A DNA stretch of 64,000 bases, taken from the NCBI GenBank assembly GCA_018127085.1, contig CM030723.1, positions 253,685-317,684 of the forward strand, in the 5' to 3' direction. Of this stretch, positions 1-64,000 are shown piece after piece. Origin of the DNA: Pneumocystis sp. 'macacae'. Lineage: Eukaryota > Ascomycota > Pneumocystomycetes > Pneumocystales > Pneumocystaceae. The notes beneath the pieces were generated by a model. That model made no database searches and was not told the origin of the DNA. It worked only from the letters and a program-made list of their open reading frames with translations. Both the position numbers and the translations under genes were made by a program. Each line of letters opens with the position of its first letter. Position 1 is the first letter of the stretch.

Positions 1-1
1 A

Positions 2-325
2 ATAGCATTATCTGAATCATCTTTTTATATTTCTCCTAAATCTAAAATTAATGCAGTTGGTCTTGTTCCAATCATTAAAGAAGTCAAATATCTTTCCGTA
101 AATATTATCCAAATCATTGGTCAACACATCACTCAATCATATTCCGTGTGGATTAGTGGCAAGCCATGTAGGATATTCCGGTTTTCAGTATTTTTTGCAG
201 ATGATAATTCAAAATTCGTTGATTTGCAATGTATTTTGCATCCTCAAATTTTACCACAGGGTCCGAATTATATACTTTTGGTTCGAAATGATGGTGTTAT
301 TTTTGATTCAGGAAAACATTTATAA
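2..325 (+). CDS. CSL (RBP-J/Su(H)/LAG-1) family transcription factor, 3' end only
   Basis: The window opens inside this gene; about 107 C-terminal codons are seen, ending TTA TAA. The peptide contains AVGLVPIIKEV, then IIGQHITQSYSVWISGKP, then YILLVRNDGVIFDSG. That order and the phrase LVRNDG match the C-terminal immunoglobulin-like (IPT/TIG) domain of CSL DNA-binding proteins, whose animal members end in LVRNDGIIYST. Fungal members (Cbf11 and Cbf12 in fission yeast) are nuclear regulators of cell-cycle and lipid genes; which of the two this is cannot be told from the tail. The N-terminal and beta-trefoil domains lie outside the window. No intron is needed in the visible part. Confidence 0.75.
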   Translation: MALSESSFYISPKSKINAVGLVPIIKEVKYLSVNIIQIIGQHITQSYSVWISGKPCRIFRFSVFFADDNSKFVDLQCILHPQILPQGPNYILLVRNDGVIFDSGKHL

Positions 326-676
326 TCGATATGATTTTTGGAATATCTCATTGATTTTTTGTTTAATGATTCCTAATAATCGCCACATTTACACTAGTCA
401 TTAATACTTTATTTTTAATAGGTTTGTATATTATTACGACTTTTAGTTATATGTAATGAAATTTATTATTTATAAAATTGATAATATTCGGGTATTTTAC
501 TAGTTTTTTACAAATTGTTGAACATATGCTCTATTAATTATAATTTAAAAGATTTCTTTAATAAAATAATTCAATCTTTTTTTGCTTTAGTCTTTAAGTC
601 GTTCAATATTAAATATTTCGGAATTTTTGTAGCTTTTGACATGTACTAATAAAGAAATCACTCAATTAAAGGTTAA
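326..676. other. AT-rich spacer, CSL to SPF45
   Basis: Both neighbours run on the plus strand. The stretch holds the 3' flank of the CSL gene and the promoter of the next. I see no gene, RNA or repeat. Confidence 0.5.
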
Positions 677-2425
677 ATGTCGCTTTATGGGAAGATAAAC
701 TTCGATAATGATTTTAAAAACAATGATATCAATAAAGGTTTCTTTAGATTTATCTAGAATTCCTTTTTTCTTATTTTATAAGGGTCTATTGAGCGAGAAC
801 CCATTACTTATACTGAGCAACAAATTGAAGTGAAAAAGAGCACAATTACGCAAGAAATTGATGAGCATAGAAGAATGACGTCTGCAGGTATTGTTTTATG
901 TTTTTTATCAGATTTGATCAATTAGTAATTGAGAGAATAGCATTGCAATTCCAACCTATTCGTAGGCCTCCACAAACAAAAAAAAATACAAAAAAGACTA
1001 TTTCTTCAATATCCTCATCTTCCTTTGCACCTATAAAACCGCATATTGTCCTTCAAAATGTTAGTAGTTTAGATTATTGGAGTCATAAAGATGAAGATAT
1101 AAATGAAAATTATGATGGAACAGAAAGTCGAAAAGCAGCAAGAAACCGTAAAAAAAAGAAAAAAACAAAAGATAATGAGGTAGAAACAATATTATGGGAT
1201 GATCCATATGATCCCTTCAAACCAAATGATTATGAAAAATACAAAATGAGTGACGAAGCAATTCAAGAAATAATTGATTGGAAAAATAAACAAGGGGGAA
1301 ACATTAATCTAGACGATTCTGGAAAATACAGAAATTCAGGTATGTTTTTACTTATTTTCAAGATTTTTTTTCTAATTTAATAGAACAATTTGCGCCTCCT
1401 GCAAATTATTCTCCACAGTTTTCAAGTACACTTCCGGAGAATCTAACTCCATTTAACACTATACCTTCTATATCATTAGATGAGACAGCAGAAGAGGCAT
1501 ATGCTCGACGCGTTGCAATGTCACAAAACAAGGATATAATAACAAATCAACCGAGTTATTCTATTCAATCTTTATATGAAAAAAATACATCTGTTCTATC
1601 ATTACCATCTCCTGTCAAAGATACAAGTGATAAAAATGTTGAAGACATAGTCTCTGAAGAAATAAATCAGCCTATAGATACCGTCCATGATAAAGAGCAT
1701 TCACAAACTTCAATTAATAATATTACTATTATTCGAGAGCCTCAAATTTATAATATAAATATGGCTGATACACAAGAATCTAGTTTTACAGAAAACAACT
1801 ATCAAAATTTAAAAATTCCTGAATCTTCAGAAATTCAAAATAATTCTAATATGCCAGGTCAAAAAAAATTTGCCGAAAGATTAATGAAGAAATATGGATG
1901 GGAAAAAGGCAAAGGTTTAGGTGCTTCTAATGATGGAATTGTTAACCCTTTGGTTGTAAAACATTCAAAAGATCGCAAAGGCACAGGTTCAATAATAAAT
2001 AAAAATCGTTCTTATGAAAAAACTGGGAAGTTTGGAAAAATGAGCAAGGTGATTTTACTAACAAATGTTTCTGAATTAGAAACGTTAGATGATGATTTAT
2101 CACAAGAAATAGGGGATGAGTGTAATAAAAGTGTAAGTATATCTTTATATTTATCTAATATATTAAATTTCGAAGTATGGAAAAGTTGAACGATGTTTTG
2201 TATACAAAAATATTAACAGTTCTCTAACTAGCGATCTTGTAAGAGTATTTGTTCTTTTTACTGATTCTATTAGTGCATTAAGGGTTAGTCAATGAAACTG
2301 TTTGTATTTAATGTTAATATATTAAGGCCGTCAATGCCCTTGATGGTAGATTATTTGGAGGTAAAGAAATTAATGTTAGATTTTATGATATAGATAAATT
2401 TGAAAATGGTCAATATGATGCATAG
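677..2425 (+). CDS. Splicing factor 45 (SPF45/RBM17), G-patch and RRM/UHM protein
   Basis: Six exons by eye: 677-737, 783-887, 941-1339, 1384-2132, 2176-2283 and 2327-2425, totalling 1521 bases (506 residues), in frame throughout. The start gives MSLYGK, like MSLYDD in animal SPF45. A basic/acidic linker with WDDPYDPFKPNDYEK matches the family's DEYDPMFPNDYEK. A G-patch follows (KYGWEKGKGLGA), then a C-terminal RRM of U2AF-homology type with YGKVERCFVY and GRLFGGKE; the family loop is usually GRFFGG or GRYFGG. SPF45 acts in the nucleus in 3' splice site recognition through SF3b155 and U2AF partners. A genome so rich in short introns fits retention of the factor. Identification is strong; exon ends rest on frame and GT-AG only. 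Confidence 0.88.
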
Positions 2426-2804
2426 ATTTTTTTCACAAATAATATTCAAATTAATATATTAATTTTGGTAATTCATTATATTTCGGTATTTTTAAATATG
2501 ATAAATTATTAACAAAAAAATTATCCTAAAGCTTTAAAATAACTTGAAATTTAGACTATTAAAAATAAATAATAAAATAACATCTTTTAAAATTATAAAA
2601 TAAACAAAATTTTATAAACAATATACTTATAAACTAAGATTATTTATAAGATCTCATTTTTAATCATGGTTTCCATAATTTTATTATCAAAAATAATTTA
2701 TAAAAGCATTAGATTAATATATTTCTTTTTTCTTTGTTTATAAACGTTTTCAAATAGAACGTTAATCGATAAAAATGATATTTGAATTAAAGGGCAAGTG
2801 AATA

Positions 2805-5061
2805 ATGCTATTTTTCTTATCCAAAACACAAGGAAATACCTGCAAATTGATTTGCTTTTATTGCAATTTCTCTTTCTCAAAGAAATGCAAAAAAAATCCA
2901 AAAGAATGGCTTTGTCCAAAATGTCAAGCAAAGAATTATTTAGACAGTGTAGATTATTAAAATTATGGTTAAATATATCTCTAACAAGCCTATCATTAGA
3001 AAGGAAACATTACAGATGTGCCTCATCATATTGCAAATATGAATAAACACTCAAATATACGATATAGTGTGCCATCATTAAAATCGATAGAGCAATCACC
3101 ATTTTGCCAAACATGTATAAAAAATCATTCATTTATCGTTAATTCGTTAGCATCATATCTTCCTTCTGAAGATCATCCAGATTACCATGTCTACTTGTCA
3201 GCGTTTCCATCTTATCGAGCATTTTTAGAAGAACAATATCCTATAGTATGTGATTTTTGTTCTTCTCGTGTACAAGAATATTTAGCAAAAAAAAATTATA
3301 TTGCAAAATCTAATACTCTTGCCGGATGGCTTTCCAATAGTCAAAAAACGATTAATTCAAAACGTACTTTATCTCAATCATTTTTACGAATTCGTTTTTT
3401 TATTTGGGGTTTACGAGGTATAGGGTGGTGGATTATTACATGTTCTATGGTTATATATTATATTTTAGGTTATTTTCCAGAGCTATATGTTTTTTTTTAA
3501 ATAACATAGGCACTTTTATTCCAAGTGTTTTTTTGAAAAGTCCGTCTGAGACAGCTTCATTTTGGAATATAAAAATTATTTCAGAATGTTTAGCAATAGC
3601 TTTTCATAAAAAGAAATCTTTTAGTAATTGTTTACTTTTTTATAAACTTTTTATTAGAAAATTAATGGTCTGGGGTATTTTCGTTATTTTATGGGATTAT
3701 ACTTGGATTTCACAAATCTTAAAACCAGATCACCGTGTTTTTGGAAAGAATTATTATTATGTATCAATTATGTCTTATATATACATCTAATTAAGATTAT
3801 TAGATATGTCAAATATTTATTCATATTATTCGTACTACTAATGAATTTGTAATATCTGAACGAATATCGAATGTTTCAATTTATTCAAAAATTAATATTG
3901 CTCTTTTTTTTATCTCTATAGCTGTACGTTTTCTTTACTATAACTCTACTTTCTAATGATTTAGCATTTGATATTAACATTTAAATGTATTTACATTATT
4001 CCACCTATATCAATTAGTTTGTATGATTCAAATTCAAGAGATCTTTCTACCGAAAATGAACAGAAAATAAATACAAAGCATAAAACAATGGAAAAAATAT
4101 CTCATACTGATGAATATGATAGAAATTTGTCTTTAACTATTAATCATAATTCAAAAGAATGTCAATATGATACAGATTCTTGCGATGATTCCATGCAATT
4201 AGACCCACCAGAATCATTACCTCTTAGAATGGATTCAAAAGATATTCACGTATATAATTCATCATTCAATCTTCCTAAAGGAATAAATCTGCCAATTTTG
4301 CCATCTAATACATCTGTTCATTCCAATATTCATCAATCAAATAAAAGTTTTGATTCCCAGAACTATTTCCTAAAGTCAAAAACTGATCTATTTAAAACCA
4401 ATCAAAAAGGAAATGAGGATGAAATTGCACCACAAAGATTTTTTGCTCCAGAAGCAAGTTAAGTATTCTAAAAATATATTTATTAATATTTTTTAGCAAC
4501 CAACAGGATTAGAAAATATTTTCTCTCCTGCCTTAAGACTCAATGATGAACCGTTAATCGTCCGCGCTTTAAGAGTAGTTAAACAACGTAAATTACATTG
4601 GATTGAAACTATTTCATTACTTTGGGCTTTTGGAATAATCGCAGCTAATATTTTAAATTTAGGGAAAACTTCATATTATTTTTCTTTTATAGGTTCATTT
4701 GTTGTAACATTTAGTGTAGGAAGTAATTTCTTATTTTTAAAGGTTTGGTATTTAGTTATTTATACATACTTAAATGATTTAGAGAGCATATATAAAATTA
4801 ATTTTTATTGGAACAGCAATTTCATTTTTTTATTATCTTTTTATTTATATTAGTCATTATAAAAGTTTTGAAATATTTCTACAAACATCAAAAGCATTTC
4901 CTTTATATAATACCTTGATTACTGGATTCTATTTTTGTTATAGTTTAAGAATATTATGGATTATACATTTATCTCGAAACCATATATCTTCAAAAGCAAA
5001 ACAAAAATCAGCTAGAAAACTCCAAAATAAAACATGGGGTAACTATACTTATAAAAGATAA
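2805..5061 (+). CDS. ima1: Inner nuclear membrane protein Ima1 (TMEM201/Samp1 family)
   Basis: Seven exons by eye: 2805-2946, 3016-3468, 3510-3760, 3804-3923, 3965-4453, 4497-4742 and 4783-5061, totalling 1980 bases (659 residues). The N-terminus has the Ima1_N zinc-binding pattern CFYCN...WLCPKCQAKNYLDN, then a second pair, FCQTC and CDFC. Next comes a conserved Trp-rich first membrane segment (WGLRGIGWWIITCSMVIYY). Further membrane segments, a hydrophilic Ser/Asn-rich loop, and the family block QPTGLENIFSPALRL follow, with three more hydrophobic helices to the end. Ima1 sits in the inner nuclear envelope and links centromeric heterochromatin and the cytoskeleton to the membrane. Intron 5 starts with GC rather than GT. 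It is tail-to-tail with MYG1, 84 bases apart. Confidence 0.88.
4454..4496 (+). other. GC-AG intron in ima1
   Basis: The upstream exon reads ...RFFAPE and the donor is GCAAGT, the classic GC-type donor. The acceptor is TTTTTAG, followed by CAA CCA ACA GGA (QPTG). A GT donor two bases downstream (GTTAAG) leaves the wrong phase. Only the GC donor joins the two conserved blocks in frame. Confidence 0.75.
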
Positions 5062-5145
5062 GATATAATATTCATAACTGTAAATATAAATTTTTCTATA
5101 TAAATTTTTATATAGTTACAAAAAAGAATTTAATATATATAATAT

Positions 5146-6451
5146 TTAAAAATCAAGAGCTTTTATAGCCATCTGAAGTGCACCTTCTTTTGTTTTATTT
5201 CCTCCAATAAATCCGCTTTTTAATAAGTAATTAAAAATTAACAAGAATTGCATCTACCTTGAATGTACAAAAATACAATCATCTACATTACATTCTAAAG
5301 ACAATACTTTATCTCTTAATCCTCTCCAACTTTCAGGTAAATCTAATATAGTTAGTCATTTTCTTATTTTAAAATACATACTTTTTCTACTTGTGAAACT
5401 TTCAAGTGCTATAGGAACAGCTTGAACTCTCCAATCTTTGCCATCTGTATATATTACATATAAAATTTGACCAGATGTATTAAATTCACTTTCAATTTGA
5501 AACAAATGTGACTATTTATTTGAATATAAACATGTCTAGCAACATTACAAACCTTCCAAGGCAAAAATTGCTCAAAAACAACAATTCTTCCTCTGAAATC
5601 ATATTCGAAACGCTTTTTAAAAGCATCAAAAACCAACTCTCGAGCTACAATCCATGCTTTTCCATAATAATCTAATTGATCTAAAAAAATAGTTCCAATA
5701 AACTCACTAGCCTTTAAAAATTTATTAAACAGAATATTGTCATCAATAGGCTGATTCCACCAGCTACATAAGAATAAGTAGAAAAAAAGATATTTAATTC
5801 TCTAACGGATTAAAATTTGCAACTAAAGAGGATACCTCAAGTTGCGTTTTAAACAAAGGCTTTACATCGTGTGGATATGCATCAATTCCATTATCATTAG
5901 CATCAATTGCTTCCAAAAATGACTAAAACTCCTATATTATTAACAAATAAAGATTTATAACTACCTCATATAACTTAACATAAAGAACATCAACATATGG
6001 GTGATCTAAATCCAAATCTAACCTATGAGAGATAATCTGTCTTCCAAAATGCCTAGAACATTGTTTTAAAAATAGAATAATAAATAAATATTAAAAACTT
6101 AAAAACCAACCCAGAACTACTAAGTTTAGTTCTAAAATTTTCCGAAAAAGTTTCATTGAAATATCTTTGATGATGATCAAAATATTTTATACCATCATAC
6201 TTTCCAGAAACATCAACAATAATGTCACAAGTTTCAAGTATATCTGGATCCCGAGACCTTATAATTTCTACAATAGTCAACACAAATAAATAAAATTTAT
6301 CTAAAAAAACTCGAATCTTTGAATTCAGGAAGTAATCTTAACATATATACTGCAAGACAATCATCTGCATGAAATGTTCTGATAATTAATATAGCTTTTC
6401 TAAAAGATCAAATTTTTACCCACTGTGTGTTCCAATTGTTTTCACTACCAT
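5146..6451 (-). CDS. myg1: MYG1 family 3'-5' RNA exonuclease (UPF0160)
   Basis: Starts MVVKTIGTHSG, the usual MYG1 opening, then TFHADDCLAVYMLRLLP (family THFADE/TFHADE), a block with IIRSRDPDILETCDIIVDV, the DHHQR motif in YFDHHQRYFNETF, and TKLSSSGLVFKF. The C-terminus SGFIGGNKTKEGALQMAIKALDF is the conserved family end, with a 44-base intron just inside it. The DHH-type acidic/His residues are present, with DD in place of the commoner DE. MYG1 processes RNA precursors in nucleus/nucleolus and mitochondria and coordinates the two translation systems. Many short introns cut the gene; I did not resolve every junction. It is divergent from ICE2 and convergent with ima1. Confidence 0.85.
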
Positions 6452-6864
6452 TTTAAAATCTTTTTCATAAAAAAAGAAGAAAATAAACTATTATATTTAA
6501 TATTTTTTAAAACATCAATTTAATATAAAATCAAAAAAATTAATCTTTATTAAATTAAAAAAATCAAAAAAAAAAAAAAAAACAAAAAAATATTCATGAG
6601 TAACAAGAACAAGTTTTTATATATACTTTATTATTAAATATTCTTTAATTTAAAAAAAAATTAAAACTTCATTTTTGTACATCTATTAATATCGCAATAC
6701 TTGATTTTCATGAAAATTTCAGATATCTATTATTCATAGAAATAGAAAAATAGACTCACAAAAGTAGAAAATCCTTATAAAAATATCTATAGGAGTCGAA
6801 TACATATATTATTTTTATCCATTGAATCATTTTTTCTCTAATTTTAATCATTTTTTTTATAAAA
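6452..6864. promoter_or_regulatory. Divergent MYG1/ICE2 promoter with poly(dA) tract
   Basis: This 413-base interval lies between two start codons pointing away from each other. It holds an unbroken run of 17 A at 6566-6582 inside a longer A-rich stretch (about 6550-6590). Poly(dA:dT) of this size commonly excludes nucleosomes in fungal promoters; that role is inferred. No other site was recognised. Confidence 0.4.
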
Positions 6865-8340
6865 ATGGGATTTATTTATATTTACTTAAAAACACTTTTA
6901 TCTACAATTTCTTTTGGACAAGTAAGCAATAAAAATTTATGTCATGGTCAGTTTATAAAGTACTAATTAATCTATAAGCTTATTTTAACTATTGCTCTTG
7001 CTTTTGATTTGGGAGGACGAACATCAGGGCTGGTATAAAAAACAAACAAAAATGATTAAATTAATATTAATTTTTAATTAAAGGCATACACATTGTCATT
7101 AGAGTTCCTTTATTTTTTTATTTGTTTACTTTCTATTATGACCAAGCATTCAAAAATGAGAATATTTGTACAAATTATCATGTTAAGTCAATTCTTGGTA
7201 GTACCTTCATTAATGATTTATTTTTTGGATACAATTTCAGAAAAATCACCACATTCTTGGTTTGTTCGTTTTGTAACTGGTACATGGCTTGCATTTTTAA
7301 CACGATCAACTCCTATTTTTACACTGTTAGAAGGATTTACATCTTTACTTGTTATTCAAGCACTTGGACAATGTGTCAAATGGCTTGTAAATAATTCATC
7401 TGATTCGTGGATGGTATGATTATAAAAATTATTCGATTTAATAGAGTGACAAAAATAGATTATTCTTCTTTCTGCATCAGGTGGGATTCTTTCTACTTCT
7501 TTTTATTTTCTTTATCAAATCTATACAACTCTTGTCGTAAGTATACAGAATGCTACACTAATAGGCATTCTTTTAACATGTGCTGTATTTATTTCTACCT
7601 ATGGTATTCATACCGGACGAGGAAATGTAGCAGAAGGGTCACTTTTGGTATACATAAATACAAAATATTTAAATTATAATTAACATTTATAAATAGTTTT
7701 CGTACTTAGTATATTCCATATATATGATATGCAGCAATCTTCAGTCAACTGGTGATATACTAAGAGAAAAAAATATGACAAAGGAAGGTTCTATTCTTCC
7801 ATTTCCTCCTATTATTATGGAAAGGCAGGATATTATTGTAAAAATTTGTTTAAAAAATCTTACATTTATAGTTATACAACAATTGTATCTTCAATTGCAT
7901 TTAAAATACCAAAAACATTATGGCGTATGGCATTTTTTTTAAAAGCAATTGCTTCTACCATTACACCAAGCATTGTTACATCACTTGTATATCGTCTAAG
8001 TGTCCTTTATGCGGCAACTCGTATTGTACCGGCTATACGATCTGTTTCTCAAGGTGTGAAGCATATTCCTTCCCCAGATGATGAGGAGCCTACTTCACGG
8101 ATTATGGGTCTTTTAACATCATTTTCTCCTTGTATTTTGATTGCTGTATATACTCATTTACTTTTACAACACTTCTCTCTTCATGGTCACGATGCACAAA
8201 TATTTGGCATTCAAATGGGTTCCATACTACTTTGGCGTTGGTTAACAGCCTTTATGGTTGTTGGACTTTATGCCGTAGAAATATCTTTGGGTGATGAAAC
8301 AACTGGGGATATTTTAATATCAAATTGGAAAACTGACTAA
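6865..8340 (+). CDS. ice2: Ice2 family ER membrane protein
   Basis: Exons by eye: 6865-6921, 6979-7032, 7084-7413, 7459-7647, 7697-7824 and 7872-8340 (1227 bases, 408 residues). The protein is almost wholly hydrophobic helices. Signature stretches are LTRSTPIFTLLEGFTSLLVIQALGQ, SASGGILSTSFYFLYQIY, LYAATRIVPAI and SPCILIAVYTHLLLQH, which match yeast Ice2 (TKSTPFFTLSEGF, YSATRIIPAL, SPCILIAMYTHLILQY). Ice2 tethers ER to plasma membrane and lipid droplets, supports cortical ER inheritance, and restrains the Nem1-Spo7-Pah1 phosphatase branch. The fifth intron (7825-7871) only restores frame if its donor is GC (AG|GCAGGA). Otherwise the sequence has a frameshift here. It is upstream of and convergent with RPS23. 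Confidence 0.85.
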
Positions 8341-9093
8341 GAATGTATTTTATATCTATTTTACAGCATTCTTTAATCTAGCAATATTTATTAATAACAA
8401 CCATCGTCTAACATAAAAAATTATTTCGTATCTCTTGGATTTAAGTAGATGAATTTCATATCTTTATTTCATATAAAAACAACATATAAAATTTCTATAC
8501 CTATTAAATAAACGTATTTAAATTGTGTTAATTCAATCTTAATTTTTATTAGGATTTTTTAAAAAATGCATTAAAAAATAAAAATGAATATAAATAAAAC
8601 AAAAAATATAAATTCATATATATCTTACCAAATATATATTAAATGCAATGCAAAATATGTTATATAAAATAATATAGATATACAAAAAAACATACAGATC
8701 TAGAGTAAATAAAAAAAACAAATATAGTAAATTAATACACAAACAAATAACATAAAAGCAAGGCTTTATATAACAGTAACACTTTTATTCCAGTCTATAA
8801 AAATTCATATTTTTTACAGAACTTATATAAACTAAGATAAATTTTATATGAAAATACAGGAAAAATCAAACAAAATACTTCCTACATTTTCATCATCACC
8901 TGTTAAAATATATTTCTAAAATCTTAAAAAAAATTTACAGTGAAATAAAAACATATTAATAAAAAACAAAATCCTCTATTTATTAATATTTATCATAACA
9001 ATACGTTCCCAGTAATGATATAAACAATCTCCAAACGATCTTATCGACAATACAAGACGCAGCATCATTAACCGCATTCAGAGACTTTAGAAA
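8341..9093. other. AT-rich convergent spacer, ICE2 / RPS23
   Basis: This is the 3' flank of both genes: long A and T runs, no reading frame of note, no tRNA-like boxes. I see nothing else in it. Confidence 0.45.
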
Positions 9094-9703
<610 letters not shown>

Positions 9704-10187
9704 CTTTTTAAAAAATTTAACGTTCTTTCTCGATGTGACGTTTTTCAAAAAAAACGTATTTCAAAGTAGAAAACTAAAAACCAAAAATTGCAGAATAAAT
9801 AGAATCATATACAAGACCAAATCACCATATACTAGATATTGTAAATAGTATTTTCCAATGATATTACTATAAAAATAGCGATATTAAGATCAATTTGTAT
9901 CCACCAAATATATCCAGTAAAAACAGGAAAAATATCATTTCAGTACTAGCACCAACTAATGAAAATGCAAACATATTATTCAAATACTTCCCTTTCTACG
10001 AGAAGCACATTATTTTTTGATATTTTTTGTGCATTTTTCCTGCATAAAATATAAATTAAATAATTAGACCTTTTAAACAATTTCTGCAGTAAAACAAAAC
10101 ATAGTTATGTTCCTTATACATGTTCCACCATGTTTCTAATATATACTTTATGTTTCCATATTTTTTATATAGATAATATATAAAAAC
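9704..10187. other. Spacer upstream of RPS23
   Basis: Promoter side of RPS23 and 3' flank of the next minus-strand gene. No ribosomal-protein promoter box was recognised with confidence, and there is no gene. Confidence 0.4.
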
Positions 10188-10757
10188 TCATTCCTCAATA
10201 TATGCTTGTAAAACTTTTGACGGGTCGCGTTTTAACTTGATAATTACAGGTAGAGCAGGATTCTCTATATCTGGTGTATACTGTGCGCGCAAAACTTCTG
10301 TATCATGTTCGTGTTCTTTTTTCTTTATTTTTTTCCACTCTTCAGACAAATTTTGCCGTTGCTTATAAATTTGCATACAAGATTTCTCTAAAAACTGTGC
10401 ATGCTCCTTTAGATACGCAATATCATGCATCAGACGTGTTGCTTTTTCTGTATAGATGGGTATCTTGCGTATCTGCGCATTCTATCAATATTGCTGATAA
10501 TAATAAGTGTTTTACGTTTGATATTACGTCTTGATACTGTGCAATCTGTGCAAAAACAGCATCTTTTGAGTGCATATATTCCATTATTTTGACTTGTTTC
10601 TCACTAAAATATATTAATAATGTATTTATATGCAATACACTTACGCTACGTTTTGAATCCGTTTTTCAAGACGCCATATTGCATCTAAAGCGTATGTTAC
10701 TAATATATCTTGATTTGTACTATGCTCTGAAAGAACATCTGAAGGTGAATTTTCCAT
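10188..10757 (-). CDS. Unrecognised small coiled-coil protein
   Basis: I do not recognise the family. Spliced by eye it starts MENSPSDVLSEHSTNQDI and continues through two short introns (the second about 34 bases) into ATRLMHDIAYLKEHAQFLEK and QRQNLSEEWKKIKKKEHEH. It ends SKVLQAYIEE TGA, about 163 residues. The middle is heptad-rich and charged, typical of a helical bundle or coiled coil; there is no signal peptide or membrane segment. Size and pattern would suit a BLOC-1/BORC-like or kinetochore-like subunit, but nothing in the sequence decides this. Base composition is a little richer in GC than the flanks, as expected for coding sequence here. Confidence 0.5.
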
Positions 10758-11285
10758 TATTTTATCCTTAAACTAATTTATATGTGTTTTTTATAGGTAC
10801 GTATATGTCTTTATATAGCAATTATTTTCAATGCATATAATTTTATATGTTCTATGCACACTAGTACAGAACAAACTTTCAATCAATAGAACATTTATAT
10901 AGCAAATCCAAAAGAGACATAGATATACTTTCAAATACGTAATATATTTTTAAACAAAGGTATAGGAATATATATACATATTATAAAATAAACATTCTAA
11001 CTATTATATAAGACTATAATTTCCGATATATAACTAAATATTATATAAATCCATATACACCTTTATAAATACATTTTAAATGTAAAACATTGATAAATTG
11101 CAATATTTATTATGAAATCTGTATTCATAGAAATAAATTCCGAATTACTAAAAAATGTAATGATAAATATGATAAAACGACAAACCATGAATTCTCTATA
11201 ATTACTAATGCTTTATTGATTCCTTAAAAATATAGTCCAATCTTTGTTAAATAACTAAATAATCTTTATATTTAAAATGAAATCC
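10758..11285. other. AT-rich spacer
   Basis: Promoter of the coiled-coil gene's neighbour interval and 3' flank of CIA1; both genes run leftward. Repeated TATATA stretches, no gene seen. Confidence 0.4.
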
Positions 11286-12460
11286 TTATGTTTGAATACT
11301 AGTAGATTCCAGCTCCCAAATATTTATATTCGCATCATCACCACCAGTAAAAATATATTCAATACCAAAGATGTTACCAAACACTGAACAGTTTAATTCA
11401 TAAACATCATGTGCATATTTTTGTAAAGCATGAATAATCCAACGTTTACCATCTTCTTTATAAACAACTAAATTTCCATCGGATCCGCAAGAAACAACTT
11501 TTCCTGATGTCTTACTCCATGAAACAGAATAAATAGTACTTATATGAGCTTTAGGCAAAATCGCTTTTTGAACCCAAGTTTCCTCAGAAGACATAAGAAT
11601 AGGCATAACACTCGATTGGTCTTGAACAGCAAGCTCTCGTTCCCATATCCTAATCGTTTGATCGTCAGATGAAGAAACTGATGTATATTAAGGTCAGAAG
11701 AGCACACAATCTAATAACTACCAAGTCTCGGATTATGTGATGACTCGTTTTCAAAATCAATACACCAAACTGTACTACTATGTCCAGATAAAGTTGCATA
11801 ACATTCCCAGTCATCTTGATTATCTTTCCAAATCTTAATTGTGTTATCATAAGATGCAGATGCCAACCGCTAGAATTAACAAGTTAATATAAACCTAAAG
11901 ACAAAAATATTAAGACTTCATCCTCAGGATGCCATAAAACCATTTTTACATCTTGCGCATGTTCTTGGAGCACAGATAAACAATCAAACTCATTATCTTC
12001 TTCCGCTACAAAGATTGATTAATATATATATATGATACTATCTATAGAAACCTTCCCAAATCCAAACACTTTTATCTCGAGAACATGTTGCAAGCAATCC
12101 ACCATCAGAAGACCATGCAACACTTTTTACTTCACTTTCATGCCCTTCTAGTGTCGCTACGCATTCCCATTCCGATTTATCTTCAGAATCAGGTTCCCAA
12201 ATACCTACAGTACCATCAAAACTAGCAGTTGCTAAAATGGGCTGTTCATCCTTTGCATGAGGTTTCCATGCAACAGATCGAATACTTCGCTGATGATTAC
12301 CTTCCAATGTTGCTATACAACGACCATTTTGTATTGACCAAATTTTCACAGTTTTATCCGATGATGCAGAAGCCAGTAAAGGAAGTGTTGGATGCAAAGA
12401 AAGATTCCATATACGTTCGGTATGACCAGAAAGTGTCCGTATATTCCGAAGACAACTCAT
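11286..12460 (-). CDS. cia1: Cytosolic iron-sulfur assembly WD40 protein Cia1/CIAO1
   Basis: Starts [21 protein letters not shown], followed by seven WD-type repeats. Clear ones are [47 protein letters not shown], a [17 protein letters not shown] repeat, [26 protein letters not shown] and [14 protein letters not shown] at the C-terminus. The order, with a [20 protein letters not shown] repeat and a final ANINIWE blade, is that of Cia1. This is the cytosolic adaptor that joins Nar1, Cia2 and Met18 and hands Fe-S clusters to DNA polymerases, helicases and other targets. Several introns of 40-50 bases split the gene. The start chosen is the first ATG (12460); the frame extends a few codons upstream without an ATG. 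Confidence 0.88.
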
Positions 12461-12655
12461 TTTTACTAACAATTAATATATTTATTCTAATATATTATAA
12501 TTACGTTACTCGAAGCGAATGATAAAAATGAACATTTTAAAACAATTATCCTTACCGTAGTATATTCGATATAAAATAGTTTTTGTGAGGTTTAGTGCAT
12601 TGCTGTAAATATTTCTCGCACTAATTTACATAAAGAATTAAAAAAACAATGCTAA

Positions 12656-15211
12656 TTAATGATTCCATATAATTCCAGTTAACACTTCATCTACCCAGAA
12701 TGTTTCATGATTAATAGCAGCAACAGCAGTCCGGCTAGTCGCTGTTGTGGATGGATCCACGTTATATTGGTCTTCAACTGAAACACTAAGTGACTTAGAA
12801 ACAGTTATACCGAATAAACTTGGATCAAAATTTTCCTCTGATTTTTTTATACTTGTGATAAAAGGATAAGATGAATGAGAAGGCTGAGCACGCTCAAGAT
12901 CATTGATAATAGGATGGAATTCTCGCTGTATGTCTTGTGTAAACAATATTTCTCCATGACCTAAAACAGACCATTGATGCACTTTAAAAAGATTGATTGG
13001 CATAAATTTAATACGATCATTAGTTTGCAAATAAACATGAATTGGTATAACATGCCGAAACAAAATAAGAGTTGCATACTTTCCTTGATACTGACCCGAA
13101 CATGGAACACGTATGAGTTCTGGAATTAAAATTGCATCTTGAAAAATGTGTTCATCAATACATTGGCTAATGTGAACTAGAGCATCTTTTAGTTCAGATT
13201 TAAATAAAGATATAGATGAATCAAAAGTATGTTGTTGACCAAATTGGTTTAAAAGTTGAAATACTTGTTTAGCTGACATATTTTCGATAGATTTTAGAAA
13301 CATTACTTGTTCTTGATCAAGGATTCTCTGCGATAATCTTTTACCTGGTATCATAGAATCATTGTGCTTATCCACTACAATTTTCAAACCATTATGTACA
13401 TGTGCTTTTACAACAAAAACACCTACATAAATTCCTGGCTTGTAGGAATCACAATTTAATTGATATTGCTTCATACATTCAATATATTCTGTAATCTCAC
13501 TTCTAGGAGCTTGGAGTGATCGAGCAAGTCCATCTAAAATCAAATGAACCTGTGCAAATCGGAATCCATACGATAAATATCGATTGCATTCTGCTCGATT
13601 TGCGTGTTTGACAAGAAACAACATTTGACCTTTCCCATACAATCTTAATACTGGTTTGGGCGATCCATCTTCTTGTTTTGCCTTTCGTTCCTTTTTTTGT
13701 CCTGTTTTCATAATACCATCATAAAGAACGCCTACTTGATCTAGTGGTTCATGAAGCAAATCAGCAAGCCGTGTAGCAGCTACAATAAACCGTTCTTTAA
13801 AGATCAATGAGTAATCAATGTTTTGGTTATCTGAAGGGTTAGATATCTTAAAATGTTCTTTTATAATCGGAACCAAATCCATAATACTTTTCCATGAACG
13901 ACTAACTTTGTAAATCCAGCAAAAAACAGGGTGATCTATATCAAATTCATCATTCAATGACTAAAAAAAATCAGTAATAATTAATATTTATGTTATTATT
14001 TATACTCGTTCATGATATGTATCTGTAATTTCATGAGAAATAAACATTCCATCAATTGTCACTAACATTTTCCCATCTGGATCAAAGATAGCACGTGTAA
14101 GAACAACTTTTTGTGCTCGATCTTTTCTAGCCTTTGTCCGACGGGTTGTTTCAAACGCCAAAATTAAAAGTACAATACACGCAGTACTTGACTAACAATA
14201 TGTTAGTTTAACCAGAAAAAAACCATATAGATCACAATGGCTCCAATAAAAATAATGGTACTTGTTTGTGATACATTATTAGTAACCACATGACGAAATC
14301 GATAAGTCGTGCCTAAAGATGCAACCCAATGCATACCTTATTATATGTTAGTACAAAAAATTAAAACACAAGATTTAAAACACCTGAAACACTAGCAGCA
14401 AGTAAAAATGAACATCCTGCTAGCTTCCACCATGCGTTTGTCCATTTAGATTGAAGCGAAAAAAAAAGTGTTAGCGTGGATACCGTAGCACAAACCGCAA
14501 TAATCACCTAAATCATGCTCAGCGTATTCCAGTAATGCAAATTCTTTTTCTACAGATCCAATCACGTATCCAATATTATATGAAGCCATATAATTTGAAA
14601 TGCCGGCTTGACCAGTATAATGCATACCTAACCCTTTCAATCAAAAGTTATAAATTACATTTGTAACTTCATACCACAAATAGCTAACCCTCCAAATGTA
14701 CCTCCTGCAAGAATGCGTACACAAGACACTTTTTCGTTTGTTCCAATCAACAAATATGCCAATAAAAGAACAAGTATTGGCAAGAAAAAAGAGAGTGCTG
14801 TAAACCCCATATTATATGCCAATTGGTGCTCTGCACGTCCATCATGAAGAATAATTGCACGATTTCCCAAAAAATGCATACTCCATATTGCAACTCCCCC
14901 CATCGAAAGTGCCGAACATATTAGTAAAGACCTTGTACTGTATAAGTCATTAAGTCCATCTAAACCCAATAAACAGACCAATTAAATACACCACGCATCG
15001 AGGTTCTTCGACGAAGTAGCTCAAGAGTTGTGTATGACCCAAGCACTGAAATGAAATATGAAATCAAGACAATTTTCAAGGAAATGTACTACAGAATATT
15101 AGCGTTCTATTTTTCCCTATAATTTATCCTCAATTCTCTTCTAAATTTTACCTGTTCAGTGATTTGACCATAAGAAAGTGGTTTGGAAAGATTTTCACTT
15201 ATTTTACCCAT
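12656..15211 (-). CDS. MHYT-domain integral membrane sensor protein
   Basis: Starts MGKISENLSKPLSYGQITEQ. A seven-helix N-terminal region carries the MHYT motif three times: SMHFLGN, GMHYTGQ and GMHWVAS, each at a helix end. A cytosolic part of more than 430 residues follows in one exon (13957-12656), with an ILFRHVIPIHVYLQ stretch and no domain I recognise; it ends EVLTGIIWNH. MHYT domains were proposed to bind copper through these Met/His/Tyr clusters and to sense redox or diatomic gas. In bacteria they are fused to GGDEF/EAL or kinases; fungal members carry an unrelated cytosolic tail, as here. Function in fungi is unproven. A TCACGTGA palindrome lies about 255 bases upstream. Confidence 0.8.
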
Positions 15212-15900
15212 TTAAATAGGTAAACACGGTCTTCTATACTTTCAACAAAAGATGATACGATGACAATCTATCGATTATATCCGCATATAATCTGAATTCA
15301 ATAAATATAATGCAATAAAATTTATACATATAAGTAACACAGAAAAAACTATGATTAGGTACGGTATGTATTTATTAGAAAAAATAAAAAAAATTAGAAG
15401 ATTTTTGATATATATAATCTATGCGCGCTGAATGTAGATCAAAGTGAGTACATTAATGTGCATAATCACGTGATATCTAGAAAACAGATGAATGAAAATA
15501 TATAGCAGTGAATGAAACATGAATTAGTACTTTAGTGAGTCTAAATTGCGCTTGAGAATCGTCTATATATATTTGATGAATTTCTACATATAATATATTT
15601 ACAGTACAAACTCGATAAAGAGTGATAGAAAAATTAAAAATAATATACTCAAAGTAAAAATATAGTCAAAAATGTTGAATATATAAAAACAACTTTACAT
15701 GAAAACTAAAATTCATCGCAGATAAATCATTAAATAACAGAATACTATATATAATATTCATTCAATAGATCTTTATAAAATCACCATCAAAATTAAACCA
15801 GATATTTTGCCATTAAGGCAATAATAACTATTGTAAATAAGTTTTTATCAACAGAAATAACTGCTGAAATAGTTTGGATTATTTGGCTATTGGTATATAA
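15212..15900. other. Spacer between KEX1 3' end and MHYT start
   Basis: About 690 AT-rich bases. The only distinct element is the E-box palindrome at 15466-15473, listed separately. No gene seen. Confidence 0.4.
15466..15473. promoter_or_regulatory. TCACGTGA E-box palindrome
   Basis: An 8-base perfect palindrome with the CACGTG core bound by bHLH/bHLH-zip factors (Pho4, Cbf1 or SREBP-like in fungi). It lies upstream of the MHYT gene, the only start codon near it. A regulatory role is inferred from motif and place only. Confidence 0.35.
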
Positions 15901-18103
15901 TTAATAATTTCCACGTTGTGATCCTGCATAGCTTGTATCAACGCTTTTTCCACACTCCTGCGAATGCATACAAGGTTTGCTAGCATAAGGCGTATCCACA
16001 TAACCATTATAAGTATTATAATCTTTATGACTATACGAGGGAGCACTGCTACTGTTATCACGGATGAGATCATTTCCAAGTCTATAATTATGAGTAATAA
16101 CTTCGTTATATTTGCTAATATATTCTCTCTTTAGCCTTTTATGATTATTATAAAGATACCAAGCAAAGAAAATTATGCCAAATATAAGGAAAATAAGAAT
16201 GATACCTCCAATATGATAATATAATGACCATAAAGATCTTTGCCGGTTATATATATCTGAATCTTTATGAGTACCTATATCACCAACAATCCCAATGCCA
16301 ACGTCATTCCATCCATTTGATTTACGCACTGCTAGAATCAAATTTGGGTCAATTCCTAAAAACCTATTTAACATATCTTGACTCTCCAGTGGTTTATCAT
16401 AGGGAACCATATGAGATGCATCCTTAATCAAAACATACGTCAAATTCCGATCATATTGATAATATCCGGCAAGCTTATCCATAAATATCCATTTATATTT
16501 TGTAGCTAAAATACCATTCTCTTTACGAAAACCTTTACGTCCATTCCACTCCATTTCGTTAATGATATCCTCTGTACCCATGTGATTGCAAATAATATCT
16601 TTATCTCCACTTAATAGCTTTAGCAATGGAAATCATTATACTCTAAAATATAATAGCTACCTATACAAAAGAACTTTTATTTCAGATAAAATTTCTGGAA
16701 GAAGATCAATAGATGAAGGTGACTTATATGTTATAAATTTTTCTGTAACACGAAAATTGCATTCTTCCCATAAAATATGTTTATCCGGGTTGATATTTAA
16801 AGAACTCATTGTATCTGGTTTCTTAAAATATCAGTAAATAGAAGAAAAGATATTAAATTACTCTTAAATATTCAACTAAATATGGCAATTCTCGAGGCCA
16901 TTCAACATTGCATGAAGAAGCTCTTAGCCTATAATCATACATATTAATACATTTTTTATCATCCCTAAATTCAGGTTGAACAATCAATCCGAGAATATTA
17001 TCACACAGAGACATAGAATCTTTATCATTAGCCTCAATTGCTTTTTTACATGATTGGGTTGCTTCTTCAACTTTTTTTTCAAGAATAGAACCTTTTTTAA
17101 CTAGACTGTTTTCTACAGCAAACGGCAAATACGACATATATTGAGCCAAAGGAGAAATCCAACCATTCCCTATTAGAAGTCCTTTAAGATTATAAGGCTT
17201 TTATTCTCAGTATCTCATAAACAATAATATTTTTATCTACTTTAGTATCTTTTTTTTTATTTCTTTTCAAAATAGCAGATGCAATATATGGAATATACTG
17301 CCCTGCATACGATTCACCCGCTATATAAAGCTACGTCTCATCAATCTTAAAACATTCAGTAAACAATTAACAAACATCATCATCTTTATATTGAGGAAAC
17401 AAATTATAAAATCGGTCCAGAAAAGTCATAAAATCTTCAGTCGACTTCGTATATGAACAAGAACATCACATTTTTATAAGTTTCTTTTACCTTAACTATT
17501 CCTTCCGCAAAATTTTCTGGTAAACTATAACTAAAACCCGTTCCAGCCGGTTGATCCACTAATAAATATTAAAATATAGGATTTTCCTTTACATATTAAA
17601 GTATACCAAAAAGAAGATTTGAAAATTCGTTCCAACTTCCTTGATTTTTTGTAAGCATGTTTTTCGCAGAAAGCTTAAGTGGTCCATTCTCTAAAAAAGC
17701 ACCATCCATAGAAGAACATCCAGGACCTCCATTCAACCATATTACCTAAAACGTTTTAATCAAAATAAGTTACACAAAGTATTTTCAAGCACTAGTCTCT
17801 GTTTATCAACAAGATATGTATTGCTTGCAAATAAGAAAAAAAATGAATTGTTATTTCGATCATTAGAGATAACATAACTAAACTATTAGTGCAAAAATGC
17901 TAATATTATCATATGTACCCAGAATGAAGTTTTAAGTTACTGTTCTTAGGTAAATTTGGTAAATCTTCAACATAATAACTTGAATCTATTAAAAATAAAT
18001 ATAATTCATTAAAGAATTATTATTTTATTATAAAACAACCCAATGCTGTAATAACATGAATTAAATAAGCCCATATAAGGCCTGAAATCATTATTTTATT
18101 CAT
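15901..18103 (-). CDS. kex1: Pheromone-processing serine carboxypeptidase Kex1
   Basis: Starts [20 protein letters not shown], a signal peptide, and after one intron enters [17 protein letters not shown], the mature start. [20 protein letters not shown] is the oxyanion/substrate block. [10 protein letters not shown] holds the nucleophile Ser, GDKDIICN the Asp, and [11 protein letters not shown] the His, so the catalytic triad is complete. Near the C-terminus one membrane helix ([18 protein letters not shown]) is followed by a short cytosolic tail, as in late-Golgi Kex1. It trims C-terminal Lys/Arg from Kex2-cut precursors such as mating pheromone. In-frame stops upstream of GESYAG lie inside a 45-base intron (17331-17375). 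Many introns. Confidence 0.88.
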
Positions 18104-18268
18104 TATAAAGATCTGATAAGAGATATCTTTTTTGTCGATGCTCGGAAAGTGTTTGAAGGAACAAGGCAAAATTGAAATTAAAAAAATACAAAAAATATAC
18201 AAAAGAAAGCAATCAATGATGTACATAGATTTGAATGAGTCAATTAAAATTTAATAAAAGAAACGCTA

Positions 18269-19722
18269 CTACCGTGTAGTTTTTTTTGCTCTGGGTTTAA
18301 GCTAAGAAAATTAGAAAAATAAAATAAGTAAAAATAATTACCTCCTCAGCACCAACTGGATGAAGCATAATTTTATTAGGCGTTTGCGGTGTGTTCGCTT
18401 GATATCCCTTGAAAAATGAATAAATGAAAAAAAAGAAATAAACACACCTTACTCCAATCATAACTAATAGCATAAGCAAATATATCGCCAGTTCGATTAA
18501 AAGCAATGGAAGAGATTGTCCCGCCTACATTTGTGAATCCTTTTAATCTATGTTTTGAATCTTTGTCCCTGTAATAAATGAGAAATATAAATAAAAGACA
18601 ACATTGATACCAAAAATGAAAAGTCCCATCAGAACCAGCAGTAGCAAAGGTTCCATGCTGTGGATGAAACGAAATATCATTAACGCTATATACATTGGAA
18701 CTGTTGTTAGCAAGTCCAGTAGAATCACGATGACATCGGAAGGAAAAATTCAAACTAATAATGTATTAGCAAATTCTATTTAACCACTCAAAGAACAAAA
18801 AACAATTAAAAAAACATAGTATAAAATATATTCACAACAATTACAAGAGGTAATCACATGTATCAATATAAAAATAAAAAAATCTTACCTTGCATCTTTA
18901 TCTTCTACATATTGAATCGCACATCGTCCTTCTACACTACCAATAGCATAACCATTTGCTTTAATAAAACACGAAATGACACGCGTTTGGAATTTCAGTG
19001 GTGATTGAGTTGTCTTAAAGATCGTTGTTGGATTATTTAGATTAATAATACATACGTGTCGGTCTGCTGTTCCAATTACCATTAATTGATTAACAACATC
19101 CATTGTATAGCATCTCTCAGGAAGTTGAATTGTTCCAATAGGCTGCTGTTGCCTCAAATCCCAATACTTAAGCATTTTATCCCACGATCCTGTTGCAAGA
19201 ATATTTCCCATATTGCCACCATCGATAAAACGACATGATTTGATTGGTGCATCATGTGCTGCAACTTGAATATTCTGGCCTGTTTGAAGATCAAAAAGCA
19301 TGCCAGCTTTATCTGTACCAACTGATGCAACCTTAGTTCCATCCTACCATGTTTTTTAAAAAGAGAATATATATTGCCGCAAACCTATTACTTTTGACCA
19401 GCAACAGGATAAAACAGGTCCCTGATGCTCATACATTGATTTCGGTGTTGTTTGACCTGAGGGTTGAATCTCATAAATCTTAATTTTTTTGTCCCTAAAA
19501 AATTTAATAAATTAGAATTAAACATTAAAAAAACTGCCATGATGAAACCGCTAAAAATTCCGCTTGGGGAGAAAAAGAGAGACTTGAAATACTATCCTCT
19601 GGTGGCTGAACAACCTTAAATTGTTAGTGAGGGAAATTAAATCAAATATCAACTTCAATATCATTTTTTAGTTCTTGATTTGTAACTGATGTAGATGTTG
19701 TGGAACCAAATAGAGATGTCAT
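18269..19722 (-). CDS. rae1: mRNA export WD40 factor Rae1/Gle2
   Basis: Starts MTSLFGSTTSTSVTNQELKND. The repeats include AEFLAVSSWDKKIKIYE, TKVASVGTDKAGMLFDLQTGQ, ILATGSWDKMLKYWDLR, LMVIGTADRHVCIINL and the family-specific SSVNDISFHPQHGTFATAGSDG. Then come AFNRTGDIFAYAISYDWSKG and, after an intron, a basic end LKPRAKKTTR. DLRQQQPIG and SPLKFQTR are diagnostic of Rae1. It binds the GLEBS motif of Nup98-type nucleoporins and works in mRNA export and spindle assembly. Five or more introns, some adjoining the WD repeats. The gene lies head-to-tail upstream of KEX1 with 165 bases between. Confidence 0.88.
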
Positions 19723-20791
19723 GTATATGCATAGGAAAAAATGAATCTAAAACTTATGAAAACAATAACTTTAACAATTTCAGAATTAATTATAATTTTT
19801 TTTTAAGATTCAATACTATTTTTATAGTTGAGAAATGTCGAAATTAAGCATTTATTATCTTTACAATAAATCTAACGTTTATAAATTAATTATAAAATAT
19901 TATTTATTATTCTAATAACTCTTTAAATTTATGTAGAGTTTTATATCTTAAAATGAAAAAATATGTTTTTAATAGTTTTTTATAATTGTATTCCAACAAA
20001 AGTTAAAAACTAATTTTTCTAATAACATTTTCCAGATATTTCGCTTTTTTCCAAATTCTAAGATATTCTCATGTATAATGAACAGAACGATAACTCAAAG
20101 TTAATAATATTTGCACAAAAGCTCTCCATTAGTAATATATTGTTAAGAAATACAATTTTTGGCTTTGAAATTACTAAAAAGCCAAGTCGCTGACACGCAG
20201 TTACCCTTAAAATAGGTATCCTTAAGCATTCGTTTAACATAAAGAATTCTTTCAGTATTGAAAAAAGTATGCTATAAAGGGTCAAAAATGCTTTTTTCAT
20301 TTTCTAAATATTTTTAAAAACAAATCATATGAATATTAAATACGGATTTTATAAGTATTTTATGTAAAAAATACATTTTCATATAATAAATACTATTTAC
20401 TATTCCCCCCTAAAAAGACTATTCAGTCTTAATTAGAATAATTGCTGAAACATGTTCTGTTGCTCGTGCAAGACATCTGATTCGAATACAAAGAAAAAAT
20501 TAAGTCGTGATTTTTTATAATCTCTCAAGAGAAGGGTTTTTTTTTGTTCAGATCCAAGTAAAACCATGCTTTTACAAACAAAACATGCTTTTATTTTCAA
20601 AAACAAGTCTTTTTACTTTCTTTAAATTAATATTAACTTTTTTTCATTATCACGTGAATTTCGATATATATTTTCCACGTTAAAAGACCTCGACAAAAAT
20701 TAGTGAGAAAAAAGGCCTGTTTAACAAGAAAAACTGTACAGTTTTTCTATAGAATAAAGAAATATAAAATTTTCTTAAATTTTGTATAGTT
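19723..20791. other. Long divergent RAE1/RHO1 interval
   Basis: About 1.07 kb between two start codons. It is AT-rich, with a CACGTG box at 20651-20656. One open frame of about 80 codons (20058-20300, minus) has no recognisable motif and reads like chance. Nothing else seen. Confidence 0.4.
20651..20656. promoter_or_regulatory. CACGTG box upstream of RHO1
   Basis: Core E-box about 140 bases before the RHO1 start codon, in an otherwise AT-rich promoter. Binding by a bHLH factor is an inference from the motif. Confidence 0.3.
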
Positions 20792-21667
20792 ATGGGTATA
20801 ATTTATGTTTTTTTCTGAGAAAAAAAGCTAAAAATTAAGTTACGACGTGTGCAGAATTAAGACGGAAACTTGTTATTGTTGGAGATGGGGCCTGTGGAAA
20901 AACATGTTTGCTTATGTAAGATTTTCTATACTGTTTTGAATGTTTAAAAATTAACTGATTTATTTTTCTAGTGTTTTTTCTAAGGGAAGTTTTCCTGAAG
21001 TAAGTAAATAAGTCGTATTAGAAAAATATTGTTTGTGTGGTTTATACACAAACACGGCTTTTTTGTGTTCAATATATTTACTGATTATGTAGGTTTATGT
21101 ACCAACTGTTTTCGAAAACTATGTTGCCGATGTTGAAGTAGATGGCAAACACGTGGAGCTTGCACTTTGGGATACTGCAGGACAGGAAGATTATGATCGT
21201 CTACGCCCGTTATCTTACCCAGACTCACATGTTATTCTTATTTGTTTTTCTGTTGATTCTCCGGATTCTTTAGACAATGTTCAAGAAAAGGTTATTTCTT
21301 ATTTTTTATGTCAGCTGTATTCTAATTTTCCAATAGTGGGTTCCGGAAGTGACACATTTCTGTCCAGGTCTTCCTGTTCTTCTTGTAGCATGCAAAACAG
21401 ATCTTCGGGATGATCCAAAGACTATTGAGGAGCTTTGTAAAACATCTCAACGACCTGTTACTGTACAAGAGGTTTTTGCATTTTTATATAGTTGTTAGTT
21501 GATTCTGAAAACATTAGGGGCAATCAATTGCAGCTAAAATTGGAGCAGTTAAGTATCTTGAATGCTCTGCAAAAACAAATGAAGGTGTTCGTGAAGTCTT
21601 TGAATGTGCAACAAGGGCTGCACTATGTATAAAGCAGAAAAAGTCAAAAAAATGCGTTATTATTTAG
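20792..21667 (+). CDS. rho1: Rho1 small GTPase
   Basis: Exons: 20792-20795 (only ATGG), 20855-20915, 20972-20999, 21093-21290, 21337-21471 and 21518-21667 (576 bases, 191 residues). Protein begins [20 protein letters not shown] (P-loop). Switch I is [17 protein letters not shown], switch [21 protein letters not shown], the guanine-specificity loop CKTDLRDD, and [13 protein letters not shown] follows. The tail [12 protein letters not shown] is a polybasic stretch plus a CAAX box of geranylgeranyl type. Rho1 at the plasma membrane activates beta-1,3-glucan synthase and protein kinase C and drives the cell-integrity pathway. The four-base first exon is required: GAA for Glu2 is completed only by joining G to AA. 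Confidence 0.93.
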
Positions 21668-21973
21668 GTTCCAATCTTAGAATATCATATTGAAGAAATA
21701 AAATACTACTTTTATTTTTTTATCGGTTTTTTTCCAGTAATGAATATAATAAAGAAATAATAAAAATTTTTGATTGACAATAAATTGTTTCATATTTTAG
21801 TCACTATTTCCTTTTTTTCACTACATAATGTTTTTAAATATACCTTTTTAATCTTAAATTAATTTTTTAGTCAGATATATAATTCTTTTTTATAATAAAT
21901 TAAAACATATTACATAGAATTGTCATCATTTCGACTACGTGTAATACTCTTTAAATATAATCACTAGTTATAA
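21668..21973. other. Convergent RHO1/UFD2 spacer
   Basis: Very AT-rich 3' flanks of both genes; no gene or structured element recognised. Confidence 0.45.
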
Positions 21974-24900
21974 TTAATTAATTAATAAGATATCGTCTTT
22001 ATTTGCTTTTGATTTTTTTTTTGCCATTCTTTCAGCTTTAAAAGTTTCGAGCCTGGCTTTTAATTCGTTATCTAATGATTAATTAACCATTTTTTCTATC
22101 TTATAAATGATATACTTGGTATTAAATCCTCTAACTTTAACGGAGATCTATTAAATGGGTCATTTTCTTCACTTAATAAATGACTTTTAATAGTAGCCAT
22201 ATCAACTGTAACACGACTACTTGGTAATATTACTGGGTCTGTCATTAAGCATGCCATAATAGGATCTATTATTGTTATTATTAGTAAATAAATTTTTTTA
22301 AGAAATTACCTAGAAATTCTTCAGGAATTTCGCCAAATTCTTCATTGTCTTCTTCTTTTTTCTTCACTTCCTCTACTTCATCTATTAAAGCTAATAGATT
22401 ATCAATATCATCTAAAGATTTTGTAGAATATTTTTTGAAAATCTGAGTAGCACGAAAAAATAAATCTTTTTTATATGAACGACCATCTTTTGCTATTGCA
22501 GCAACAAAAGATTTTTTTGAACGTAAATTGAGATATATATCAGCAATATTAGAAAGAAGAGATTTTGGTTCAAATCTATATTTTTCTGGATTGCGTACTT
22601 TTAATTTAGAACACTTAGGTCCAACCAAAGCATTAATATTATAATCAAGCATAGCAGCCAAACGATCTGCAGAAAATTTAATAACAACTCTAAGGATTTC
22701 ATGTTAACTTACCAACAACTTCTGGGCAACAAAAAGCATCAGGTATACTGGCAGTAAATCTTTTCAATAATTCAATCGTTTCGACAGCTAATGACATATA
22801 TGTTGTCGCATATTTTTCCAATTGAATCAAATAGTGACGTTTGTCTTGTCTCTCATCATTAAGAGGTATATTTTTAGGGACATTATCTAATTCTAACTGA
22901 AGATTATGTATTTCTAAAAGTTTCGAAAGAGCTTCATCAAGTAAGTATGTTGCATCATTAAGTAAAAGAGCAACAAATTTAACAAAAAAATTAAAATTAT
23001 TTCTAATTAAATTAAAAAAAAACAAATCTAAAAATAACAATACTAACCTGCTTTCCAACAAAAGTTTTTCACGATGACCAGGATTTTCCCAAATAGCCTT
23101 AAAAACTTGTGATATCTGGTATCTTATATTAAATTTATCATAAAACTGAGAAGATAGTCCGGTTGATTCAACCTCTAAAAAATTAGCTATTAATAAACAA
23201 AAGAGAAATGATATATACCAACATAAAACGACATTAATGCAGGCAAGAGATGATGTAATGAAAAAGTATTAGAATTAAGTATATCCCCTAAAATTCCATA
23301 AAAATAATTATGTTGTTTCAGAGTTCCGTAAAATAATATTTCTGCTAGTTTTGCTTTAAGATATGGATTTTTGATATAAGACGAGTTTTTAAGAAAAGTA
23401 ATTATAAATACAACAAGTTCGACAGCCGAATTAGAGATAATTAATTCGGGATTATGTCTAATTGAATTAGAAAGTATTGTTCTATATGATATTATACTTT
23501 GATGTATATAAAAAAAAATCTGCTATTTCTTCTACGAAATACTCTGGGAGATTTCGCATATGATCACTAACATTTTGAGGTAAAGGGAGTCTGAAACATT
23601 AGAACTAACAATAAAAAATGGAATATATACGTTATTATGTTTTGTGGATGCTGATGTTTTGGATCAACAAGTCTTAAAAGCCATGATGCAAGTAAGCATA
23701 AAAAAGAAAATGATTTTGATTGCAAAATATTATCTAAAAGTATTACATCAAAACAGTAACAATGTCCTTTTGTTTTATCTATTTGAAGATGAAGTTGTTT
23801 CATATTTGAGTTTAAAATAGAAGCATGCGTAGTCTGCTAAAATTAAAAAAAAAGAATTTATAGTAAACCTTACTTTAGCCCATTCTGATTTTTGAGATTC
23901 CAAAACATCATATTGTTTTTGCAAATCATTGATCATTTTCATAAGATGTTCATGGTTATGCATTGCAGTACTAAGACCGTAATAATGGTAAGCAACATTT
24001 AAGAAAAAAATTTCAGATATAAAATTAGTTAGGCCATCAATTTTATCTTTATAAAATATTTCGGACACTTTTTCATCTGCGTTTAATTTTGTTTCCTTCA
24101 TAATATCAATTTTTGGTTTTTTTTTGAAATAATTAATATCAATTTTATCAATCTTAATATCTTAAATTATATTTATAACATAAAATAAATACCTTCATAT
24201 AACTCACATCGATGAATGGTTCTGAAAAAGTATTCATGATATTAGTAATATTGACAATATAACCGTCCGTACTAATTGTTTTCGGGTCAACCTTTTTAGC
24301 GATGAATCACTTAAAACAACTAAAACATTTCATCTTACATGAAGAGCCTTTCTCCTTTTGTTTAACTCCAAGACTTTTGCAAAATACTCAAGCATTTTTT
24401 CTTTACATTCGGCAGACGTTCTTATAATTGTATTTACAATATAAAACAATTGATTCTATAATTAAGTGAATCATAAGCAAATAACAGATTTTTCGTGTAC
24501 TTGCAATGTTCGCATAGTAAGCCTTAAGCTATTTATAGACCCTGATATGTCTGCCTGAAAACGCTTCGATGCATTAGAAAAATATAATTCAGATATTTTA
24601 GCCTAATAAATAAGTAGATATTCATATACAGTCTGGATTATACTTGCATAGGTGTAAGACGAAGATATGGACCTAAAATAGAAGTATACTCGATATCAGC
24701 AGCTGTACTATTTTCAGGCAACCATCTAGGCAAATGTGTAATCATTAATGTAAATGGCTTGAGTGTTACAAGCTGATTGAGTACCTATATTTAATTAGAA
24801 AAAAGTAATAACAACATGTTATTGTTACTTTAATGTATGGCTGATAATTATCTAGAATGGTCTTTTGAGAGAGACGATTGCTTAATTCAAGAACGGTTTC

Positions 24901-25670
24901 ACCAAACAAATCCGCTAATGTCCCTTCTTCATCAAATTGATAAACTAAGGCTTTGATAAAATCAAACGGAATCCCATCACTTGAATCCAATTCCTCAAGA
25001 AGCTTAGTTGCAAAGTCGATCGGGGGTTGTTGGTGCCTTTAAATATAAGATGGAATAAAAGACAATTCATGATATACTCAAACATCTCCGGAAAAGTGAT
25101 AGATAGACCTGAATAACTTACGAAAAGACGCTTTGCCTCTTTAATTACATCCATCTTTGCCTCTGCATCAACTGATTTACGTATTACTTTTTCCATTGCA
25201 ACAGAACGTTTCCAACATGAAATTAAATAATCAAACGGCTTACTCGGAGACGCCATTGAAAGCCTTGTAAGAATAACCCGGTCAAGGGTATCAACAGATA
25301 TAACCGGTTCTTCACATTAGAAACACCACACAAATTGCAGATAGAGTATTACCCAGGGACTCGTCAATCAGCTCTTGTCGAAGAGCGGACAAAAACATAT
25401 AATCCGGTGTTTTTAAATAGGTTTTTTCCTAAAAACACTGTTAAACATCGCCAGCAATTTTCACACAGTTACATCTAACGTTACTTGCAGTATCTTGCCA
25501 AGGGTCGCCGATTGCCATAGAATAAATGTTTCATTGTTTTCACTGTCTTTATTCTCTCTAAGCTCTAGCATCTGCTTAAATGGCTCTGAAGACACAGGAT
25601 CTAGTATTTCACTTATTTCTGACACATTCTGTGACTCGGTAGCGTTGTTTCTATCCTCAATAGAGTCCAT
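21974..25670 (-). CDS. ufd2: Ubiquitin chain-elongation factor (E4) Ufd2
   Basis: Starts [14 protein letters not shown]. The core has the Ufd2P pattern: [48 protein letters not shown]-type and [18 protein letters not shown] blocks, then [10 protein letters not shown] and [19 protein letters not shown]. The C-terminus is a U-box with [42 protein letters not shown], and after a last intron [19 protein letters not shown]. Ufd2 extends ubiquitin chains on Cdc48-bound substrates on the way to the proteasome. Many introns of about 45 bases; I did not place all. GC content rises toward its 5' end, the left shoulder of the GC island. Confidence 0.9.
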
Positions 25671-26030
25671 AAAATCACGCTTATCTGCGCTTCAAATCTT
25701 TAATTTCAATTAGACTTGCAGACTTTAAAAACCTCAAAAGATCCTTAAATCTGCTTGAAATGCCTGGCTTGTTCTTTCAAATCTAGCACTTATCTCCCAG
25801 CTCTTCTCGACAAAAGGCCTGTTTTTGTCTTCGGCTTAAGATTAAAAATGATCGCCGAGCAACAACCACACAACGACCTGGCAAATATTTGCCAAACATA
25901 TGGACCTGAAAAAATACACAAACACATGTTCATTGCTCTTATATTTGCTGCATAACACTACATACTGCTAAACACACCTATATACTGCTAGACATAGCAC
26001 CGCTACAGACAGCCATGCCCATACGTCTAC
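25671..26030. other. UFD2 5' flank, left shoulder of GC island
   Basis: Composition shifts from AT-rich to mixed, and TAGCAC/CTGCTA-type repeats of the 'actgctaaacacacc' kind appear from about 25950. Promoter of UFD2 and 3' flank of ADE12. No gene recognised. Confidence 0.4.
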
Positions 26031-27725
26031 CTAGCAGACAATGATATCGTTTCGGCTGGGGCCGACTCCAATGTAGATCACCTTCACATCAACAAAGTCC
26101 TCTATAAACCGGATGTACGCCTGTGCCTCCAGCGGCAACTCCCCAAACGCCCTGCACCCCCTCGTCGTCCTCTGCCATCCCGGCAGCGTCTTGTACTCGA
26201 CCTGGACGCTTTTAAGCGTCTCCAGATCCGCTACCCACATCACTCTCCTGCACTCACCCCCACCACTCATACCTGGCACATACGGGACCTCCTCGCCCTC
26301 CTTTTTGTACGCCACCCCAACTTTGATCTCTGCAAGCCCGTCCAGCACATCCAGCTTCGTAACCATCAAGCTGTTCCTGTCAGACCACACACAATCCCCC
26401 CACAAACACCCCATATACCCCGAATATCCATTGATCCATCCAGAGTACCGCAAAAGCACCAGATCTAGCCATCCACACCGCCGCCGCCGCCCCGTCGTCA
26501 CCCCCCATTCCCGTCCCTCCCGCTGCAGGTGCTCTCCCGTCTCCTACACACATCAGCCATTCTATCCTCCCGTCCTGCACACTCCATCCGCCTTTTCATA
26601 CATCCTGCAGCTCTGTCGGAAACGGCCCATACCCCACCCTCGTCGTATACGCCTTGACAACCCCGATAACATGCTCGATCTGCCGGGGCGACAACCCTAA
26701 CCCTGTACACACACCCCCAATCGATGTGTTCGAGCTCGTGACATATGGATACGTCCCGTAGTCGATGTCGAGCATCAGCGCGTTTGCACCCTCGACAAGG
26801 ATCCGCTTCTCCGCCCGGATCGCCTGCTGCATGAAGTACACCGCGTCCACCACATATGGCCGCAGCCGCTCTGCATATCCCTGCGCCGTCAGCCCGCCCT
26901 CTGCGCCAGCCAGCCAGCCCCTGCCCCCAACCCTAACCCTGTTCCATCTACACCCAACCCTACCATCCCAACCCTATCCAACCTAACCCACCCTAACCCT
27001 ACAAACACAACTAGCCCTGTGCCTGTCCAACCCCTGCCCTGCCCTAACCCTGCCACGCGCTGGCCGGACACACTCACCCGATACCGGTCGAGCTCTGCGT
27101 CGACATCACAGACCCCGCCACACCGCCCATAGCGGCGCTCGTGCCACTCAACATTCTGCCGCAGCAGCCGCTCAAAGTCACCAAACACATACAGATGGTG
27201 CACCCGGATCCCGCTCCGCTCTGCCTTGCTGCTGTATGCCGGCCCAATGCCCTTGCCCGTTGTCCCAATGCTGTGCTCCCCCAGCTCTCTCTCCCGCAGC
27301 CGGTCTGCCTCGCAGTGGTAATCCAGGACCAGGTGCGCCCGGTCCGAGACAAAGACCCGGTTCTGTGTCTCGATTCCCCGTGTCTCCAGCGCCTCCAGCT
27401 CCGAGAAAAACGACGGCAGATGCACAACAACCCCTGATCCCACCAGGTTTGCGCATCCCGGTCTGACCACGCCCGACGGGACTGTGTGCAGCTGGTAGCT
27501 CTGTCCCCCCACAACGACCGTGTGGCCCGCGTTGTTCCCGCCCTGGCACCGTGTGCACAGGTCCGCCTGTCCTGACAGGATGTCGACCAGCTTGCCCTTG
27601 CCTGTTGCTCAGTCCTGCGCCTGTGCCGGCTCTATACCTTCGTCCCCCCACTGCGACCCAAGGACGACGGTCACTCTGTCCTGTCAGCCAACACACTGAG
27701 GGGGGGGCAGCAACCCTGAGAGCAT
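26031..27725 (-). CDS. ade12: Adenylosuccinate synthetase
   Basis: Six exons on the minus strand: 27725-27715, 27675-27638, 27601-27078, 26880-26602, 26543-26419 and 26376-26031. They total 1323 bases (440 residues; family about 430). It reads [19 protein letters not shown] (GDEGKGK, catalytic Asp), [11 protein letters not shown] (catalytic His), [55 protein letters not shown] and LPGWQ. The enzyme joins IMP and Asp with GTP on the way to AMP. All six exons are GC-rich with G/C third positions, unlike the rest of the window, yet the introns are short and GT-AG. One intron (26881-27077) is unusually long with telomere-like repeats. The first exon (11 bases) is the least certain part. Confidence 0.9.
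26881..27077 (-). repeat. ADE12 intron with TTAGGG-like repeats and G-quadruplex motif
   Basis: This 197-base intron has ends GTGAGT...GCGCAG and a CTGAC branch-like site. On the plus strand it holds CCCTAACCC at 26931, 26991 and 27042, with degenerate CCAACCCTA units between. A fourth copy lies in the next exon at 26695. On the pre-mRNA strand, 27050-27031 reads GGGTTAGGGCAGGGCAGGGG, a textbook G-quadruplex pattern. It is the only ADE12 intron above 60 bases. Confidence 0.7.
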
Positions 27726-27949
27726 TTCGATTTTGCTGTGCCTGGCGACGGGACACGGGCGCCTAAGGCGGTGGCCGGGCTGGGCGTGCGCGCCCGCTGC
27801 ACTGCAGACGCGCCGCCAGAGATGACCGCGTCGATCTCGTCGCTCGACAGCGGTTGTGGGCGGAAGCGCAGGGGCGTGTCGCGGCAGCGGGCGCCCAGGA
27901 AGCGGATGAGGGGCCGGTGTGCGTGCTGGTGGATGTATGCGTGGTGCAT
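27671..27949 (-). CDS. Kgd4/Ymr31/MRPS36-like 2-oxoglutarate dehydrogenase subunit, unusual
   Basis: The minus-strand frame from ATG 27949 reads MHHAYIHQHAHRPLIRFLGA, then RFRPQPLSSDEIDAVISGGAS. Kgd4 proteins have two short conserved blocks, a PLIRF/PMIKF.G.R block near the N-terminus and RF(R/Y)..P.s..E...I.SGGA at the C-terminus. Both are present in order and frame. Kgd4 tethers the E3 subunit to the mitochondrial 2-oxoglutarate dehydrogenase core. Oddities: the linker between the blocks is only a few residues (dozens in relatives), and the frame runs about 43 codons past SGGA to a stop at 27671, overlapping the first ADE12 exons on the same strand. An in-frame ATG also lies at 28084. Chance open frames abound here, so this needs transcript support. 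Confidence 0.5.
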   Translation of the reverse strand: MHHAYIHQHAHRPLIRFLGARCRDTPLRFRPQPLSSDEIDAVISGGASAVQRARTPSPATALGARVPSPGTAKSKCSQGCCPPLSVLADRTE

Positions 27950-28449
27950 GCGGAGCACCCGGTGCGCGCGGGCTTGGGCACACTGCGCCTGCTGCACGCA
28001 TATACTCAGTATGCTGCACATGCAGCGCGCATTGCTGTGCAGCGGCACCGCATACACCGCATGCCGTGCAGCAGGCGCATGCACTCACTATGCGCGCCAT
28101 ATGAGGTGCATGCGCCTGCACCGCATGTGCAGTGCACAGCGCCGCAACTGCAGAGCATACACGCACTGTACACAGCGTATAGCGCATACACTCCATATAC
28201 CGCGCATACACCACGCATATATCCCGCATACACACGCATACACTGCGCATACACCCGCATATATGCACAGTATATGCGCAGTGCGCATACACCGCGCATA
28301 CAGCACGCATACACCCGGAGATCCCGCGCATACATACTCTGCACACCGCCCTGCGCATTGTGCACACATCATGCACATACTCTCCATGCCCCCCTCCCCT
28401 CTTCTCCCCACCCTCCTTCCGTTTTCGCCATCGACAGTTCCGACACACA
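27950..28449. promoter_or_regulatory. Divergent KGD4-ADE12 / LSD1 promoter with YGCATAY array
   Basis: Roughly a dozen copies of (C/T)GCATA(C/T) fall between 28150 and 28335, spaced mostly 9-14 bases apart. They sit in long alternating purine-pyrimidine runs such as GCGCATACAC and CGCATATATGCAC. The stretch 27940-28140 has the same character (GCATGC, GTGCGCGC, TATGCGCGCCATATG). Such alternation favours Z-DNA, and repeated near-palindromes suggest factor binding; both are inferences. Open reading frames here on both strands look like products of composition, apart from the Kgd4-like one. Confidence 0.55.
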
Positions 28450-31400
28450 ATGGACGACGACCCGACCGTCCGCAGCTCCTACCACCAACTCCACCACAAA
28501 TCCTTCTACCCCCGCCCGGCCCTGCGCCAGGACGGCCTCTCCCTCCCTGCTCCCCTCGGCTCCCAGCTCGGCTCGCTTGCCGAGCAGGAGGCCCTCTGGA
28601 CCCTGCTCCAGCAGCAGAGCCACCCTCCCCTCCCTGGCCAGCTCCACACACAGCCTCTCCAGCCCACTCCCCTCGGCGCATACTTCCCGGCCTCCGTTGG
28701 CAACTCCGTCGGCTGGTCCGGACAGGCATACTCCCAGTTCAGAGCATATCCCCAGGCAGTAGGCACCGTCGGCTCGCTCGGCAGAAACTATGCATACACC
28801 ACATACCCACCCAAACAGCCCACATACACCCACTATGCTCCACACACACAGCACCCATACTACTCGCCGCCCCTCGACTACACTGCATATACCCAGCACA
28901 CTCTGCCTGCTGCACATCTCCAGCACTACATTGGACCCAGGCTAGACACACACATGCAGGACATGGGTGCGGCGCCCGCCCCGCGGGCAAGCAGCGGGGC
29001 AGCGCGGGAGGAGCAGCGGACAGAGCCCAAGAAGGAGGCAGCGAAGGAGAGCGAGGTGCGGTATGTGGTCTCGGAGGCAGTGGACCGGCGGGGGAGTCCG
29101 TCGCTGAAGAGCTCGATCCCGCCGGGGATCAAGCACGAGGACTATACGCGGGACTGTGTGAGTGCGGCAGAGGCGTCGCGGCTGTCGCCATACCACCTGT
29201 CCAAGTCGGAGCATGCGCTGCTGCGGACGCACCTGACGCACCTGCAGATCACGTCGTATCTCAACATCAGAAATGCGATTCTGCGGCTGTGGATGAAGAA
29301 CCCGCTGCTGTATGTGGACGAGTATGAGGCACAGGGCATTGCACATGAGGAGCGGCACTTCAATCTGGCAAAGGTGTGCTGGGAGCATCTGGTGCGGGAG
29401 GGATACATCAACTTTGGGTGTGTGAGGGTGCCGAAGGCGCTTGCAGCGCCGGGGGCAGGGTCGAAGACGATTGTTGTGATTGGGGCGGGGGTGTCGGGGC
29501 TGGCGGCGGGGCGGCAGCTGGAGACGCTGTTCCAGATCTTCTCGGAGCGGTTCAAGGAGGAGGTGCCGAAGGTGGTGGTGCTGGAGGCGCGGGGGCGGCT
29601 GGGGGGGCGGGTGTACTCGCACAAGCTGAGTTCGCCGGCGACCGAGGCAGATTTCCCGAAGGAGGCGCGGTCGGCGGTGGATCTGGGGGCACAGATCATA
29701 ACGGGGTTTGCAAGGGGCAATCCGCTGTCGACGCTGCTTGTGAAGCAGCTGGGGCAGCCGGTGCACTTTCTGTCGGTGCACAACATCACGCTGTTTGACT
29801 CGAATGGGGAGATGGTGCTGCCGGACATGGATGCGAGGGCAGAGCAGCTGTTCAACTATATTTTGGAGATTGCAAGCCAGTTCAAGTCGAGGGAGAGCCG
29901 GGGGAATGGGAGACAGGTGCTGGAGGGGGACCGGAGCATGGTGGATGCGGGGATTGAGCCGAAGAGCGAGGGGGGCCGGGTGATTGCAAAGATCGAGGAC
30001 AACGAGGCGATGATACCAAGGATGGAGGAGGAGGAGGAGAGGGGGGCAGAGAGGGGAGAGGAGGGGGGGGAGGGGGAGAGGAGGGAGGACCCGGTGTCGG
30101 TTCTGGAGAAGATGGGGTTCCGGGTGCGGGAGAATGCATCGGTGGACACGAGGTTTGAGGAGATCTGGTCGAGGCCGAACCCGACGCTGGGGTTTGCAAT
30201 GTCGCGGATTCTGTCGGAGTGTGGGTCGGCAGCGGATCTGAGTGAGCTGGACATGAAGCTGCTGAACTGGCACTATGCGAATCTGGAGTATGCGAATGGG
30301 ACGAATCTGTCGAACCTGTCTCTGTACCACTGGGACCAGGATGACGGGAACGAGTTCAAGGGGGCGCATGCGATGGTGAAGGGGGGGTATTCTATTTTGC
30401 CGCATGCGCTGGCGCTTGTTCCGACGCCGCTGGAGATCCGGTACAAGACGATTGTTTCCGGTATCTCGTACAACGACAAGAGTGCGGTGGTGTATTGCGA
30501 GGATGGGAGTATGTTCAATGCGGACAAGGTCATAGTGACGGTGCCGCTTGGGGTGCTGAAGAAGTCGGCGATTCAGTTCAACCCGCCGCTGCCTGAGTGG
30601 AAGACACAATCCATAAGACGTCTTAATTTTGGGTTATTGAATAAGGTAGGGGGCGAGGGTCTGTGTCATGTCTAATGGGGGACAGATTATTCTAGTCTAT
30701 GATACCGCTTTTTGGGATGTAAATATTGATGTGTTTGGTTCGCTGAGGGAACCTGATAGCAACGGGGTGTATGATAAAAACAGAGGTATTGCGGTGTTGC
30801 AGCCGCTGATTTGTGTCTGGGCGGGGTGATTGATTGGAGAAACAGGGCGTTTTTATATATTTTGGAACTGCATTAAAACGGCGGGGCAGCCCGTACTACT
30901 TGCTCTTATGGCGGGGGATAGTGCTATTCAGATGGAGAACGAGACCGATAACGAGCTCATAAGGGAGGCGACGAAAATCCTCAAGAACATTTATCCGACG
31001 AAAATGGTGCCTTACCCTAAGGAGACTATTATCACACGATGGGGCAAAGATAGATTTTGTTATGGGAGCTATTCCTACGTTGGCCCAGAGGCATCGGGTA
31101 AGGATTATGACATTATAGCGAAGCCAGTGGAGAATACTCTTTTTTTCGCGGGAGAAGCAACGTGCAGAACACATCCCGCTACTGTGCATGGTGCATATCT
31201 TAGCGGCCTCAAAGTTGCACAATTAGTCCTTGAATCTTTGATTGGACCTCTCGAAATACCAGCAAATGAGCCTCTTATTCCGTTGAAACAAAGGGGAGCG
31301 GCAGAGGCAACCTCTGGTGTTAAACGGAAAGCACAAGACAATTATAAAGCATTACTTGCCGAATTTAAAGATGCTCAATTGGAGAAACATAACCAAGAAG

Positions 31401-32006
31401 TCGAAAAAGTTATCCTGGAGCGCTTAGGACCAAGACCATCTGCTCCACAACGTTCTACCGGGAATCCTTTTCTCGTTTTTCAAAAATCTCAATGGAATTA
31501 TTGTAAAGATATTGCGGATCAAAATAAACAGAAAGAAACCGGTAACCCTGAAGCCAAAGCCACGAAGAATGAAATACGAGCAACACTTGGTAGAACATGG
31601 AGGAATTTAAGTGATGAAGAAAAAAAACCATTTTTCGATATCGTTGCAACCAACCGTACTAATTTCTCGAATCTTATTGAGAAATATAACACTATTATCC
31701 ATGAATATAATATCAAAACAGAGGAAATAAAAGCCGAAATGAAAGCTAAGTTAGATGCGATGCCTATTTCTCAAGAAGAATTAGAATTGAAAAGACTTGC
31801 TAAGGAGCAAGATATTCAGGAAAAAAAGATTAAAGCTGAAAGAAAAAAAGAAAGAGACTTATTTGAAGATGAGGTAAATTTTTACCGTTTTATTCATCCA
31901 ACGTATTAACATATTAAAGCTAAGTGATTCATTTGATGATGATTATCAAGATAATTTACGAAATGATCCATCGTATAGAGCAGCAACATATTTGAAAAAA
32001 ACATAA
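28450..32006 (+). CDS. lsd1: LSD1-type flavin histone demethylase with SWIRM and HMG box
   Basis: Exons 28450-30645, 30686-30785, 30846-31873 and 31920-32006 (3411 bases, 1136 residues). Order: a Pro/Tyr/His-rich N-terminus of about 200 residues; SWIRM domain (YLNIRNAILRLWMKNP...GYINFGCVRVP); FAD motif VVIGAGVSGLAAGRQLE then VVVLEARGRLGGRV; DLGAQIITGFARGNPL; WHYANLEYANGTNLSNLSL; WDQDDGNEFKG. The catalytic lysine block NFGLLNK falls exactly at an intron edge. GKDYDIIAKP, FFAGEATCRTHPATVHGAYLSG and an HMG box (PFLVFQKSQW...WRNLSDEEKKPFFD) follow. The CoREST-binding tower of animal LSD1 is absent; a short acidic, purine-coded insert stands near that place. HMG-bearing LSD1 proteins occur in fission yeast, where they act at heterochromatin boundaries and promoters. 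Codon use flips from GC-rich to AT-rich after about 30600. Confidence 0.92.
30024..30089 (+). repeat. Homopurine tract in LSD1 coding sequence
   Basis: Sixty-six bases of A and G only, broken by a single C at 30047, with runs of up to nine G. It encodes a Glu/Arg/Gly-rich insert between the FAD/substrate segments. Homopurine-homopyrimidine DNA of this length can form triplex or quadruplex structures. Confidence 0.75.
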
Positions 32007-32175
32007 CATGAATATATTATTGTATAAAGAAATAGAATGTCAATAAACTGTGTAAGCCTAGTAACAGTAAAATTGTATTATAAAGCAATTATAGATGGCA
32101 GGATTTAGCAATAATGATATTTAATATTTTTAATAAATATTGTTTTATGTATAATATATGTATGTATATCTAAAT

Positions 32176-32579
32176 TCAACCAAGAAAATTAATTACAAAA
32201 AAGTGAAGAATAATGCTACTAAAAACGAAATCTCCAAATGCCCTAATATACGTGCATAAGCTTTCATCTTTTTTTTAGAATATTTCTTTAAAATATACCT
32301 TTCAAGAGGAATTTTTTTAAAAGATTCAGCATCTTCACAGTTTACTTGAGACCTCAAACTTACTAGAATCTATATTTAATACTGTCTAGAAACATAAAAC
32401 ATAAAAAAACCTGCTAATACAGTTTGTCCAACTGTACTAAAAAAACCAGATAGAAAAGAATTAAATGGATATGTTCCAACAATAAAACAATAGAGAAATT
32501 GAAGAAAACCAGAAACCATTAAAAACATAACAAAAAAATCAATAATTTTTAAAAATTGCGGTGTATATTTCCTATTCAT
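32176..32579 (-). CDS. ost2: Oligosaccharyltransferase subunit DAD1/Ost2, with apparent C-terminal frameshift
   Basis: Exons 32579-32411 and 32362-32299, then from 32241. It starts MNRKYTPQFLKIIDFFVMF and has [43 protein letters not shown] and KKIPLER, all matching DAD1 ([21 protein letters not shown]). It is an ER membrane subunit of the N-glycosylation complex. After ERAFGDFV the literal frame ends at a stop at 32193 (93 residues). The conserved DAD1 end (ILHFFVINFLG, stop at 32176) is intact but one frame away, across a run of four A at 32221-32224. One extra base there would join them. This is likely a homopolymer error or allele. Divergent with COQ6. Confidence 0.82.
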
Positions 32580-32791
32580 TTTAGATCTGTTCTTTCAAAA
32601 AGACATGTATACTGATAATGATCATAAAAGTCAAAAATTGTATTAAGGGTATGAAAAAACCCATTTCCTTCTTGCTTTCCAGCTAATTTTGACAGAAACT
32701 GTGTCTTGGATGGCTTCATATTTAAATGTAGAAAATGTCGAAGGCAAAATCTACGTCAAAAAATTAAAAAATCTAGAAAATCTTAATATTC

Positions 32792-34510
32792 ATGATAACA
32801 AAACTAAAAAACAACAAAATTCCCCCATATATCCCTTTAAATATTTACGACATTGTCATTATTGGAGGCGGTATAACAGGTTTAGCGTTTGCATCAGTAC
32901 TGGGTAAGTCTTGATATATTAAATATTCATAACTAAAAATTCATTCAAAGGCAGCAAATTATCGAAATTTTCACTAAAAATAGCATTAGTAGAAACCTCA
33001 GATCTTGAAAATGTAAAAAAATGGACACCTTCTCCGCTAGAATACTCTAACAGAGTAAGCTCTTTAAATAGATCAACAGTTTCATATCTACAAGGTTTTT
33101 GGCTATTTTTTTTGTAAAAAACATTATAAAACCTTATTAGATATAGGAGTATGGAAGTATGTGAAGAAAGAACGAGTTCAGTCATATCATGAGATGCAAG
33201 TAAGTCAGACGATTTATATAAGGAATGCAATTAAAATAATAGGTTTGGGATGGTATATCTTCATCAAGAATTCACTTTTTTTCAGGAAACTACAAATTTA
33301 AAAATCAAGAATCAAACGCATTAGCTTTTATGATAGAAAATATCAATCTTCAATCAGCTATATTAAAGAAAATAAGTCAATTCTCTGATCCTATTCATAT
33401 TTTTGACTCAGAAAAAACTGCTTCTATAACATATAATGAGGATATAAAAAGTACATATGATTTAAGCAATTGGCCTTGTGTAAAACTATCAAACGGAAAA
33501 ACACTTATATCTCGGTTATTGGTAAGCTAAATTCAAATATTAAATTTAACTTACTCATGTTTAAGATTGGAGCAGACGGTATCCATTCTTCAGTAAAGAA
33601 GTTCTCAGGAATTAAATCAACTGGTTGGGATTACAATGCACATGGTCTCGTTGCAACATTAAAACTACACCATTTTTCATCTGTCAATGGGGTTCCTACA
33701 GCATGGCAAAGATTTTTACCTCAAGGTCCTATTGCTATATTACCGGTTAAAATATCACTTTATAATACTTATTTCTAAAAACAATATAGCTTCCAGATAA
33801 ATATGGAACATTAGTATGGTCATGTCCTCCAGAAATGGCTGAATTTCTTAAAAACCTTCCAAAATCAACATTTCTTTCTTTAGTGAATGCAGCATATAGA
33901 TTAGAAGCAGTTGATCTGTCCTATATCCTTTCATTAAAATCTTATCTAGAAATTGAAGACCAAATTAAATGGCGTTTAAAATTATACCAAGAAAATTTCC
34001 CAGTTCCTTCATTTGTAATAGACCTCCAAAATAATACAAGAGCATCATTTCAGCTAAGAATGAGACATTTAACTAACTATACAAAAGAAAGAATAGCATT
34101 AATAGGGTATATTTTATCTTTTAAAGAATCCTTAAATAAATGTTTTAGTGATGCTGCACATGCTATTCATCCATTATCTGGACAAGGGCTCAATATGGGA
34201 TTTGGCGATATTAAATCACTTTCAGAAATCATTCTCAACGCATTATCTATTGGCAAAGATATTGGTATGCATTTGTCATATTATCATTGCATATTTTAAC
34301 AATTTAGGGGATTCTCAAATACTTCAGCAATATACATCTCATAGATATTTGAAAAATTGCATCATGCTTGCTATAACAGATAATCTATATAGATTATATT
34401 CCACCAGTAATCCTTTTATTGTTCGGTTAAGAAGCCTTGGATTAAGTAGCATTAATCAATTTGAATGGATAAAAAAAATACTCATAAATGAAGTATCAGC
34501 AAAAATTTAA
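32792..34510 (+). CDS. coq6: Ubiquinone biosynthesis FAD monooxygenase Coq6
   Basis: From ATG 32792 the frame reads MITKLKNNKIPPYIPLN and then YDIVIIGGGITGLAFASVL, the FAD-binding Rossmann motif. IGADGIHSSVKKFSGI is the GD-type motif and GDAAHAIHPLSGQGLNMGFGD the second FAD/ribityl motif; YLKNCIMLAITDNLYRLYS is the family C-terminal block. Coq6 hydroxylates position C5 of the ubiquinone ring in the mitochondrial matrix face of the inner membrane, using Yah1/Arh1 electrons. The short basic N-terminus could be a targeting peptide, but an extra upstream exon is possible. At least six short introns. It points toward the convergent kinase gene 200 bases away. Confidence 0.87.
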
Positions 34511-34710
34511 TTTATTACAAACATTTAACATGAAATAAGACTAATTTAATATAAACACTTTAAACTAGTATTCAAAACTGTTATTTTTCTATCTGTCGAT
34601 ATCATAATGGTTCCAAATAAACCTTAAAATATTCCATAAATAATATTATCGATAGCTACTTTAAAGAAATATACATTATTTTTATTTATTAAGTTTTAAA
34701 ACTCCATATT

Positions 34711-36093
34711 TCACTTTTTACCCTTAGGTATTTTATTTTCAGCTCTAAGTTTAGCCAATACAACTTCTGAAAAGACATTAGCAGAAGCTTTCTTGGATCT
34801 TTCTACAGGATTTTGAGAACTCCTATCTGTTGATCCCGAAGTATCGGAATTTATAGCACTGCCTTCACTAATTGGTCTTTCATCAGGGTCAAATTCATCA
34901 GAATCAGTCTCCATTTTTAAAGCCTTAATTCTGTTCTCTAGCCGTACACTTTCAATTGCATGACGGAGTTGTTTACGAGCATCAATCTCAGTCTTAACAC
35001 TGGGCATTAGATTAATATTTGTAGCACTATTCCCCGTAATCCATTTATGTTTTAAAGCTTCCTAGTACATTATCAACAGATAGAATAATATAGGAATATA
35101 AAAAAATACTTTAGCAGTAGGTCTTTCAGATGGATCAATTTTTAATAAAGAAACAATAAAATCTTTAGCTTTAATTAAATCAAAATGACGTATATATATA
35201 TATATAATATTTACCATCCTGAGAAATATTTTTCCAATATTTCTGGTGAAATACAATATTAGCACAAACAGTTTCTTTAATCAATTCATCTTTATCTCTT
35301 GATCTGAAAGGCGAATATCCACATAACAGAGTATAGGTAATAACACTAAGTTTATTAAAACAATAAAATTTCAATACAAATACTACCCTAATGACCAAAT
35401 ATCACACAATTTCCCATATCCACGACCTGATAATATTTCTGGTGCAGCATAGCCATAAGATCCAGCTACTGTTAAAAGTACTTGATCTTCTTTGACATTT
35501 CGAGCAATTCCAAAATCAGCAAGAACTAGAGGAGAATCATGATCAGAAGTGAGATACAGAAGGTTTTCAGGCTTAAGATCTCTATGAACAATCTGATTGT
35601 CATGAATATAAGACAATGCATCAAGAATTTCAGCAATAATAACTACTGCATCTTTTTCAGAAAATTTCCCGTATTCGCAAATTCTATCAAACAATTCACC
35701 CCCAGTAGCCCTTCATAGCTTTATTTAAAAAAACAGAACTTTCCAAATTATACTTACAACTGAGTAACAATATAAAATTTAGAATTTGATTCAAACCATT
35801 CTTTAAAACTCACAATATGCGGATGATTAAGACGTTTTAATATTTCCATCTCCTCATAAACCATGTTTTCATGGCCTTTAACAGAATTTTTATCAATAAT
35901 TTTTACAGCAACTCGGCCATATTCACTATGCAAAGCTTCTTTAACAATACCATATGTTCCTGCACCTATAAAATGCAACTTAATCATAATGACACATGAT
36001 AAAAAATAAAATACTACCTAACGTTTTTCCAAACTTATAATTCTTTTTTCTTGAACCAGATGAATGTTTAAAATTCTTCAAAAATGATGTCAT
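34711..36093 (-). CDS. Ca2+/calmodulin-dependent-type protein kinase (CaMK I-like)
   Basis: Starts [31 protein letters not shown] (glycine loop). The kinase core has VAVKIIDK (Lys), [37 protein letters not shown] (CaMK signature), [44 protein letters not shown] and [14 protein letters not shown]. The tail [22 protein letters not shown] is amphipathic and basic, at the place where CaMKs carry the autoinhibitory and calmodulin-binding helix. It ends [11 protein letters not shown]. This suggests a Cmk1-type kinase for calcium signalling and stress; the exact paralogue is not certain. Introns include one with a TATATATA run near 35195. Confidence 0.87.
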
Positions 36094-36676
36094 ATTTAAT
36101 AATTCAAAAACAAAAGAAAAAGATACTAAAGATAAAAAAATAAAATATCTCCAAAGCAATAATGACTTGAAAATAAAAACGAAGTATTTTTGCAACAAAA
36201 GAGTATAAACGCTGCAAATAACAAAAATCAATAACTAAAAAATAAACTTATTTTTTTTGAAAAATAAAAAATACATTCAATTAAAAAATGCCTATAATGA
36301 AATCCGGCTTAAAATTTTAACGTATATTTTACGTATTTTATAAAATTCCAATTCCTATTTATATTTTAGAAACTAGAAATAACCAATATAAAAGTCGAAG
36401 TAAATGTAGCGACAAAAAACAAATATATAACTAACATCTATTTCAAATAAAAAATATACATAAATGAATATATATATTTACAATTATTTTTATAAAAAAA
36501 AACTATGTTTAAGTCCATTAATTCCATCTTTTGAAAATAAAAATACTTAAATACAAAAATAGACATTTTCTTGAAAACTAAAGCATCAATCTCATTAAAT
36601 AATCTTTTTATGGAAAAAACTTCAAAAAAACACTTTTTTCGAATAATATCCTTTAAAAATATCAAAATGAGCAATT
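36094..36676. other. AT-rich spacer
   Basis: Promoter of the CaMK gene and 3' flank of the TMEM14 gene. No element stands out; open frames here have no motif. Confidence 0.4.
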
Positions 36677-37104
36677 TTAATAACTAAAAATACCTGTAGC
36701 TAAAATACCTACTGTTCCCAATACAATTGGTACAAATTTGATACCAACTTTACGAAGACGTACTATGGAGCTTCCGGAAAGCAGAAGGGATGAAACTATA
36801 TTTATTTTAGACAAAAAGATACATTTTTAAGCAAATATATACAAAGCGAAAGTTCATAGCCACCAATTATATTATTTCGAATCAAAATATCTATCTAATG
36901 TTTAAAATGATAAAAAACAAATATAAAAGAACATACTACTACATCCATAGATAGTTCCTAGTACAGTACCAGCAACAAGACTTGGTATACTTCGTGCACG
37001 AATGTATCCAACTAAACCACCAATAAACACTATTTTTTTCAATTTTTTTCAATAAAAAAGAACAATCAACATGCTCCAGTAAGAATATTAGTAAAAGGAT
37101 CCAT
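36677..37104 (-). CDS. TMEM14 family (UPF0136) small membrane protein
   Basis: Exons 37104-37071, 37029-36937 and 36795-36677 (246 bases, 81 residues; family about 100). It starts MDPFTNILTGALFIGGLVGY, then IRARSIPSLVAGTVLGTIYG. The GG..GY.RA.S.PSL..G...G pattern is the TMEM14 signature. After an unusually long 141-base intron it continues SSLLLSGSSIVRLRKVGIKFVPIVLGTVGILATG. Four hydrophobic helices fit an inner mitochondrial membrane protein; the animal member TMEM14C moves protoporphyrinogen for haem synthesis. Transport of that substrate in fungi is not established. Identification rests on the glycine pattern and helices. Confidence 0.78.
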
Positions 37105-37595
37105 ATTTTTATAATTCTTATATGAAATACTATATTTTTTATCATTCATTTACTATAATTAGCGGTCTCTATTTTTTTTTAAAGGTTGAATATATTAAAA
37201 TCAACCGCATAAAAATTTATAAAATCAATCTTCAAAAAAAATTCTAGATATTTTTCTCCAAAAAACACCTCACATCATAAAATTAAATTATCATAAATTT
37301 CAGAACACAAACAAAAAAGAACAATTATAAAAACAAAAGAAGCTTATTATCATTTTTTAAAAGTAAAAATCATACTTAAAAAAACTATGTATAAAATTCG
37401 AAATGATCAAGTGATCTTGTAAATGTTCTACTCATAATAATTAATAAATAACAAATATGAGATTTTGCATTTAAAATACGACATGAATGTATTAATTCAA
37501 TAGACACACTGTCTTTTGTATAACAGATTATATTTTATATAACTACAATTTCATGTTTCTAAGAAAAATTATTAAAAATCAAAACACAAACAATA
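37105..37595. other. AT-rich spacer
   Basis: Promoter of the TMEM14 gene and 3' flank of the kinase gene to the right. Nothing recognised. Confidence 0.4.
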
Positions 37596-39923
37596 CTAAC
37601 TATTTTTCTGAATAATAGAAAGCCCTTTATCAAGAACTTCTAAATAGCTTTGGAATCCAAAAAGTACTTTTTCTAATTCAGTAATAATAGAATCATTAAG
37701 ATTGTTTTCTCCTGAGCTTGTATAATCAGACAAAACTTTTAAGTTTAATGGTTCCAATTGAGGATGTTTCCATGTATTACACAATGAAGGATCTTTTAAA
37801 AAGGTTTGACAATTTCGAGATACAGATGACTGAGATGGAGACGGAGGAAGGAAAATCAAATTATTCATTTCCGAATATTTTGATTTTGGTGAAATATTTT
37901 GTACACTAGACTATTTTAATTTTAACCCTCTAAAACAAAAAAATAAAAAAAAAACTATACCTTTGTGTTCAATAAAACTGTCTTTTTATCTAAATTATGC
38001 TTAAATATATTATTCGAGACATTTAATTGCTCTTTTGATAATACTTGTTTATTTTTATGAGACATCTTAGAAAACAATTGAACATTAAGTGGAACTCCCA
38101 TATGTTTAGATGAGGATGATTCTTTAAATGGTATTGAATCAAACATATAATCATATGAATAAAATGGTTTCGACAATTCAGAATTAGAACGTAATGGAGA
38201 TACAGAATGCATATGTGGTTGGCAATTGACATTAAAAACAGAATTCGATTGTATATATTTTGGATAAGAAAAACTAGATGCTGTTTCAGATAATTGATTT
38301 TGATCATGATTTTTAAATTGCGTTGAATTCAAATTTGACTGTTCAGATGATTTTAAATCACCGTTCTGTATAGAACGGATTAAAGATGACTCTGAATTTA
38401 CATTTGAAATATCAATAGATATTTGATTGAAATTATTTTTCAAATCATGCGTTTGTGTAGAATTCTTAGATGAATCATTAAGACATGTCGAAGATATTAA
38501 AGAATCCAATTCTGTTTTTTCTGGAGATTCTTGAACAAAAAGCTGAAGAAGAGGATGATCAGCCTTAATATTAGTTAAATTACTATTAGAAGCAGATAAT
38601 TTATTTTTTAAAGTTTCAGCATTATATACTTTATTTAAAAATCAATACCATTCGTATAAATAGATAAAACGTACCTCTTTCAAGTCTATTCGAAGATTTT
38701 TTATCATCAGAATCAGATATCTTATTTTCAGGAAAACTCTGAATGGTATCAAAAGCCCATTCTCCACTGAAATGATCATCTATATTATCAAGCTCAAAAT
38801 TATCATCACTATTATTTTCATCATTTACAGGGATGTTAATAGAGTTACGCACACCGCCATGTTGACACCAAAGATCATAACGTATTAATAACTCCCTTAA
38901 AATAGATGTAGGCGTTTTCATCGCTTGTTTAATAAATTTTGTTTTTAACAATTCTACAGCACTAGGACGTTCATCCGCATCCTCATTCAGACATATTGCA
39001 ACAAACTCTTTTAACTGAGAAGAAAATTGAGAACCCTCAAGTCGAGTAGGTGGAGATCGGGGAATCAAAATAATCGCACGCATAGGCTCTTGATCAGCAA
39101 ATGGGGGATTCCCAGTAGCGATTTCATAAACAGTAATCCCAAGGGACCATATATCCGCCTAAAATCATTAAATATATAAAAAACTACCATAAACATGCTA
39201 CTTTAAAACTATAAGAGACACCCTCTGTAATAACTTCCGGAGCCATCCAATACGGAGTACCAACAAATGTGCTCCTCTTAAAACTATTTGCACTTAATTG
39301 TGCAGCCACCCCAAAATCACACAACTGTACTCGGCCATCATTAGTAACAAGAATATTTGCAGCTAAATTCAAGAATTAAAAACTACCTAAAACTAAACAA
39401 AAAACATAATACCTTTAATATCACGATGAATAATACCCGCACGATGAATATAATTTAAAGCAATAAGTGTTTCACGAATAATCACAGAAAGATATCTTTC
39501 TTCAATACGACAACTCTTCATCTATTATTTTAAGCAACCAGAAACAGAAGAATAGCTATATCAGTCTACAAAACATACCAATGTACGTATGCTACCACCC
39601 TCACAAAAATCCATAATTACCCAAAGTCGTGTATCGTAAAGAAAACTACCATGATATCGGACCACATTTTGAGCATCAACTTGTCTCAGCTGAGAAAGCA
39701 TAGAAATTTCACGCTGAATATCAGTAACATCATCTTCTGTAGTATCCAGATTAAGCACTTTAATTGCAACAACTTGTTTTGTTTCATTATGAATCCTAAA
39801 AGTTAAAAATTAGTTTTGATTCAACAAAAAACAAAAAAAGAGAACACACCCTTTATAAACAGCACCATATGATCCCCTTCCTATTAATTCCTGCCGTGTA
39901 TAAAGCGGCTTAACCTTTGTCAT
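37596..39923 (-). CDS. Ste20/germinal-centre family kinase (Nak1/Sid1/Kic1 type)
   Basis: Starts [25 protein letters not shown]. The core has [22 protein letters not shown] (the GCK III-type LD.tEDdv.DIQ.EI motif), [54 protein letters not shown] and [19 protein letters not shown]. After the kinase domain, [15 protein letters not shown] is followed by a long Ser/Asn-rich tail and a C-terminal helix ending GLSIIQKNS. Fungal relatives Nak1 and Kic1 run the morphogenesis Orb6/RAM pathway, and Sid1 the septation pathway; the long low-complexity tail favours the Nak1/Kic1 side, but this is a guess. Several introns of 40-60 bases. Confidence 0.85.
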
Positions 39924-40199
39924 TTGTTGAGTTTTTCTATCGAAATAGACGTGTCCGACTCGAACGTGTTAAGAATTCTTGATATATACATAAACAAGTA
40001 ACTTTTAATAAAATATATCCTTTTATTCTGATAGTAATATCACATATAAATACTCTAAAAAGATACGTATAAACATGTACAAAAATACTTAACCATAAAA
40101 AATATTATAAAATAAAAAAAACAGATAAAGTCTTTACCATTACTGATTAGGATCCTCTAGAGTAATTTTTATATATAAAAATCATTACATACCAGATAT

Positions 40200-43100
40200 T
40201 TAATTGTCAGACCTTCTCTGAGAATTTGTGCGTTCTTGAAGCTATAAAAAGTTAGTTTATTTTATAAAAAACTCAATGTTATAATAAATCAAAACACCAT
40301 AACACTTACTTCATCAAGAAAGGCGCTAGCATAACCTTTTTCACCCACAGAATATTTTAATTTAGATGGACGAGCAGGTATAGATGGTATATAGTTTACA
40401 GATTCACAAGTTTGCTTAAATTTCGACATATCTGGTTTTGAAATTCTTAGTCTTTGTATATCAGATGGAAAATCATTATTTTTTCCATCCATAGCTAAAG
40501 ATGAACGCATACTAGCCAAAGGTATTTGTGGTTTAGGTTTTTCTTCTTTTAAATAATTTTCAGGAACCCATCCTTCTACTCCATTTTTTCTTGCTAGCCA
40601 CCATCCTACATATTTATAAGAATTTATTTATTTAAATAAACCATTACCATTATTTTCTTTATGTATAATATCCAAGATTTCATTTTTTCTAAAAGACATT
40701 TCATTAGAATTTTGACCTTCAAAATCATATAAAGCAATATAATAGGGTTTAATATAATTTACAGGTAAAGATGAAGGTGTATCAGCTGATAAAAAACATG
40801 TATATTTCTTCTTTGAAAAATTGATATCAGAAACAAGACATTTCATGGGTATAGATGATGTTTTCATTCCATTATTAACTCTTGCTGATTGATGAGATGT
40901 AACTTTTGTCTTAAGAAAACGTTTTGAAAGACTATTAGACGGTTCCCCTGGAAGAACATATACAACTCCACTTCTATATATATTATTGACAGGAATCTTT
41001 GGATCTATAATAAATTTAACAATAGAAGTTTTTCCTGGTTTTTTATTATATTCGATACTATTTTAATATTAGTATTATAAAGTTTAAATAAACATTACCT
41101 AGGTCCTATCTGAAGAACTAAATTATGCAATATAAGTTTTAAACGAGTTACAAATTCAGTTTTAAAAACACAAGAAAAAAAAAGATCAGACTCGTTCTTA
41201 CTATTAAGTTTAATACAGACCCAATCATCACTTAAACATGAAAGCGCTACATGACGAATTTCCGTCAATTTAATAGATCTTTCAAGAAGAACATTAAACT
41301 GTTTATTAATAATAATTGTTGAAAAAATATATATCATATTATTTGTCTAGTCAATATTAGCAATAAATTATAATAAACCAATTTCTACCATAATAAGTTC
41401 TCTTGGTTTCTGTTTACTAGATCTACCAAATTTGGGAGACAAAAGCTCAATTACACAGGAAAATTCTACATTTTTAGTGTCTATTTTATTCAGAAAACAC
41501 AAAATTAAATGGATACTTTACCATTAATATCAAAAACATTTCTATACATTTTCCCAAAATTCTCATTAAAATTAATATCCATATAGTCACCTATAAAACG
41601 TCTACTATACAACAAACTAGCTTTACGTCTTTCTTTTCTTCCTCCAAGAATCTGATGTCCTTGGTTTCGAAGTTGAATATAATATAAAGTATCTTTATTC
41701 CTTCTCCAGGCCCTTTGAATTTTTATAGCACATTCATTACGATACTTTAAATAATTACGCCATGCACTCTGTATCCTAATAGCCATATTATGCCAATATT
41801 TATCTCTCATTGATTCCAAACAAAAAATAGTTTCCGGATGTTTAATAAATACCTTTGTTATTCCCATCTGATATTCTGAAACAGGAATACTAACATCTTT
41901 AAAAATTTGCTCACAGGCTAAATAAAAACTATCTTTCCAAATATATTTACCAGCATAACTACACTTTCGTGATAATAAATAAAACCTTTCAACAAATTTA
42001 TTAAATGTTTGTCTATATGCAAATCCAGCTCTTCTAATCCTTATATTTTCTTGCAAACCTAAATATTTTATTTGATGAAGAACTTCTTTTTCATCATATT
42101 CTACAGGAGATTTAATAGAATTAGGCTTGATAGTCCTAATATATGAAGGTTGACATTTCATTAAACTATTTACCAGACTATTTGCAGATTCCTTAAAAAT
42201 GTTAATTTTTTCTCTAAAAACTTTTCTAAAAATATACTTTTATTTTATCCACAGAAGTAAAAGGTCTTTTTTTGGAATTCATATTTACTTTTTCTGGAAA
42301 CAATTCATGTAGAAACAGATCACCACTTTTAATAATTAAATTAAAAAGATCTTTAAGCATACTGTCTTTATTTTTTTCAGTCATTCCACGTGCAGTATAT
42401 ATCACATCCCCTGCATAATGTTTAATAATAAATTGATTTTTCCTGTGTTCAAAATGAGGATTAGATACCAAAAGACTAAGCTTTTGAATAAATGAGTTAT
42501 CTGCAGCAACAGAATCAGCATGTACAGTAGCCACTGTATCATTTAAAGCAGCAAATATCCCAGGAGGATATTTCTCTTCAATAAGGTCACATACAATCTT
42601 ATTATTAAAATAATTTATTGGGGTCCATTTAATCTTTTCCCGAACATATTCTTCTTGCTCAGCTTTTAAAGTAAGTTCAACAAAAATTTGCTAAAATATA
42701 AAGTTAAAAATATTTAATCTTAAAAATTTCTATACTTGTAATTTTTCATTAACATAATTAATACAAATCTGTTCAAAATTATTGTTTTCAAAAACCTCAA
42801 ATCCATAAATATCTAAAATTCCTATTGTATACGAAACATCTTCGCGCGCTTTCATGCTTAAATTGATTTCTTTTAATATCCATTCAAATAGATTATTATA
42901 AATAGACTTTGCCAATGCATCTTTTGTAGAATTAGCCTGCAATGGATTCAATGGTACATCATAGACAGATCCTCTACGTCCTCCTCTTTGAGTCTCTAAA
43001 ACACGGGTAGTTAATGCTTTATTAAGAGATTCAGAGTCCACATTCATAAGATAAGCAATAAATTCTGTAACAGAATTGTCAGAAATAACAGCATTTCCAT

Positions 43101-44310
43101 CCTGATCTTCTTGAAATTGAACATTACCAAGCCATAAAATTATAGCAAGCATTCTAAATATATTATTTTTATCATCTAAAGAAAGTCCTATAGTCTCCAT
43201 TGCCCTACATGTTTCAAAAAAATTAAACGAATCATCCATCCCATCAACGTTAAGACAATCTGAAACACTAGTATAAAAATATGCATCTGGCCCCTGGATA
43301 CCATAATTTTCTTCTAATATCAATAAAAAATATAAAATATAAACAAATAACCTCTATAATATTGATTAACACTTTTTGTGAGCTGATAAAATATGTGAAA
43401 ATTTCTTTCATCTTTTATTTGAGAAATAACTCTACTTTTTTCAAGTAAATAATTTGTAATATTTGCGCCTATTGGTTCTGAACGAGAATTGAAGAAAATC
43501 TCTAAATATTTCCCATGACGTGAAGAATTGTCATTTCTAAGAGTCTTTGCACATCCAAATGATTCAAGTAATGGATTAGTTGCAAGAACGACATTTTTAA
43601 TTTCTTCAATCTGAGAATTTCCAGAAGAAATATGTGAAATATATTGCATAATATGCTTCGCAGCTTCTGTTTTTCCAGCTCCAGACTCTCCACTATAACA
43701 ATTAATATTAAACAAATCAAATATTATAAAACCTAATAATAATACACTGGTTTTCTTTATATGCAACCATATTATAAAATGCACTCTCTGCAATAGCATA
43801 TACATGAGGTTTTTCCTAAAATATATAAGAATTCAAAAAAAAAAATCAAAAAATAAAATCCAAAATATAAACTCACTTCCAATCTATTTTTTCCTCGATA
43901 AGATTGCAAAACTTCATTAGTGTATATTCCAAGATCTTGAAAAGGATTCACACTAATAAGAACATTTCCAATATATGTCTATTAATATATTCTGTTAGTT
44001 TATAATCCTTAGTTTATATTAACATACATAAATTTCTTTATTTTGAAATCTTTTTTTCAGATTATCATTTATAAATTCATCTTTAACTACCGACAACAAT
44101 GTAAGATCATCCACACCAACTCCTTTTTTCCTTATTCCCTCATAAACAATCTTTCTTTTTATATCTTTAACATTATCTACTATATTATGACTACATTTAT
44201 TCAATTTTTTATGTAAAGAAAAACCCAAAGGTTTATTTTGTCTTTTTATCTCCTAATAATGTCAATTCATATTATCTTTCATATATTAATTATAATAAAA
44301 CTTATACCAT
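40200..44310 (-). CDS. myo1: Class I myosin (Myo1/Myo3/Myo5 type)
   Basis: Starts with an exon holding only ATG (44310-44308), a 55-base intron, then [16 protein letters not shown]. Motor motifs: [55 protein letters not shown] and [29 protein letters not shown] carries the TEDS-site serine phosphorylated by PAK kinases in fungal myosin I. IQ motifs follow ([17 protein letters not shown]), then a TH1 lipid-binding region and an SH3 domain ([25 protein letters not shown]). The protein ends [13 protein letters not shown]. The acidic DDDW-type Arp2/3-binding end usual in fungal myosin I is not seen. The motor works in endocytic actin patches. Confidence 0.9.
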
Positions 44311-44494
44311 TGATTTTTAACGTAATATTAAATACGACTAAACATATCAAATGTTTTATAAATCAAAAAAAAAAAAACAATTCAACTTTTTATAGAATAT
44401 ATTAACAATAATAACAATAATTTTTAAACACGATTAGTTAATTAAAAGCAGAAAAAAAACAAAAACAATACAATGTTAAGTAATAAATACATGA

Positions 44495-46212
44495 TTAATT
44501 AAAAAAAGTATTTTTTGAATTACCCTGAGATAACTCTTTTAATAAATTTAAGATTCTGGGTACCATATCTTTCCTTTGTACAAGTTCGCCTTTATTACTG
44601 TGATCACCTAATCCCAAAATTTTAATACGAATCTGATTATTTGCAATTTCATCCTGACCAAAAATAATAGCAATTGGCACATTATCTTTTTCAGCAGCTT
44701 CAAATTGTTGTCTAGGCTTTGGCCTAACTTTATAAAAGAATTGAGCATTTATCCCGGAACTCCACAACTCTTTACATATTTGCAGTCTCTCTTTAATCAT
44801 ATTAGACTTGCTTCCAGTACCAAACTCCATAACATAGACTTCCGTATTATTAGACTTAATGATCCCTCCAGAAGAACGGGACTTTAAAATAGAAAAAATA
44901 CGTTCAACACCAATAGAAACACCAACACAAGGAATTCCATTTTTTTTTGATGAAAACATTCCAACTAAATTATCATATCTACCACCAGCTGCAATGGATC
45001 CAATGGATGCAAAATCATCTTGATCCTTGTTAAAACTGGATTTGCTTTTTAAGGAATTAGGATAAAATGAATCACATGGCTTTAAAACAGCTTCATATAT
45101 AAGTCCTGTATAATAATCAAGGCCACGTGCTAATGATAAATCAAATAAGACCTAAAAAGTTATCTACAATAACAAGTATCATTATTCCACGTACTTTAGA
45201 ATCAATATCTAAATATTCTAAATATTCATATAAAGTTTCCATATCTTCTATTCCTTCAAGTGCAATTGGATGCTTACCAATTAATTTATCTAACTTCAAC
45301 TTTTCCAAAAGATCTTTTCCTCCTATTATTTATTTTAGTTATTTTTTTTTTTTCTAAACAAACCTTTATTCTTAATATAATCACCAACTTTATCTGCCAC
45401 TAAATCATCCAATCCTTTTTCTTCTACCATTTCTTTCTTTATAAAATCCCAAGAAAGCTAAATTAATTAAAATAATAAATCGAAATATTTTCTAATTATA
45501 TATACTTTGTCCAGTTTATCCACAGCACTAGAAATAGTACGAAATTTATCATTCGGAACACCAGATACATCAAAAATCCCATCCAAAATTTTACGGTGAT
45601 TTAATTTAATAACATAGTCACTTATATTTAATTCTTCAAGTATTTCAATAAGAATTTTAAGAATCTCAGTATCGGGTAACATTGGATCATAACACCCTGC
45701 AATATCAAAATCACACTGATAAAACTCTCGCATACGCCCTTTAAGCATTGCAGGCTGATCTCTACGGTAAACCTTGGCAATATGATATCTCTTAATATAT
45801 TGAATTGTAGGATTCATTGCAAGATATCGTGCAAAAGGAACAGTTAAATCATATCGTAAAGAACAAAGCTCTCCACCTTGATACTGGAGATCATAAATAA
45901 GTTTACTATCTTCACCATATTTTCCAGCCAAGATTTCACGCAACTCGAAAACAGGTGTATCAATTGCAATTCCACCATGACGCTTAAATATTTTCATGAT
46001 TTTCGAAAACATTTTTTCTCTTATTACAATATCCACACCGTCCCAATCTAACCTTATGTTTGAAATGAACTATACTTCATAAATAACTGTACCTTTTGTT
46101 CCCTATATGATAAGTATATTTCTCTAAAAAAAAAATTAACTACCTTCGGCGTTTTAAGATTAAATTCGCACTTAATCTTTTTCTCAGTTTCATTAAGCAT
46201 GATATTCTCCAT
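44495..46212 (-). CDS. hts1: Histidyl-tRNA synthetase
   Basis: Begins [40 protein letters not shown]. Class II motifs: [63 protein letters not shown] (motif 2). The HisRS signatures [15 protein letters not shown] and [13 protein letters not shown] follow, then motif 3 [14 protein letters not shown] and the anticodon-binding domain ([12 protein letters not shown]...[16 protein letters not shown]). A 10-base micro-exon (46093-46102) supplies GTK of TPKGTKDW. In yeast one gene makes cytosolic and mitochondrial forms; the frame stays open upstream of the chosen ATG without another ATG, so the mitochondrial start is unresolved. Divergent with VPS33. Confidence 0.92.
46093..46102 (-). other. 10-base micro-exon of HTS1
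   Basis: Reads GGAACAAAAG on the minus strand, between introns 46103-46143 and 46048-46092. Both have GT-AG ends. Joined to ...CCG AAG and AT TGG GAC it gives PK-GTKD-WDG, the universal HisRS start block. Confidence 0.8.
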
Positions 46213-46662
46213 ATCTAGAACCTTTTTAACACATTCTTTTATCTTTTTTTATAATTACACCTTCACATATCATTTCCTAGAAGTATTAACAATTTCATTT
46301 TATTTCAGAAAAAAAAACAAAAACCTCCAAATTTCCTTTAGAAACAATTTTACTAGATTTATTTTTCATTTCTCTCCGTTTCTCAATACTTTTCTTGAAT
46401 TTTATATTTTTTTCTTTATTTTGTCCTATGTCTGCTAAAAATAAACCCTTAAAACCCAGATTTCTATTAATGCAACAAATATAACAAGAAAGAAGAGTAT
46501 GTGCTGCAAAAGTGCAAAGAATCTCGCGTTTTAATCCCCAAATTTCCTTTTTTGTCCACACAAGCATCTACAAAAGTATCCCATCGATCCGATTTTTATT
46601 AGATCGTTAACACTACCATTATACATTTTCTTTACAAATTTCCTATAAAACTATTAATAGAG
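46213..46662. promoter_or_regulatory. Divergent HTS1/VPS33 interval
   Basis: About 450 AT-rich bases between two start codons. It includes the open but ATG-less extension of HTS1. Short open frames on both strands have no motif. Confidence 0.4.
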
Positions 46663-48972
46663 ATGTCAGGAAATGGAATTGATATAGAAAAGATAAAACA
46701 AGATAATATCAAAGCATTTCTTTCAGCTTTGGATTCTGTCTGTGGCAAAAAAACACTTATTCTTGATCGCCATTTAAGCGGACCTATTGGACTATTTGTT
46801 AAGTTTTCCGTACTTCAAGTGAATAAATTCCATTTTTTATATATAAATTAATTAATATGATTAGGAGCATGGCGTCGATAAAGTTTTTTGGCTGTCAGAA
46901 GAAGTACCATCCTCGATATTTCCTAAACTTTATATTTGTCGAGCAACTATTACAAATATGCGTCTTGTATCAGGTAGTTGATGTTCTCTTTTTTCGATAC
47001 TTGTTAAAGTGCTTTTGATTCTGAAGAAAAGTAGCACAAGTGCGTTCTGAACGCAATTTAAAAACGTTTAATTCGACATTATATTTGGTATCACGAAGAA
47101 CAAGCGCATGTGATAAAATACTTGAAGAAGAGGATGTTATAGGTGACCTAGTAATTGGGTCCTTTCCTATGTGGATGATTCCTTTCGAAAAAGATCTCAT
47201 TTCTTTAGAATTAAGAGATAGTTTTAAGGAGATCTACATGGTATTTAATTTAAATGTAAATTTATATGAAATTACTTAACTATTTCCCAGGAAGGAAATC
47301 TTGCAGCTATATACCACTCTGCACGCGTTTTAATGGAAATCGAAGCATCATATGGCATATTTCCCCAAATTCTAGGCAAAGGCGAAAAAGCAAAACAATT
47401 GAAAGATCTTTTGTTTCGTCTTCGACGAGAATATTCATTGGAACATCCATCAGATACATGTATTCATAATCTCAGTACGAGTATAGATAGCCTCATTATT
47501 ATTGATAGAGAATTGGATTTAATTACTCCTTTGATGACCCAACTGACTTACGAAGGACTTATTGATGAAATATACGGAATAAAAAGCTGTTTAATTTACA
47601 TTCAAACTATTTTTTGAAACTAATTTTTATAGCGTACGCAGAAATATCTTCTTCACTTATTTCTAATTTAAATATACAAAATAATACTCATGTCTTAATA
47701 TCATCCAATTCAACGGATCATGATTTTCAGAAAAAAAAAATTTTATTGAACTCTTCAGATAAAATATTTAATACGCTTCGTGATAACAATTTTTCTACTA
47801 TTGGTACTCGTTTAAATAAAATCGCTAAACAATTATTCGATGATTATGAAGTTTTAAGCGGTATTTTTTAAAAAATATATTAATGGTTTATAGGAACGTT
47901 ATCAAGCAAAAACAGTTTCTCAAATACGCGATTTTGTTAGTAAATTAAGCAATTTGCAGTTAGATCATAAATTATTAAAATTCCGTAATTAAATATATAT
48001 TTTTTAAAATTTCTAATGACTTTAGATATTGCTTTAACAGAAGATATTATGAATATAACATCTTCTGAAACTTTTTTAAAAATACTTGAAATTCAACAAA
48101 GTTTGAAATGTTTTTTCTTAAAAAATATCTTATTTTTGTAGATCTTATTTCTAGCATTAATAATTCACGAAATTCTCTAATAGAAGAACTTCTTTCCAAA
48201 AACGTCCCTATAACTACAATCTTGCGTTTATTATGTCTCGAAAGTATTGTTTTTGGTGGTATTCAATTAAAAGATTTAGAGAATCTCAAAAAAGAATTAA
48301 TACATGTATGTGCATTCTTTGTATTTTTTTCTAATGTTATAGGCTTACGGATATAAATGTATCGTAGCATTCCCAATTCTTGAAAAGACTGGTCTACTTT
48401 GTCCTCGAGCATTTAATTCATATAAAACATATAATTCCATTAATAAAGCTTTCCGATTAATTGTCAATGAAGTAAATGAACAAAACCCTAACGATATATC
48501 ATATGTCTATAGTGGTTATGCACCTTTAAGTGTCCGTATAGTTCAATGTGTAATCCAAAAACATTTATTAAAACCTAATTTTAAACAAAAAAATTCGTCA
48601 TCTAGCTGGGAAGGATTCGAAGATTCCTTAAAAATGCTAAAAGGACAACTTTTTGATGAAACTCAAGAGGAAGATAATCAAATAAGTATTAAAAGTAGGC
48701 ATATATTTTTTTTAGATAATAATAACAATATCATCTAGAACTAGCCAAAGCTCATGAAAAAAAAACGACCATCGTATTTTTTCTAGGAGGATGTACATTT
48801 ACAGAAATAGCAGCTCTTAGATTTATTGCTGAACAAGAAAGTATTTTGATGTCTATATTTTAAACAATTTATAACTCATAAACCAGAAAATTCCAGAGAA
48901 ATCATTATCATAACAACTTCAATAATTAATGGAAACACTATAGTAGAATCTGCATTACCAAACGTATTTTAA
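46663..48972 (+). CDS. vps33: Vacuolar sorting Sec1/Munc18 protein Vps33
   Basis: Starts MSGNGIDIEKIKQDNIKAFL, then KKTLILDRHLSGPIGLFVKFSVLQ and EHGVDKVFWLSEE, the Vps33 opening. Later come VRSERNLKTFNSTLYLVSRR, ASYGIFPQILGKGEKAKQLKDLL, SLIIIDRELDLITPLMTQLTYEGLIDE (the SM family DR..D..TPL motif) and LLSKNVPITTILRLLCLESI. The C-terminal block is TIVFFLGGCTFTEIAALRFI, and it ends SALPNVF. Vps33 is the SM subunit of HOPS and CORVET and proofreads SNARE assembly at endosome and vacuole. About nine short introns. Convergent with UBA3 with only 64 bases between stop codons. Confidence 0.9.
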
Positions 48973-49036
48973 TTTTTTTGAAATACTTTTATCTATAAAA
49001 AATCATATTTATAAATTAAAAACACATTACTACAAT

Positions 49037-50495
49037 CTAAATGTATTTTAATTTTAATTTCAAAGTAAAAGGCAAATCCGGATCTGTTATTAAAACGTCT
49101 TCACCATCATCAACCAATTCTTCTAAAGATTTACTTAAATTAGATCTTGTTATTTCTTCTAAATGCAAAGGTGCCTGTAAATAAAGGCTTTTTAATCCTG
49201 TCCTTAGTGAAGGTCTTGTTAAGTGTCTAAAATTTTTAATATTATATATTAATGTTTATTTTTTGGAAATAATTACAAGTTTGAACTCTTAATAAGTTCT
49301 TTAATAAGTTCATTTAATGTTATTCTGGGACTAACTTGATATATTTTAGCTAAGTATCCACATACTGGACAATCTGGTTTTTTTTGGTATTGAAATGCAT
49401 AAGTATAAATAGAATCCGTCCCTGTGTACATCATATAATCGTTAATATATGGATTGCACATAGTTGCAATTTTAAATGCTTCGTTGCAACATAATCCTTA
49501 TTTAATAAGATTAAAATAAATTAATAAATCCAATGTTTTACCTGCTATAATTGCATTTGAACTTGCAACAGCTGGAATAATGTTTTTTACAACACCTTGA
49601 GTAAAAAAAAGTGTTACGCCTGTAATATTAAATTTATTCGCTCTGTTTTTAGCTGTTTCATAAATCCATTTAATATGTTCAGGATTATCATTATCAATTA
49701 ATTTATCTAAAGTCTTTTTAGTTAAATAAAATAATAATATATAATCTACCAGGAAATAATCTAGGCCATTCAATAACTAGTGCCCATTGAATACAATGCT
49801 CAGGTAAGCGTGGCATATTAGTAATAGTACAGATAGGATACGTTATATTCTTTCCATACATATCAAGAGAACATTCATAACATGAAGTAATTGTTGGTAA
49901 TATAACACGTACTTGTCCTTTAAATCCTTCATTATGTCATTAATCACTTCATAAAGTGTAATTCTTTTTCAACCTTCGGTTGCTCCATCTATAAATGGCT
50001 TCAAAGATTCTGGAAACTCTGGATCCACTATATTAACAAGCATGGAATTTATCCATCTTCGTCCTTCTATGTTATCAAGTCCTGAGATAATAATATTAAA
50101 TTGCATATAAAATGTTTCATCTTTATCTTGAATTTTACAATGATATCTAGATATAATAAACATTTTTATATTATCCTTTAACTTACGGAACTATATGAAC
50201 TCCTTTCACGCGTTTCATAATATATTCTGCTGCACAAATTGCTTTTGATTTTCCAATATCCGAAAACCTATTTTTATTAATTAATATGTGTAGAATATAT
50301 TTACCTAAATAGAAATTGTCTGTTTAAATTAGATAAATCTATAGTATCCATATCAATAATTGAAATATGCTTAAAACCAGAGAAAGTTAAATTTTTTAAA
50401 ATCTCACATCCAAGTCCTCCTGCTCCAATAACTAATACTTTACACTTATTTAAAAAACTATATACTTTTTTTCCTTGTATAAATTCTACATCCAT
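49037..50495 (-). CDS. uba3: NEDD8-activating enzyme E1 catalytic subunit Uba3
   Basis: Reads [24 protein letters not shown] (nucleotide loop), [18 protein letters not shown], then [38 protein letters not shown] and CYECSLDM (zinc Cys pair). The catalytic cysteine lies in [20 protein letters not shown] further [28 protein letters not shown] block, PDCPVCG, and a C-terminal ubiquitin-fold tail ending TLKLKLKYI complete it. Uba3 with Ula1 activates NEDD8/Rub1 for cullin modification. The start used (50495) may not be the true one: the in-frame codons before it (NRLRPF) resemble family sequence, so an upstream exon is possible. Confidence 0.88.
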
Positions 50496-50828
50496 AAAAG
50501 GTCTTAAACGGTTAAAAATAATATAAAATATGCAACCAAGAATTATTTTTTTTATAATTCAACACTATTTTCGTATATTTCTAATGTATTAACGTTTGTA
50601 ATTTATAAAGACCAAAAATACTATTATAAACTAATGCAATATATTCTAACCAAAGTGATCATTTTTATTAAATCAATTGTATAGAAATAACATTGAAAAT
50701 TCCATTAATTTTAAAAACATTTATAAAAATTCTAAAATTTCATTATAAAATTCACTATAAAATAAATAAAAATAAATGAAAAAATCGTACATTATAGTAA
50801 AACAGGTATAATAGATATGAAACAAAAA
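50496..50828. other. AT-rich spacer, UBA3 5' side
   Basis: Possible missing first exon of UBA3 close to 50500-50520, otherwise promoter and the 3' flank of RPC40. Nothing else seen. Confidence 0.4.
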
Positions 50829-52154
50829 TTATGATAACATTTCTTGTAAAACATTTTTGATTAATAAGCATTTTTCTTTCAAAATATAAATACTTTTTAA
50901 AAACAATTCATCAGAAGTCATAATACCCGTACTTTCAATGGTAAAAATAAAATGATCTCGTACTCGTCCAAGTTTTACTTTATCTTTAAATTCATCATGT
51001 CGAAGACATTCTCTAGAAACAGTATCATTTCTTGGATTTACAACTTTAGCAACTTTTCTATTTTGTTCGTCAAAAACAATATCTATAACTCCTTTTGGAA
51101 AACAAAGTGCAAATTTTTCAGCATCATCATCATAAATCGGTTCTAGAATATGAATAGTTGGTAAAAGTCGATAAGATGAAGTTGATACAGGACTAAATTT
51201 TGCATGATCTTGACCAACACCTAATATACAATGCATTGTAACATCAATTTCCTTAGCAAATTTAAAACATTAAATAATCAAGAATATAGAATACACCTGT
51301 CCAGGGCGTAGTTTTGCAATTAATATTTTATCATGTACAGCCCTTATTGGATCATCTTTAAACAGTTCCATCTGGCGACCCGCAGGCTGCCATTGAATAT
51401 CTCCACTATAAACTAACACATTTTTTAGAACAATAAATATTATAGAACAACATACCATTAGAATTGATATATAATTTCTCTGGATCCGTTTCATTTTCAG
51501 ATGCTTTAGGGTTTTTAGTACATGCCACTTTAAGTGACAAAACAACAGTATCATAATCAGTAGGCCTAGGTTCCTGATTTGCATCAGGTTCTTTAAAATA
51601 TTTAGTATAAAAAGAAAATAAGGAAACAATTACTAGTAAACCATGTAAAAAAATCAGGATTCGCTTTAATAGGAATTAATCCAAGTCTTTGTGCAAGAAT
51701 TTCATCTTGAATAATACTTGTATTATTATTCACAAAAACATATTCAATTGCTATTGTAGGAATTTCTGAAATTAATATACGACGAAAAGCATTAACAATT
51801 GAACTGTCTATCGCAATAAGATCAAATTCCATATCATAGGGTGATCGTTGAATAATATTTTCAATATGAAATTTCTTTTAAAATATAAGGTAATATTATA
51901 TATTTTTTAAAAAAAAAACCTTTTTAAATTCTTCAATGTCCCATGAATGCTCTTCTCCATAAAAATGACCCGGAAAATCCACACTTGTCACCTAATCTTG
52001 ATTAAATCCTTTTTATACATAGCTTAACAAACTACATCTGTTACTTTATCAATTTCAATACCAATTTCTTTCTTCTAAATGTTTTTAATGATTAAAACAA
52101 GAAATAAGTAAAAAATAGAAAATTTACGTCTTTTTTAAAGTTTCTATGAGTCAT
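50829..52154 (-). CDS. rpc40: RNA polymerase I and III common subunit AC40 (Rpc40)
   Basis: Starts MTHRNFKKD and continues through introns to [23 protein letters not shown]. The alpha-motif follows: [35 protein letters not shown], and then [19 protein letters not shown]. Next are [50 protein letters not shown] and a last block ending KNVLQEMLS. These are the alpha-like assembly domains that pair with AC19 to nucleate Pol I and Pol III in the nucleus. Five or so introns of about 45 bases. Its start is only 123 bases from the divergent complex I gene. Confidence 0.9.
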
Positions 52155-52277
52155 TCTCACAAAATAATTATTTTTTTCTAAAATTTAAGCTTTCGAAATA
52201 TATTTATATAACCTTAACTTTTTCAAAAAATTAAAAAAAAACTTTTTTTGAAACAATTTTTTTTCCTTTTTTTAAAT

Positions 52278-53929
52278 ATGAGAAAAACAGTATTCCCATT
52301 ACCTATACGCAATTCATCTTTTTTCTTTTATGTTAATTCTCTATGGAAATTAAAAATGAATAATAAATATTTATCGGCAATGACATTGCCCAAATTTTCA
52401 AAAAAAAACGACATAGATTTAATGAGAACAACGATTACAGAAGTAAACGAGGATGGATCAGTATTTGATAGTTATTATTATTCTTTTTTAGAAAAAAAAT
52501 CTAAAATTACCTTTAGATAATTCTTCTAATGTAAATTCAAAAATTAGACATTTTACTGTTAACTTTGGCCCTCAACACCCAGCAGCACATGGAGTTCTTC
52601 GACTAATTCTTGAATTAAATGGGGAGGAAATTCTTCGAGCAGACCCTCATGTCAAAATATCATTATTTATCAATAAAGGATTGACTTTTTCTAGGTTGGA
52701 CTTTTACATCGAGGTACAGAAAAATTAATTGAATACAAAACATATTTGCAAGCTTTACCATATTTTGATCGCTTAGATTATGTTAGTATGATGACAAATG
52801 AACAATGTTTTTCTCTTGCAGTTGAAAAATTGCTCAACATTGAAGTACCAGAGCGTGGACAATTTATAAGAACAATGTTTGGCGAGATTACTAGAATTTT
52901 GAATCACTTAATGGCTATTTTATCCCATGCAATGGATGTTGGCGCACTTACCCCATTTTTATGGGGCCTTGAAGAACGAGAAAAACTTGTGATATATTTT
53001 ATCTAAATATATCTGTATTAATTTGATATAGATGGAATTTTATGAACGCGTATCAGGTGCGCGGCTTCATGCAGCATATGTACGTCCCGGTGGGGTTTCT
53101 CAAGACTTACCTATTGGGTTATTAGATGACATATATGCTTGGGCAACACAATTCGGAGATCGCATTGATGAAACAGAAGAATTATTGACGGATAATAGAA
53201 TATGGAAAGCAAGAACAGTCGGAATTGGACGTGTTAATGCAATGGATGCATTAAATTATTCATTTTCTGGTCCAATGTTAAGGGGCAGTGGTATTCCATG
53301 GGATATACGAAAAGTTGCACCCTATGACGCTTATGATAAAGTAGAGTTTGGCGTCCCAGTGGGTCAAAATGGGGATTGCTATGATAGATATTTAATAAGA
53401 ATGCAAGAACTTAGAGAGTCTTTAAATATTATTTATCAATGTTTAAATAAAATGCCAGAAGGACCAGTTAAAGTTGATGATTGGAAGGTCTCGCCACCGC
53501 CAAGGGCAGAAATGAAAGAAAATATGGAAGCAATGATTCATCATTTCTTGCTTTTTACTAAAGGTTTTTGGTCTCCATATTTATAAACATATAGTGATTA
53601 ATTATTAGGATACTGTGTCCCTCCTGGAGAAACATATACTGCAATAGAAGCTCCGAAAGGGGAGATGGGTGTTTATGTAATTTCAGATGGAAGCGAGCGT
53701 CCCTATCGATGTAAAATTAGAGCACCTGGATTCGCGTATATTTTTATTTTATTGCATTCTTTTCACACTAATGACTTCCCAGACATCTTGCGGGTGCTGA
53801 TATGATTTCTAGAAATCATTATCTACCTGACATGGTTGCTATTATTGGTAAAACTTATTCTTGAATACAACTTTTTTTAAAAAAATCTTAGGTACAATGG
53901 ATCTTGTTTTTGGCGAAGTTGACAGATGA
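52278..53929 (+). CDS. Complex I 49 kDa subunit (NDUFS2/NUCM)
   Basis: First ATG 52278 gives [17 protein letters not shown], basic and hydrophobic as for mitochondrial import. Family blocks are [120 protein letters not shown] and [20 protein letters not shown] at the very end. The His59/Tyr144-type residues that bind quinone (GPQHP, SMMT) are present. The protein sits in the peripheral arm of NADH:ubiquinone oxidoreductase in mitochondria. Its presence shows that this fungus, unlike budding and fission yeast, keeps a proton-pumping complex I. Six or seven introns. Confidence 0.92.
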
Positions 53930-54373
53930 ATCAATTCTTTTTAATACCCTTTAAAGATTTCAAATCAAAGTACTTCATGTAGTTATATACTGATATTCCA
54001 TTTTTATCCGGATTCTCTTTAAATCATAATATTTATATTCCTATATTTTTATATTCAATACATTATTAGGTTACTTAAATCGCTTCCTTTTTAGATAAAA
54101 TATCATTTTAAAAGTCTAAATCCAGTTTTCATCCATTTCATATATATATAACTTTTATTTTTCTATTCATATTCAAAGTACGGCTTTAGCAAACAGAGTC
54201 ATTTTTTATCTATTTGTTTGAATTTTACCATCATTTTTGCAACATTTTCATGTATAAAATTATTTTTTTTATTTCAAGATTTAATGATTTATAAAATTTA
54301 TATATTCAAATACGCATAACTACAAAAACCCAAAAAATTCAAAATAAATTTAAAAATTAAATATTAAAAAAAA
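53930..54373. other. AT-rich spacer
   Basis: 3' flank of NDUFS2 and promoter of PMP3. A short TATATATA run near 54140; nothing else recognised. Confidence 0.4.
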
Positions 54374-54726
54374 ATGGCACTTACATGTACAGATATCTGC
54401 AAGGTATTGTTTCTACATAAGTTATACTAATTTTTGATAAAATACAGTTTTTATTCGGTAATAATATATATATAAATATTAAATTAATAATATTCAGCAA
54501 TATTTTTCCCACCTCTAGGAGTTCTCATGGAAAAAGGATGCGGAAAAGGTATTAATATCTATGTTGTTTTCATGTTGAATTCTAATATGCTATTATAGAC
54601 TTCTTGATAAATATATTGTTAACAATTTTGGGATATATACCGTATGCTTTTAAGAAAATAAATATAATCTATTAACAGCTATTCAGAGGGATCGTTCATG
54701 CAATATATATTATCGTTAGATACTAA
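54374..54726 (+). CDS. pmp3: Pmp3/UPF0057 small plasma membrane proteolipid
   Basis: Five exons: 54374-54403, 54448-54457 (10 bases), 54498-54548, 54599-54641 and 54687-54726; 174 bases, 57 residues. It reads MALTCTDICKFLFAIFFPPL, GVLMEKGCGKDFLINILLTI, LGYIPGIVHAIYIIVRY. This is the common fungal Pmp3 form (DICK.IFAI.LPPLGV..ERGCG...LINI.LTILGYIPGI.HA.YII). Two hydrophobic helices. Pmp3 proteins sit in the plasma membrane, set membrane potential and tune cation and lipid homeostasis. The exon sum is in frame, and without the 10-base exon both phase and the family residues FLFA are lost. No exon is long enough to be noticed alone. Confidence 0.88.
54448..54457 (+). other. 10-base micro-exon of PMP3
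   Basis: TTTTTATTCG, between introns of 44 bases (GTATTG...TACAG) and 40 bases (GTAATA...TTCAG). It encodes FLF plus the first base of the Ala codon, bridging DICK and AIFFPP. Confidence 0.8.
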
Positions 54727-55212
54727 GAACACATGTTTGTGCCACGCTTGAGTATTTCTATTGTAGTTCTTTCTGTAAGTTTTTATTTTAACTGTACTTT
54801 TTAAATTCTGGTAAATCATTTTTTCATTTTGTACTTTTTTAAAAAATTCAATACTTATTATCACTTTTTTTTCTTACTGTCATAATCCCACACTGATTCA
54901 CCCAAATATAGAATTAAAAAATAAAAGAATATAATCAGAAATCTAAATAAATTTGACAATTATTTGTCATCAGTTATTCAATATACACCCAAATTATTTC
55001 TAAGATTAAAATTGAAAAAAAATGCTCATGGAACAATATTTTTTTTAGATAAACTCATAAGAATTCAATAAACAAATCCAAGATAAATAGATTTTTATTT
55101 AACCAAAAAAATAAATATCTTATTGAATTATAAATGAACAAATTTAAAGCAAGACTGTTATCCAAGCTTAAAACAAAATTTTCAAATTCAGATAAATGTA
55201 ATAAATGAGAAA
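54727..55212. other. Convergent PMP3/ALG12 spacer
   Basis: Very AT-rich 3' flanks. No gene, hairpin or repeat recognised. Confidence 0.45.
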
Positions 55213-57032
55213 CTATATATCTTGATTTTTATTATTTTTTAAAATCCATATCTTATTTTCGATCATTATGGTTGGACATAATTTCATTAAAATATTATAA
55301 GAATTTGAAAAATATACACTTTTAATTCCAGAATATCCTTTTATATACTTTTTTATTTCCCAATTCCCTTTTGGCGGGAAAGAAGATATATCACTAATAG
55401 CCCAATCCATTGTCTCAAAAAAATTTAAATCACTTAACTGTGTAATATTTTCTGTCCTATCATAAACGACTTTCTCATTATATTGGAGAAACAAAGTTGC
55501 ACCCGTCATACGAGTATACGTATCTAGATAAATTTTTTCTAACTTTTTTAAATTATTTTATTTTTGCATAAAACTTTTCAAACCTCCTTCAAGCAGATCA
55601 AAATCATTATGAATAGTCTCCAAAGCAAATCCCCCGGGATAATTCAGACTAGAAATTAAAGACATTGTCAAACTTAGACAAAATGTCATTATAGTAATAA
55701 TAATCAATATTAATAAAATTATCATGAATATTAATGATTTATATCTTCTATTACAACTGCAAACATTAATAAAATCCTAAATTTATTTATAATCCTACAT
55801 TTGTGCTGCACCAATAGCAGTTACAACAGTTAAAGAAGGAACAACATAAATAATAAATCTCCATTCTTTATGTGGAACAAAAGAATAAATAAAAGCAAAT
55901 CCTATACTTGGAACCAATAAATTAAGAGTATCCTTAGTACGTGTAAAAAGTGAAATCATCCATAAAACAAGAAAAAGTGGATTTAATAACAATTTAGGTA
56001 TATATGTAGAAAAATATTTATGCCACGCGGAAACCTTTTAATAAAAAATTATTCTTTTATCTACAATATTTAAAATAATATAATTACCCCCCAATTAGAA
56101 CTTTTTCCTTCTATAATGTTGAAATAAAACGCTATACCCTCCGGCCATAAAAAGTATTTTTGCCAAAACCATGAATCAATTACAATGGTAAAGAAAAGTC
56201 CGATAATTGCAGATAGAATACATACTTTAATTATTTCTTGTATTTTAACAACATTACAAACAGAATAATATAACGCGTAAGTCAAAACTAATAATATAAC
56301 TTCAAATCTAAAAACAACAGCAACGAATGTTAAAAAAAATAAGCCTCTCAATATGTCCTTATTCTCAAAAAAGCAACTCATTATTGCAGTGCCTAAAAAT
56401 AATTATATAATTAATTAAAAATAAATAAAATAAAAGTACAGATTCCAAAAGCAAATATATTCGGTAGTGTTCTAGACGCATAATACATTACATGAAACTG
56501 ACTCGCTTGAAAGATTCCATACCATAAACCTGTAGTAGTGCCATAAGATTTAATAATTTTATGACGAAACATAATAATAGCTAAAGAATTACATATACCT
56601 AAAACTCCCCTAACTAATATCATTAAACTTGTTTTAAAATGCATAAACAATCATACTCAAAATCTGAACATAAGACTTCTTCAATTTCCCAAAAAATAAC
56701 TCCAATACACATTTAAGTGGAAATACTAAACCTGATACTAAAAGTGAACCTATAAATGTCCGAGGCACAGCTTCAGGAAACCTAAAATGATCATACTTCA
56801 TAGATTAGAGAAATTAATAATTAAAAATATTTCTCACATTCTTTAAACCCTTAGTTACACCAAAAAAAAGAATATCGTGGATTGCATGTAAATTCATTCT
56901 TTCCTCAATTTTTGTATAGGGAGAAATCAGAATATACATAAACACAAACCATATAATTATTATATCCATATAAGCATGCTTTTTTATCAATAGTAAAAGA
57001 ACACCTTTAAACCATTTCCTCAATGAAATCAT
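55213..57032 (-). CDS. alg12: Dol-P-Man alpha-1,6-mannosyltransferase Alg12
   Basis: Starts MISLRKWFKGVLLLLIKKHA. The GT22 family pattern is clear: an early lumenal loop ISPYTKIEERMNLHAIHDILF (the Glu/Asp-bearing KVEESFN-like motif), DHFRFPEAVPRTFIGSLL, QFHVMYYASRTLPNIFAF, DSWFWQKYFLWPEGIAFYFN, EGKSSNWG, HKEWRFIIYVVPSL (HKE.RF motif) and MTGATLFLQ near the end. Multi-spanning ER protein adding the eighth mannose to the dolichol-linked N-glycan core. FRFPEAVPRTF and ASRTLPN fit Alg12 better than the GPI-pathway relatives. Ten or so short introns. Its presence is of interest because Pneumocystis is reported to have a reduced glycan outer chain, while this gene belongs to core synthesis. Confidence 0.87.
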
Positions 57033-57445
57033 TTCATTTATAGAAATTCTAAAAAAAACAATCCAATTACCACTAATAAAATAAGAAAAACAAGAGTTAT
57101 TAGTTATATTTAATAGTTATATTTAATAGTAATAAATAATAAATATCTTTATAGATTAATAAATATATCGAATATACAAAAAATATTCATTACTTTAGAT
57201 TAAAAAATCCAATAGAATATATAGAGACTATTGTTAATATTAGTATGAAAAATATACTCAAAATTTCTTATTGTTACTAATTATTTTCGAATTTAAGTTT
57301 CTCAATATTAAAATTTATTTTTCAAAGTTATTAAAAATCATTCGAAACAACTTATTAAAAAACAATTTAAATAAAAAAAACTAAATCAAAAAAACCTATA
57401 ATAAAGACTCTGTTGCTTGGAAATCTATTCAAGTTATTTATCAAA
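57033..57445. promoter_or_regulatory. Divergent ALG12/zinc transporter interval
   Basis: AT-rich. It holds a small direct repeat, TTATATTTAATAG twice in a row near 57105-57130. No known site recognised. Confidence 0.35.
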
Positions 57446-59011
57446 ATGAAATCAAAAATTTTGTCTCGAAAAATACGTATTATTATATTATTAGTTATTG
57501 ATATTTTCTTTTTTCTAACAGAACTTGTAATTGGTAAAATTTTAATAAATATTGATTAAAAATATCTTATGATAAATAGGATTTATGCTAAATTCGCTTG
57601 CACTTATCACAGATTCGTTTCATCTAGTATAAACATATTATTAAATGTTTTTCATGATTAATGAAAAGTAGCTAAATGATATTATTTCTCTTGTAATATC
57701 GTTATGGTCTATAAAACTTGTTTTAAAGAAAAATCCATCAGCAAAATATACATATGGATGGCAACGGGCAGAAGTTCTCGGTGCATTAATTAATGGTGTT
57801 TTTTTAATGGCAATTTGCTTAGCTATTCTTCTTGAAGCAGTTCAGCGATTTTTTCAACATGAAGGTAAATATATTTTTTTCTTTAGAAATACATCTACCA
57901 GTTTTTAACAATACAAATAGAGATACATAACCCTGTTCTAATTCTTGTTGTTGGTGTTTTAGGTATAGTTAGTAATGTATTTGGTCTTTTTTTATTTCAC
58001 AATTTTAAACATCATAAAAATATAAAAAACAAAAACGAAAATAATAACCAGGAAATGGATGAGAAACTACGTTTTTTTCCGATAATTATTTATAACAAAT
58101 TAACTTTTTTTTTTCTGTATATTTTTAATAAGCATATAAACAATACACCTAAATACAATAATACCAAAAACGAAGATGTAAATGAATGTATTAAAATATC
58201 CTCTGAAGAAAAGAATGGGGGGTCTGGGAATGATTTAAATGAAGCGCCTGTTCAAATGTTGCTTGATGAACACAGTCACCATAATCATGCAAAATCAAAA
58301 AATGGTCCTACACAATATTCATATCGTAATCTAAACATGAAAGGAGTCTTTTTACACGTTCTTGGAGATGCATTAGGAAATTTTGGAGTTATAATAAGTG
58401 CTTTATTTATATGGTTAAGTAATTATTCATGGAAATATTATGCGGACCCATTTATTAGTATGGTCATTTCTATCATTATTTCTATTAATACACTTCCTTT
58501 AATAAAATCTTCGAGTTTAATTCTACTTCAAGTTGCACCAAAAGATATTCATATTGAAGATATCAAAGAAGATATTTCGAGCGTATAGTTTTTATTATTT
58601 TTTTGTTTTAACTAATCCATTTTTTACAGATAAGTGGTGTTATTTCTATCCATGAACTTCATATATGGCAATTGTCGGATACAAAATTAATTGCATCAGC
58701 ACATATTCTAATTAGCTTTTCACCTGATAATGCAGAAAAATATATGAATTTGATTGCATCGGTTCGCCAATGTCTTCACGCATATGGTATACATTCAAGC
58801 ACAATCCAAGTATTTTTTGTCTCTCTTTTATATAAATTAATATTCTTTCTAGATTGAATTCCAAGGTGTTTATCCTCATAAAGCTTTTTTTACCGAAAAC
58901 AATAATAGAAGATCCTCTTGTTGTCTCTTAGAATGCGTTGGTGGTGAAGAATGCTTGGACAATCGTTGCTGCATCTCTCCTAATAATATTAAAAAAGATT
59001 TTGTCCCTTAA
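57446..59011 (+). CDS. Cation diffusion facilitator zinc transporter (Zrc1/Cot1/Zhf1 type)
   Basis: Starts MKSKILSRKIRIIILLVIDI. TM2 carries the metal site ITDSFHLLND (H..D). TYGWQRAEVLGALINGVFL, EIHNPVLILVVGVLGIVSN and FGLFLF follow. A His/Asp-rich loop (LLDEHSHHNHAKSKNG) stands between TM4 and TM5, and TM5 carries HVLGDALGNFGVI (H...D). The cytosolic C-terminus has IHELHIWQLSDTKLIASAHI, then a Cys-rich end CCLLECVGGEECLDNRCC. The two HD pairs bind zinc for proton-coupled export into vacuole or ER. The Cys-rich tail is also seen in fungal Zrc1 relatives. An in-frame region around 58070-58130 might be an unspliced intron. Confidence 0.88.
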
Positions 59012-61937
59012 ATTATCCATCATCCTCAGAATTCTGTCATCAAGAACTATCCATCGCCTCTCAGCATAAATTTAGATATATTTACTAAATAAAAAATCAA
59101 CGTCAATACATAGTAAGCACATATTTATTTAACTTTAACCACTTTAAATTATCGTCTAATCTTATCATTTATTTATGAATCTTATCTAACAAATATTTTA
59201 AATAAATCATTTAAAATTATACAAAATCAATAAATGATAAATAAGAAATATCCATACTTTAAACTACATGCTAGATACCTCTAAATGAAAAACCTTTTTC
59301 TCTTAATAATCATTTCTTGCGGTTTTCCCATAAATAATTGCTTGATTAATTTAAACACTTATCTAATTGTGCTTTATGTCAATATATTTTTAACGTCTAC
59401 AAGAATATTTTATCGTTTTTCTAAGTTAGGTATAGTTTATGCTTAGCTTAATATTAGCTTGAAGATAATACTACGTCTAAAGTATAAAAACAAAACTATA
59501 AGCATAATCACGCTAAAAACGCGTTTCTAGAAATTAAAAAATATCATATATGTATTTTGCTTTAATGAAACATTTAACTGGTCAAAAAAGATATATACTT
59601 ATTTGTTATGAATATAAATTATAAATTAGAATGAAATTAAGAATAAAATTCAGATCAATTTAATATCTTGTTTAGACATAGAAAAGCACATACCATGGAG
59701 TCGGAATATTTTTTATTTTTATTATATTATGCATGATGTAAACTACTATATTTAGAAATTAAAACTTAAAAATATAAATTTATAGACTTTTTAAAAAACT
59801 TGAAATAATCTAATGAAAATGTTATTATATATATTTTCATTTCTTTTTGGCTATTTTTTTAAAATATTTAAAATATAAACAAATAAAAAACTTTCAACAA
59901 AATAAATTTCAAATCACAAATAAAACAGATATAATAAAAACTGTATTGACCTTATAAAATATTAAAAACGTTCAAAAGATAGAAAAAAATGTAAATACAG
60001 CATTTTAAATAATTTCTATTATCAGGAATCATTTGATTTACCAGGAATCAGAAAAATTAAATATACATAACCAAATAAACCATCTATAAAAAAATACACC
60101 TGCTTCAGAAATTTCAGAAGCAATAAGATTTAGTAATGATCAAAAATTCAAAACTTTTTTAGAAAAGCAAATAGATCCAAAACAAAAGGCTTACATATAA
60201 AGAAACAAATAAAACGACGCATCTAGAAACTCGTTTCTAAAGTGTTGCTTGTAATTATCTTTATTATAATTTATACTAGCATTTTTAAATCTGACATCAA
60301 GTATTTTTCAAGATAATAATTAAAAAATATTAAGGATTTTGAAAAATGTTATAATATTGATAAATGCGAAAAATATCCGGATAACAGGGAATCGATTCAA
60401 GAATGTCTCTATTAAGAGTATGATTCCAAGTATCTTAAGGAAGATAACTTCTAAGTCAGATATCCGATATTAATATTATAGATTATATAATTAAATCAAT
60501 ATTAAATAATGATTTAAACAATAAAGATAGAAAAGATTCAAAAGATATGTTAAATTCACAGAATTTAAATATAAATCAATCAAACATAATGAATATTCTT
60601 AAAATCTTAATATAAAGAAAATTTAAATGACAAAAAAGAAAAAAATCTACGAATTTTAATAACATATTTCAATTGAAACAAGATCTACAGCATCTTAGTT
60701 ACATATTCTATGCAAAAAAGGCTACTGTAAAATAAAAAATATTAATATTATAATTTAAAGTTAATTTTTTAAAAGGAATCTAATTCTCTTCATATGTATA
60801 GCACTAATTATAATAAATTAAGGTTTATTAAGAAACCGGCAATAATTCACAATATCAATATATTTTTTAATGTTTATATTTATCATAACATCAATATAAC
60901 AAATGATGTTAATACTGTTTTCACTTGAAATAAATTACAATATATCAATATAGTTATTGTTGAAGATAAATGCATTTTCTCTGGTGCTTATAGAATGGAA
61001 GAATTCTTATTAAAAATTAAAAAATAAAACAAAAACTTGATTAATTAAAACTTAATATATCAGTTATAGCACCCAAGAAAGCTAGAACATATAAAAAGTA
61101 TCCAGAGATTTATTTTTTAATAATTAACTTAGTAAATATAGATTTATATCCTTTTTCCAATAAAAAATCGAATAGATCCTCTGCCGGAAACTTTATTCAT
61201 AAATAAATCAAAAAGTTCAAGAATTTTACTCTAGTCTCAAAATTTCACTATTAAAAAGTTGATAGCCATTTCTCAGTAAAATCGATGGTTTTACTATTTC
61301 TTGTTTACACGAATAAATTCGAACAATCTATTCATTCATCAATATTTTCAAGTCTAATCTTTTTATTTTTTTAATTTTAAAACAACAAAAAAAGTCTATT
61401 AAATGCTAAAAGTTATTATAGCATTATTAATACTTTCTAATTACTTATAAGCACATAATATCATCTTATTTTTACTACCATCATTCGATCTATTATTTTA
61501 TCGACAAATACAAGCAGATTTAAGCATACATTCATTTATATCTATCTATATACAACTTATCTTTCAATTTTCTTATTCTTTTCTATTACTATTATTTCAA
61601 ATTTGACCATTGTTTTTATATCCTATTAAATCTTAACAAATTAATCGTTATACACACTATCTTTGAAAAATTTTATTTATTTTATTTATTATCTTAGATA
61701 TTTTTCCTTTAATTATACCTTCTCCAGATATATAAATATCCCGGTTTAATTCTCCGCTCGAGAATATCAAACCCGAATGATGAACGTCTAAGAAAATATG
61801 TAATCAGAAAATCTTTAAAAATACAAAAAAACAAAAAGAAATAAAAGGAAAATATAAAAATTTAAATAGTATTCTTTGATAATTTCATCTAATAAATTTT
61901 GATTTTAAGAAAACTTTGAGTCAACAAAAAACTATAA
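59012..61937. other. Gene desert with possible coding relics
   Basis: About 2.9 kb where neither strand has an open frame of 60 codons, the longest such stretch in the window. Two short plus-strand pieces look protein-like rather than random: 60332-60415 (KDFEKCYNIDKCEKYPDNRE..., ending in a stop) and 60929-61027 (...VIVEDKCIFSGAYRMEEF). A piece before the first reads KVLLVIIFIIIYTSIF, a membrane-helix-like run, between stops. This could be a decayed gene or long 5'/3' untranslated DNA of SIN3 and the transporter. No tRNA or snRNA boxes seen. Confidence 0.35.
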
Positions 61938-64000
61938 ATGAGCGAGGAATCGTTCAAATGGGGAACACCGTGTGGAGGGAATGGTGGGCTATTTCAGCCT
62001 ATTTCTCAATCCTTCCGGTATGTTTTTTTTATTTTTAGTAATTTTATAAAAAAAAATTAATACTGGATATATTTTAGACCAAATGAACAACACGGACCAA
62101 TACTTCCTCTTTTAAATATAAACCAAGGACCTTCCTCAAGTAAGAAGCTTTTGAATTTGCTTCAATAGAATTTTTATTTTTACTGATGCTTATTTATGTT
62201 TTATAGATACACCAAATACTGGTCAATTTTATGCCCCACAACAATCACATCCTCTTTCATCACTCATGACACCTAATCTACCGAATAATAATTCAATTCC
62301 TCTAGGACATCCTCCTCCTTTGCCTTCTTCAACTCGGTATTCACTTCCTTCTTTACATCAACAGCTACCAGGACAACCACCTACACACGACTCACATCAA
62401 CCACATCAACCACATACTTCAAACTCCATAGGTATAGCTCAGGATCGCCCAAACTCTCCGTTAGGTAACCAGCTTCCTAATGTGAATATTCAAAATCCAG
62501 TTTACAGACCATTAAATGTCAAGGATGCGCTTTCATATCTCGACCAAGTAAAAATCCAGTTTTCAGAACAACCAGATGTGTATAACAGATTTCTCGATAT
62601 CATGAAAGATTTTAAATCTCAGAGGTAAATTTAAATTTATTTATAATATTTTCAAAATCTTATAATTAATAAAGCATTGATACATTAGGTGTCATTGAAC
62701 GCGTTTCTACGCTTTTTCGTGGCCATCCGAATTTGATTCAGGGTTTCAATACGTTTCTCCCCCCTGGATATAGAGTTGAGTGCTCATTGGATCCTTCAGA
62801 CCCTACAGCTATTCGTGTCATTACTCCTTTAGGTACAATGATGACACATTCAGGACTAGGAGGCTCTTTGTCTAGTACGCAAGAAGGAATTCGTGAATCA
62901 TGGTCTGCAATACAAGATAATAATATATACAAGTAAATATTTAAACTCATTTTAATGATAATAAACTAATTTTTCAAGTCAATCAGATAATGGAATTTCT
63001 ATAACAGGAAAAAAAGCTCCTGTTGAATTTAATCATGCGATTAACTATGTAAATAAAATAAAGGTATAATTGATATATATTAATTTTTTATATTAATTTT
63101 TAGAATCGATTTTCTAATGAACCAGATACATATAAACGATTTCTTGAAATTTTGCAAACCTATCAAAAGGAACAAAGGTCTATTCAAGATGTGTATGCAG
63201 AAGTGACAATTTTATTTAAAACAGCACCAGATCTTCTTGATGATTTTAAACAGTTTCTCCCTGAAAATAATGCTTCTAATAGCAGTTTATTTGCAGTAGG
63301 CCCTAGATTGCCTCCTGTAGGAAATTTTGCGCCACCAACTATTGTCTCAAATATTACGACTAAAGATAAAAAAAAACGTGTTCAGAATTCCGAACAAAAT
63401 ACACCAATTGGACAAAATCAATCAAAAGTTTAAATATATTTAGTATTTGTTTCAAAATTGCTAACATTTTTAGCGTTCCAAACATTACCATAAACCAAGT
63501 ATAGATCTTTCAAGTGTTAGTCCAGCTCTTATGCCGTCAGTCCCTGAAATTATTGAACCTCCTACACATGCTTCTGCATCAGCTGAAGAACTATCTTTTT
63601 TTGATAAAGTTAAAAAATTTATTGGAAACAAACAAACTTATAACGAATTTCTTAAAGTTTTAAATTTATTTAGTCAAGATATTTTAGATAAAAATTTATT
63701 GGTTGAAAGAGTTTATAATTTTATTGGTGTAAATGAAGAACTTATGGACTGGTTTAAGCGTTTCGTTGGCTATAATGGGAAAGATGATATTATTGAAAAC
63801 ATTCCTGCTCCTCGTCCTAAAGTAGATCTTATGTTATGTAAAGCATACGGACCTAGTTACAGACTATTACCTAAATCGGTATTTTTCTTTAATGTAAGAA
63901 AATTATATATTAATTTCTCTAAGGAAACATTGTTACCGTGTTCTGGGCGCGATGAAATGTGTTGGGAAGTTTTAAACGACGGATGGGTAAGCCATCCAAC
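61938..64000 (+). CDS. sin3: Sin3 transcriptional co-repressor, 5' part
   Basis: Starts [19 protein letters not shown], continues through short introns and a Pro/His/Ser-rich stretch. PAH1 reads [20 protein letters not shown], and the linker holds [16 protein letters not shown]2 reads [20 protein letters not shown] with [30 protein letters not shown] basic KDKKKR segment follows, then PAH3 ([34 protein letters not shown]). The Sin3 histone-deacetylase interacting domain opens with [12 protein letters not shown] and [22 protein letters not shown], where the window stops. Sin3 scaffolds the Rpd3 deacetylase in the nucleus; PAH domains dock repressors. At least seven introns visible. 3' part is outside the window. 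Confidence 0.93.

Follow-up and report, generated by a model that had tools for sequence, protein, structure and literature searches.

The window, a 64,000-nucleotide stretch of the Pneumocystis macacae genome, carries a GC island of 5.3 kb (positions 25,951 to 31,283; 400-base smoother, 45% cut) with a GC content of 0.59, compared to ~28% outside it, so that the GC-rich block of about 5 kb in AT-rich DNA described in an earlier note is real. GC ranges from 0.54 to 0.66 in the 1-kb bins across 26 to 31 kb and from 0.21 to 0.36 in bins beyond 25 to 32 kb, and the background (227 bins of 250 bases, <25 kb and >32 kb) has a mean of 0.277, a standard deviation of 0.056, and a maximum of 0.428. The left edge is abrupt, with GC jumping at 26.0 kb from 0.40 to 0.56; on the right, GC declines gradually within LSD1 (0.55, 0.48, 0.48, 0.46, 0.42, and 0.34 over 30.25 to 31.75 kb). 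All site classes, coding and noncoding, are affected, including 4-fold degenerate sites, third positions, intron, and spacer. An origin in CpG depletion or methylation was rejected because CpG observed/expected ratios (0.92 inside versus 0.82 outside) differ too little.

Pfam searches confirmed two of the genes that had been placed in the island, ADE12 and LSD1, and left the third, a Kgd4-like gene, scarcely above the cutoff. ADE12 (adenylosuccinate synthetase), on the minus strand, was recovered as three pieces of 146 to 210 bits: a C-terminal exon (26,031 to 26,543; coding-strand third-position skew, +0.51), a middle exon (26,596 to 26,886, approximate bounds from the Pfam match), and an N-terminal part (27,075 to 27,608, inner bound approximate). 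The intron before the N-terminal part, ~185 bases with approximate bounds of 26,890 to 27,075, consists mostly of telomere-like GGGTTAGGG/TTGGG variants on the minus strand, which here is the outward strand, i.e., the one whose 5'-to-3' direction leads away from the center of the island. The Kgd4-like open frame (27,671 to 28,084, minus strand) matches over 24 residues with 23.3 bits against a threshold of 22, and it is followed by an intergenic repeat of alternating purines and pyrimidines of the CGCATAC/GTGTATGCG type (28,113 to 28,350), also present in further islands. LSD1, with SWIRM, amine oxidase, and HMG box domains, starts on the plus strand with exon 1 (28,450 to 30,645, ends read from the sequence), and its later coding sequence (amine oxidase C terminus and HMG box) lies in an open frame at 30,830 to 31,909 on the plus strand, along which GC falls from 0.48 to 0.29. 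Its domain order is unbroken through the island edge, as had been claimed, and this continuity, together with GC-rich intergenic, intronic, and 4-fold sites, supports the proposal that resident DNA has been altered by a local process. The assignment of UFD2 to the left of the island also holds, with three pieces matching Ufd2P_core; a Pfam search of two pieces at 24.8 to 25.3 kb gave no match.

Cumulative GC skew reaches its minimum at 28,952 to 28,953, where the plus strand turns from C-rich to G-rich. The left half (25,951 to 28,952) has a skew of -0.30 and the right half (28,953 to 31,283) one of +0.30. This compositional center lies 500 bases into LSD1, at about codon 167, and not at the divergent promoter where the earlier note had put it.

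When the P. macacae genome was searched for long G/C runs, 19 further islands of similar size emerged, and two more came from a motif-based prediction, giving 22 in total with that of the window; neither the class nor the mirrored skew is in the earlier note, which had one window. Each island comprises ~3 to 6 kb of resident genes in which GC rises from ~28% to a plateau near 66% around a point center, and four of them lie on contig C14 alone. Skew played no part in the choice of the islands found by G/C runs, yet the plus strand is C-rich to the left of the center and G-rich to the right in 22 of 22. With a plain cut at the middle, skew passes from negative to positive in all 20 islands, with right-minus-left differences of 0.25 to 0.83 (mean, 0.54), compared to 182 control windows from the AT-rich part, where the differences average 0.00 (s.d., 0.12) and reach 0.32 at most. 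L035 and L037, whose right side is cut by the stretch analyzed, have a difference of 0.25, inside the control range. Skew also flips in both islands fetched to test the prediction, which had been written beforehand. The averaged signal is limited to ~2.5 to 3 kb on either side of the center; in the outer half, C is near background and the increase is nearly confined to G on the outward strand. That strand loses A and T in about equal measure, and a purely transition-based rule is therefore insufficient. Chromosome-end segments with G/C runs (L019, L021, and L024) were left out of the skew analysis, and L026 (C6:520.7 kb) proved to be a homopolymer run with a G/C run rather than an island.

The skew follows position and not the direction of genes. 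For the strand test, 30 island open reading frames were run against Pfam and the 9 without a match were excluded; in 26 of 27 gene halves, the sign of third-position skew depends on position. Inward-directed pieces have C-rich third positions on the coding strand both on the left (DDX23/Prp28-type helicase, eL21, UBR, and acyltransferase) and on the right (UCH, ARMH3, PRMT3-like, and GMPPB-like), and at 4-fold sites the outward strand carries 60% G in inward genes (n = 1,811) and 68% in outward genes (n = 1,306). Two genes invert within themselves: LSD1 exon 1 has a third-position skew of -0.49 before 28,952 and +0.60 after it, and CLASP has -0.44 and -0.34 on the left and +0.61 on the right. 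Since the flip occurs inside single genes, the center is not the divergent promoter; on these gene-strand tests, that promoter as the center and gene transcription as the cause were both rejected. Departures from the sign rule are part of an acyltransferase near one center, the Kgd4-like frame, and the window at 27.75 to 28.0 kb (27,750 to 28,000), where the skew is locally reversed to +0.19.

The islands also share a polar repeat. The telomere-type GGTTAGGG occurs 65 times on the outward strand against 5.1 expected, in 18 of 20 islands, with a peak 0.75 to 2 kb from the center. Telomere healing or chromosome fusion was rejected as its source because either would be expected to leave the reverse orientation. 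Two telomere 8-mers sit within Pfam-matched coding DNA.

The earlier note had proposed GC-biased conversion at a recombination hotspot. As far as composition can tell, this is the best single explanation, but its strand-symmetric form alone predicts neither the mirrored C/G skew nor the polar telomere-type repeats. On balance, the window island probably belongs to a class of long-lived recombination hotspots, spread over the genome, at which break repair is GC-biased and strand-polar, and the islands look like the long-lived scar of repeated repair of chromosome breaks, not foreign DNA. The center would be a site of recurring meiotic double-strand breaks, and the repair DNA on each side would carry donor information on the outward strand, paired with the recipient 3' tail. 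If mismatches carrying G were resolved to G, while others were converted close to the break but mostly reverted to the recipient sequence farther out, G on the outward strand would increase along the entire tract and C just around the center, matching the observed pattern. Less firmly, telomerase may sometimes elongate the 3' end that repair synthesis drives outward, and the TTAGGG-type inserts thus left on the outward strand would survive chiefly in introns and spacers. In favor of this model, Spo11-type TP6A_N and telomerase domains both have matches. That the islands are ancient Pneumocystis hotspots where repair invariably favors G on the outward strand and telomerase adds TTAGGG-type inserts to the outward-growing repair strand is possible, but we hold it tentatively. 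Mutation on resected tails was rejected, as its polarity is wrong: on our reading of the cited passages on human hotspots (PMC7615360), strand-asymmetric mutations affect C and A of the resected strand, which would produce the reverse polarity and also counts against the hotspot reading.

The main rival, which we regard as rather unlikely, is that the centers are efficient replication origins, where mutagenesis linked to initiation or to the leading strand enriches the nascent outward (leading) strand in G and increases GC locally. The polarity fits, the centers are points, and an upward jump in GC skew at a point, by which origin domains are recognized, is found in 20 of 20 islands and in both predicted ones; such a jump is also expected of a replication origin, which counts against recombination hotspots. 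However, the averaged signal is gone by 2.5 to 3 kb from the center, beyond which the 1-kb bins of the window keep no opposite signs on the two sides, unlike a fork-scale signal, and a GC rise from 28% to 66% is far above known origin effects. Initiation mutagenesis at human constitutive origins, as modeled in the cited portion of PMC9645720, likewise gives a local GC rise and a strand asymmetry that inverts at origins, but the skew reproduced is an AT skew, in domains of 20 kb rather than islands ending within 3 kb.

Bidirectional outward transcription from the center, coding or not, could produce skew and GC through R-loops on the G-rich nontemplate strand. Some islands, including that of the window, have divergent genes, and outward genes are G-rich on the coding strand, but the agreement of gene halves with position irrespective of annotated strand and the inversions within LSD1 and CLASP make this improbable. 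Regional centromeres, which in Pneumocystis are short (4.8 to 8.0 kb) and span active genes, are a very improbable source: in P. murina and P. carinii, the regions with CENP-A average 3.9% lower GC and number one per chromosome, whereas the islands are higher in GC and contig C14 has four.

Foreign DNA, contamination, or a mobile element is hardly credible in spite of the extreme composition and short similarities between islands. The three island genes searched, LSD1, ARMH3, and CLASP, have their best matches in Pneumocystis and none foreign, bearing out the earlier argument against transfer, which is excluded because the island genes are resident. LSD1 and CLASP continue as normal, AT-rich proteins beyond the islands, and the published P. 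macacae assembly was built from Nanopore and Illumina reads. BLAST between islands gave 78 matches at E < 1e-5, the 15 longest being 104 to 186 bases at 74 to 89% identity, and no similarity longer than 186 bases; a mobile element was rejected on these short similarities. Selection on codon usage or expression has a negligible chance of being the cause: some island genes are housekeeping genes (ribosomal proteins and a histone), but intron and spacers are also affected, the choice between C- and G-ending codons varies by side, and conserved proteins are altered in composition. LSD1, ARMH3, and CLASP are recoded within the islands, in the weak-to-strong direction against relatives (a protein-level proxy), and the bias overrides protein conservation in these three genes of P. 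macacae.

Several known systems resemble the islands in part. Small, strongly GC-biased regions of resident DNA result from GC-biased conversion at focused hotspots in canids after the loss of Prdm9 (cited in PMC7403616), but the P. macacae islands go from 28% to 66% GC and add a mirrored strand skew along with telomere-type repeats. In gerbils, the cited text of the same paper describes extreme weak-to-strong substitution in resident genes, amino acid changes included; "GC skew" there means GC bias and not strand asymmetry, the outlier genes lie in large clusters, and that text gives no point center. Human meiotic hotspot mutagenesis, in the passages cited from PMC7615360, is likewise mirrored about the break over ~2 kb on each side with off-center peaks at 700 to 800 bases, but on our reading its polarity is opposite, and it concerns the pattern of mutations, not an island of base composition. 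Yeast telomerase binds internal G-rich loci, and telomere addition occurs after damage; the abstract (PMC8605574) mentions neither meiotic hotspots nor strand polarity in this connection. The cited part of a paper on asexual Candida (PMC3845650) contains no strand-polar model. In the Pneumocystis literature searched, from which supplements and most subscription journals fell outside, no title or abstract opening describes such islands; the 2021 paper on the P. macacae genome does not use the word "hotspot" in its main text, and "GC-rich" is absent from the 2016 genome paper.

Reliable continuous culture of Pneumocystis is nonexistent according to the text cited (PMC10327204), so that direct study of its meiosis is difficult. 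Should the islands be hotspot scars, the genome would map recurrent breaks with their centers, the direction of repair synthesis, tract length, and the rewritten strand, in a form comparable between unculturable species, and the mirrored skew would allow strand-polar mismatch repair to be tested from sequence alone. The heavy recoding of the conserved proteins LSD1, CLASP, and ARMH3 in one lineage is a strong example of a nonadaptive force beating constraint. For annotation, GC-rich exons in the P. macacae genome should not be taken for contamination.

Species comparison could also date such hotspots. The homologous LSD1 loci that the earlier note had wished to see compared gave a divided answer: the part of P. 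jirovecii LSD1 that is visible, 0.34 to 0.79 kb to the right of the center, has a modest GC shift, and P. canis and P. wakefieldiae show no shift. In CLASP, the GC-type part of P. jirovecii lies 0.4 to 1.05 kb to the left of the P. macacae center, which is itself AT-type there, so that an identical center is ruled out and the center is not conserved to the base. P. jirovecii thus shows a narrower bias within the same island at two of these loci, LSD1 and CLASP, indicating that sites are shared between the two species and the exact center not always.

The GC-rich island reported in the earlier note was borne out by 1-kb bins, in which GC content is 0.54 to 0.66 at 26 to 31 kb of the window and 0.21 to 0.36 outside 25 to 32 kb, by background bins of 250 bases (n = 227; mean, 0.277; maximum, 0.428), and by 400-base smoothing with a 45% cutoff, which bounds it at 25,951 to 31,283. 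Its left edge is abrupt, and the right edge is a gradual ramp within LSD1. Pfam matches confirm the ADE12 and LSD1 identities proposed for the island and UFD2 to its left; the Kgd4-like gene also placed in the island has Pfam support, but weak or marginal. The window LSD1 protein is Pneumocystis 'macacae' PMAC_002240 in the deposited records. Compared with window positions 28,450 to 30,672, this model is without ~180 N-terminal residues alignable to other species and seems to contain intron-derived residues at two exon joins; misannotation of GC-rich exons may extend beyond LSD1.

The 8.27-Mb genome, in which the window lies on contig C4, was searched for runs of 17 G/C bases preceded by A or T, a choice of islands that is blind to polarity of the skew kind, yielding 54 runs, 50 of them listed. 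Among 24 run-bearing places examined, window included, 20 are the same kind of island, 2.9 to 6.4 kb long with 59 to 65% GC, some being clipped by the ends of the stretches; the remaining four are chromosome-end copies of one run (stretches L019, L021, and L024) and a C homopolymer (L026). Outside these 24 lie interior run places at C1:156.6, C3:499.1, C8:366.6, C9:277.6, and C10:318.3 kb, homopolymers at C10:306.6 and C12:166.7 kb, contig ends at C10:472.9 and C13:6.5 kb, and four unlisted runs. One identical GC-rich run near five contig ends (C3:306, C4:553169, C8:480287, C10:472864, and C13:6509) is probably a subtelomeric repeat.

When cut at the island middle, the plus strand is C-rich in the left half and G-rich in the right half of 20/20 islands, with a right-minus-left skew of 0.25 to 0.83 (mean, 0.54). 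In 182 sliding control windows from the AT-rich part, this difference averages 0.00 (standard deviation, 0.12; maximum, 0.32), and a negative-to-positive change occurs in 16. The weakest differences, those of L035 and L037, fall inside the control range, and both islands are clipped on the right. Before retrieval, motif clusters at C13:168-170, C3:76, C6:373, C8:279-281, and C7:121 kb were predicted to be flipping islands; two of the five were examined, and both are islands with a flip (left/right skew by middle cut, -0.37/+0.14 and -0.30/+0.22), so that 22/22 islands examined have mirrored skew. Averaged on the flip, the point where the plus strand turns from C-rich to G-rich, GC content is 0.63 to 0.67 within 1 kb and 0.35 to 0.40 at 3 kb. 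In this profile, G and C are both raised near the centre, and the loss of A is about that of T. On the right side, G drops from 0.41 at 1.2 kb to 0.21 at 2.4 kb, with C holding at 0.17 to 0.20 over this interval, and the left side is the mirror image.

The skew sign tracks position, not genes. The strand test covered 25 Pfam-matched pieces (E 0.001), comprising 21 of 30 submitted island open reading frames (ORFs), prefiltered for GC3>GC1>GC2, and 4 pieces of the window ADE12 and LSD1. Third-position skew had the sign predicted from side and strand in 26 of 27 gene halves, the sole exception (-0.08) being the acyltransferase part immediately to the right of its centre. The coding strand is C-rich both in inward genes on the left (DDX23/Prp28-type helicase, eL21, UBR, and acyltransferase) and in inward pieces on the right (UCH, ARMH3, PRMT3-like, and GMPPB-like). 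LSD1 flips within the gene, from -0.49 before window position 28,952 to +0.60 after it. CLASP (L027), which is outside the 27 halves, does likewise: the exons to the left give -0.44 and -0.34, the latter exon extending just beyond the centre, and the right exon gives +0.61. At fourfold sites, outward-strand G (the outward strand runs 5' to 3' away from the centre) amounts to 60% in inward genes (n = 1811) and 68% in outward genes (n = 1306). The Kgd4-like frame (window 27,671-28,084), outside the 27 because its match is marginal, violates the rule with -0.13 where a positive value is expected, and the sign is also wrong at 27,750-28,000; the frame may be a wrong gene model, or the stretch may have moved.

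The encoded proteins are recoded as well. Over the island part of LSD1, P. macacae has a GARP/FYMINK ratio of 1.17, compared with 0.82 for P. jirovecii and 0.63 to 0.67 for four further proteins (those of P. canis and P. wakefieldiae and two from metagenomes); beyond the island, the ratio is 0.65 to 0.75 in all six. At sites invariant in those four, P. macacae has changed 35/331 inside and 6/305 outside the island, and P. jirovecii 21 and 6, respectively. Left of the flip, Pro makes up 13% of P. macacae LSD1 versus 4 to 6%; right of it, Gly, Glu, Arg, Val, Ala, and Trp reach 42% versus 26 to 29%, with 35% in P. jirovecii. Pro is likewise 13.7% versus 1.7 to 3.2% in ARMH3 (minus strand, right half), for which the query was a stop-to-stop frame possibly including an intron; P. 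jirovecii ARMH3 is AT-type, and identity over 401 gap-free columns is 44% between P. macacae and P. jirovecii and 79% between P. jirovecii and P. oryctolagi. P. macacae CLASP is GC-type to residue ~964, near the island end (~residue 1001), and its gain left of the centre is chiefly Ala and Arg, scarcely Pro. In P. jirovecii (and P. oryctolagi where present), CLASP is GC-type over about the first 200 residues and normal beyond; in P. carinii and P. wakefieldiae it is normal along its whole length. Those 200 residues map to L027:3507-4151, which is ~0.4 to 1.05 kb to the left of where P. macacae flips (4558), and at that flip P. jirovecii has AT-type residues. P. jirovecii thus has a narrower GC-biased stretch in the same island, with a different centre. 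The P. jirovecii LSD1 model begins at ~29,293 and is modestly GC-type to ~29,743, then normal; this part lies 0.34 to 0.79 kb right of the flip, and the model covers nothing nearer the centre or to the left. Judged from these sequences, the sites common to both species at LSD1 and CLASP appear older than the P. macacae/P. jirovecii split, dated to ~62 million years in the available part of PMC7940399, and centres or widths appear to have changed since; an independent origin in the two species is possible.

Recurrent break repair would leave a point-centred, strand-polar process that reaches 2 to 3 kb per side and affects all site classes. On either side of the break, the donor outward strand would be paired with the recipient 3' tail in repair DNA, G-bearing mismatches would be resolved towards G, and conversion near the break would shift to restoration far away, a change with distance described for yeast HIS4. 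Such a G-favouring rule, combined with this change, would yield outward-strand G throughout and C only near the centre. P. macacae has domain matches to Spo11-type TP6A_N, UDG-family glycosylases, and telomerase. In a mouse single-strand-annealing assay, strand matters and mismatch type hardly does, according to the accessible text (PMC9001825). The main rival, that island centres are replication origins, predicts the same skew polarity, and a published model, as excerpted, has GC raised at human origins (PMC9645720), but the island signal is over within 3 kb. Mutation on resected DNA is not a likely cause, since the mutation asymmetry of human hotspots, in the portion available of PMC7615360, is likewise mirrored and reaches about as far but is apparently of opposite polarity to that of the islands. 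Centromeres are no match for GC-rich islands, their GC being 3.9% lower in the excerpt of PMC10327204. GC bias at hotspots is already known from gerbils and canids (PMC7403616, in part); what goes beyond it is the strength, the mirrored skew in 22/22 islands examined, and polar telomere-type repeats. Such islands are nowhere described in the available portions of the Pneumocystis literature searched.

These telomere-type repeats are the most enriched 8-mers on the outward strand of the 20 islands. There, GGTTAGGG was seen 65 times against 5.1 expected from dinucleotide shuffles (18/20 islands), and TTAGGG occurs 77 times and CCCTAA 9 times. The 8-mers peak 0.75 to 2.0 kb from the centre, nearly all on the outward strand; on either strand, 2 lie in Pfam-matched coding DNA (9.7 kb) and 69 in the 20 islands (93 kb), and the repeats occupy much of the ~185-base ADE12 intron in the window. 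Their orientation fits addition onto an outward-growing 3' end. Telomerase healing of break ends, or chromosome fusion, would leave the opposite orientation and is rejected as the source.

A second motif family, GTGTATGCG/CGCATAC, is present on both strands, mostly at a distance of 0.5 to 1.25 kb from the centre. Short similar stretches are common to some islands: window 28,113-28,263, within the CGCATAC-type repeat, has a 152-base match to L037 at 89% identity. Alternating purine-pyrimidine stretches rich in this family occur there and in L018, L025, L032, L037, and L040 and are alike across contigs (74 to 89% identity among the 15 longest matches); they may represent a hotspot motif, an expanded simple sequence, or the mark of interisland exchange. 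Genome-wide, GGTTAGGGTT has 137 matches versus 15 for the reversed pattern (among the 100 matches listed, 19 are one terminal array), and GTGTATGCG has 147 versus 16, many of them tightly clustered. Motif clusters beyond the listed G/C runs, at C3:76.4-76.9, C6:372.7-373.8, C7:120.7-122.7, C4:49.2-51.0, C5:477.1-478.6, and C3:292.0-293.3 kb, suggest additional islands.
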